The notes under the pieces: model-generated | Told to the model about the DNA's origin: nothing | Database searches by the model: none | What the model saw: the letters and a program-made list of their open reading frames with translations, nothing else | Position numbers and translations under genes: made by a program | Origin: Tetrahymena thermophila SB210 | Taxonomy: Eukaryota > Ciliophora > Oligohymenophorea > Hymenostomatida > Tetrahymenidae | Assembly: GCF_000189635.1 (NCBI RefSeq) | Contig: NW_002475926.1 | Span: 1 to 64,000 of the forward strand | Direction of reading: 5' to 3' | DNA length: 64,000 nucleotides | Part shown: positions 1-64,000 of the stretch, piece by piece | How the letters are laid out: every line of letters begins with the position of its first letter | Position numbering within the stretch: the stretch's first letter is position 1

Positions 1-28
1 CCAACCCCAACCCCAACCCCAACCCCAA
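1..28. repeat. Macronuclear telomere (C4A2)n
   Basis: Four full CCCCAA units preceded by CCAA occupy the first 28 bases. C4A2 on the strand running inward is the ciliate (Tetrahymena/Paramecium) telomere repeat, so this is a true left chromosome end. The remaining 264 bp before the first gene are AT-rich with no further repeats visible, so the subtelomere is very short. Confidence 0.97.
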
Positions 29-292
29 TTTTTATTGAATAAATTTTTTTTGTTAATTATTTATCTTATAATTTAAAAGTTATTGTTTTAAATTCACAAA
101 ACTCAAAAAAAAAGCAAATAACAAATTTAAATAAACAAAAAAAGATAAATTTTATTTATAAAAGTATTAGTTTTTCATCAGAAATAACAATTAATTTTAA
201 TCAAAAATTAGTTTAGAGTCAATTAATTTTTATATTGTGAATTTCGATAAAGAATTTAATGAGGAATTTTTTTAATAATCAAATCTTTTATT

Positions 293-1764
293 ATGTCTAA
301 AATTTTGAAATAGTCGAAGAACAATTTATCAGAATTAATAAATAAGTATATAGACCCAGATGTAGAATCATAATTGTTAGAGAGTTAAATGATAGAAAGT
401 GGTATTGACTCACATTTAAAAAATTGGGAATTAGAAATAAACAATTTGGAAAAAGATTTGCCAAAATAAATGCTTAGCGACATGAGGAAAATTTTGTAAG
501 ATAATTAAAAAAATAATAAGAGATCAAAATCAGTATAAAGCTCATTTAAATATGGGATGGATAATTAGTCGATGAAACAAAGTAAAGAGAGCAAATAGAA
601 TACTTTATCTCACTCTATAAATAAAAAATAATCAACAACTTTAAATGAATAAAAATCATTTAAAGAAGTAGGAATACCATATAAATAATAAGAAACTTAT
701 GATAAATAGATTAAGGAGTAATCATTAAAAAAAAACATGCAAAGAGCACAATCAGCCTAAGAAGTCAGAGGCTCAAATTCAAATTATTGCTATAAAATAT
801 TTCCTGAATGGAATATTTATACTAATGTAAACTTTTATTCAAAATATTAGTTTATTTTAGTATAAATTAAAAATATTTATAGGTATCTAAGTAATTTTAA
901 TCTAAAATGAGTCATAGAGAGCTAAAATATGATGTAAATTAAAGATTGATTAATGATGAAAATGACTTAAATAATAGCTAATAAAAGTAAAGCTTAAGAA
1001 ATAGTATTTAAAGAAGTTAATCTGCAGCTTAATTAAAGGTATTGTTATATAATTTTAAATATTTTTAAAATAAATAAATTATTTTCATTCAAAAAATATT
1101 TTTCTAAATTAATTAGGAGTCATACATAAATAATATGGTGTAATTAAATGATATTACAATTGACCAATCTCATTTAATCTAAACTAAACCCTCATTAAAC
1201 ATAAGAAATAACTAAAATTTGATAGAATAAAAATCTTTAAGTTAATAAAGTCAAATGCTTGAGTATATACAAAATTCTGATAATTTTTAAAAACCTTAAT
1301 ATGTAAAATCTGTAAATGAAATTTTGTAAATACCTGCTAATCAGATTCAATAAGGTGAAAATATTAAATCTCGTTATAACATATTAAATTGTTTAGAAAA
1401 AAGGTAATAAGGAACGTAAAACTATTTCTTAAATTATAATAAAAACCATATGGGCTAATTAAATAGAAGTAGTATTAACAAAACAAATATTTCTTAGTAA
1501 TATCCATAAAAATATTAAATAATTATGCAGAGCCTTTAAAAACCTCATGCAATCTAAATGCATAAAAGTTAATTTAATCAATCAAATTAGGAAATAAATT
1601 CCTCTTCACCATCCTAAATGATTTCTTCATATAAAAACATCCATTATACACAAAGAGATAGTAGTTAGAGGAGTCGAAAGAAAATTTTTGATGAATATTC
1701 AGCTACTAGCTATATATAAAATGTAAAAGATTCATATAATAGAATTTTTCCTAGGAAAAATTGA
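293..1764 (+). CDS. Unrecognised Gln/Asn/Ser-rich protein (telomere-proximal)
   Basis: Three exons (293-826, 883-1038, 1117-1764) separated by GT..AG introns of 56 and 78 bp give 445 codons ending in TGA, with TAA/TAG read as Gln. The start is the ATG in ttATGTCTAAA. The N-terminal 70 residues are acidic/basic mixed and probably helical (MSKILKQSKNNLSELINK...). The rest is low-complexity, rich in Q, N, S and K, with short Arg/Ser patches near the C-terminus (SRKKIF). I see no signal peptide, membrane segment or known domain, and I do not recognise a family. The coding part begins only 264 bp from the telomere, so its promoter must lie in that short spacer. The exon structure is well supported by frame continuity; the function is unknown. 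Confidence 0.8.
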
Positions 1765-2737
1765 TACGATATTGTTTGTTTGTTTAGTTATTCAATAATA
1801 TAAAATATTTAATATTAGCTTTTCTAAATTAATTACTTCATAAATATTATTAAAGAATTAATCGATTTTAATTCATAATTAATTTGTTCTTTTGATTGTT
1901 TGATAATAATTTTATTACTCAAATTTTTTTTAGCTCTTTTTTTCAAAACTTAATTTATTAAGTCTTTTAAAATTTTTATAAAGTGTGTAATTGTTTCATC
2001 AATTTATGAAAAAGCTAAAAAGGTATAAAATAATAAATAATATTTTATTTAATGTGCATAATACTAAAATCTATTAAGTTTAAGCTTAAATTTATATTTA
2101 GATTAATTTAAAAGGAATTTTTATTGAATGAACTAGTTAGAAAATGAATGTTTTGTCCTTTTGTTCTTTTTTTACTAAGTTGATTTAATAAAAATGAGTT
2201 TTATTATTTAAAATATCTTTTGATAGATTAATTAGTTTGAATAGAAAAATTCTATTAAAAAAGGTTATTAAGGTGTAAATTACAGAAGTGGCTGTGGAAA
2301 TTTTAACTCAATAGCAGCAAAATAATGCAGTATTCAAGGTATCAAAAATAGAATAATGAAAGAGGAGTATTTTCATATATTTATTATCATATTAAAAAAT
2401 AATGTGAATAATCTAAGAACTAACTAATAAATTGATTGATAAATAGATAGATTAAAAGTTTATTAATTAACTAATTTATAGGCAGATTCTTTAATTTATA
2501 CATAAACTCATAGGTTGATTGAATGATTGATTGATAGTTATAACTAAAAGATTTTTTATAGAAAATTAATTAATAACAATATAAAGCACTTTTCTAATTT
2601 TTTTAAAGTAAAAAAGACATACTATTATTAAAATAGTAGTGTTATTTAATAAGTTATAGGATTAAATATAATACATTAAAAGATAAGCTGTTTCTTTAGT
2701 TAATAGTTGCTTTAAGATTATTTTTTAAGAAATATAA
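1765..2737. other. AT-rich intergenic spacer
   Basis: 973 bp between two plus-strand genes. It holds poly(A/T) tracts and imperfect ATTG/ATAG tetranucleotide runs around 2430-2455 and 2519-2540. I see no convincing coding frame, tRNA or other RNA gene. It presumably contains the 3' end of the upstream gene and the promoter of the large kinase gene. Confidence 0.6.
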
Positions 2738-5700
2738 ATGGTATAAAAACTGATTTTTAACAAGTTCATTAAGAAGAAAGATGATAATGAGAAATGGATT
2801 TAGTTTTCATCGTCAAATACAAATATTAATTTAAATAGGCTGCATGAATGCAGCTTAAGCTAATTCTATAAAGCAATTGCTGAGCTGAGAAAAACTAAAG
2901 ACAATATACCATAGTTCTCGATTGAGAAAGTATCGAGCTCTTCACATGAGTTAGCTATTTATTTTAATTAATTACCTAAAGATGTGCTTAGTGATATTAA
3001 ATTTCTTAGTTTTTTAAGCGATTGTAGTATAAAAAGAAAGACTTAAATATATAGTAACAAGAATAGAAATTTTCATAACTTGCCAACTATTTAAGAGGGA
3101 ATGTACGAAAGTGCCTCTTAAAAAATTAACGTTAATGAAGAAGATGATTAGCTTGTTAGAAGATAATCATCAGCATTTAGTAGGACAATTAACAACAGCA
3201 TTAAAAATTCTCAATATCTATACGAAATAACAAAAAGTGATATTTCAAAATCACTATTTAAAAAATCAGAAACGAATGAAATAATAAATGAAAATGTAAG
3301 AACATAAATTAAATATTATTTTGAACTATTTATTAATTATTAAGAGTTAGTTATTGATTAAGAGTAGAAAATAATATTCAAATATTTATTTTTTACTTGA
3401 ATTAGTTATTAGTTAGTATAAATAATTATTTAAAATTATTTTGAATAGATTACTTATTTATTTATATTTATTTTTTGCTCTTAACATACTTGTTAGAGAT
3501 GTTATTTTTTAATTAATCTATTTTATTCATTTATAATTAAATAGGCTTTAGAAAACAGTATTCAGGTTGATAAGGACATAAACATTTTGAGTAACGACTC
3601 GTCATTCAAAGATATTGATGGAAGTTATGATAATTAGTTTAAAAAAAACTAAGGTTAGAAGATCAGATAAGATCTTTCACTTACGTAAGAGGAATTAAGC
3701 TGCACTGTTGTTACTGAAATAGATGAGGATACAAAATTGTAAAAATCATAATACTTTGGTAACTTTAATGAAAAAATGCTTTAAACCCTTACAACAACAA
3801 GAGATTACAATTCGTCTCCTAGATCAAAAATAATGGGTTCTATCAGCAGTCCAGGATCAAATTAATCTTTGAAAATGACACAAGAATAACAAAAATAATA
3901 TATATAAAGCCAGTAAATATAATTAAATTTATAACAACAAATTTTTTAAAAGTAGAACCAAGCTGCTGAAAAGCAAAAAATTCAACCTAATTAACAAAAA
4001 ATAAGATTTACTTAAAGCATTTAATGTTAAGATTAAATAGTAGAGCCTTAATTATAAATTAAAGAATAAAATTTTGTTAGCTTACCCTCATCGACTAAAA
4101 ATTAAACAAAACAAGGAACTCAAAAATAATAAAATAGTAATGAATATATTATTAGCAGTAGTAATTTTAGCAACACTAGTTTGAAAAATAACAATATTTC
4201 TCAAGTGCAGGGCGCCAATTCAAACTAAATTACTAAGCTAAGCAATAATTAAAATACTACAAATACCTTTTAAAATAAACCAAATAAGATTTAAGAAAGT
4301 AAATTTCAATAATAAAATGCTTAAACTTTACATTATCCAGGTAACATAGCTAATTCAATTGTAACAGATTTTTATGATAAAAGTCTCTCATAAACTGTTG
4401 TACCTTCCCTTCATCAAAATAATCAAGGAACTAAAATTAATTTAGATATAAGTGATAGTAATGCAACTAAAATCAATAATAAGTTTAAACTAAGTAACAA
4501 TACTCAATCATAAACACAACTATCATAGAATTCCAGGCAGTAAGATTTTAGTTCTTAAAATGGGGGATAAGCTGGTAATCAAAACGAAATGAGTTAGACT
4601 CTTAATTTTAAATAACAGGCTTTATTTCAAGCTTAAGGTTAGTTTAAGTCCATGGAAAGTGTACCTTCAAAAGAGGAAATTTAAATGAAATTTATTAAAG
4701 AAACAATTTCTCACTCTCAAATTGGCAAATAGGAGAATGAAGATAATTATAAAAATAATAATAATAGATAAGATGCCTTGGCTATTTTTAGCAGAGAATA
4801 GATCAGTACTGATAGAAAAAATAGAGAGACTGCCTGCTTTTCTTAGGAATCGGTGTAAGCCATTAGTATGGGATAAACATTAAGTTACAAATAAATAAAT
4901 TAAAGAAAGCAAAGCTAAATAATTCTTAGTCAAGTAAATTTTGATTAAGCAGAAGAAGAAGTTACCTATAGACCCAAACCTTAAATTGAATAATAATCAA
5001 TGAGTTAAACTGTTATGATTAAAAATTAACCTTACTAATAGAATAAATAGTAAACTCCAAACTAATAGCAAAGCATCAACCAAACTTTCTCAAATCTATA
5101 AAAAAAGAATAATATGATGGATTCTTACATAGGAGGATAAGCCACTAGTGAAGTATTATAAATAGAAACTTATGAAAATATTGGTAAACTAATTTAAATA
5201 AAATCTACTTACTTACTTGCAAGCAAATAATAAAGATTTATTTATTTATTACTTTTTATAATTTAGATGAGGGGAATATATATAATACAAAACAAAATGA
5301 ATATCTACCAAGCATAGACTCAAGGAAAGCTTCATAGAGTGGTATTTATTCCAAGGGTAATTAATTAATAATATAGATAAATAATTCTAACATAATTTTA
5401 ATGCAATATATTTTAAATAAATCAAATAGAAAATTAGAATTCAATATAATCTCAGAAATTGTTAACTTCTGAATTTAACAAGCAAAGTGTTTTTTAAACA
5501 GGACATTTCAAATCAATAGACCCAAGTTAAGTGATGGAATCAAAATTAAAAAAGAGCAATAATGAAAATTAAGATAGATAAAATTAAAATATGCTTAACA
5601 TTTAGGATTTTTAAAAGATATAAGAATCAAAAATAATTGAAAGATAGGAAAAACAATATAATTCTTAGCTTTCATTTTCACCTAAAAATAATCGAGTTTA

Positions 5701-8700
5701 TCAATCTAGTTAAAATATTCCATAAATACAAATTTAGTAGTACAAATTAGCTGATGTTTCAAATACACCCATCTTGCTATCACCCAAACATAGCCAATAA
5801 CTATATTCTGTTTAACAAAGTGGCTCAGTCACAATAGTTCCAAAAAAAAGATTTGAGTAAGAATCAACAAAAGATGAGACTTTAAAAACTGATAAGATAA
5901 AATAGAAATATTATATTAATTTTAGTAATAACAGAACATCTGAATCTCAGGAAATTGAAGGTAAAAACGATCCACAAAATATGGTAAACAAAATTAAAAA
6001 TCTAAAAAATAATATGTCTAATTTTAATTAGTAAGATTTTAACAAGAAAAACCAAGAATCAAATGCAAAAGATGATCAAAGTGAATAGCCTAAAGGAGAA
6101 AAGAAAAAGGTCCTTCATTCAAAAGATTAAAGCAGTCAATTTTCTAACAGTAAAAAGTAAAAAGGATACTAAGGTGGTTAATATAGCGGAAGCTCAAGTG
6201 GTGGAAAAGATAATTCAAATATCAGAAAAAATAATAATAATTTGTATCAAGATATAAGTATAAATATATATAAAAGTTTAATTCCACATAACCCGATTGG
6301 TTTTTCAACTATTATGAGTAACCCTTTACAGGTTAGTGAAATTACTGGTTTAAAAGGTTCAGTCTCTGTCACAGGAAATCTTTAAGTTGATGAAGCACCC
6401 ACAAAAGAAAAAATTTACAAACCCTTTAACCCTATCAAAAATTCTGATTGGTAGATAACATTTAATTAAAAAGGAGATGTAGAAATAAAAACTTCTTAAG
6501 ATATTGTACCACCTGTTGAAAATTATGGAAAAAGTTTTAGAAAACTTTGTAAATTAAATATCTTCCTTATTTATTTAATTACTTTCTTTTTTGCTTTAAT
6601 ATAATTTATTTATTTATTGTTTCAGTGGTGTAATTTATAAAATAATAATTAAAATATAAAGATCTGACAGGAAATGAAAAAAATTAGGCTATTCTTGATA
6701 AAGTAAAAGTTATTTTAGAAGAACAAAAATTTACAGATATAGAAATGATTGGTAGAGGTTCTTATGGACTTGTATTAAAGGTAAAAAATTGGCAAGGTTT
6801 TGAAAGAGCTATTAAAGTACAACTCATAAATGCTTATAATCAAGATTAATTCAAAGATGGAGAGTTCAAAATAGGAAAATATTTAACTGATGATGGTACA
6901 GAAAATCTTTTTGGGCAAATCATTACCCTGCATAACATTTATATAATATAAGACACAGAAAGCGAGCACATGATTTGTTTAATGGAAATGGAGCTTGCTG
7001 AGTCTAGTTTAAGTAAATAAATAAACAATAGGTTGGAAAAAGGAGTAATGATTGATCCTTTTTCTTAGGAAGAGGTTATTTTTATTTTCTATCTTTATAT
7101 TATTTAACAAAATTATTGATTAAATAAATAAATTAGTTTATTTTTATTTGCCGTTGGTGTATTCAAACTCTTGTAAGAATTCACAATAGTGGATGTGTCC
7201 ATAGAGATATTAAAACAGATAACATTCTTAAAATGGGAAATAACTTTTTATTTACTGACTTTGGTGAATCTGAATATGTGTACAATTTAAAAAATTTTCA
7301 TCAAAAATAGACAGATACTTTCAGAGTTAAATAAAGGTTTTCAGGAACTTAAACTTATCTATCGCCTTTATTAAGGGAGTGTTATGATAATCTAAAAAAT
7401 AATTAATCTGATCAACTCTATCATGATCCATTCAAGAGTGATATATACAGTTTAGGATTAGTTTTTCTATAAATTTAGCTATATATGAAAGGAATGAATA
7501 AAGCAGAGATCACTGCTATTTTAAAAGATCCTAAAAAAGCTTATGAAGAGGCCAGAGCAAATAATATCAACCATATTATACTCAAACAAAGATATTTTAT
7601 TTATGAAGGCTATGAATATGAATGCATCAATATTTTATAGAGCATGCTTGAAATAGAAGAAAATAAACGTATGTCAACAATTAAATTAGCCCTTATTTGC
7701 TAAATAGATAAGCAATTTCTTTCTCGTATAGTTATTCCTTACCCTAAAATCTTTAGACCAAAATAAATAAAAGAGGATTATGGAAATAATATATGTAAAG
7801 TTAAATATTCTATTAAGTATATGGAGTATGAAGGTAAAGTTTTTTTATATTCTCTCAATAATTTTTTTTCCTTCAATCATTTAAATATTATTTTTATGAT
7901 TTTTAATTACCAAAACAAACTAGATTTTTCACTCATTTTATCACTGAATAAGACCTTTAAATTTAATTATAAAACCATTTAATTAAGCACTAATCCTTAT
8001 TCATGAGTTCCATTTATTTTAACATTAAAAAGAATACACAATTTTTAGTTTTAATCGAATTATTTTATAAAAAACATTTGAAATTAATCACTAATTTTTG
8101 TATTTCACATTTAATTTCAAATTTTAATTGTTTTCTTTCTTTCCTATTTATTAAAAGGAGAAACTCTTAAAATTGGGGACAAAATTTTAAGACACGGAAG
8201 AGGAAAGTTATTCAGACATGAATAAAATACCAAAACTATAATTTATGAGGGTTACTGGAGTAAAGATCTACCTCATGGCTAAGGAAAATTTTCTAAAATA
8301 TTTTAGGATGACTGGGAGTATGAAGGGTAATTCTATAAAGGAGTTTTTCATGGAAAAGGAGAAATAAAATTTAATGGAAATACAATTTATTCAGGAGAAT
8401 TTAGGAATTATATTTTAAAAGATTTTTTAATTCCAAAATAAATGTGCCCATAATCAGGTACTTTCAAGCTAATAGCATTTGGCAAAAAAATGTATAAAAT
8501 CAAAAAGAAGGCTGATAATTAAGAGTAAAATTATTATTTTAGTGATTTCTGTAAATTAATTCTATCTATTTTAAAAATAATTGTAGGTTTTGTTTACAAA
8601 TTAAACTTCACTAAATACCAAATATAGAAAATTTGCTTTGTCTTTTGAAAGATTCTAAGTCAAATTTTTAAAGGCTAACATTAAAAAATTATAAAAAGAT

Positions 8701-11700
8701 AAATATGGATAGTATCTCGCACGCTCCTAATTAATCAGATGTTTACAAAAAGAGAGATATATTTATTATTTGCAAAAAAATGAATGTAGAAGTTATTTAT
8801 GATGAAGAATTTACCTTTCTTGATTATTAATTAGAAACCATTTTATAAATATGCAATCAAATCGAATATATTGATCTTAAATTTATTTCATAGGAACAAG
8901 CTGCTAAATTGTTCAGTGGTGAAAAAAGCTTTGATTATTTGAAATAAATTAAAAATGCAAATGAACAAAAATTCAGTGAAGAATTTTTTTGTAATCTTAT
9001 GAATTCCAAAATTGTTTCAAGACTAAATATTATAGAATATGAAAATAAATCCTTATTTGGTTTGGGTCTTAAACGTATGTTTGAAAAGAGGGTTCAAGTT
9101 TAATTTGTTAAAGAAATTAATTTATCAAATTCATATATTTCTGCTTAAAACGAGTCATTTTAGAGTTTCTTTGCCTCAGATTGTCTCAACTAAATTATAA
9201 AGTTGAATTTACATAATATAGCATCTCTTAACGATGAGTCTCTAAAAATTATTTCTTCATCAAAATATTTATAAAATTTAAAAGTAAATTTTGCATTCCA
9301 GAGTTATTTCATATTTCATGTCTATTTATTTGAAATTTTAGGAACTTGACATTTCTGGATGTACAAAAGTTACTCATAAAGGACTGAGTTAATTTTCGAT
9401 TCAGCTATAATAAAACTTGCCTTAGCTATAGGTTTTAAGGATTGGAGGTCTGGTAAATCCAAAAGTTGATACAGGTTTAAATAAACTTTTATTCAACCCA
9501 ACTATGAAAATGTTAGAATCCCTATTTAAAAATGCAAGCAATTTATAAGAATTAGATATGAGCAATTCCTAGATGTTAAATGATTCAGTAGTCAAGGGCA
9601 TTACAACAACAAAGCATTTACCAAATTTACTTTTCTTGATTCTTTCTAAGTGCCCATTACTTACATATAAATCCTTTGAGTATTTTCATAGACAAACAAA
9701 TAACCTTAAAACTTTAGAAATGGTTGATTTTTCTTACACGAAAATAAAATTAAGTCTAAGTATTTTTTTACACATTAAAACAATAAACAAATATTTAATG
9801 ATTTATTTATTATTTTAACTATTATTAGATTTAAAAAAGCCAGCACAATTTTTAAAAAAACTTAAAATTGCAGAATGTCAATAAATTGATTGGAATTAAT
9901 TAGCTGGATACCTATAGATCTCTCATACGAGTGAAATCTATTTTGATTCTGACTTGCTTGAATTTGTTTCTAAATAAAAAGAAGAAGACTTCAAACAAGC
10001 AATCAGACTACTTTCTAATAAGAAAATATTTTTGAACATAGTTTCAGAATAATCTCTTGAATACATAATTAAATTCTTTGAAAAAAGAAATAATCTTGAT
10101 ATCAGATTATTTAGTTTGACTTACCCAGAATATTAACTGGAAAAATCTGTTATAGTTTAAATTAAAAAATAAGATAAGCACACCAAGTTTAAAATTAAGG
10201 ACTATTAAGGAGTATCCTTCAAAGAGAGAATTTAGGAAGCAAGAGCTAAGGTTTTCAAGTATAAGCATTATCAAATCTTAGAGCAGCCTCTCTGTGTCCT
10301 TGATCAGGATTATGACAATTACGGTAATTAGCAGCTACCAGCTAACGAGGAAAGATTTGAAGATTTAAAAAGAATCTTAAATGGTAGACTATTTTTAGAA
10401 TTTCATTTGCTAGATTTAAAAAATGAATAACAATTTGCACATTAAATAATTAAACCTCTTGCTTAAAGTAAATTTACAAGAGGTTTAGAAATGATTGATT
10501 TATCTAATTCGATTATAAATGATGAAGATTTGTAAGAATTAACCAAGTCCCAATACTTTCAAAAATTAGAAAGTATTTGCATAAATAACTGCTAAGAAAT
10601 TACTGAAACAGGCATTAACTGCTTGATTGAATCAATATAGGGATTTCCAAGTTTAAAAGAAGTACAAGTTCAATAAAAACTTGTTAACTTTTAAAATTTG
10701 GATCTAAACTCTTTATAAAAAAGAGGATAAGAATTTAAATTAATAATTGACACCTTACAAATCAAAAACTTAGAAGTTATAAGAGATGAAAAGATGTTTT
10801 TAAAATATGTCCAATAAATATGTAGTATTAATTAGAGCGTAATAAGCACTATATTTGTTATTGGTACTCCTTTTTTGGTAAACAAAATTTTAAATTAGTT
10901 AAGTTAAAATACTCCATCTCCTTTAAAGTATGTTACTATTGATGTGTCTATTAGCTAAGAAAACGAAATTGAAGATATCTAACAAGCCCTATCCCTAATT
11001 TAAAATTTTAAATAGATAGAGAGTTTATTCTTTGATTTTAGAAAGTAATTAAATTAACTCTTATCCAAGCAGTTTTTATGATTTTTTATTATCATTTAAA
11101 TTATAATTAGGCTTAGGTTTCTTTCTTACTCATTGATGAAGAGTTTATTTAAATACATAGAAAACCTTTAACTACTCAAGCAATTAAAAATTATGATAAA
11201 AAAGTAATGATATTAAAAATTATTAATTTACTTATTATTCATTTTAAATTATTTTTACAAATTTTCATAGTTTTTTAAGTTATTTTTTTAGTGATTTATC
11301 TAGAATTTATTAATTTTCGTGAAAAATATTAATCTTATTTTTATTTTATTGAAAAGTTATGGAAGAAAAGAGTATTTTTTAGAAGGAGTTCACATTATTG
11401 AGTTATTCGAAAATTTAAAAAAGTTTACACAACTTAAAAAACTAAGTGTTTATTTTAAATAGTAAATAAATTCATAATTAAATTTATATTAAAATTAATT
11501 TTTACAAATTATTTAAAATTAAAAAGAAAAAAGAATGTCAATCAGCAAATAAATAAAATAATGACAGATAAAATAGGTATTTGTATTAGATCTATTGTTA
11601 AAAATCTTTAGGAGATGAACATTTAGTTAATAAAGTAATTTACTAAATCATAATAAACCATAATAAATAAATAAATTCAAAAATATATAATAGTTGGGAT

Positions 11701-14666
11701 ATTCAGCAAAGGATATAAGGTTTTAGCATTATTTAGTTCGGATAATTTGAGGTGTGCAAGTCTCTTTAGTCTCTAACTTTAAATTTCAGGAAGTAAATTG
11801 TTTTGATCAATTAACCTGTAAGTATAACAAAATTCATATAATAAAATAGCATGCTTAAGTCTAACAGAGACTACATAAAAGATGAAACAATTAAGAGCTT
11901 AACAGATTGCTTAAAAGGGATGCAATTTTTGAGATAATTAAGTCTTAATCTGAAAAAGTAATTAATTATTTTTATATTTTGCTAAAAATACAAAATTAAT
12001 TATAAAAACCTAATAATCAAATTAGCTGGGGTAAAAAGAATGAGTATATTACAGATTAGTCACTCATTTACATTAAAGAATTCTTGTAGACAAATAAAAA
12101 TCTTAAACTATTTGATATAAATCTTAAGAACTGGGAATAGTCTTCTATTAAATCAATAACTGAATTCATCGAAGCAATAAATCAACAGCAAAAGTTGTAA
12201 ACATTATGGTTGAACTTAGCAAAGTATTTTTTATTATCTCTATAAATATTAATTCTAATACTTATGTTACTAATTTAAAGTTGGGGTGTTTTCAATAGCA
12301 CATTAGTAGGAGATGCAATAGAGAAAATGCTAGAAAAAAACGGAGAATAGATATAAAACCTTAAAATAAACTTTTCTAAGTACCTTAATAATTAATTATA
12401 TTCATTGATACATAATTTAATATTCTCAAATATATAAAAAGATCATACAAGCTACATTAAAAAAATGTTTCAGATAGCAATCTTATTAAATTATTTAGAA
12501 ACATCAGCAAAAATAATGATTTAACAAGTATTCATCTTAATCTATCAAAGTAATTTTTTTACAAATGTTATGAGATATCAATTAATTTATTAATATAAAG
12601 CTGGGGTCAAAATAACGAATCAATCACTGATGATTGCTTAGATGGATTTAAATAAATCTTATCAAAAAAAAAACTAAAATCACTCACTCTCAAGATAAAA
12701 AAGTAACATTGCATTTTAATTTTTTAATTTAATAATTTTTTCTAAAAAAAGTTGGGGATGTGAAAATAATCGAATTACAGATTCTTTTATCCCGAATTTG
12801 GTATCTCAAATATCTAACTTAAACGATATCGAATATCTCTATTTAAACTTTTCAGGAATGGGATAATTTATTTCAGATAACAAAATAGGAAATTAAGAAG
12901 CTATTTAACAATTAGGAGAATAGTTGCTGAAATCAAAAAAGCTAAAAACTATAAAGTTAAATATGAACAAGTAGTTATTTTTATTTGTTTTAAATTAAAA
13001 ATCTCAAAAATAAATATAAAAAAGTTGGAAAACTGAAAATAGCGAAGACTGTTTATTTGATATATTCAAATAGCTGTAAAAAAGACCTTAACCTTAAGAA
13101 ATACAATTATCTTTAGCAGGGTAATTAATTAAATTTATTTTCTTCATTTCTTATTAGTAAAAATATGATAAATTTTCATTCATTTAATAAATAAATTTCT
13201 CTTTGTTTAAGTTTTACAACAATTTTGCATTTAGTTTGTGACTATTTATTTTTATTTCAAATCTTGAATTCAAATATATTTTAAATTTAAATAATTAATT
13301 GATAAGTTAAATTTATTTGTTAATTTTAAAAAATAAAAAATAGTTGGTTTCAAAGCAAAGATAAAATTTCTAGAAAGTAATAAGAGAATGATTAGTAGCA
13401 GATTGAATCAAAAGCTATTTAGAAACTTAATTTCAATTTCTCAAAGTAATTTGATTAAAATTCTAATTTATTTACTATCAATCAATTTTTTTATACTTAA
13501 AGTTGGATGAGCATTACCTAGGCAATTTAAGCTTAGAATATCTATTTCAATATGTTTTAATTAGAGAACATGATAGATTTAACTCTCGATTTCTCTTAGT
13601 AATTTACTTTTTATTAATAACTATTTAATATATTTAACTCAAAAAATTCTAAAACAAAGACTGAATAATCTGCAGGATAATTTTGAATCTGAGCTGATTG
13701 TTTTACTATCTAACTTATAGGAGTTATAAAACCTTAAATCACTAGATTTAAATCTTTCATAGTAAATTTTTATAAATGAAAACTTAGATTAATTCATTTA
13801 AAATAGTGATCTAAGCTAAGATTTGGATATTTCAAGAAACTTGAAAATACAATTAGAACAATGCTTAACTAAGCTAATTTAATTAGAAACTCTCAAACTG
13901 AATTTAAAAGGGTAAGCAAAATTTCTTTAGTTCATAAATAAACTTATGAATCTTTAAATAAAAGGTGGAAATTTAAAAATTCAGATATATAAAATGAAGT
14001 TATAGAACACATCTTTTTAGGTATATCTCGCCTTATCAAAATAAGAGTACTTAAGATTAACATGGATAAGTAATTTGATTTATACACTCTTAAATTTTAA
14101 ATTATTTATTTTATAATAAAATTAATTCTTTAAATTTAACTTTTTTGGAATTTTTAAATTTAAAGTTGGAACTCTAATACTGATATTAGCAAGGCAAACT
14201 TCGAAGTATTTAGCAAAAATTTAAAAGATTTGAGAATATTATCCAAGATTTACCTTAGCTTTGAGAAGTAATATTTATTTAATTATAAAATATATAGTTT
14301 TAAATATACATTCTTTAACTATAAGTTGGTATTAATAATCAAATAAAATTTCTAATACTTCATCTCCTCAGATCACAAAACAATAAAATGAAGATTAAAT
14401 TGCCTCTTACTATAATTTCTTAATAGAAAAACTTTTGGAAATAATAAATAATGCTAAGTTGCTTGATTACTTTTATCTAAATTTACAAAAGTAAATAAAT
14501 AAATAATTTCATTTTTAAATTAGCTTACTTATTCTATTAAATTATTAAATAAAGCTGGCCATTTATCAACAAGAAGCTGCTTAGTTAATTAAAGAATAAT
14601 TTGGGAGACATGAACATACAACATAAGCTAGTAGGAAAGCTTTTTAACAATTACGCTGTTTTATGA
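2738..14666 (+). CDS. Giant protein kinase with MORN-like motifs and leucine-rich repeats
   Basis: About 3167 codons in 29 exons, with one continuous frame and TGA only at the end. Residues 1-1170 are Q/N/S-rich. A Ser/Thr kinase domain follows at about 1170-1490: Gly loop IGRGSYGLVLK, beta-3 Lys in AIKVQ, catalytic loop HRDIKTDN, DFG, then GTQTYLSP where APE is usual. Two or three MORN-like units (YEGYWSKDLPHGQGKF, YEGQFYKGVFHGKGEI) lie near 1530-1600. From about 1650 to the C-terminus are LRR-type repeats. Introns in the first part: 3296-3544, 5184-5266, 5357-5429, 6549-6625, 7075-7136, 7834-8157, 8551-8627, 9284-9341, 9760-9828. I considered a separate gene starting near 11360, but the TGA at 11208 lies inside a 153-bp intron and the repeat pattern continues across it. 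The motifs support an active kinase; its substrate is unknown. Confidence 0.8.
11111..14666 (+). repeat. LRR exon array: one repeat unit per phase-2 exon
   Basis: C-terminal part of the giant kinase gene. Introns: 11045-11110, 11204-11356, 11462-11526, 11635-11693, 11793-11849, 11958-12025, 12224-12280, 12380-12441, 12550-12600, 12703-12751, 12971-13024, 13121-13343, 13446-13502, 13599-13659, 13912-13964, 14070-14165, 14268-14325, 14491-14554. All 18 are phase 2. Most internal exons are 93-108 bp (31-36 codons); a few hold about 1.5 to 2.5 units. In 12 cases the acceptor is followed by one base and then TGG, so the unit starts with Asn/Lys-Trp, then x(3)-N-x-x-I-T/S-D, and ends in L-x-L-x-L before the next intron. 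At 12132 the same Asn-Trp junction occurs without an intron, as if one had been lost. Confidence 0.8.
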
Positions 14667-15111
14667 TATTTTGACTTTGAAAAAAAGATTAATTTTTTTA
14701 ATAACGAAGAAAATGAATTTACAATAAAGAAAAATTATTAATGAGAAATATTTCAACAAACAAAAATCTATAAATTAGTAAAATAAAAGGAGTTTGGAGT
14801 ATAAATAAACAATAAATAACCAAAAATTATTTCAAATTAACTTTATATACAAAATTAACTTATAATAACAATGGCTCATCCATAACAAAATTTGGTTAAA
14901 TTAGTCATATTAAAATATTAAAATGTATTAGCAATTGCTAAGAAAATTGATAAATAATAAAATTTCTTTTTGCCATCTTTAATCTTTCTTGTATATCAAC
15001 AAATTATTATTCTACTAAATTAATTTTTAGATAGTTCTATCTGTATTTATATTTTCACCAAAACATATACAATTAATTACCTATTAATTCAATTTTCTAT
15101 TTCTCAGTCAA
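14667..15111. other. Convergent intergenic spacer
   Basis: 445 bp between the 3' ends of the giant kinase (plus) and the next gene (minus). It is AT-rich with no open frame of note and presumably holds both polyadenylation regions. Confidence 0.6.
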
Positions 15112-17308
15112 TCAATCATCATCAACATAATAATACTTACTTTTTTTATTTTTTTATAGTCTAATTCTTGGATCTTGTTGCTTTTTTTCTTTTTCTTTCC
15201 TTTGAATCAAAGCATTTAAATTATTTAAAATATCTTATTTCTTTTTCATTTCCTATTTAATTATTTTCTTTTAATCTTTTAATTACTAAGCTTTATCTAT
15301 AACAGCCATAATATTTATATTTTCGTGATGGAACTGTTCGCATGTCTGTATTAGTTTCCCCATTCCCTCTCTTAGTATCTCTTTTTCATTTTCTTCATCA
15401 TTTAGCATTATGCTTGAAAATCTATCTTGGTTAGAAGCTGAAAAAAGACTCTACATACTTCCTCTCTCTTCGTTATTTTATAGCTATCTAGATCTTAAGC
15501 TGTGTCTAGAAGAATAGTTATAGTTTACTTATATTTAAAAAAATAAATAAATTCTTAAATTTAATTAAATTTCAAATGAAATTAAGCAATAATTTTTTAA
15601 TTCATTTTTTTGGTCATATTTCCATTTTACAAAATATATCTGGCTTCCTTTAAAAAATAGCATGTGAAAAATCCAAAAATATTTTTATTTTTTTCTATTA
15701 AATTTTTTACAAATATACTAAGCTGCTGATCTTAAAGAATAAATCTTAATTAGAAAATAAAGTATATATAAAGAAAAGCTAATTAAATTAGTAATAGAAA
15801 TAAAATTAGTTAATAAATTTACAGTTTTAAATAGAGTAGGGACTTTCGAATTTGAAATTTTTTTAGTTTTTAAGATTGTTCATTTATGATTAAGATCTTT
15901 AATGCTTCATTTTTTATGTTTCCTTCAAAAGGTTATGCTTAACTTATTAATCTTGAATCATTTCTTTATCAGTTTTTGAAAATCTTTTTTGATCAATTTC
16001 TTTAACAACTTAGAGGTAAAAGTCAAGAGTGGCATACTAATTTTTTTTTTTATTTTCTTACTTTGCTAATATTTCTTTCATTTGTTCTTCAAAGAATGTT
16101 AAAGCTGGTTTTTAATCTAAACTTATTTAGCTTGAAGACTTTCTTATTCTATGCTATCCATTATTAGCTTATTATCCTGCTAGAACAGAAATATTTTCTG
16201 ATGTGTTAAGGATTGATCCAGTTCTTTCGCTTGGAGTTTGATTTATATTACTTTAAATTTCTTTTTATTAGTTCTATTTGGATATAGTTTAAAAATTTTG
16301 TAGTTTTTCAAACTCTTTAGGTCCTTTTATTATTTTTTAAAATAATTATTCTTAGTTTTTGATGGAAGCATTAGACTTGAATTCATTGGAAAAACTATTT
16401 ATTCTTCTAGATTAAAAAGGAGATATTAATTTATGCCTTTGAATAATAGAATTATTTTGAGCTTGTCCAAAAGTACTGATATTAGTTAAATTACTATTTT
16501 TAATACTTGAAAGATTATTTAAAGGAGTATCTTAACTATTTGAATTACTGATCTTTTAGCTGTGTGAAATAAACTCAGATGTTGCATTAGAATCTTTTTT
16601 TTTAAATTCATCTAAAATGAAATCCTCATCAGCATTTTTAATAAATTTATCCATAAAATAATTATTAAAATTTTCTAATAGCTGCGGAGTTGGTTCCATT
16701 TTTTTCTTATGCTTCAGTTAATCTAAGTCATTTTTTACTTTAGACCTTTTAATGATATAATCATAATAATTTTTGCTCCAAAATTAGTTTGTAAGAATAA
16801 TTCCATTTGATTTGTTAGAATTCAGTCTTTTATATTCTTAATAAATTATTTCATCATTTGTATCTTAATTATTATTCGATATATATTTTATTCTGTTCAT
16901 TTTTTGTTCTATTTTTTCTAATAATGCACTTTTTACATCGTCTTTATTTTTAAGTAGCTTATCACCATCTTTAACAAAGGCTTCAAAAGTTTTTTTTCTT
17001 TGAAAAAATCCATTTTCTTTAATAAATGGAGGAACATTAACTGCATTGGTGTAAATATTCATTTTATTCATAGAATTTTATTTAAGTAACTTAGGAGTAT
17101 TTTCTTGTACATTACTTTAATTACTCTCAAATTTATTACGTGAGGTACTTCTAAACAATTACCTCTCATTATTATCAGGAGAATAAACAACTTCTTATGT
17201 TTCCCTTCTAAATTTAACTGACATTTTTTTATGTAGCCTATCTGTGACAGGTTAATATCCAACAAGTTTGTTAGAGTCAATACTATCTTGTAATTCTAAA
17301 TTCATCAT
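15112..17308 (-). CDS. Unrecognised 633-residue protein with C-terminal coiled coil
   Basis: Read on the minus strand from two consecutive ATG codons (17308-17303) to TGA at 15114-15112. One intron at 15528-15822 (295 bp, phase 1) was placed because the frame closes otherwise; its acceptor is the least certain junction. The protein is basic and hydrophilic, rich in N, S, Q and K. It has a helical stretch near residues 85-115 (FEAFVKDGDKLLKNKDDVKS) and a strongly charged helical C-terminus (KEKEKKQQDP...YYYVDD) that could form a coiled coil. No signal peptide or membrane segment is visible. An A11 run near residue 400 stays in frame. I do not recognise a family. Confidence 0.75.
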
Positions 17309-18586
17309 GAATAATTTTTATTATTTTTACTTTTTTTGCCTTAAATAAATAATAATGATATTAAACCTAATTTTGTTATGATTTTGAAAAAAATTCTAAA
17401 TTAAATAAATATTAGTAACCATTAATTATTCAATATATTTTAAGTTTTACATTAATTTTGTGAAGTATTTAATTAAAATTAATTAGCAAAATAACATGCT
17501 AAATTAAATTATCTAAATCTGCATATTTTACTAATAAAATACTATTGTCAATAAAAAATTTCATACTCTATTTAGAACTGAATTAATTCACTTCTTTTTT
17601 ATTTTCATAACATACATTCTAATTTTATAGTTAAAATTTTAGAAATAATTTAGTGATTAAATTTTTAAAATGTGTTTTTTACTATTTAACTATTTCCACC
17701 AAGTATTTATTTTAATAATTTACTTACTTTTATACTTAAATCTACAATTTAATTCATTAATAAATCGTTTTATTAAAAAACTAAGTACAGTAAATTAAAT
17801 ACAAATTTATTTATGAAATTTTTAAAAGTAATTTAAATTTCAAAAAAAAATTTTTTAAATTATTTAAATTTTAATTTTCTTTGAATTCTTGCATTTTATA
17901 AATTTTAAAGTTAAAAGATAAATTTTTTTCATCATTTTTTTAATTTTAAGCATTTCTTAAATAATTATAAATTAACACCTTGTTGATATTTATGAATTAA
18001 TTTTACAATTTTTTCAAAATCTTATCAAAATCAAACTTTATCAACTTAACTTCAAAATAAAAGCTGAAATCAACAATATAAAATTAGTTAAATTTATAAA
18101 GTTTATTTTGGTTATGAACTAAAAAAAGAAAGATTCTTTATCATGATTTAAAATATATTATATTTTTTGCTTTATTAATTTATTTATTTGTTGACAGAAT
18201 ATTTGTAATTATATTTAAAACATTTTAATTAATTGAATTTCTTCATAAAAGTCAAATATCATGATCAAATTAAAAAATTTTTTAAATTAAATTCTGAAAG
18301 ATAAATTTTGGAGTGATAAATATATTTAATATTCTATTTGATATTATATCAAGACAATTATGATGAAAATAAATAAACATATTAATCAATTTATTCTAGC
18401 TACCTTTTCAGTAAAAAATAACTATCTATTACAATATTGAATTTTGTAAGAAAAGGTTTTGATAGTACATCTATTTACGATGATTCAGTTTATATATTAT
18501 ATTTATAGATAAATAATTAATTCTAAAAAACAATAATTATCATTTGATTTGAAATTAAAGCATAAATTGATTAATTAATAATTAAA
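17309..18586. other. Divergent promoter spacer
   Basis: 1278 bp of very AT-rich DNA between two divergently transcribed genes. It has long homopolymer A/T tracts and no coding frame I can defend. It must contain both 5' regulatory regions, but I cannot point to a specific element. Confidence 0.6.
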
Positions 18587-19726
18587 ATGGATTAATAAAA
18601 AACAACTTTTTAAGATGAATTGAGTTAATTTGATATAATGCTAAATGAGTTTGAAAATGAATAAGAAATATAAATGAAGGGAGTGTTATTAGGTCAACTA
18701 CATAAGAAATATAAATCAATTTGCTAACTTATAGAGAAAGAAATTAGCACAATTGATATGCGCAGAATGAGATCTGCATTAAACCCTAAATATGAAAAAT
18801 TAAAACTGTTAGAAAAAGAACTTCTAATTGAAGCTGATTTATTTTTTTTCTAAAATTTGTTAAAAGATTTTAAAGTTAAATCTTGTAAGTTTTACTAAGT
18901 CAAAGGAACTCAGGAAGAAATGTCTGCTTGCTTTAAAAAATTTTTTATAATTTTAAATAGCATATCAGATTTAAGACAGATTAAACCTGAAAATTAAAAC
19001 TTAGTCAGCAGGGTTCAGAATTTATTCAAAGAATATGGAGATGAAATCAAAAAATTTTAATAGAAATTCTAAATGGATATTAAAGCTTTTTAGTAGTAAG
19101 AATAGGAAAGATAAAATAAAGATAAAAAAAACTAAAACTAAAGCTTTTCATCCCAAGATTCTGCAGAAGATATCGATGAAGAAGAAGTAAGCTAAATTCC
19201 TACTATTCTAAATTAAGGTAAACATAAAAAAAATAATGGCTCAGTACTAGAAAATATTCATTTAAGTAATGATAATCCTGAAGAAGATCAGCATTAATTA
19301 TAGGAACTAAAGCAATAATTGTAATAAGAGTTAATATAGAAACAAAAATAATATCTAATGACTGAAGAGTAGATATAAAAAGAAATTTAAGAAGAAATTA
19401 ATTAAATTTGTTAAGATATAAATACTATCAATGCGATGATGAGTGAGATAGCTAGGCTTGCTCATAGTCAAGATTAACATTTTGAATCTTTAGAATAATA
19501 AACTGAATAAACTTTACAAAATGTAATTGAGGCAGAAAAAGATTTGCAAATAGCTAGTTAAGAATAGGTCAAATATCGTAAAAAAGTGTTCTCTCTATCT
19601 GGAGCAGCTCTAGGTGGTGGTTTAGGATTTTTTGTTGGAGGCCCTATAGGATCTGCTTTAGGAGCTACTGTTGGTACTACTATAGGTAGTGTTGTGGGTT
19701 CAGCATCTTCAAAAAAAACATTTTGA
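18587..19726 (+). CDS. Syntaxin-17-like Qa-SNARE with glycine-rich membrane anchor
   Basis: A single exon of 379 codons. The N-terminal 230 residues are helical and Q/E/K-rich, as in a syntaxin Habc region. A SNARE motif spans about 265-330 (EINQICQDINTINAMMSEI ... LAHSQDQHFESLEQQTEQT), with a Gln in the expected ionic-layer position of the SQD segment. After the basic YRKK stop, the C-terminus is not an ordinary hydrophobic anchor but a Gly-rich segment (GAALGGGLGFFVGGPIGSA, then GATVGTTIGSVVGS) ending in SSKKTF. Human syntaxin-17 has the same arrangement, including a GGPIG core in a glycine-zipper hairpin, and it acts in autophagosome-lysosome fusion and at ER-mitochondria contacts. The SNARE call is solid. 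Orthology to STX17 is inferred from the anchor and needs a tree. The lack of introns is unusual for this window. Confidence 0.82.
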
Positions 19727-20251
19727 AAAGCAAAAAGAAAAAGAGTTTAATAAACAATAAATAATAAACAATAAATTACTTTATAATTAATATAATATTA
19801 AATAATATTTATATAAAAATAGATATATAATAACTAAAATGTAATATTAAAATTGCTTCATTAATTTTTAATTTAAGATTGCAATCTTGTTATGTTAAAA
19901 TTGTTTCCATTTTAAAAAATATATATTAAATATTCAATTATTATTATATCTTTCTCTCTAAAATTAATAAAAGAGAGTTTTAAAGTAATATTTATTTAAT
20001 ATAAAAGGTAGCCTTAGATGCTTTTAAAATAATTAGATATAAGCCATTTTGTTTACCTGAGTTATCTTTTTACATAAAAGAAAGATAGAATATATTTCCA
20101 ATTCTTGATTTACTTTTTTATTAAGAGTTATTATTAGAAAAAAAATTAATACTTGCTTCCAAATTTAACAGAAAAATTGATTACTGTACTGCATTCAATT
20201 TGATTTTTTTATGATAAAGATTTATTAATTTTTAAATAATATCAAAAAATT
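19727..20251. other. Intergenic spacer
   Basis: 525 bp, AT-rich, between two plus-strand genes. Nothing beyond 3' and 5' flanking sequence is apparent. Confidence 0.6.
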
Positions 20252-22169
20252 ATGAGTAATTAACTATTTTCAGGGTTTGCCTCACAACACTAAGAATCTT
20301 TTTATAATAAAAATGTAGAAGAACTGCTTTTCTTAATTTCTGAAACACTGATTATTTGCTTCAGAAAAAGTTAATCATTTGAATAGAAAATTTTAGTCAA
20401 TTTCTCATTTCAATATTTAATAAATAATAAATAGAATCAGTTGATCTTTAAAGATTTCAAAAAAAGTTTCATTAAATATACATTTAGTTAGTTAGATTAG
20501 AGTTAAATAAACTAGCCTAACCAAAATATTCGGAATCTGTTTAAGAAATAACTTCATACTTTATTTTTGACAAAGGAGGATGTGTCTCTAGTTAGAGTAA
20601 AAGAGTAAGAAATATTGTTTAAACAGCGCAAATATAAATCAAATAAATTATTTATAAGGAAGATCATTAAAAATAAATGAATAAGTTTATGAACAGCAAT
20701 AAAAGCATATTAGAGGAGAGTTATAATTTTTAGTCCTTAAAAAAAGTAATAAAATCAGCAAATAATAATCTATCTTTCCAATAATACTTATATCATTTTA
20801 TATTTTTAACAGGAAGGTATATCATTAACTCTAAGTTAAAGGAGGAGTAAGTCTTCCTTTTCAAAATTATCTCAGTAAAATAATCAATAAAAGGAGAAGA
20901 ATAATTTGGGAAATTCAAAAGTGTTAAGAAACTATTCCTATTCGTCTATTTAATCTCCAAAAAGAAACCATAGAACCCAATTGCCTTCTACTAAATTTGT
21001 AAGCAGTTTTAAACTTATAAGTTAATTAAAAACTTGAATATGTGTAATTAATTACAGATTGAGTCGCCTAGATAAAAGAAATCTAACTTACTTAGAAGCT
21101 CTTCAATTTCACTTTAAAACGACAAATCTGTAAATGTCCAAATAGATATTCATGATAAGAGAATATAAGTTAATAAGAGTGCCTAAAATAGTCATAGGGC
21201 AGAAAGAGTAAAAAATATTAAAACACGCCAAGAAGAATATAATTATGTCAACTAAAAGCTTTTACAATAAAATAAGAATATTTATTCTAAATAGGCAATA
21301 ACAGAATCAAAGCAACCTTACTTGATATAGCCTCATACTTAAACCATAAATACTTCTTATAATCCAACTCTTGAATCATAGTAAATATTTTATTATTAAC
21401 TAGTACTTATCCAAAAATAATCTTAAACTTTTTTACATATTAATCTATTACAATTAATAAATTTTAATATCTTGTTATTTAGAAATAAATATGAATTTTT
21501 AAAGTATTTTTTGTTTTAATTGTATCTCTATATTAAATAAGATCATAGGATTTCATTAAAGAATTTAACAATATACCTAAAGAAAATAATGTTGGGGGTA
21601 AAGCATACTTAGATATTTATAAACAGTCTCTAAATGTTAATATTTAATTGTAAGACCAGGTATAAGAAAACAAAAACTAAATCAAAATAAATCAAAAAGC
21701 TAGTTTACTACGTAATATAGCAGCTGCTAACAGTGTAGATAAAAAGAGATCAAATTCTCCATACAAGCTTTAAAATAGCCTTATATCTAAAAATGTTTTA
21801 ATAGGAAATAGAAGATATTCTTCATATTAATCTAATCTTGATGTTATTTCAAATAATACATAGCAAACATAAAATACTATTTAATCTAGAGCTCAAACAC
21901 AAAGAGGTGAACCAAATAAGTTACAATTAAATAATATAAAAATTCCTTAGATGCAGTATTAAAACACTAAAATTTTAAATAGTATATAACTCATTAAAGA
22001 AGATAGAAAAGCTTAAGGAGTTTAAGGAGGTAAAAAAGCTATAATTATTAACTAAAACAATTTAGTTAATCATCAATATAGACCTAATATTGATAATTTG
22101 CAATATAAAGAGAATGAATAACCTCCTTAGATGTAATATTATACAGTTGAAAATAAGAAAAATTTATGA
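20252..22169 (+). CDS. Unrecognised 522-residue basic protein
   Basis: Five exons with introns at 20597-20658, 20746-20812, 20999-21057 and 21381-21541, giving 522 codons. The first intron (62 bp, phase 0) is needed to join two overlapping open frames: the first frame meets TGA at 20678, and the second has no ATG of its own upstream of 20677. The N-terminal 115 residues look folded and helical (NVEELLFLISETLIICF, ILVNFSFQYLINNK). The remainder is basic and rich in S, N, Q and R, with several RS-type patches that could be phosphorylation sites. There is no signal peptide. I do not recognise a family. Confidence 0.72.
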
Positions 22170-22930
22170 TGGATGATACAAATGAGATCTAAATGATAAT
22201 TTATTTGGTTGTTTAAAATATAATAATTATCATGCGAATAAGGATCAATAAAATAATTAAATGTTAAATCTTTTAATTAATTAATTTTAACATATCATAT
22301 GCTTATTTGATTTTAAAAACATTAAGAAAATTATTTTTTGAAAGAAATATGCTCTATTTTTTGATTTTAAGAGCCAAATTTTGAGATATATATAAACAAA
22401 TACAAATTTAATAAAGATTGTAAAAGATTGTTAAAAATTTTTATTAATTTTATGTTTGAGATATAAAAAATTAAAATAAATAAATTATTTAAAAATTTTC
22501 AAAATAATATTTTTTGATTAGTTTAAACTTATCTTAATAAGAATATATTAAATTTAATAGCTTTTATCTTTAGTAATATAAATTAATTTTATTTTAAACT
22601 GATACATTTCACTAAATTGTATCAATTATAATATAGAATATATATAAGTGCTAATTAATAATAATTAGATTGAATAGAAATTAATTAGTTAAATTAAATT
22701 TGAATAGATAGTTAGTTTAATTAAGTTCGTATTTTTAAAAAAATTAATTTAATATATTTTTGTTAGAATATGAAACATTAAAAACAAACAAAATAATAAG
22801 TATTGCTTTGTTTAATAAATATTAAAATATAAGTTAGTTAGCTAGTTAGTTAGTTAGTGTTATTTAAAATATGTTATTTTTTATTTAGTAGAAAATTGGT
22901 AATTTATTTCAAGAAAGTAATGCATGCGTT
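22170..22930. other. Convergent spacer with GTTA microsatellite
   Basis: 761 bp between two convergent genes. It is AT-rich, with an imperfect (GTTA)n run at about 22832-22859. No gene seen. Confidence 0.6.
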
Positions 22931-25900
22931 TCATATTAAAAGCTATTCTTACAATAGATTAAAAAGTACGGATTGGCTTATTGGTTTTGATATGAAAAAA
23001 TCTGATCCACTTTATTGGGCTTTGATCTTAGAAGCTATGTCAATAAAGGCAGAGCAAGTTATTACTATAACTTTACTCATTTAATGTTATTTTGAATACT
23101 ATTTTATTTCATAGGTGGCTTCAAATCCATTTTTAATGGGCATATTTAAGTCCATCAATATCAAGCTGTAGGAATTCTATCCACAAGAAAGGCATTTCTT
23201 TTTTTATTTAAATTTTTCAACTCCTTCTTCGCCATTTAGAGCAGTGTCACAATTAATTTATTTTGCTTTTAAAATTTATTTCATGACAAAGTGATTAAAA
23301 GGTTCATCATCCACACATAACACCTTAACACAGCATGGTGAACTAAGTTTGATTAAAGAAGGCTGTTTATCGTTAAATGTGCTGAATTCTCCCACAATAT
23401 TTGGTTTTTCGTTTTCTAGCCTCTCATCAGCAATATCTTCTTAAAAAGAATATTATTTATTTAGACAAGATTCTGTTGAGTTTTCTATTTTAGAATCGGA
23501 CTCTTCTCTAATTTCTTTATCGCATTTGAAATCAATTTTAAATTATCCCTTATTTTGTGTGTTCTAATTGGAAATTTCTTCTTTTGTAGATATGATTGTA
23601 TTGTTTTCATTTTATTTTATTGGAATTTCTTAACTGACTGATTAGATTAGTTGTAAAGGTTGGAAGTTGCTATTTTAAATCTTAAAAGAATTCTAATTTT
23701 ATATAGGTAAATCACTTCCGTTTTGTGATCTATCCCTATTCAAAGGTAGAGATTAATCATCTTAAGCTCCAAATGTTATTCTAGTTTTTCTACTCACAAA
23801 GCTATTAGTATTGATGTTTATACTTGAACAACTTTACCTCTTTACACTAGATTATCTTTTTAATATGTCTTCTTATGCCTCATTAAGCATTTTTTGTTCT
23901 TCAACTTTATTAGAAAAAAAAGCAATATCCACATTAAAGTGTGGTGTATTTAAATTTTCAGTATGCTTAATATGGAGAGAAGTCTTTGGTCTAAGACTAT
24001 CTAATCTACTAGAGGGTTAAATTTTTTTGGAAGTAGATAACTTTTCTTCAATAATCTCTTATTTGACTGACTCTTACTTTATATTCTAAAGAGAAATAGG
24101 TTCTTAAATTTGATTATTTTTTGATTATTCCATAACTTTACGTTAAGAAAAAACTTGTTAAAACTCATTTAAATCAGAGTTAATTGATGATATATTCTAA
24201 TTTGTTGTATTTTGATTTTATTACATAATTTACTATTACTAAGTGATATTTTTTGAACTGTTTTAAGTTTAGCTTTATCTTTTTTATTAACTATTTTAAA
24301 TTTTAGAATTTAATTCATTATAATTATTCCGATTTTAAGGATTTTAAGGAGTTTTAGGGATTAGAGTGAAATGACTTTTTTTCCCACATAAAAACTAAAG
24401 TGGAGAAACACTTCCGGCGAGTTAGTTATAGGTTAAAGGGGTTCCTATTAAAGACTCATTTATGTCCTACTCTTCTTAGTTTTACTGTTATTAGTTTTAA
24501 GATCCAGAACCACCTCCAGCTCTTAAAAATAGCATATTTTTAAAAAGATTTTCAACCTGATACTCCTCAGTCTGCTATTCGAAAAATTGAGCATTCTAAA
24601 AATTGTAATTGAGAGTGTTAAAGCTAGAGTTTAAAGAATTAGGGCCTTATTGACTCTGTAAATTATTAGTAATTTACTGTATTTGCATTTGTACATTAGT
24701 ATTAGAGTTGGGAATTTAAGAGTGATGAGCACTAGACACACTTTATTAGTTTTGATTTATGGCAAATAAATTTTAACTTAATGTCATTGAAGCTTAATAA
24801 ATGTTATTTTTAGCCAAATTTGCGCTACCACCTTATTGTGGTTATTACTAATTAATTAAGATAACCTGTTAAGATGCCTATAAAGACATGAAAGGGTTTA
24901 AGCTAATTGTTTTAGAAACTGCTGGTAATTCATTAGGACTGTTAATTTTAGATGAAGAAGGTACATTGTGTATTAGAGATGAATCTGCTAGGTTATTATC
25001 ATAAACAGCTGTATTGTCAAGTATTGTTGGTAAATGGTTAAGGATTGCTTCATTGAACTATGATGGATTCAATTTCATGGTTTATAATCTTTATTTTTAG
25101 AATGCTTAGCACTCCACAAAAAATCTAAAAATTGTACCTGATGCGCTTTCATTATTTCTTTCAAACTAAATTCCTAAATTTTCTCTACCACTTAATTTAA
25201 TAGCGATAAGATTGGATACACAAAGACCACCAACTCCGTTTCCCAGAGAATTTTTACTGATTGACTCATTACAAAATCCATAATTAAGTAAATGTATTAA
25301 CTTCTTAGATTCGCTTTCATCAAGTCCGACACCAGTGTCTTTTACTTTAATACCTAATAAGAATATTTTCTAAACATAGTTTGATTCGTATAAATTATGA
25401 GATTTCTCTGTCTTTGGAGTCGTAGGATTGTTGCTATAAACAGCTTAAATTTTAAGTTCAACAGTGATTTTACCATGCTAAGTATATTTTATTGCATTTC
25501 TAATCATAGTCATAAGTATAGATTAGATGCGGTGTTTATCTTGGTAAATAAACTCTGGTAATTATGGGTCAATATAAAAATCAAAGGATAGTTTTTTATA
25601 TTCTATTTGCAATCTAAATAACTACATTATTTCTTCTTTAAATTTTAATAAGCTGAATTTTTCAATTTGCAAAACGAATGTATTTTATAGAATCATATGA
25701 TGATCTAAAATGTCATTAATCAAATATTAAATAACTGCTGAATTGTACCGTATAGGTTTTATCAATTATTCTCCTGATTCTTAGTTCATTTAACCCAATG
25801 CTACTTCTGAGAGGTTATTGATACAGTTTAAAGCAGTACCAAACTCATGTGAAACCGATTAAAACGAGTCTATGAAAAGTTTTTTCACTAAGAGAACTTC

Positions 25901-28900
25901 CGCCTTACTCCTATTTTATTCTTCGTGCAAACTGTGAACAAAGTACACATTTTCAAAAAAGCTTGCTGAGAAATCTCTTCTAAACACTAATCTGATCTTT
26001 TCACTAGTTAATCAATTGAAATAAATTTAATATAGAGAAAATAGATATAAAATTCAGAATCAGAAATGAAAAATATAAAGCAAAGCTAATTTAATAATTA
26101 AATTAACAGGAAAATTAGTAAATAAATTAATAAATACTTTTGAAAAGAGTACAAATTAGAAACTTCGACTGTTTTTGAAGGACTGAATACTTTTTCGCCT
26201 TTCATTGGATTTACAATAATATCAATAGAAATATTGTCTAGATTAAATTTTTTAATAGAGCAACAAAAATTATCACTTAATTTTCTTTAGTGAAATATGT
26301 TTGACTTTTAGTTATTTTTTGGTGTTTAATTTTTTTTATTTTTTATTATTTTTTTATTTTAGTTTTTTATGCTGTCACAATTTGGACATGAAGGAATGAA
26401 TTATATTTATGATCCCTTCATTATTCGGTATGTCACTTATGTGATTTCATTATCTTTTTCAAGTTCAAGTATGTTTTAAATTATTTTTTTTAGACTATTC
26501 ATAAAGCAGGGTCTTTCGAATTGATAAATATTTTGAACAAACTCTTCTTAAGATTTTTGTTAAATTAAATTGTCTTGCTTAAAAGATGTTTAGGAAGGAT
26601 CTCGCAGTTGCTAAAAGGAAGGAATAATTAATGTTTAAGGTGACTGTTTAGCTTGCTTGATTGGTTAATTAGGTTAAGATATTAGTTGTTTTAACTAAAC
26701 GGTAGGAAGTTAATGCTTTGTAGGGCTGCTTTACTTTAATTTACCATTTGAATTTTCTTCATAAGTTAGATCCTATGGGATATGATTTAAAGTCTGAATG
26801 GTATTTTAGATAGTCTATTACATTTCTGTTTGATTTTTTATGTCCGATTTGCTAATATTTATAAAACTTTTAGGGATTTAATTTGCTAATTAAATTTTAT
26901 TGCTACTTATTCCTTCATTTAAGACAAGTTCGTTTGCTGAATACTTGTAATTGCTTAATGTTGAATTAGAATTCAAGTTTAACCCGAAATGTATATTGCT
27001 AGACAAGCTTTTAATAGCAGCCTTTCTGTACCCTAAAAGAGCAGGAGATTAGGAAAAAGAGTTACGAGATGAATTGTTTTATGTTTATTTACTTTAATTT
27101 TTTATTATTTCTTATTTTTATTTAAATTCCAAAAGATTTTCATTATTAATATGATTTTCAGTTAATTGTTAATTTTTAAGATCATTAAAGGTGTGCTTTG
27201 TTTTATCTGTATTTGATGTTGTTGAAACTAATTTAAAATTAGATGTTGGATATTTTTAGCTTATTGTATCATGATGAAAAAATGATTTTATCAATTCCCT
27301 TTTCTTGTCTGATTCATAAAACTCAATTATTTACACATAAGTTGTTTCTAAAAGATACCTAAGCTCTTGCACTTACTTTTGATGTGCATCTTCACTGAAT
27401 TTTTGAAATCCTTTCTTTTTTTAATAATTACTTAAATTTCTTCTTTTTAAATTTTAGAGAGCTTTTGACTCAATTAATTTTTGAGATAAAAATGGCATTG
27501 CTTAACATTCTAGAGCTAAGGCATCATTACTAGTTGACTTAAAAATCTTTATACTATCAGAGTTCAGATATGATATTTTGGTGTCAATATACTTTTGTGT
27601 GTTGTTAAATAAATATTGATCTTTTCCATCTAAAAAAGCATTTTATGAAGAAGCCAATAGATCTATCAAATTGTTAGAATGGTGAATTATATTTAGATCT
27701 TTATCCAAGCTGATTATAGGATAAGTATCTGCTATTGGGACTTACTAGACCTGCTATAAAAAAGTATTCTTGTGAAACTAAAACTTTTCATTCTTTGCTA
27801 TATCTGAGAGTTTCTTATCACAATCTAATAAAAAAGGAAAATTAGGAGTAGATTTCATTGTTTTTTATTATTTATTTTAAACATTTAATTAGAAACGATC
27901 TGAAAGTTAACCTTATTAAGGCTTTTAATTATTTATTATGTTGAAATTTATATGCCTTTAGCTATTTAAAGGAGGAGATCCTTTTAATGAGCTTGTATTT
28001 AAAATATTTGCACAATTTTTTTCCATGTTAAATGTGAGATAGCTTTAAATTTTAAATCCATCACTTTATAGCATTTTACTATTTCCTTGCTTTGCAGTAA
28101 TATCTGCTATAGATACGTCATCTTTAAATTAAAAAGGATTGTTATTATTATCTTTACTTCCTATTTTGTCTATCAAAAATGGATTCTTTAATTACTTTGA
28201 AATATTTTTTTTATGAATTTATGATGTAGATGCAAAAAAATTATTTTGGCTTTGAGAAGCATCCATGGAAATGCTTAAGCTATGCTAAGAATTATTTCTA
28301 ATTGAGTTTAGCTTATTAGCTTAAATATTATTCTTGTCAGTTGAATCCTATTTCTATTTGCTCTTTCTATTTTTTAAAATATTATTTGCTTACTAACGTA
28401 AATCATTCATATCTAAATTATGTAAAGTGTACAATCCCTAAGTTATTGTTTAGATGTTGCTTTATTTATCGCTATTCTTATTTTAATTTGTTTACATGTT
28501 TTGAGTTTTTTCTTTTTTAATAAGATTGTATAAAACTTCTTCTTCCTTCTGACTGAGAGTTGTACAATCCTTCAGTTAGTTCTTTTTATACTTGGTATTA
28601 AAACATATGAATGGCAAAGAAATTGTGAATATTATTAAAATAATTTATCCTATCCCATAATAAAAGCATTCAGAAGTTTCGAGCATGGCTAAGACTATGC
28701 TCTCAAAGAGCATTAAAAATAAAAACCAGTTTTAAAGATAGTTTTTTATAATAGTTTATCTTAATGAGAAGTAGTATAAAAAAATAGCTGTAATATCAAA
28801 TGTTAGCCACTAAATTGATTAAAGTTAATCTTAAAGATAAAGAATCCAAAATAAATAATATAAGACATTAAATAGCTAGAGAAGCAGAGTAATATTATAT

Positions 28901-29382
28901 AAAACGATTTATCCATCCTTGTAGCGCTAATAATTTTAACTACAAAGAAGAGTAATTAAGGATATAAATATATAACCAAGTGAGAAAAAAGTTATTCCAA
29001 TATACATGTGCACTCTATTATATCCATTATCTTAATTGTTAAAAATGCTCTGTTAATCTGTAGTTTTTTTAAAAATAATTTTAAATTGAAAATGATATTT
29101 ACAATATAAGTTACTTAAATATTATACTGCGCATAAATGAGCTATTTAAATTAGCAAAACAAGATTATCTAAAAGAGAAGGAATATATTCTAATTATGAT
29201 TCACAAATTACGTTTAAAAAGAAATCATTTCCTTAATAAATAAATTAATGCTTTAAAGTTTTCTGCTTTATGGTGATAATTTCTTTATCTATTTAATCCT
29301 AATAACTATTTTATTCATTGATATTTATTTATAGGTTGCCATTCGCAGTTTAAGATGGTATCCAATTTTATTGAATTTCCAT
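22931..29382 (-). CDS. Membrane hybrid sensor histidine kinase with C-terminal receiver
   Basis: 2105 codons, two exons, one 134-bp intron (26004-26137, phase 2). The start is ATG at 29382 in GAAAATGGAA. Within the first 300 residues are about four or five hydrophobic segments (YIGITFFSLGYIFISLITLL and others). Residues of about 500-620 resemble a PAS-type sensor (TYPIISLDKDLNIIHHS), followed by a CPNC pair near 960. The DHp helix at about 1129 has the phosphoacceptor His in SVSHEFGTALN. The HATPase domain has N-box NAIKYT, G1 DTGVGLD (about 1305) and G2 GNGVGG. After some 600 low-complexity residues comes a complete receiver domain (about 1976-2100): VLCVDDEP, phospho-Asp in MDLNMP, ITCSA and the conserved Lys in ISKPI. 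It should autophosphorylate on His and pass phosphate to Asp in cis. The ligand is unknown. Confidence 0.88.
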
Positions 29383-32059
29383 TTTCACTCAAAAAATAAA
29401 TTATCTTTTTTTAAGAAACTCAAGAATACTCAAAAGAGAAAGTTAATACAACTATAAATGTTTATTTATTATTTACTTTTTCAAATAAAAAGTTATTTGA
29501 TTTTTTTTAATAATTTTGCTTATCAAGCAAGATAGATAGATAGACGATTATCATAATTCTTTGAAGTAAATTAAATAATTATTTGATGAACAAGTGAAAA
29601 TTTAAAATAACAAAATTAAGATTTCAATTTTTGTCTGATTTATCTGAAACAAAAGAAAATAGTAGATGAGCATAACAATCACAAGATTATTTATTATAAT
29701 TTCAAAATACTAAATTTACAAATAGTTTTTTTTTAACGTTAAAATAATATTCTAAACAAAGTAAGTTTTTTTATAAATTTTTTAATATTACTGTTTTATG
29801 AAGTATTTTAAGTGCAGATGATAAAAAACTAAGCTCATTTTTTCTTATTTAGATTTTCTATAATATTTAAATATAAGACATTATAAGCCTTACTAACTAT
29901 CTTATACTGTTTAATTAAATATTCTAATATAGAAAGATTTTATTTCCTTTTTTTTGTAAAACAAACTTTTAATCATAAAATTGGATTACAAAAGTACCAT
30001 ATTTATTTAATTTATTATGTTAATCACTATTTGTCATTTTTAAAAAAATATCTTACGTTATCTGCTTAATTACTTAATAGAGTAATTTTTTACATATATT
30101 TTTTCTTATTTCAGAAATAATTAAAAAATTAAGTTAGCAAATTTTAGATAATTAATTTGTTGTGAATTTGATTAAATTAAAAAGAAGGAAAATTTGATAT
30201 TTATTGAAGAAAAAGAAATTTAAAAACAAAAAAACTCAATTAAGATTGCATCAATTGATCAATTGTTCAGTTTAAGCTAAAAGAAAATTTAAATATTATA
30301 ACCTAATAGAGTATTTAAAAACAATATTTTTATTTAATTCTACATAAATATTAGATGACTACTTCTATTTATACAAATAAAAAATATTTACTAAATAATA
30401 GCTTTAAATTGGAATGGCTACTTTCTGAAACTATTTTATTTAGTTTAATAAATATAAAAATAATATGATTTATTTTTAAGTAATGCTTTGAATAAATAAT
30501 AATTTTGTTTAAAAATGAAGAAAATAAAAAATTCTATTAAAATTCATAAATTTTGGCTAATTTTGCTCTATTTTAACTAAAAATCCATAATTTGCTTAAT
30601 TAATATCTGTATTTAAATAACTTATTTATATAACTAAAAAACTTAATTAAATATTCCAGTTATAATTCTAAAGTTACTCACCTATTTATATGTTAATAGA
30701 GATAAATAAGAAGTAGGAATGCGAATATAATCTAATATAATATTCATTTTTTTCATCGCAGGATAAAATTTTCATCTCTTTAATTAGATCTGAAATAATT
30801 CTATTTTTTTTCATAAGCAAAATTATCATTCTTTTATTTTTTAGAAATATGATTGACTAATGCTATCTTGCTTAATGCTAAAAAAATAGATTTACTATAG
30901 TAAAAATCTATAATTTTTAAAGCTTATAATTGTTAAAAATAAATTAATACCATAGTACTTGGTATGTAATGAGTTTTTAAACTATTTAGCAAAGCAGCAT
31001 TAGCATATATTAATTTTATTTGGCAATTTTTAATTTCAAATCATAAAAAAATATGTGTTCAAATAGTAAAGAATGAGCAAAAAAAATTGGACTAATATTT
31101 ATAATGATAAAAAATAGATTTAAAAATAATAAATTTGAATTAATTGCTGTATTTAAATATAATAGAAATGAATACAACAGAAAAAAAAAAAATTTCAAAT
31201 GTCTTAATTGAATTTTCCTAAATTATCTATTCTATATTATATAATATAAATACTTACCTTATAAAATTAGTAAATAAACAAAAATTATTTAATATATTCA
31301 ATTATTAAATATTAAACTATTCTAATTCTCATTCTAAAAATAGCTTTTGATTCCCTAAATATAAATATTAGTTCTTTAAAATAAATTATAAATAAAAAAT
31401 ACATCCAAAAACACTAGATTCAATTTTATTTATTAAAAAGAAAGCTGAATGAAGATGTTCATATACAAATATTTTCTTTAAAATATATTGTGAATGCTTA
31501 TACAGATGTCATCAGAGAAAAAAGATCTAAAATTAAATATTGAATTTATACATACACATTCATCCTATTTATTTTAGTATTTATTTAGATAATTAAAAAG
31601 ATATTTATTATATAAATAACATATCTATCTATCAATCAATCTATTTCAATTCATTCATTAATATTTAATTTTTTTTGTTTGAAAAGCAAGAATATATAAA
31701 TAACTCAAACATGATTTATAGTTTTTTTATTCAATAAGGCTTGATTCCGTTCTATAAATATTTTAATAATAATTGTCAATTTAATAATTGTTAAATTACT
31801 TCGCACGTAATCAGATCAGTCAAATATCACTCTATATCAAAATTTTATTTATTATTAAGATAACTTCGAATGAAAGATATGACCCAGTTAAGCTTCTAGA
31901 TATTTCAACATCCTGCAAATTTATTTTCTATCCCTATCAAAAATTGCTATAAAAAATATCAGTTTGGCAAACAATTTTAATAAAAAAAAGTAAATAAAAA
32001 CAAATTAATTTTTAATATAGCAAAAAAAAAAAGTAGAAAGCAAACAAACACTAAAAGAA
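29383..32059. other. Long gene-poor region
   Basis: 2677 bp between divergent genes (histidine kinase and the EF-hand gene). It is extremely AT-rich with short tetranucleotide runs (GATA near 29535, ATCT near 31620). The only hint of coding is a minus-strand frame free of TGA from 31298 down to 30253 (see findings). The last 200 bp before the EF-hand gene are somewhat richer in GC and end in A-rich sequence, as expected for the leader of a highly expressed gene. Confidence 0.55.
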
Positions 32060-32683
32060 ATGGAACACCAAATCATCACCTAAAACGTCTACGCTCCTGA
32101 TACTGAAGCCAAGCTTGATGTTGCTAGAAAGCTTTTTGCTTAGTTTGATTCTAACAAGAACGGTACTTTAGATCCTAGCGAAGTTGCTGGACTCATCAAG
32201 ACTACTTTTGAAAATATGGGTGTTAAGGACTACAGCGTCACTGCTGATGATGTCAAGCTTTACATGAAGAGTGTTGATGTTGATAACAACGGTCTTGTTT
32301 CCTACTCTGAATACGAAGAATACGTCATTGCTTGCCTCAAGAAAGCTGGCTTCGACTGTGAAGTTAAGGAAAAGGTAAAAAGATCTGCCAAAAAGAGAGA
32401 CGCTGCTACTGAAATGAAGTTGGACGTTGCCAGAAGACTCTTCGCTAAGTACGACTCTGATAAGAGTGGTTAATTAGAAGAAAAGGAAGTTTATGGTGTC
32501 ATTACTGAAACCTATAAGCAAATGGGTATGGATTACAAGCCCACTGAAGCTGATGTTAAGCTTTGGATGTCCATGACTGATACTGATAAGAATGGAACTG
32601 TCTCTATTGTTGAATATGAAGATTTCGTCATTTCTGGTCTTAAGAAGGCTGGTTTCATGGTCAAGGAATTCACTCAAGCTTGA
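32060..32683 (+). CDS. TCBP-23: Four-EF-hand calcium-binding protein (TCBP-23)
   Basis: A single exon of 207 codons. Four canonical 12-residue EF loops start at residues 30 (DSNKNGTLDPSE), 73 (DVDNNGLVSYSE), 132 (DSDKSGQLEEKE) and 174 (DTDKNGTVSIVE). All have acidic positions 1 and 12 and Gly at 6, so all four should bind Ca2+. The two halves are similar (KLDVARKLFA versus KLDVARRLFA; both end LKKAGF), showing an internal duplication of an EF pair. From memory, the Tetrahymena 23-kDa calcium-binding protein has 207 residues and four EF hands, which fits; TCBP-25 is longer. Codon use differs from the neighbours, with many C- or G-ending codons (AAG, GTC, CTC, GCC) and only three TAA/TAG Gln codons. 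That is the signature of a highly expressed gene. It probably acts as a cytosolic or cortical Ca2+ sensor. Confidence 0.9.
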
Positions 32684-34702
32684 TCTTATTTTAATAAACA
32701 TATTTCAAATAAAAATTGAACTGTATTTGTGTATTTCATGTCATTTCTTAAAATTTTAAATGATTTTTTTAATATCGTTTCTTAAATTTCACCAAAAAAT
32801 TGTACTGATTAAAAAAAAAATCAGATTAGAATTAGAACAAAAAACAAAATTATCAAAAGATATTTATTTATTAATTTTCAAACAATAAAAAATAAACACT
32901 CTATCTAATCTAAATTCCCAACAAGTAAATTAAAAACTATCTTTGCCTTAATTATATGAGCTAGAACTATCATAAATACCAGTATATTAAAGGAAATTAG
33001 TTTTTTATCAAGTCCTAGCTTTTAAAATATAAAAATCTATTTACGATTTCATTTTCATATCTTTTATTAGCCTGATTATTTATTTATTTACTAACAAAAA
33101 CCTTTTATCCTTATTTAATTTAAAAACGATATTAAAAATATTCATTTTCGTTAACCAAAACACAACACAATATTTTTTTCTTAAAATATACTGATTTTTT
33201 TTAGAAATTTAATAAAGATTTTGATTTGTTTTTTTTTACACGTTTTTTAAAATAATAATTAAAAATAATTGTCGATTCGAGCGCATATTAGCCACACTAT
33301 TATTTTTTTAATTTACTCAACTATTCAAAGTACTTTTACAAAATTAAAAGGACTTTTGATACTATCTAATATTACTAAATTAATTAGTTTATATAATACT
33401 CGCATGAATTTGTACTTTTACTTCATCACCAAATATCTTTATAACAAACTATCTTTTGAAAACACTACTTAAAAAATTATATATAAATTTTAAATATTTT
33501 AACATTTATTATTCATCAAATAACTCTCTCAAATATACTATTTTCATAAAAATTAAAACAACTGGTCTTCAACATTTTTATTATTTCAAAAGCTTTGCAT
33601 TTAAAAATGTTCAAAAAATTATATTCAGATAAAATTCGATGTAACTTTGCATATTGATTTTTGCTACTTATTTACATAAAAATTATTCCAAACATACATA
33701 CATAAATTATCTTCTGTTATTTTTAGTATCTCAAATAAACTCCAAAAAAAAAAATTATGTTTTCAAATTAATTAGAATAATAAACACTTTTAGATTCATT
33801 TTATTTTCTAAAAAAATATAAAATTTTATAAGAGTTAATTCAAAATAACAGATAGGTTATTAGAATAAAAGTTAATTTAATTTAAAAAACAAAAAATTTT
33901 AGTAAATAATTAGAAATTAAATCGATTTTAAAATTTAATTTAAAAAACAGTCTACAGTAAATTATTTAGGTGTCAGATTTTCTTTTTTTAAATGGATATT
34001 AGATTATTTTTAAGCATTAAAAAACAAGATATACTGAATCAAATTATTATCTTTATTTTTAACCCATAAATTTTTTATAACAATTAACTTTTTATTTTTT
34101 TAATTTTTAATCCTTTTACAAACATTTTTTATTTATTTGATTTTTGTTAAGTAAAACAGTTAATATTTGTGGTGGATATTATTCTGGTTATCCCTTTTTT
34201 AATGATCTTTTAACTCATTTTGTTATTATGGAAGTAAGTAATGCTTAAGGCTTAAGAGTTTATTTATACGTAAATGTAAACATTCTTAAATATACCTCAA
34301 ATAAGGAGAAGATTGTTAGAAAAAAATCCAATAAACTAATTATTAATCTTTTGTTTTAAATTATTGTCAATATTCGATCACTTGCATATTATCATCAAAT
34401 TGTTTATAGAGTAGTCAATTAACCTTTTTTAAAAAAGTTAAAAACTTGATTTATTGAAATATAATATTCGCCCTTCATTCTATTAGTTAATTTTCAACAA
34501 GAAAAAATATAGTAATTTAAGAGAATAGCTTAATTTTAAGTAAATTTAAAGAAAAAGTATAAAATATTGATAAGCAAAATCAATTCGCTTAAAACAATAA
34601 GTTTAATTTATAAAGAGAGAGTGATAAAATACATAATTAAAAAGGAGTACTTCAACCCATTAACATAAAGAAGCTGTAGTCTTTGCTTAGATTTTCACTA
34701 GT
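32684..34702. other. Long gene-poor region
   Basis: 2019 bp between two plus-strand genes. It is very AT-rich with many homopolymer tracts. I found no frame, hairpin or RNA gene I would defend; one short Ser-start frame near 33270-33470 looks like chance. Confidence 0.55.
32693..32698 (+). other. Possible polyadenylation signal AATAAA
   Basis: AATAAA lies 10 bp after the TGA of the EF-hand gene, and a second AATAAA-like run follows shortly after. In DNA this AT-rich the hexamer occurs often by chance, so the call rests on its position only. Confidence 0.25.
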
Positions 34703-37700
34703 ATGAATTAGGCTGAAGAAGAAAGTAATACAAACAGTGTTTTTATAGATATAGATTCTCAGTAGCAAAGTAAAGGCTAACCAAATTCCAATCAAGCATA
34801 AGTTTTATCATCAACATGTAATAAATAAATATAAATAACTATTTACCTATATAAATTGAAGCAAAAGTTAGCAATTAAGTATTTAAAATAAGTTAGGAAG
34901 AACTTAATTTTTATATTATAATAAAGAAGCTTAAGACGTAAGCCAGATTGTTGACTCATAATAAGATAAATATTTTAATATAAATTATACCGAAGCAAAT
35001 AATTTGCAGAGCCTAGATGAAATCATGAATTTCTGCAATTCATCTAAGGCTCGCTCTTCATCTATTACAGTTGATTAGAAGGATTTGGGATCATTATCAG
35101 GAAAACATTTGAAGGATAAAGATGAAATTTTATCAAATTTTTCATTATTTCCTAAATTGAATATAGAGAAAATATAAATATCGTAGAGTTATTCATACTC
35201 AGATAGGACCATAGATGCTTCTAACAAAAATTAGGATTAGGATTAGTTAGGTGATAACTTTTTAATGGAAAATAAAGCTAGTAAGACAGAATATAAAGGA
35301 TGTGAACAATTATAGTAAGAATTTTAAAAAAATGAATTTGAAATGAATGAGGAATAAAATGCTACTTTTTAAGGGGATAGTTAAGAATTAACAAGCATTT
35401 AACATAAAAATCAAAGCATACCTCCTTTACATGAAAATAGGATGGCAAAGTTAAAAAATAGGATGAATTTAAATATTTAGCCTTAAGCAGCAAAATCTGG
35501 AGATTTGTAATAAGGGAGCAATCAAAAAGAAAAAGCTAATTTTTCTTCACCAATTAATGAAATACAAAGCGATAACTCCTCTTCTAGCAACCAAAAAGAC
35601 AAACTTAATATTGAAGAATTAATGCAAGAAAACAAAAAACATAATTTAATATTAGATATCAAGAATAAAATGCACAATCAAAATTAGGATTAAGATGAGG
35701 CTGAGGAACTTGTGTAAAATGATGAGTAAATTTTTTTAAAAGATTTTCAAGCAATTTACTATGACTAATTTAGCAATATTTTCAAAAACTATTTATGTTT
35801 TAATTTTATTAGAATAGAAAATATTGATTGATTTCAGATATAGCTGTTAAAATAAAATTAATTTTAAATGTTATCTGATAATATATTTATTATCAATAAA
35901 TCAATTAAAATATTCATCTATCTATATATCTATTATTTATACTTACTAGATCTATTCATTTTACTTTAAATATTTTTATTATAGATTTACAAAGATGTTT
36001 TAGTCTAATTGCCCAATTAAATCTCCAACTCTACCAAAGCCCAAAAAAAAATTAGATTAATCTTAGCATAAGATGAACTCCTCACTTGAAATTTCAACAG
36101 AAAGAAAATAAAATTCATCTTCTAGTACAATTAAAGAAGATCTCTCTATTAAAGGCGAAATAAATTCTTAATTGAGCAAGCAAACATTAGAATCTGATAT
36201 ATAAAACTATTGCCAAACAAACAATAATAATTAAGAAGCACCATAAATCCAAAGTTTATCCTAAGTAGATAAAATTCCCAATACTCATGACAATAATTAA
36301 GGTATATAGCTAAGTTTTATAGCAGATATAAAGTCTGTAAGGAATTCCAAGGTAAATGCTTTTAGATCAAGACTAACTTTGAGCTAACATGAAGCAGATA
36401 ATGAAGAATTCAGAAAGAAAAGTTCAACTATTTCTGTAGATCTATTGTAAATGCAAGAGCCAATTTCGATTAAAGATTTATAAAAGAACTATTCCTCTCA
36501 CACTACAGAAACTCCTTTGACAAATAAAAAAAATCTTTAAGTAAATTAAAAGAGACAATCATATTCTAAATCTTTCAAATCTGATTTTCAAATTGATGAG
36601 ACAAATGATGAGTATAAAGACGTAGAATAATCACAAATTCACTAGCAGTAAATGAATAACGAGGTAGTTACTTCTCTTGAAAAGACTGTTTCCAGAAGAT
36701 TTGAAAGGAAAGATCTTAGAATAAAAGTAAATCCTGTTAAGGACCAAGAAAAAGAAGACGTCTGGGATTCGTAAATTATTTAAATAAACCTTACTTCCAT
36801 AAATAATATTCAATATAAATTCTATAAAAGATTCTAATTATTAAATAGATATTGATTTTTAATAATTTTACTAAAGATTGATATAAATTATTTAGTAACT
36901 TTTGTAATTAATCAATTGATATTTAAAAGAAGTTATTAATGTTATTTATTCATTTATTAATAAAACAATTCTTTTAGGGATGACTTAACTTCTAATGACT
37001 AGAATGCATAAGAAGAACCTATTGTTACAAAGGCAAAATAAGGGAGTCATAAGTTTGAAGATATTTATTATCTGCTAAACGGTAAACCTTTGGGAGAAGG
37101 TACGAGTGGTTGTGTTTATCAATGCAAAAAGCTTAATTAAGAAGATGAGACTGTGTATGCAGTCAAAGTTATGAGAAATGTAGATGAAGAGATGAGCAAA
37201 AGTATTTTCTAAACATTTGGAATACAGTATCGCCTTTAACACGAATACATCTCTAGAGTGTATGAAGTTTACTTCAACGAGGATAACTAAACTGTTCACT
37301 ATGTTATGGATTTTATACCATTTAGGACACTTGATTCTGTAGTTAAAGATAAAAGAAGAAACATGAAAGAAACTGAAGCAAGCGGTATTATTTAAAAACT
37401 TTTAAAAGCTGTTATGTATATGGAACAAAGAGGTGTCTGTCACCGTGATTTAAAACCTGAAAATATACTTATCTCTGAAGATTTATAGTAACTTAAAATT
37501 ATTGATTTTGGCATTAGCAAATCTTTTGTCAAGTCATAGCGAGTACAGCATATTACTTAATACTATAAGCATAAGATGTATACACCTACTGGAACTCCTC
37601 ATTATAAAGCTCCGGAGATACTACTTGGAGCTGGATATACATAATTAGTTGATATGTGGGCAGTTGGAATTATTGCATATCAATTAATTGCTAAAGGAAA

Positions 37701-40700
37701 GCATCCTTTTAAGTGTGATTCAAATTAGGAATAAGATGCAAGAATTATGAAGTATTAGTTTGATTAAACAGACGAAGGATGGGTAAATGCTTCTTCTAAT
37801 GCAAAAAATTTTATAAAATCTTTACTACGACCAAATCGTATGCCAGCTTTTGAGGCTCTTAAGCACCCTTGGATTGAATAAAGAAAAATTGAAGTTCCTG
37901 CTGATGATGATAACCACTCCTCAAACAAGTAAGAGAAAAAGCCTATAAATGATAATATGACTATTTCTGTTCCAACACTTTTCTTATAAAAGCAATTTAA
38001 TCATTTTGGAATTACTGTGACAAACAGCGAATAACGTTAGAGGAGCGGGTTTTTGAAGAGAGCAAATTAGGGAGAAAACTATGATGATTCTATTCCTCTT
38101 AGGGCATGTAATACAATTTAATCAACTAATGAATTTGATCTTGAAGTATCAGGAAATAGCAATATATAAATTAGCAATTATGGAATTCAAAGCCAAAATT
38201 AAAATAATAATGTTAATGAATAGTAAAATTTAAGTCATGGAAAGCTATAAATACAAATTTAAGGTTTGAATAATAATTTAAATAGCTCAGAATAAGTAAC
38301 TCCTGTTTTAGGTAAAAAAAAGCACAATATACAAGGTTTTGCATCTACTTAAGATGTTGTTCATGTAGTCATGAGACAGAAGCTTAGTGAAAGCAAAGAA
38401 AAAATGATGTAATTTTTTTTAAAGGCAAATGCTATTATAAAAAGTTTGGAAGAAGAAAAGTTGCAACAATAAAATTCTCTAAAACGTACTCACTCAGCAG
38501 AAAAACAGAGCGATTCTCCTCAATCACCTGAAGAGGTTTATAGTAAACCCTTGCTAAACAATAGCATTAATCAAGGGATGCAGGCATTCAGCATTTACAA
38601 AAATAACTCTATTGGATTCAATCCATAGAAAGATGATCCTGTAGCTTTGAATAGCAGTGGCTTTGAACAGAATTAACAGTCTATTTTTATGCCATAATAA
38701 ATAATACAATAATAGAATTATACTTAAGGTTCTATTGATGAGTAAACACGAAACAAAATTAAATTAAATAATAGTTTTGCAGGATAGCAAAACCTATAAA
38801 ATATACTAAGCAAAGGAGCTCAAAGCAGCTTATAATCTCTTGGAAAGAATACTTCCATAAATGAAGGAAATAGTTCTATGCAAATTAATTAGTCAATGAA
38901 TAATGCTATGATCTACTCGACATCTGATTTCAGTAATATGAAATTCTCTAGTTTAATGTCAAGGAAGACAACTAATATTAATAAAAAGGGAATAATCGAG
39001 AAAAGGTATGTCCGTCGTAATAGTCAACAACAGACTAATTGCATGGAAAAAAGTATAATCTTTACTAAGGAAGTAATTGGTGAACTATAAAAAGACCCTG
39101 CGATATAGGAAACTATTGAGTAGTAACAAATACTTTTAAATTCTACCTTACCATTTACAATAGGCTAATCTATCTCTAATAGCGAAGGCTAAAATAATGA
39201 GCAGTAACAAATGACTGATAGCATTCAGCTAAAGAATTTTAACCCAAATTACTATGGTAATTAGAATATAAAACGCTTTAGTAGTTATGCTCGCAATTAA
39301 CAGTAAAATTTAAATAATGCACAACTCTAACAAAACTCAGCATCATAGAGTATTAACTAATAGATTAGGTTATCTATGAACACTTCAAGACCAATAGACA
39401 TATTTTCTAAGGGCATAGACAGGGTTATGAACGAAGAAGAAATTTAAAAAGAAAAGGAAAAATGGAATTTAATTCAAAATAATATGGATTAAAAAAGTGA
39501 TAGTAGTAGTGGTGATGATGATAGTGATGGTGATAGGGATGATAGCTCGGATGGAAATAATAATGATTCAAATTCCTCTTGCATGAATCATTAAAGTGGA
39601 GACAACACATTTATAACTGACATTACCAAATTTATGATTTTAAATCCAAACCAAAATAATTAATTTAATTAAAGTGAAGTTTAAAAGAATAAAAAGGATG
39701 AATCCTCCTCTTAAGTAAACTAACAAGAACAAACTTAGGCTTAGGCAACAAATCCAGAAAATTAAAACCAAAAAAATGAAAACTTAAATTTAATTGTCAA
39801 TAAAATAAATGGTGACACTTCCTCTTTAAGCAACATAGGCAGCGAAGAATAAAAAGATTAAGAAAAAAAAAGTTTATCACAATCTCCTATTAATAGTTAA
39901 AATTAATCGAAAAATAATTCATAAAATCAGTAAGGAGGAATATTTTAGAGCGCCCCTTATACTAATTATATGAACAGTAGTAAGGATGATAAAATAAATT
40001 AAACTTTACTAAGCATTTAAAACCCAAATAGCAGCAATGTACTCTAACCTGCAGCTGTCCTTACTACAAATGGTGGTATAGCCACTAAAGAGAATATATC
40101 AAGTAATAGCTCACTTTCTGGTAAAGTAGAAAATTAACCAAACAAAATAAAAAATTAGAATAATTAAGATGAGAAATAATAAAATTAATAAGTATTAAAA
40201 GATTCTATGAATAGCAGCTAATAAAACCAGAACAATTTACTTTCATGTGTTAACTGCAACTAGTCTAATTTAAATTGCAGTAACTGTGAAAATTAATTTA
40301 AGATAGACACAATTCTAGAAACACATGTACCAGACGTGACTACTTCTCAAAAAATAAATTCAAACCTTAATTAAAACGTCTTTACAAATTAATAACTAAA
40401 TTAAAAAAGATAAATTGATACTTCATAAATTATCGATGAAAAAGTATTAAAACAAAAATAAAATTAAGCAGAAACTAGCATACTTGAGTCGTCAGCTTGC
40501 AATAATTTAAGTTTTATTGAAATGAATAACTCAAATATATTTGCAAGTCCTTATAATTAATATGAAGATTTTTTAAACACTTCATTAAAAAAAAATACTA
40601 ACTTGTTGAGTATGAATGTTAGTTAGGCTTCAAGTATAAATGCAAATATTTCTCTTAGCGGAAGTGCAAATAGTGGAAATACAATTCGTTCACTTCATGC

Positions 40701-42375
40701 TATGACAAATGCAAATAATAATCAGCACGGAAATAGTAATAACACAAATAGTGATTGTGGTAGTATTCACCTTTAATAAGTAAATTAAAAAGATAAATCA
40801 AACTCTTCGAAATTTAAGTAGTCTGATTATATTAACAACTCCCAATTTAAGAAACCACACAATAAATTTGATTTAGATATGTCCGAGTCGCAATCATATA
40901 CTCCTTAAGAAAATCCATTATAGACTAGTATTTAAAGATAAATATTAGATTCAGGATTAAATACTAGTAATGAAGTAACTCCTTCTAAACTAATAAATGG
41001 TTTAAGTGAAGATATTCCTTAAAACTCCTTAAATTTGGCTTAATAAAATGTTTAATCATTCAATTCAGGGCATAGTGAACATAGTAAAGAATCTAGCTAA
41101 GGTAGCAAGAATCAACAAATTTAATAAAATTCACATTTAATGGAAGATTAAAATATAGCAGGTCCTCCACCAATTTCGCCAAATAAGAAGAATTTAAGCT
41201 AATAAATAGATGCCAAAGATGACTCTTAAAGTGATAAAAGCAGTTTTAAATACTCAAATTAATCAGGAAATAATAGTTTAGATGGCTAATAAAAGCAGCA
41301 AGATTTATAAAGAGAACAGTAAAACACACTTAATTCTAAATTAAATTAAAAATATAAGTACTTAAATTCTAATTATTCAACCATAACAGAAGAATCTGAT
41401 ATTAAAAGTTGTTTGTCCTCTTCAATAGCATAAAGTTAAAAAATTGGATTAGAATTTGAGTCTACTAACTTATCAATAGGTTAACATTTTAATAAATAAA
41501 ACTATACTAGATCGATGACTTAAATGGTATAAAGTAACTCAGAAAAAAACGAAAACAGTTAAAATAATTATAGTGGATAAAATAATATAGCAAGCTCTAC
41601 TTCAACCATATCTACTAACCAGTGTAATATTACAACAAATCTTTAACTAAAGGAGTTAAAATAAAGGCAAGACAACAATAACCAAGCTGGTTAATCGCTA
41701 GATGAATTTGATTCAAATGATGATTTAGAATAACAACATAATAATGAAACCAAAAGTTAATTATTAGATAGTAACAACTCTTAAAAAAAGCTGAATTCTT
41801 CATCGTTTAAAAACTCAGGATTTTAAAAAATGAGCTCATAATAAGGTACAAAATCAAGTCCTCATTTTAATAACACAAAGAACTTAGTTTCTAATTAACT
41901 CGATGAAGTTTTCGGATAAATGTAAAATTCCTCATCGTTTATGAAATAAGAAGAAGAATTCGATATAAATGTAGGCAAGCAAATTGACAGAAGCAAATCT
42001 CCATTTAATTCAAAATCACATCCAGCTCTATCACCAAATAACAAGTAAATATCTAGTTTACAAAATAGTAGCGAAATTGAATAATTACCTTCATTATTTA
42101 GTGAATAACCTCCAATATTAAAACATAGAAGCAGCAGTAGATTGTTAGAAATGTCTGTTGGGCTTCAATAAGTAACTCAATCAAGAGATTTATCAGATGA
42201 TCACAACGAAGTAAAAAATGAAAGCTCCTAAAAACCATAATTTTATAATTAAGATTTACACAAAATAGAGGTAATCCCTGAATTAAAATATGATGAAGGG
42301 GAAGTTGATAATTCTAACTCAGATAATGCAGATTTAAATAATGAAAAGAAAATAGATGAATAAATTAATGAATGA
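34703..42375 (+). CDS. CAMK-like Ser/Thr protein kinase with 1500-residue low-complexity tail
   Basis: 2365 codons in four exons; introns at 34818-34926 (phase 1), 35726-35984 (phase 2) and 36771-36977 (phase 2). Residues 1-600 are charged and low-complexity. The kinase domain at about 600-870 has LGEGTSGCVY, VAIK-type Lys in YAVKVM, HRDLKPEN, DFG (IIDFGISKSF), GTPHYKAPE, DMWAVG and the closing HPWI typical of CAMK-type kinases. A 50-residue insert-like stretch rich in Tyr/Gln sits between DFG and APE. The remaining roughly 1500 residues are N, S and Q runs, with an Asp/Ser cluster near 39490-39560. All catalytic motifs are present except that I cannot place the helix-C Glu. No calmodulin-binding segment or EF hand is obvious, so classification beyond CAMK-like is not possible. 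Confidence 0.85.
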
Positions 42376-43430
42376 ATATATAAAACTTGGAATTCAAAAG
42401 GATCTATCTACTAGTTATAAAAATTAGTTAGGATCCTAAAAACACTATCTTATAAACTAAAACATTTTTGATATAACTTTTTAATAAAATTATTCATGTT
42501 AAAATAGAAGAATAGAATCAAATAATAATTATTTCTAATTATCCAAAATTTTAATAATAAATAATAAAATAAATAATTTTAAGAACAGATTAAATCAGTT
42601 TTTAATTCATATTTATTGTAGTTAATAAAATATATTTTACTTGTTTTTTAATAAATTAAATATTTTAAAATGTAAGCAATTCTAATTTTGCTCTTCATAC
42701 ATATTTTCATTAGTAAAATTACACATATTATTATTAATAGTAGTAGAGAAGATATTTTTTGTTTTTGTATGCAATAAATTCAAGCAATTCTTCTACTAAC
42801 ATTAATTAATCAATTTTTTTAGTTTCAAAAGAACTGAAAAACCACAATAAACAATTAAAGTCAAAAGTTGGAATTAAGTTAAATATAATTATAATTATAG
42901 TATGTTAAAAATTATAATATTAAATTAATTTTTCATTTAAAATTTTTATAATCACACAGAAAATTTGTTTACAAAAAAGAAATTTAATTCTTCCTTGAAA
43001 ATGAGAGTAAACAAAATTATTTAATTGATTTGATCTATCTTGAATAAATTGATAAATTTTGTATTTTTAGATGTTGAGCTATTTTATTCAAGTAAGATCA
43101 TATTAAAAATTAAAAATATTTCTAAAATGATTTTTTTTTGCAAATCTGAATTTTAAAAGCTAATAAATAGATTAGCTTTGTTAGATTCTCTTTTTTTTAT
43201 AAAGTTAGTTTAATAAGAACTTCAATTAAATCATATATTTATCATGTTATCAAATGTATAAAAAATGAAAGTCTTCAAACTATTAAATTATTAATTGAAA
43301 TTGTAGATTTAGAGTAATTATTTATTATTAGATTCTCTAAATACTAACAAATTTTAAAGAAAAGTAGTTCAATCTAAAAATCAATAACTAATATTAATAT
43401 TAACAATTTTAATAAATATCAAATTTTATA
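42376..43430. other. Intergenic spacer
   Basis: 1055 bp of AT-rich DNA between two plus-strand genes. Nothing recognisable. Confidence 0.6.
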
Positions 43431-44724
43431 ATGTTTAATTCAATGACAAAAGAAATTAGATTTTTAAAGAAGCTATTAATAGTGATAATATCTTTATCAT
43501 TAACAAGAGGAGATCTTTCATGCAAAGGAATATACTAATAAGATGTTGCATTCTATGTTATCTAATCTATGCCTTACGACGTTTAAGTAAAAGAACAAAT
43601 ATATTTTGGTTACACCGATGATCAAAATTTAAGATCTACTTTTAATTACTCTCCATAAAATCTACTTTTTAATTCTTCCTCACCAATATCTCTTTTAATT
43701 TCATAAATAAATGATGATCCATCAATAAAGTTTATTTAATGGGATAATAATTAAGGAAAGAGTAGCCTTTCTTCTTTTTCTAAAGGTTTAGTTGCTATTT
43801 AAGAAGAATCAGAACATGGTAAAATTATTTATCTTATTTTTTATAAATTCTTTTATACTTCAATTTGTATTAACACTTTTTTAATAAAAAATTTACAAAA
43901 TAAATAATTAATTCTTAATAGGATTGTTTTTTGGGTATAGCATGAATAACTTTTTGAAAATTAATAAATCTAAAATTGAAATGAATCTCAATCAATAAGA
44001 TCAAATGTTTGGCTAATAATTCTTTTGTATTTCTCTAGACTTAGAAAATTTAGAAAAATTAGCAGAAAATTTGTTGATTACAAAAATTAATGTTTAATTT
44101 AGTAATATATCCTCTTAATTAAAATTTAAAAATCTCTCTAGACTTCAAAATTATTTAAATATTCACTATCCACTCGATTACAAAACAGTTGATTTGAATT
44201 TAATAAATTCAGAAGTAATTGTTAAAATGATCACTTAAAATTATTGGATTTATTATAACACCAATATATCATCTGATTTTGAATCATTGACTATAGATGA
44301 TTAAATATCTGCAATATTAAATTGTGATATTCTTTTTAAAAACTCTAAGCCATCTGTAAATTAATGCTAACCTCATTATACTTCTGAGACTATCTTAACT
44401 ATTCAACATAAAAATTATAAATTAGACTCAAAATAAGATAAATCAAAATGGATCCTTTGTAAAAATAATAATCAAAATACAACACCTTTTATCTGTTTAA
44501 GTGATTTAGATAATTACACACCACGCTACTTTCATGGTGGTAACCTATTCTGCTTTAAGAGCAAATAACTTCATTAATTATATTCTAATATGATCTCATC
44601 AATCAATTTTTGTACTTTAGACGATATACTTCATTCAAAACCTAGAGATAATAAATTCACTGAATTATAAAACGAAAATAAAGAAGAAAAAGAAAATCCT
44701 TAAAATTATTATTAAGATATCTGA
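43431..44724 (+). CDS. Secreted DNase II-like protein, probably catalytically inactive
   Basis: 396 codons, two exons, intron 43819-43921 (phase 1). The N-terminus is a signal peptide (LLIVIISLSLTRG) followed directly by LSCKG. Four blocks match the deoxyribonuclease II fold in order. Near the N-terminus is DVAFYVIQSMP (animal: PVDWFVVYKLP). Next is SFSKGLVA ... FFGYSMNNF (animal: GHTKGVLL ... LVHSVPNF). Then FGQQFFCISLDLENLEKLAE (animal: YGQTLLCVSF...). Finally DKSKW ... CLSDLDNYTPRYFHGGNLFC (animal: DHSKW ... CVGDMNR ... GGGTLC). Length is close to the animal enzyme (about 360). DNase II uses two HxK motifs; here they read FSK and KSK, so both His are replaced while Lys, Gly and Trp around them remain. 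Inference: a lysosomal or secreted, non-catalytic family member. Confidence 0.75.
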
Positions 44725-45558
44725 TAATAACAATTGCTAATTGCAGATTTTTTATTTGTATTAGAGAGTTAAACAGATAAAGGTTAGACCTATAACTATT
44801 TATATTTCTAATTGAAATTAATATAATAATAAATAAACTTAAATAATAGTATTTTATATATTTTTATGTAATTTGTATTTAGTTTATAATAATTTAAATA
44901 AATTTTAAAATGTTTATTTACTTTTTATAAAAATTTTATTCTAAAAAAATATTTATTGCTCTTGATTTTATAGATTTCATTAATTAAATGTATTGTCCAC
45001 ATATATATTTAAATTAAAAAATCCCAACCATCGCTTAGTTTGGATAAACTAAAAATATATTATTTTGTTTGAAAGTTTGGAATTAAGAGATAGTTTTAGC
45101 TTTGCAAAATTAGGCTATTAATTTTTAATTTGCATGCTCTTTATGCTTATGCAGTACCTTAGTACTATCAATTTTTATGCAATTTCATTATTATAAAAAA
45201 TAATTTAATTGACGAATAAATATTGGTTATCAGTATTATAGTTCTTATTTCGTTGAAAGAAAACAAGCACTTATTGAAAATAATATATCAAATAATATAA
45301 AATCTTTTGTGAGTTGTTTACATTCATTTATTTTATAATTTGTAATCCTAACTTCTAAAAAAAATATAATGTTGATTTGTAAAGACAATAATTGTAATAA
45401 AATCAGTTAAAAATTCAAAAGATCTTTAAAAATATTAATTAAGAATAATTAGGGCTATAGCAAACACTCCTATTATTAAATTATTGCAAATATTTATTTT
45501 TATAGCTAAAGAAAGTCAAACAAAATTTAGGACATTTTACTAGGTAGGGACTAAATAA
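44725..45558. other. Intergenic spacer
   Basis: 834 bp, AT-rich. A 6-bp perfect hairpin (45036-45051) is the only structure noticed. No gene seen. Confidence 0.55.
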
Positions 45559-46680
45559 ATGTAGAATAGTATAACTGCTAATCGGGCTAGAATCAGTATT
45601 TACAACTTTCAAAATGAGGTTAATGCTCTTTTACAATAGCAAGAAATGCTAGAAGAAGAAAACAATTAGCTAAAGCAACGATTAAAAACTAAAAATGAAG
45701 AATTACTATTAAAAATTACAAACAGTTTGCCTAAAAGCTTTACTGATAACTTCTTAACGGGCTTAAAAAAATAATCTCTACATTTAGATATGGTTGGAGA
45801 TATAGCCATGAGTAGTATTTTAAATGATTAATTTGAAACTACATGCTCAAAGCAAGCATAATCGGATATTTTATACTTGAGATCTATCATTCAGATTTAA
45901 AAAGAAAAATTAAAAACAGCAGAAGCTAAAATAATAGAATTAAATGATTTTGTTCGTTAGCAAGATAGTTTGCTTACATAAACGAAAGAACTACTAAAAT
46001 CAAAATGTGCTAAAATTTAATTACTTGAAGAATAGCTATAGGAAGAATAAAACCATTTGGTTTGTCTTCCTCTTTAATAACAAGAAATTAAATAACAGTA
46101 GTATTAATTTAAGAAGTTTATGGAGACTGAAGAAGAAGAATTTGATTTTGCTCTACAAATCGAAGAATCAAGAAGAAGTTTATTAGAAAGAGGGTTTCAA
46201 GGCGATTTGTGCACTCTGTCTCCAAGCGATATTAATGAAACAAAAAAGGAAAATAGCAACTACATGTATCGCTTATAAAATTAAAACAATATTTTGTATA
46301 ATAAAGACTCTGTAAATTTGTCAAGCAGACTAAGTGCAGAGAGAATTCCAAGTTAAAGAATCCTTTAAAATAATAAAAAAATTCTAAATTAGATAAGTTA
46401 ATAATAATCAGCTTGTAATTCTAGCAGATTTAAAAGCGATGTGAATAATGATATAAGAAAATCTTATGATAGGAATACAGGTCCCACTAATATTAACGTC
46501 TATTAAGTTTCGCCATTTAATTATAACCAGGTTACAAAAACTGAAACAACTCCTCATAAAAGGCAAAATTCAATATCAAATGGGCGAAGGAGATCTAGAG
46601 CAGAGAGGTTATAAAAGAGCACAAGTTCGATGATAATTTATACTTCAAATGAGTATAACACATTTAACCCATTAAACTGA
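45559..46680 (+). CDS. Coiled-coil protein of unknown function
   Basis: A single exon of 373 codons (TAA/TAG = Gln). Residues of about 15-65 and 115-215 are heptad-like and rich in Q, E, K and L (LLQQQEMLEEENNQLKQRL; KSKCAKIQLLEEQLQEEQ), so coiled coil is likely. These are followed by an acidic patch (METEEEEFDFALQIEESRR) and a basic, Ser/Asn-rich C-terminus (RRRSRAERLQKSTSS-type). No signal peptide or membrane segment is visible. I do not recognise a family. An additional 5' non-coding exon is possible because an acceptor-like TATAG stands at about 45500. Confidence 0.72.
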
Positions 46681-47456
46681 TCATTTCCACTAATTATAAG
46701 CTCAATATTATTGTTAATTAATTAATTAAAACTGTAAATAAATAAATAAATATTTTTGCCTATAAACAATATCTTAGAAAATAGATATATTTTCTTTATC
46801 TTAATTTGTAAAATTATTTATAATTAATAACTAAAAATCAACAAAACAAACTCATCTTTAAAATTCATGTTCTTTACTAATATATGTATTTTATTGCCTA
46901 ATATATTTTTAGATATTTTAACTTTGTTGAATTTTTTAATATATTATGATTGGCCAGTATGTTATTTTTATTTACATTGTTATTTGAATTAAAATTATTA
47001 AACTTTTTAAACAAACAAACTCTCAAAATTGAATAGAGTAGATTAAAAATTATAAAAAAAAAAATAATCATTTTGAATTTATAAAATAAGAGAATGAATT
47101 TTTAAATTTAATTTTTCAGTTCCATAATTTTGATTTGAAATTATTTACCATTTATTTAATTATTTATTGGGTTAATAAGACATGCTTTTCAATATAAATA
47201 AAAACGATATGTGCTTAAAAGATAATTGAAAATGCTACCTTATTATTACTTGCATAAAACAAAGGATTTTAGGAGCTAGGAATATATTGTAAAGCTTTTT
47301 ATATGCAAGAAAAAGAAAAATAAGATTATACTTACTTATTCACAATACTTTAATAAATAAAAATAGATAACTCTTTCTTGATTTTAATTAGGGATATTTG
47401 TTGAAGTTTTTACATTTAAATATAAAGGAAGCTAACCCAAATATCAAATAGTTCAA
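46681..47456. other. Intergenic spacer
   Basis: 776 bp of AT-rich DNA. No feature recognised. Confidence 0.6.
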
Positions 47457-50400
47457 ATGAAAAAGTATAGCCAGGGCAATAAGGAAGTAGCTCGTCCTAC
47501 TGAGGACCAATCAAATTTAGATGGATAGAATTTAAAATAAAAAGAGGGTACATTAAAAGAAAATCGAAATAGTGCCAAAAAGCAGAAAGATTCAATAAAA
47601 GTGAATAATAACACAAGCTAGAGCGAAGGCTAGTATAAAACAAGTTAGGACGAGGATTAATTATAAAATGAGAATATGAATATAGTAACTAAAAACTCTA
47701 TTTAAAATTATAGCCAATCTTAGAATAATTAGAATTTAACAACTTTAAAATACATTTCTAATTCAGATCCCATTGATATTACTCCAAATGAAATTCATTT
47801 CAAGGATATATAAATTAACTAAACATATGAGATTACCTTGTACGTTAGAAACTTAACAAAGAAACCTCGTCGTATTAGAGTATTTTAGCCATAAACCCCA
47901 CATTTTAGAGCTGATTATGAAATGCAAGGAGCTATCGGAGCTGGTTTGGCAATGAAAGTAACTGTCACATTTGAAACTACTTATTTAGATAACTTCAAAG
48001 ATGTAATGAAAATTGTGAGTTAAGATAATTTTTCTAAAGAAGTCTTTTTATATGCTTATCAGCCATGTGCTTAGCTGGTTTTTGAACCATTTATTAATTT
48101 TGGTAAGATTTTGTTTATATCATGTTAACAAACAATTAAATAATATCAACCAATTTTACTCAGCTATTAAAAGATATAGTTAAACAGATAGATTTGAGAT
48201 AAATATTATTATTAACTTATTGATAAAGTTACTTTTTTTAAATATCATTTGTTTTACGTTTCCTCATATAAATAAAGTAGATTTATTTTTATTTTGTTGA
48301 ATTATTACAAAACAGGTTTTGTTAAAGTTTAGCAGCAAAAGTAAGAGAAGATATTTTTCAAAAATGAAGGTTCGGTAGCAGCTAAAGTTGAATTAAAATC
48401 AAGTGATCCTGCCGATTTAAAAATAGAACCCCCATTCTTTTCAATACAACCAAAATAGGAATTTGCAGTTACTGCAACTTATGAAAGTTAAGAAGCTGGT
48501 TTATTTAGGGGTTTTGTCTATGTAACAACAGAAGCTTAATGTCTTCAGAAAGTAATAGATATTAATGCAACTATAGTCGAGTTTACTTAGTTCTTAATAG
48601 ATGATAGCGGTAACCAAACAACTTAATTTGACTTTGGTACTTTTTATTATGGTCAGGAAAAAAAAATACATGGTTTTTTGGTAAATAATACTCCTAAAAA
48701 GTATAAATACAAAGTTAATTTTAGATTTGGACTTCTATATTCTGCTGAAGATATTGCAAGTTTATAAACACCTAACGAAGTAGGAAGGGAATAAACAGAA
48801 AAAATTATGAGTATAGAACCTTCTGAAGGAGTAATAGATAGTTATTCCTAAGTAAAAAATTATTTAGTTGTAATAATACTTTTAAAAATTATCTTCTTAA
48901 TTATTTATAAAAGCTTCCTATTGTATTTAAGTGTCATTCTTAAGTACATCCAAAGCATTAATTTTGGACTTAATCTTATGCTATTTCAAAAGATGAAATG
49001 AATGCTGATGTAGAAGATTATTCTTATTCAGCAATATTTTCATATGATGGCTAATAGTCTAACCCAACTATAATACACGTTACTGGAAGAGGTATTTGCC
49101 CTACCATTAAGTTATCTAAAAATCTTATTTAGTATGGAGAATGTAATGTCAATGATTATAAAGATTGTAAATTAGAAATCGAAAATAGAAACAGAGATAT
49201 CCCAATTTCTATATCTTGCTCTAAAATACCCTACTTTACACTATCTCCAGCAACAGCTGTAATAAACCCTTAATCAAAAGCTGTTTTTGTTGCATCATTT
49301 CAGCCAAAAGGTAGTTTAACTTTTTTGTTTTAGAATGAATATTTATCTCTATTAAAAATATAGCTGTTGGAAGTTTCTAAAAAAATATGCAGATATTACT
49401 TTTTAATGGAGCTTATAAATTAGATCTTAAAATGCTAGGTAAAGCTTTGGATATATCAGAAAAAACAATAACAAAAAGAGGACCAGAAACTTTGCCTGAA
49501 AACTTTGAAAATGAAAGAAAATTCTTAGATGAGGAAAATTTATTTTAAACAAGAACAAAGAAATAAGTAAAAATTTTAATAAAATCAATTTTTTTTACAT
49601 TATTTTTAATTCAGTATGAGGATAGAATTAATGAAATCCCTGACTGGGTAGTAAATAATAAAGACCCTACTGTTATGGACTCTTACATGAATAGCAAAAA
49701 ATACGATGATGTCTTAAGAGAGCACCGCAAAGAACGTCTTCAGAAAGAAAAGGACAAAATCGTTGCAGCAAAATATGAAGAAATGATTGAAAAACTAAAG
49801 TAATTAGGCTTAGCTCCTGATCAAGATGGATAAAATTAAGGTGCAGAATCAGACGAAGAAGGAAAGGGTGGTAAATTTGCAGATGCTCCAATTGATTATG
49901 CTTACGAAGTTGGAATGATATAAAATAGGCTAGATACACCTGAGTTACCTCTTCCTATTTCAAATGAGCCTTTGTATGTTAATAAGCCTATTGGTAAATA
50001 TGAACCATATGCATAAAATGTAAGAGATTTAAGTTGAAAAAATAATTAATAATTAATATCCATTCATTTTTTAATAGTAAGAAAATATGAAGTCATTCAA
50101 TCCTGATCCAAATGTAATAATAAAGAAAAAATGGCACTCTAAACCTTAAAATCATAAAGAAATAAGAGAAATATCTATGAAACTGTAAGGAGAATAGCTC
50201 TAAAAAATATTCGCAGGCCCTGTATTTATTGATTTTGGACCTGTTTATGTTAAATCTACTATTTAAAAAACTTTTACTATTCGAAATGATCTCAGAACAG
50301 CCATTTCTTGCAGACTAATTGTACATTATATTTTAATTTTTATAAAATTAATATTAAAAATTTAAATTTAGGTTGATAGCGATGAGCTGTAGGGATCATA

Positions 50401-53400
50401 CTAAACTCTATAAATTATTCCTCCAAGCTAAGTTGCAGGATTTGATGTGGTTTTAAAAAATAATACTCTAGGGTAATTTAGAAATAATGTAAAATATATA
50501 ATTAATGAATAGCATGCATTTGAATTTTAAGTAATTGCAGATATTCAATTGGTTAAACTTGAGTTATCTAGAGTTTAGATAAAAATGAGTTTCTTTGAAG
50601 ATAATCATGAAATGATTACAAAAGAAACCTTAAAACTCACTAATAATGGTAATTCAACGGGTAAATTTGAATGGGTACACACTTTAAACAAAATATTTAC
50701 TATTACTCCTGAAAAGGGTGAAGTACCTGCTAATTCATCTTTAAACCTAACGGTTACTTACAAGCCCTCTTAGTAAGCTGGTTCTAATTCAATCTCTTCT
50801 TAAAATAATTTGTCAGCAAATGCTCCAAATTCTGCCAGAGATTCTAATCAAGGTTCTAACTAAAATGACAAATAAAGCATGGCCCCAATAACAAGAAACG
50901 AAGAAGAGAAACTTGTATTAAAAGTTTAAGATGGTGTAGAAGGGGCAATTAGATGTATAGGAACAATCTAAGAAGCTAGATGCATGATTAAAAATGTAAG
51001 CATATTTTTTCATCCTCCTAAAAAATAATTAATTTTATTTAAAATTAATATGAATAGACTAATTTAGATTTCAAAGAAATTGCTGTTTCAAAAGCAGAAA
51101 CAAAAACATTCTAAATCAAAAATCTAAGTAGGATCTAGGCTATATTTAGTATCGATTAAACTAATTTACCTGAATGTGTATCGATTAATCCTTTAAAAGG
51201 AAGAATCGGTCCTGATGATGTTAGGGATATTTCAGTAACCATCTTAAGTAACCAAGAAAATACTTTTAAGGGTGATATTATTGTTTACATAAGAGGTGGA
51301 AGAATCCTAAAATTGCCTTTTTAAGGATAAACAATAATTCCTTAAGTCAGCATATTAGAAGAGCTATTTGATTTTGGAAATATTACTACTTTAGGTAAGT
51401 TTTATTTATAAATAGAAAATTTATATAACAATTATTATTTTGTATAGGAAACTAGGGTATACTTAAAATGTCCCTGTAAAATAACTCTAATATTCCTGCA
51501 GATTTAGTTCTAGATATGAGAACAGATGAAGATTACGAAAAGGCTTAACCAGGTATAGAGTGTTTGTCTATTGAGATAGAAGGTGAAGATGATGATTCAG
51601 TTCTACACTCAGTACATGAAGAATAAAGTGAAGAGGAAGATTAGCAAAATAAAATGAATAATGATGATAATGAACCAGATTTTGATGGCCCTTTAAATGA
51701 GAGTGTTGATAGTTTAGAAGAAGAGAGTGAAAAGAAAAAATCAAAGCTATTTAACTTAACTGTTTATCCTAAACAGACATTGAATTTTGTATTAAAGTTT
51801 TGTCCGAAAGAAATTATGTAAATTTTTTTTTTCTACTTTTTAATTATTTAAAATATTCTATTAGCTCTTATAAGCTATTGCTTCCATTGACGCTTTCAGG
51901 TTATGGGATCATCCCTTCATTAGAAAGGTACATCACATGTAAAGGTCTTCATCCAAAATTCTTAATTGATCCATAAACATGTGAGTTTAAAAGAAAAGTT
52001 ATAACTACGCCAGATAAATGTTTTCCTGATAAGATGGAAGTAACTTTAAATAACCCTGATAGAAGAAGCATCAAATGGAGAATTGATATAAGTGGTATAA
52101 CATCTGATAAAATATTTTAAGTAGAACCTTCTTCTGGTATAGTTGAATCATGCGATTCGGTGAAAATTGAAGCACTTTTTAATCCATATGCCCCAGGCAA
52201 TTTTACTTAAACTCTACCTTTATACATTGAAGAAGATGATGAAATTCCTTCTAACGTACCTTATGTTGAGCTAATATTAAAAGGTAGTCTATTAATTCTT
52301 TTAAATTTCTTACTTTAACTCTTTTATTAGTGACTTTTAATAATTTTTATTTTTTCCAAAATTAGGTGAGGCTGCTTTCCCAAGACTTCAATTTGACAGG
52401 AAGGAAATTATTTTACCAGTTGTGCCTCTCGGGATATAGTCTCGCTGCACTTTTAGGATTATAAACGATGGCTATGAAAATTTGAATTTAAAATATAAAA
52501 TTATTTAAGATATTTCAAATATTAATGTAACTTTGAACTGGCCTGATGGAAAAAATTTGGGTATAACAAAACATAGAATAAGAGTTGAGGCCGTATTTTC
52601 AAATAAAAGACCTTTATCATTTACAACTAGAATAGAATTTTATGATGACTCCGATCGTGTGTATCCTATTTATATATCTGGTACAACTGATAACTGCCTA
52701 TTTACTAATCAATCATATCTGTAGAGATGCAAAGGGGAGTATTCAATATATTTAAATGAAGTAAAAGATGATAGTAATAAATTTTCTATCGGAAACATTA
52801 TGATTAAAGAGGAAGATGAGGACATTAACTCAGTAGATGGTAAGACATAAACTTCTAGGACTCATTCTATTGCTGCAACTAAGAAGAAAGGAGGAGCTGC
52901 CTCTACTCTGAGCTATGGCTCTACTAAAAGTTCTAGAAGCATGCTAGGATATTAACCAATACCAACTCCTTTCTTAGATTAGTCTATTGAATATATAACT
53001 CGCTGGCTGAATTATCATGTTCTTTAATAGCCTATAAACAGTTTTCCACAAAGCGTTATAGAGCAAAATGGCAGTCCTGTATTTGATTTAATTACATTTT
53101 TAACTGGAAGAACTTAATTCCCATTCAGAGCCTAAATTGACCACCTTACAAAAAGAACTGAAAAGGTAAAAGATGATTGATTGATTGATTATTATATTAT
53201 TTGATTATTATTTTTTCTTAAATAACTAAGTCCAAAAAACTGATGTCCTAATACGATGAGTTAATAAGATCATTAAAGGTAGAAGGAGGTATGCTTAACC
53301 ATATCAGGCCAGAGTATTTGCTAAGTTATTAAGACTATATTCTATATGTGAAATAGCTACCTAGCTAGGTCACTAATACAATTAGTCAGAATGTTTTAAG

Positions 53401-56400
53401 ATTGTCTTAATCAAGATTTATGTACCTTGCTCTTGACTCATGGATACAAATATTTTATTAAATACTAAAAATTTACTTTTTAAACAGACTTAATGCTAAA
53501 AATTTCAAGTTAATTCCTGGAATACCCGCAGAAAAAATGTAAATTCCTAATTATATCGAATAAAGTAATTTAATCTCTCCTGCAGAATCTCTTTTATTGT
53601 ATTGGCTTGAAATAAATTATGAATAAACTCACCCCTTAGCTTAGAAGAGATTATGTTCTTTCGATTTGGAACTTTAAGATGGCTAATGGATCTAGTCACT
53701 TATTATGAGCTATGTTGGAAAAAATAGCTCGAGATATTTTGGAAATATGAAAATGGTTTGCTCTAATGAGTAAGATTTTAAGTATAATGGAGAAAGAATA
53801 GTTGAAGCTATGAAGGAGATTGGAATCAACTCACATTTACAACCTCAAGATTTCTAAAAGGTTTCAATGCGTGAAATGATTCTTTTCAATTTGTAAATGC
53901 TTTATTCTCTCCCTCACTACATTCCAAAAGGAAACCCTATTATGTTTAGTTGCATCTTAGGAGAAGAAGTATAATTAATTAATTCAGATAAACTTAAAGA
54001 TTTCCCAAAAAATATTAATTCTTTTTTATTTAATATTTTAGATAACCAAAAATATAGAATTAACTAATCCTACTAACAGAACTATTTGCTATCATGTAAA
54101 GCTTGAGGGTCATCCTGACTTTTCTCTCGATTCAGAAGATTAGTTTATGATAGAGCCTAAGAGTTAATACAAGTTTAGAGTTAAATTCACTTCAAGAGTA
54201 AGCGATTCTGTAACAGGAAGAATCATTTTTAATAACAAGAAAGAAAGTAATGTCTAAGCAGCTGCACTAGTATTTGATTTAAAGTCTAATGTTACAGGTA
54301 AATTTTTTATTTTAAAACAATTTATTTTAAAATTAAAAAATTAAACACAGGCAGAATTTCTGAAAAGATAATTTAAACAACTTCAAATTTGTATGAAAAC
54401 ACAGAATTTTAATTTTAAGTTACTAATAAATTTTAAAATGCCGAGTGGGGAGAATTTGAAGTGAATATAGTTCATGTAAAACCTGAAAAGCCAGTAGAGA
54501 AAAAGAAAAAGAAGGCAGCAGGGGCACCTTAATAGAATTAAAATAATACTAAGGGTAAATAAAATGGTGGAAAAGAAGAAGACAGTGATAAACCTTAAGC
54601 AAACGTATCTAAAATTGAAGACTAATAATAAAACGATGTGTTCCCATCATTCTTCTGTAGACAGTACAATACTGCGAAGTTAAGAATAAAGAGAGGAGCA
54701 ACTGCAAACATTAATCTTATTTTCTTACCCTTAATTATTGAGTAATAAAGATGCTATATCATTTTTAAAGGTAATCTATTTTCATTTTTTAATATCATAA
54801 ACCATAAGAGATTTTATTTATAAATTAAAGATCCTAATATCGGAGAATTCTAATATGAAGTAATAGGGAACGTAGAGCTTCCTATGTATAACAACGAAAT
54901 TATCAGGCTACCTTAAAATGGCTAAACTATTTACGTAGACGACCCAGCTAATATAGAAATACCACTTAGTTACCAAAATGAATCTATGAATAGAGCTCGT
55001 AAGCTTGCAGAATAGTTAATTATGGAAAAGAGCAAAGAAAAATTCTTGAAAGGTGATAAAAGTGCACTTTAAAAGGCTGATAAATTAGTCTTCCCAGGAG
55101 GTTAGCCAGATGCTGTTCAATATAATATAGAAATAACCCCTTCTGTACCTTACATTCAAATTCCACAAATATTTACTCTCACAAACCCATACAAAGTACC
55201 TACATATTTTATTTTCAACTTTAAACTAAATATTTACTGATTATAAATTCAAGGGTCTTCAAATAAACTAACCAATTGAAAAAGAATAAAAACAAGAAAA
55301 TTCAAAGAGAGGAAAAATTCTTCCAAAAGAAAATCATGAAGAATAATAAGAGCAAACGTAATTTAAATTTTACTTTTTTTAGAATTAATTTATTAATTAT
55401 TTATTTATTTATTCTTTTTAGTTAAACTGTAGATTTGGTAAACAAACTTCCCATTTCGCTTCTCTTTAAAAATGCAGTTAAAGATTTTAAAGTTTCGCTC
55501 ACATTAAAAAATGTAAATTTGACAGATATTAGAAGATATAAATTAGAAATTAGTGCTTTCCCTAAACCAGTGAGATCAACATTAGAGTTTAGAGTTCCAG
55601 CTAGGTAATCTACTACACAAGAAATACCTATTGTAAATAACACAGAGAGAGACTGGAATATTAAAGTTAATTTTGTAAGAGATAAACTCCCTAATTCAAA
55701 TCTCTTTTCTTTCCCAGCTTCTTTCTCTAAAGAGTTTTTAGTTAGGAAAAAATCTTAAGGAAGTTTTCCATTAACATTTAAACCTAAGTGGATTTGTGAA
55801 GCAGAATGCAAATTAATTCTTCAAAATCCACTCACAAATGATTTGTTTGAATATAATATTAAGGGTTTCGGAGAGGAACCTGTAGCTGAAGATCATTTTG
55901 TCATATAATGTTCAGCAAGATAAACAAAGATTCATGATATAGTAGTTAAAAACCCATATACTGACAAAGACGTTACATATAAAGTAATTCATTTGATTAA
56001 TTTTTAAATACCTTTCTAATTATAATTCTTATAAAAATAGGTAGAAACTGATTTGTTAAATGCTTAGGGGGCTCCTTCATTAAAAATAAAGGCAGGATAA
56101 AAAGGTACCTATAAATTATCTGTCACCCCTATATTAAGTGGGTAATATACTGGTTCAATAACTTTTACTGAAGATGATGGAACATATCTTTGGTACACAG
56201 TTGTTTTGCTAACAGCTAGCCCTGCAGCAGATAAAGTCCTAGATTTAAATTCATTTATCAGATAGGCTTGCACGTTTGAAATTTCTATATCAAATCCTCT
56301 TGATTAATAAATTTCTTTTGATGTTATCATTAACGGAGATGGTCTTATTGGAGAAAATATATTTTATGTAAATAATCAAATTATTTTTTTATTAATTAAT

Positions 56401-58453
56401 ATTCATTATGAAAATAAAAGTTGGGGCCGAAAGAAACTAAATCTTATGAATTGATCTACAGTCCTTTGTATATCGGAAAAGCAAAAGGTAGTATTGCATT
56501 CGTAAATGAGCATTTAGGAGAGAAATGGTATGAACTCAATTTACTCAGTGAAGAATAAGCTGTAATCAAACTGCCTATTCTTAAAACAGAATTGGGTAAA
56601 TTTAACTAGCATAAAGTTTAACTCGAAAATCCTACTGACAAAGAAATCAAAGCCATTAGCAAATGCACAAACACATAAAATTTCGAAGTTTTCCCATAAG
56701 ATATAGTTTTAAAACCATTTTCTTCTACAACTGTATACATTAGGCACTCACCTTCCAGCTTAGAAGTAAAAATTATTTAGCTTTTAATAATTACAAAATA
56801 AAATTTTTTTTCTTAAAGCAAGCAGAAAGTGCTGAAATATCAATAATCACTGGAGAAATAGGTAAGTGGAGATATTCTGTTTATGGTATGGGTATTCCTC
56901 CAACAAAGTTCGAGAAAAGAGAAATATCAGTTAGCATAAATAAAGATTTCTCAACATCTATTCAGTTTAAAAATCCATTTAAAGAATAAATTTAGATTTA
57001 AGTCTATATGATTGCCGAAGTAATTTTTAAGTAAAGAGTACTTATTTAACTTAAAAAAATTTATTAAAGAATTAGAATAAAGAAGTTTTCAAACTCCTAC
57101 TTAAAGGTAAAAAAATTCCTGGAAAATAAGATGGTGAAGAAAGGTATTTAATGCAAGTTGGAGGTTTGTAAGTATTAATGATTCCTTTCTCTTTCATACC
57201 TAGAGAGATCACCAAATATTATTGTGAAATTGTTTTAGCAATGAATGATAAAATTGAGTGGAGATATCCTATTGAAGGTATCACTTAATGCACTTAGTCC
57301 ACTGTAATCCAAAACTTTAAGTGTCAATGTAGAGATAGCTTAGAAGAAGACTTTTCTATTTAACTACCAGGAGTAATTTCTTTAAATTTTAAGAATATTA
57401 AACTTATTGGATGAAATATAAAAATTAAAAGAATTTTTAATAGTTTCTGATAAAAATTACTATAAAATTTCTTAAAAAACTGTTTGTTAAATGAAAGTGA
57501 AAAAAAATTTAAATAAAATTATAATTAAATAGATATAAAGCATAATGGGTAAAGATGATACTTTTAGTTTTGAAATTAGGTGCTTGGAAGAAGAGTATAG
57601 TAATTTAGTAGATAAATCACTTTAAATAAAAACAACAAAGAATTACTTGAGTGATCCTAGTGATAGATTAGAATTTTAAGTTAAATTTTAACCTCTAAAG
57701 CCTTACAAAGCAACTCTTGAATTCCATGTCCTTAGAAAGGCTGGAGGAAAATGGAGGTAATTAATTCATTTAACCAAAGCAATATAAAATAATTTTTTTA
57801 TCAATAGGTATTTTATTGATGTTGAAGCTACAGAACCTGAACCTGATGACACTATTGTAATCAGCTCCAACTTACACAAAACTACCAGTGTTTCATTCAA
57901 ATTAACAAATAAAACAAAATAATTTGCACCATTTGTGGCTAACTTCTCTCCTGAGTCAGATAGTGAATTTACAGTTTTCCCTAAAAGTGGAACATTAGAA
58001 TCATATGGAAGAGATGGAACCACATTCATTGTTTCATTTACTCCTGTTGAGTATGGAAAGATTAGAAGTGGTAAACTGATAGTATAAACCGAAGATATGT
58101 ATTGGTAAAATACCATTTTAAAATTCCTTTCAATTAAATTAAAAAACATTTGTATATTAATTAGGTCATATCTCATAAAGGGTAAACTTCCTAAATATAA
58201 TCCACCATAAGCAGAATCAAGCTTAATTGATGACAAACTAGAGGCAGAATTTGATTTAAGAGTAAATAGTACTCTTCCTAAAAACCACCTACTTGATAAT
58301 ATAAAGAAAACAAAAATAAATGCTAGCATTTCAAAAAATTTAAGTAGAAGTATCTAAAATTCAAACGACTCTACTAATTTAATATCTAGGACAATAGGTT
58401 AGATAAATAATCTTTCATCAAGCATAAGTTACATAGGAAAGAACCCTTAATGA
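47457..58453 (+). CDS. CFAP47: CFAP47-like ciliary protein (ASH/HYDIN-type Ig repeats and CH-like domain)
   Basis: 3136 codons, 24 exons; human CFAP47 is of similar length (about 3190). The protein is a chain of ASH/MSP-type beta domains (DINATIVEFTQFLID; FDFGTFYYGQEKKIHGF; FIDFGPVYVKSTIQKTFTI). A helical calponin-homology-like segment lies at about 1600-1880 (SLLLYWLEINYEQ, RLCSFDLELQDGQWIQSLI). The C-terminus (VSFKLTNKTKQFAPFVANF ... MYWSYLIKGKLPKYNPP) resembles the CFAP47 end. Introns: 48103-48315, 48852-48913, 49311-49363, 49567-49614, 50020-50077, 50321-50371, 50996-51057, 51395-51447, 51818-51864, 52284-52365, 53166-53230, 53969-54041, 54298-54350, 54771-54830, 55196-55253, 55358-55421, 55984-56040, 56368-56420, 56766-56818, 57020-57069, 57373-57532, 57757-57807, 58105-58164. 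The 57373-57532 junction is least certain. Expected role: axonemal central apparatus and motility. Confidence 0.82.
53173..53190 (+). repeat. ATTG microsatellite inside an intron
   Basis: About four and a half tandem ATTG units just after the donor of intron 53166-53230 of the CFAP47-like gene. A short tract with no coding consequence. Confidence 0.7.
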
Positions 58454-59431
58454 TATATATTAATCATATATAATAAATATATAATTAAAATTTAGGAATA
58501 GTTAAATTTATTATGTTCAGTATTTATCTTTTTATTTTATCTTAATTCTTGTTATTCCCACTAACAAAAAATCATTAAAAATTCATTTTATTTCTTTTAG
58601 GATGAATATAGCAACAAAAATCTCTATTACACCCTCTAAATTAAATATGATATGATTAATTTTGCTTTTTATTTGTTAAACTGCTAATATCTATTTTCAT
58701 ATTATTTTTAAGATATTTTTATATAGCAGTATGAATATTTAATTTACATTAATTTATTATGTTTAGTTTTTAATTCTATAATTTATCATAATTGTTATGA
58801 ATCTCAACACAATACTAAAAGCACTAATTATTTTTTAAAAAAGTAAATAAATAATATCAAAATAATTTATTAATTAATTACAGCTGCCCTGGAATTTATT
58901 TTAAAATTCTTTATTGAAATCAAAATTTTTAATAAAAATTTTAGATTTTATTTTAAGTCTTATTTGAGCATTTTGTTAGATATTATTTTGTTTGTTTGTT
59001 AAAATGATTCTATCTATTTTATTATGTTACTTTATAAAAAAAATCTTTAAAATTTTTATTATTCGGAAAATGAACATTCAATCTCAAGGTAAACATTTTT
59101 TTTTTTTATATGAATATTAACTAAAAAATCCTATTTATTTTAATGTAAAAATAATTTTCTCTCAAAATAAAATAATTTATTTTATTCATTTTTTTCTCAA
59201 TCAAAAAATTTTTTTGTTTAGTAAAAAATTAAAATAAATAATTGTTTTTTATTTTTTAGCAAAGATTTTGGATAAAAATTTTTGATTAATTTAATTTGAA
59301 ATTAATTGCTTTGATTAGTGACCATCAAAGTATGTATTGATTAAAAATCAAATTGCTTTTTAATTTTTTAAAATAATAACGATAAAAAAGATTTTTTTAG
59401 TTTTTATTTAAATATTTGCACTTATATATAA
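58454..59431. other. Intergenic spacer
   Basis: 978 bp, extremely AT-rich with long T tracts (for example near 59100). No coding frame or RNA gene seen. Confidence 0.6.
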
Positions 59432-62400
59432 ATGAATGCTAATTAACAAATAAGAGATAGGTTAAATACATTTGGTAATTAATAAAATTTAAATGACACC
59501 TTAGAAAGGAAAAAGACTACCCTAAGATAAATGTTTTAAGCAAAGACTGTTAAGTGCGAAAAGCTTTCTAAGAGTATATTGTTACATTTTGATATAATTA
59601 AACAATAAATGCAATTTATTTATACTTATTTGATTAGGTGGAATGACTTGGAATCATAGGTTATTAGAAGTGAGTGATCATATTAGATACTACAGTGTTG
59701 AACCTAATAAATAATTAAAAGGAGAAGTAGCGTTGGAGGATGTTTTTGAAATAACTTTTCCAGATGAGTCAAAAAAAAATCCTAAAAGAAGCATTTGTTT
59801 TACATTTAGGGTTGATAAATATAAATAATTTAAGGTAAGAATTAAAAATTTGCATGTTCAAATTTGAATTAATATAAAAAAAAGAATGGATAAGAAATTT
59901 AATAGAAGATCACTTATAGTAAAAATAAAACTGTAGGACATTTAGTATGGGCCTTTAAGTTTACTGAAAAGGATATGGATGAGTATTAAAAAATAAAAGA
60001 TTTAATTGAGCAAAATAATCAAAATTTAGCTTAAATGGGTAACTCTATGATATAGCAGTCATAATTTAATTAGAATAATATGTAGGGATAACAATAAAAA
60101 GATCGCTTGCAAGACTAGATTCGATTATAGTCACAAAATGAGATTATAGAAGGAAATGATTAAGAAAATAATTAAGAAGATATTTAAAAAGATAGTGATG
60201 ATGAAAACTAGAAGAATGAGAATTAAAATAATTAACTTAATGGGAGAGATTATTTTTAGAATTGTCTGTAAGTTAATTAGTAAGTTATTTACTTTGTTAG
60301 TTAGTTATTTAGTTGTTAATTAGTTAGTTAGCTATTTTGTTCTTTATATTTTATTTAGAGAAATAAAAATAAATAATTGCTCATATTGAATTTATATTTT
60401 ATATTTCTATATTTGAAGAGGGAATCAATACAATTGGGACGAAATGTACAATAAACTATTCGAAATTTATTATCAAAGAATAAAATAAAATAAGTAATTA
60501 TCTGCCTAAGAAGAAATATAGATGGCAATATATTTATTTACTATTATGGGAAAGTATTGATTTTTTTTTGATTATAAAGATTTATATTTATTAAATTTTT
60601 CATAGATTCCGTGAAGAATCTGTTCTATGTGTTAAAGAGCTTATTCATGAGCTCATATTTCCAGAGAAAAAAAGATCATATATTGAAGTATCTAGAGAAC
60701 ATCCTATGTACTAATTTAAGTAGCAAGGAGAAAAGGTCTACGAAGTAAACAGAATATTTGTTAGGCTATCATATATACAAACCGTTTATGATAAATATGG
60801 AGATATTGTTGATTATGAAGATGTAAATACGAAAAATTTGAGTAATGAATTTAAGGCAAATAACTATTTAACTAATACCATCCACGATATAGTAATTTAG
60901 AGCAGAATCTTCGAATTAAGAGTATAAATATAAAAATAAATACTTTTTTTAAAAATGAATTTTTGGAATTTAAATATAGATTCCTTTGACTTGCTAGGTA
61001 GAGTATTTAGGTTTTAATTGTCTCTGCTATGCTGTGCCAAAAGTTGAAATGGTATTTTTATTTACAATAAGGATTATTTTAGTAACATCAACATTAATTA
61101 ATTATTTAGCCAGATGATGAAATAAAAAAGTATCATAACAAGGGATATAGCAAACTAACTAAATCACCTTTAGATGCATAAAAAGCAAGCTTAATTTAAG
61201 GTTTTGATATTGAAGATAAATATAAAATAAAACCTAGTATTGAGATGAGTATGAAAGCTATCAGTGATAAGATGAAATTAGAGCAATTGATCAGTATGGA
61301 ATCAGATAAGAAAGGTGGTAATTTTCTTTCTTATTTTTGTGAGGTTCACGATTGGGACCAAAAAGCCTCTTCAGAAAATAAGAACAATTAAGATACAAAT
61401 TAAGATACAACTATAGACACTAGTAATAAGTTATATTACATATATCGTACATCTACTGTTTTACCTCTCCACATAGAAGTTTCTGAAAAGCTAAATAAAA
61501 GAGTAAATCTTTTCAAAGATAGACTTCGAGAGGAATATGCCTGCAGATTAGATAAACCTATGTCAAATTCAGCATTTATTGTGAGTTAAAATACATAACA
61601 AGAAGTAATAAATATTTAATACAAAGTCTAATTTTATTAAAAATTGGTTTTTGTAAAATGAAGCTGAGGGTGACTCAAGCCTCTACAATTCTAATAAACT
61701 CTGTATGTAAATAAGTGCTTGATGACCTTGAAAGTTTAAAATTAATAGCAATAGGCCCTGAATCTATTATAAGAATAATGCACAAATATGGAGTAAATAT
61801 GAGACACTTGGGAAAGATTGCTAACAAGGCTATTTTACCTCATGTTAAAAATCTTTGTATTGCTGAGATGATTGCAAGATCTACCAAAAAAATTTTAAGA
61901 GCCAACATATCAACATACATACTTAAAAAATTCAGGATTGGTGAGAATTTTGATGAAGACGATGAAGCTGTTCTCGCAAGTAATCCCAAAATTTTAATTA
62001 ATGTGAAATAATTAATCAAACTTATCTATTTTTAATCAATTGATAATTAGAATTTTATGGGTTTGGTCAGACAGTAATTCAACCAAATAATAATGCCGAT
62101 ATAGATAAAAACTAAAATGAGAGGCCTATATATCAGAAATTGATTGAGTTAAAAAATCGTCTTTACAGTAAATAATTATTTAAATCAAAAATATATATAT
62201 ATTTATTTTGTTTATTTTATTTTTTTAAAGACGAAATGAACTAAGATAACTCAGTTGAAAATAATTAGCAAACAGTAAATAGTGAATATAATTGGATACT
62301 AGATGAAGACAATGTTACCTCAATTCTATAAAATCCTAATTCTAAGAATAAACGTGACTATAAAAGACCTATTTCGAATAAGAAAGATTAAGACTAAAAG

Positions 62401-64000
62401 GATATGATTTAGAGAATTTTCCAGAGAAAATTAAGAGAAATATATTGGGATTACTTAAATCTCGTTTTTTCAAATGATGAAGAAACAAAGATCTTTTGGT
62501 AGGAAATATTGAGACCGTAAATACACAAAGATTTCGGATATGATATTGGTACCACGTTTCCTATAGGAATTTCTGAAGGATTTGTCATTCATTCTATAAA
62601 ATATCATTGGAGAATAAATTTCCATGTTTATGATACCTTCAAGCTTTTTACTGCTCAGCCATTTGGCTAGTATGAGAAAATAAATTTTTTCTAAATTTGT
62701 GTAAAAAGCAAGATTTATAATATGAAAAATTTAAATATTCATAAACTGGTTAACTTGCATAAAAAATATATAGAAGAGGGAAAGTATGATCTAGCTTTTT
62801 ATTACCTATAAATAAAAGAAAGTAATCAAACCAATTAAATAAATTATTAATTGAATCTTTATTTTTAATTTAATTTAGTCCTTTTGACATCGTCAAAAGA
62901 AGTTGAATACAATCCTCCTCAAGCACATGAGTTAAGTTAAATTTTAATAAATCAAGCCTATGTGAAGTATAAGCAAACTAAATCTTAATTTTAAAATTTA
63001 AATCCTCAAGATCGTTAACAATAAATAGATTATATAGAACTATTGATAAAGTAATCTATGAAATATATACCTCTTTTCCATGGCGAAATAATTAAACTTG
63101 CAGGATTATATGAGAAAGTTAGATTTTTTAAAAAATAAGAAAAAATAGAAAAACCCAAAAATTTTGATCCAAAGAGTGATATTGGCAATATTTTATCTAA
63201 TATGGATGCTCTTACCAGAATACTAGAATTTCATTTAGGAAGAGGCCATCCTCTATATTCTTTTCTTCTTTGTTTCTAAGCAAATTAAAAAATAAAACAA
63301 GAAAATCTTTACAACTTAAAAAGTTAAATGTAAATAATGAAACAAATAAAACTTGATATAAAGCTTTAAAATTGGTATGATTATTTTCAATAACAACCTT
63401 AAAAATCTTTTGAAAAGTAGGAAGAAAAAGATAAATATTATTAAGGGCTATTTAATGCTTGGGAATAAAAATAAGAAATTAAATTGAAAGGTATCCAACT
63501 AGATATAAATAAGCTTACTGCAGGTCTAAATGTATGCTTAAAATTGTATGAATAAGCTATTGATAACTCATTAAACACTTTAGGTATATATTAATAAATA
63601 AATATTAATTCATAGAAATTTAACTTAAGGCTTTCAAATAATAAAATCAAATTGAAAAATAAATCCTTCTTTTTTTTAAATATTTATAAAAAAAAAACAT
63701 ATATTAAAAATTTACTTCATTACTTAATTTCTTTCTTTCTTCTGGATTTTTAAAAATTAATTTGTTGTTTATTAAAAATATTTTATAAAGATTTAATTTA
63801 ACAATTAAAATAAATTTTATCTATTGCTTTGATGTTTATTTATAAAAAATATAAAAAAATAACTATTATTTGAGCATTAAAAATTTAAAATAATTAAATT
63901 ACTTTTATAAGATGATTTTTGTAATAAATAGGAAATTATCATATAAAAATAGCTGAGTTTTAGCAAGACTTTGCAATAGTTGATTACTAAATGTTTGAAT
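59432..64000 (+). CDS. Clu/CLUH-like protein with N-terminal PH-like domain (3' end outside window)
   Basis: About 1171 codons are visible and the frame is still open at the window edge. Residues of about 40-190 fit a PH domain (CEKLSKSGMTWNHRLLEV, then VALEDVFEITF, and a closing WAFKF plus helix). A Q/N-rich linker follows, then the Clu region from about 290 to 700, with IPLTCQVEYLGF, LNKRVNLFKDRLREEY and the diagnostic MHKYGVNMRHLGKI (CLUH proteins have LHxxGINxRYLG here). Helical pairs from about 895 (KYIEEGKYDLAFYYLQIKE) look like TPRs. Introns: 59574-59637, 59835-59884, 60268-60418, 60554-60605, 60922-60979, 61052-61109, 61581-61663, 61980-62050, 62168-62230, 62822-62878 (stop-free and frame-neutral, so less certain), 63584-63931. 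Clu family proteins bind mRNAs for mitochondrial proteins and control mitochondrial distribution. The PH domain is not part of the usual family layout. Confidence 0.8.
60271..60342 (+). repeat. TTAG-rich simple repeat in an intron
   Basis: Imperfect TTAG/GTTA repeats fill the start of intron 60268-60418 of the Clu-like gene, similar in sequence to the run at 22832-22859. Confidence 0.65.

Follow-up and report, generated by a model that had tools for sequence, protein, structure and literature searches.

A divergent DNase II relative in Tetrahymena thermophila that has very likely lost the family's means of cutting DNA

The window analysed here, a 64,000-nucleotide stretch of Tetrahymena thermophila SB210 (contig NW_002475926.1, positions 1 to 64,000), encodes at 43431-44724, on the forward strand, a member of the DNase II family in which both catalytic histidines have been replaced. 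In all likelihood, the gene specifies a translated, catalytically dead relative of DNase II. As a pseudoenzyme, this DNase II paralogue would be unable to cut DNA in the way the family does, and it is probably secreted or located in endolysosomes. It would be made, folded, and carried in the secretory pathway, with a non-catalytic job.

The gene and its product

Read in the ciliate code (TAA and TAG specify Gln; TGA is the stop), the gene comprises two forward-strand exons and yields a product of 396 residues. Exon 1 (43431-43818) includes the start codon, a likely signal peptide, the N-terminal part of the DNase II domain, and the first of two motifs discussed below. Exon 2 (43922-44724) encodes the remaining domain and the tail, and ends with the TGA stop (44722-44724). 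Between them the gene model predicts a 103-base GT-AG intron (43819-43921), on which the first-pass annotation is silent. The coding sequence has a GC content of 0.235, higher than that of the intron (0.107) or the flanks (0.148 and 0.179). An intron shortly 3' of the first motif is modelled in all five DNase II genes of this genome, with that of the window gene lying a few codons later than, and in a different phase from, those of its paralogues.

The N-terminus has a basic start, the hydrophobic segment LLIVIISLSL, and a plausible cleavage site before DLSC, as judged by eye. The likely signal peptide accordingly spans 27 residues (43431-43511), again judged by eye from the sequence and the alignment. 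The predicted mature start, DLSC, matches DPSC or DPQC in three of the paralogues.

Family membership and relatives

The first-pass annotation assigned the protein to the DNase II family, and the assignment is borne out by the Pfam DNase_II profile (PF03265): E 2.4e-51 and 175.3 bits against a cut-off of 23 bits, with the match covering the whole profile (1-326 of 326). The same profile gives 326 and 330 bits for two canonical paralogues (L001 and L002, respectively). Searched across the genome (101 Mb in 445 contigs; match counts are lower bounds), it yields at least nine matches over the cut-off, representing at least five genes. The four other genes, one on contig C60 and three on contig C114, all encode HAK and DHSK at the two catalytic motifs. 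These paralogues are 42-60% identical among themselves, and the window protein is 20-22% identical to them. A genome search with a protein query returned only the window gene (two matches) and one weak match to a paralogue. That the Tetrahymena genome encodes NUC1, a DNase II relative, is stated in an excerpt of PMC3077326.

The canonical paralogues have features of their own. L002, L003, and L004 lie in the same orientation within 14 kb (G000:C114, ~461.7-475.2 kb). L001 (G000:C60, minus strand, up to ~1338700) carries a long cysteine-rich C-terminal extension, for a total of 774 residues; its first 749 residues give a weak, sub-cut-off match to Giardia VSP. It combines DNase II with a surface-protein-like tail.

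The four paralogues and 46 bacterial homologues make up the 50 other members aligned with the window protein; two of these rows lack coverage at motif 2 and at the Asn and Arg positions considered below. The bacterial rows came from two sources. An earlier bacterial genome scan with one alignment (A1) confirmed no homologue; a scan with another (A2) found 40 loci. Two were dropped (L047, a fragment, and L052, with no profile match), which left 38 rows. All 38 had been retrieved with a pair of peptide patterns, the first including the second catalytic histidine and the other the Asn of GDIN, so among them the counts for those two residues lean towards conservation. The second source was a PF03265 search of 1,340 bacterial genomes in four groups, each built around a genome in which PF03265 was already known; the profile matched 13 genomes, the four centre genomes among them. 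Eight of the rows obtained in this way were used, after removal of duplicates (L053-L056) and of a broken gene (L061/L064/L065). In these rows, which are free of the pattern bias, the first catalytic histidine is present in 8/8 and the second in 6/6 with coverage. All 46 bacterial homologues retain both catalytic histidines wherever they are covered. Scans of viral contigs confirmed no viral DNase II relatives.

Two observations concern the bacterial sequences themselves. Five of them (L059, L060, L062, L063, and L066) form a divergent group in which the LxHSxP histidine is replaced by Val (QVSTP or QVTTP); HxK is kept, and motif 2 reads NHAK in the four rows covered there. The removed gene (L061/L064/L065; G432:C1, ~790.0-791.0 kb) is a DNase II homologue in pieces with internal stops, and looks broken.

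The active site

The two variant motifs lie where the first-pass annotation had placed them: FSK (residues 116-118; 43776-43784), within SSFSKGLVA in exon 1, and KSK (residues 303-305; 44440-44448), within QDKSKWIL in exon 2. Each stands in place of an HxK motif. The codons for F116 (TTT at 43776) and K303 (AAA at 44440) are each two bases away from the His codons CAT and CAC, so a single base error explains neither. A profile built from the 50 other members, with the window protein excluded, aligns F116 and K303 with the two catalytic histidines. The same correspondence appears in a five-sequence alignment with the paralogues and in a 51-row alignment that includes all members. The replacement of both histidines noted in the first-pass annotation is thereby confirmed.

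Four positions that are invariant among the other members have changed in the window protein: the first catalytic histidine (H in 50/50), now F116; the second (H in 48/48 with coverage), now K303; the Asn of GDIN (N in 48/48), now D326 (44509-44511); and the RGGG arginine (R in 48/48), now H334 (44533-44535). The His of LxHSxP is not universal, being H in 40 of the 50 others, Q in five, and V in five; the window protein has Y135 (43936-43938). Both HxK lysines, K118 and K305, are retained. At the position of the W in DKSKW, the four paralogues have Y, and 31 of the 48 other members with coverage have W.

Each PLD half of DNase II has a catalytic triad of H, K, and H/N, according to an excerpt of PMC9208542. 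The third place in the two triads is here given, by our own assignment, to the LxHSxP histidine and the GDIN asparagine. On that assignment, the triads of the window protein would read F-K-Y and K-K-D, with four of six residues altered. In the mechanism proposed for DNase II, His297 is the attacking residue and His115 the proton donor (PMC11430429, in excerpt). The window protein has an HxK in neither PLD half and lacks the presumed third triad residues, all of them features of an active enzyme. From these replacements, cleavage by the DNase II family mechanism has very likely been lost. That loss had been suggested by the first-pass annotation and is well supported, given that both histidines, both presumed third triad residues, and the Arg of RGGG are changed.

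An intact HxK elsewhere in the domain was considered and rejected. The product's only HxK is an HSK at residue 367, in the tail; it follows the final cysteine of the domain and falls outside the stretch matched by Pfam (residues 30-360); about 0.55 HxK per shuffled protein is expected by chance. Nor do the three forward frames of 43400-44760 contain any HxK with G, W, or Y as the next residue.

Divergence and constraint

The first-pass annotation pictured two exchanged residues in a protein conserved elsewhere, and that picture is wrong. Its claim of conserved flanks holds for the immediate surroundings of the motifs, where SKG and D.SKW are kept, and fails for most of the other conserved columns. 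Family-conserved columns were defined as those in which at least 90% of 44 members agree, with six divergent or short rows excluded; of the 58 such columns, the window protein keeps 20 and has changed 38. The four paralogues keep 45 each and the 44 members 45-58, a range measured on the same members that defined the columns. The catalytic columns (both histidines, both lysines, and the Asn) are kept in 2/5 cases and the other columns in 18/53; these similar loss rates indicate that the catalytic residues were not preferentially lost, contrary to the picture of two switched residues. Five of the conserved columns are Lys or Arg. Only two are kept, both of them the HxK lysines; outside the motifs, K39 has become S, K224 T, and R312 H (L002 numbering).

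In a tree of 49 rows (L058 and L062 omitted), the window protein groups with the paralogues at moderate support (93/72). Its end branch is saturated, at about eight changes per column, and the tree program warns that the placement is unsure. Such very high general divergence fits weak constraint as well as it fits a new function.

The reading frame is open throughout: in-frame TGA occurs 0 times in 396 codons, against 10, 12, 15, 11, and 4 times in the other five frames. The probability of this absence is 0.009 with position-specific composition and 0.002 with flat composition, and none of 2000 first-order simulations reproduced it; these values favour the gene somewhat, because the frame was selected as open. 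A neutral copy of such age should have lost its frame, which makes selection for the protein likely, though not proved, and the gene does not obviously look like a wreck.

The cysteines give a further view of constraint. The six cysteines assigned here to three conserved pairs are present in the window protein (residues 31, 165, 278, 321, 340, and 360). All but Cys278, which is offset by a few columns, line up directly with cysteines of the paralogues; paralogue Cys49 and Cys54 are absent. Which of these residues pair with one another is presumed from human DNase II. Three conserved cysteine pairs are stated for vertebrate DNase2/2b in an excerpt of PMC9208542. With Cys278 counted, the pair cysteines are kept 6/6, compared with 28/98 for the other paralogue-invariant positions (P 0.0009); as aligned, with Cys278 not counted, they are kept 5/6 (P 0.012). 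Taking all eight paralogue-invariant cysteines, the figures are 6/8 (P 0.013) or, as aligned, 5/8 (P 0.06). This enrichment test was picked after the alignment had been seen. A separate candidate feature, an excess of N-glycosylation sites (eight, versus 0-3 in the paralogues), was set aside, being no more than composition predicts (P 0.25).

Structure prediction was applied to exon 2 alone (266 residues), with 30 of the 38 bacterial rows in the alignment. Confidence in the model is low (mean pLDDT 62.4). The top-ranking PDB match is a bacterial DNase II, 5i3e (Foldseek E 1.2e-3, probability 1.00, TM 0.43, rmsd 7.9); no PDB match in the Foldseek search reached E 0.001, and the second best stood at 0.18. 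As a control, the same region of a canonical bacterial homologue (L014) gave a mean pLDDT of 73.7, with strands and helices in an order that resembles that of the exon 2 model without being the same. Family members were present in the folding alignment, so the match to 5i3e is not independent, and the predicted resemblance of exon 2 to the DNase II fold is supportive only.

What the protein may do

The first-pass annotation proposed selection on fold or on nucleic-acid binding. The former is plausible, judging from the open frame despite ~21% identity, the likely signal peptide, and the six pair cysteines; retained nucleic-acid binding, with only two of the five conserved Lys/Arg columns kept, is unsupported. 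The best guess is a binding protein, secreted or endolysosomal, that has ceased to act on DNA; DNA sequestration and regulation of paralogues are both less supported alternatives. The disulphide-stabilised two-domain PLD fold would then offer a surface on which a protein or a glycan, rather than DNA, is bound. A model for such a surface is FAM83, in which a dead PLD-like domain holds a kinase. A binding role for the window protein has roughly an even chance of being right.

The alternatives turn on much the same observations. The first-pass annotation had suggested sequestration of DNA in phagosomes or modulation of active paralogues. A DNA-binding pseudonuclease, which would sequester DNA or shield it from the active paralogues, could draw on K118 and K305, both kept, and on K303, which brings the basic residues at the former active site to three; the conserved basic columns outside the motifs are gone, however, and the loss of most conserved basic residues argues against simple sequestration of DNA. 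Net charge is not decisive: it is about -4 at pH 7, where the paralogues span -8.8 to +6.1, and about +6 at pH 5, where they span +1.1 to +14.8. This reading is on balance unlikely. Dead enzyme relatives often regulate active ones, and four active-type paralogues are encoded in the same genome, with which the window protein might form mixed complexes as a regulatory partner; at 20-22% identity it is a distant partner for them, and such a role seems rather improbable. It is improbable, too, that the gene is a weakly constrained, dispensable duplicate, its frame still open, heading for loss. That would account for the 20/58 conserved columns kept, the equal loss of catalytic and other columns, the very long branch, and a coding GC below that of the paralogues (0.235 versus 0.29-0.34), but in a neutral copy at ~21% identity an in-frame TGA or a frameshift would be expected, and neither is found. 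The pair cysteines, moreover, outlast other paralogue-invariant positions, by the post hoc test described above.

Continued activity as an enzyme, with another chemistry or substrate and perhaps the participation of Lys303, is scarcely credible. We know of no chemistry for this combination of residues. The lysines of both motifs are kept, but the histidines that serve as nucleophile and acid in the proposed mechanism (PMC11430429, in excerpt) are lost, and with them the invariant Asn and Arg. The preferred reading remains that of a non-catalytic binding protein built on the DNase II fold.

Neighbourhood and significance

Positions 1-28 of the window are CCCCAA telomere repeats, which places the gene about 43 kb from an apparent macronuclear chromosome end. 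The upstream neighbour (36916-42372) is a protein kinase with an 1819-residue open frame and long Gln/Asn-rich stretches (Pkinase, E 1.5e-54). Downstream, the open frame at 47457-48194 matches a CFAP74-type Ig-like domain (31.3 bits against a cut-off of 29.2), with a HYDIN-type match below cut-off; its product is perhaps a cilium protein. A tRNA scan of 36000-52000 found no tRNA genes.

With the window gene, the short list of DNase II relatives without catalysis gains a ciliate example. The genus is apparently a tractable laboratory one, and the genome's canonical copies, at least four in number, provide built-in controls; if the protein is functional, its non-catalytic role would be accessible to ordinary gene knockout, outside a parasite. 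The gene also carries a caution for annotation: Pfam names it DNase II at very high confidence despite the lost active site. Among the matching titles and abstract openings listed, none describes this gene or an inactive ciliate DNase II.

Comparison with known systems

With canonical DNase II (PF03265; human DNase II alpha, C. elegans NUC-1, and Burkholderia thailandensis 5i3e), the window protein shares homology over the whole domain and the order of the motifs. Also common to both are a likely secretion signal, the cysteines of the three pairs, and both HxK lysines. Unlike the canonical enzymes, the window protein is without both catalytic histidines, the Asn of GDIN, and the Arg of RGGG, and it is only ~20% identical to the canonical paralogues in its own genome.

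Earlier reports on Trichinella have already described inactive relatives of DNase II. An excerpt of PMC10249883 describes ~125 DNase II-like members in Trichinella spiralis, with the active-site His replaced by Lys or Ser, and states that two assays showed no DNase activity for one of them, TsDNase II-7. According to part of PMC4148230, only one of 125 predicted DNase II genes in Trichinella has a predicted active site, and a cloned form has two motifs. PMC6230719 speaks of TsDNase II enzymatic activity, and the Trichinella precedent for inactivity is thus not without dissent. The TsDNase II-7 family, which is secreted, and the window protein, which probably is, are both DNase II relatives in which the active-site His is replaced. 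The replacement of His by Lys in both is presumed to be convergent, the two being set side by side by description. It is a doubtful, far-reaching idea that the His-to-Lys change in DHSKW is a repeated route, taken in Trichinella and in the ciliate, to a secreted protein whose pocket, lined with lysines, binds phosphate or polyanions in a shared non-nuclease job. The settings also differ: ~125 predicted genes in a parasitic nematode, and one gene beside four canonical ones in the ciliate.

A more distant parallel comes from FAM83, whose PLD-like domain has lost the HKD histidine in all members but one and has a binding role, anchoring CK1 (PMC6008594, in excerpt). FAM83 is a separate family, found only in vertebrates, and the likeness is one of mechanism rather than descent. 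Within DNase II itself, the window protein is a divergent pseudoenzyme of an already known type.
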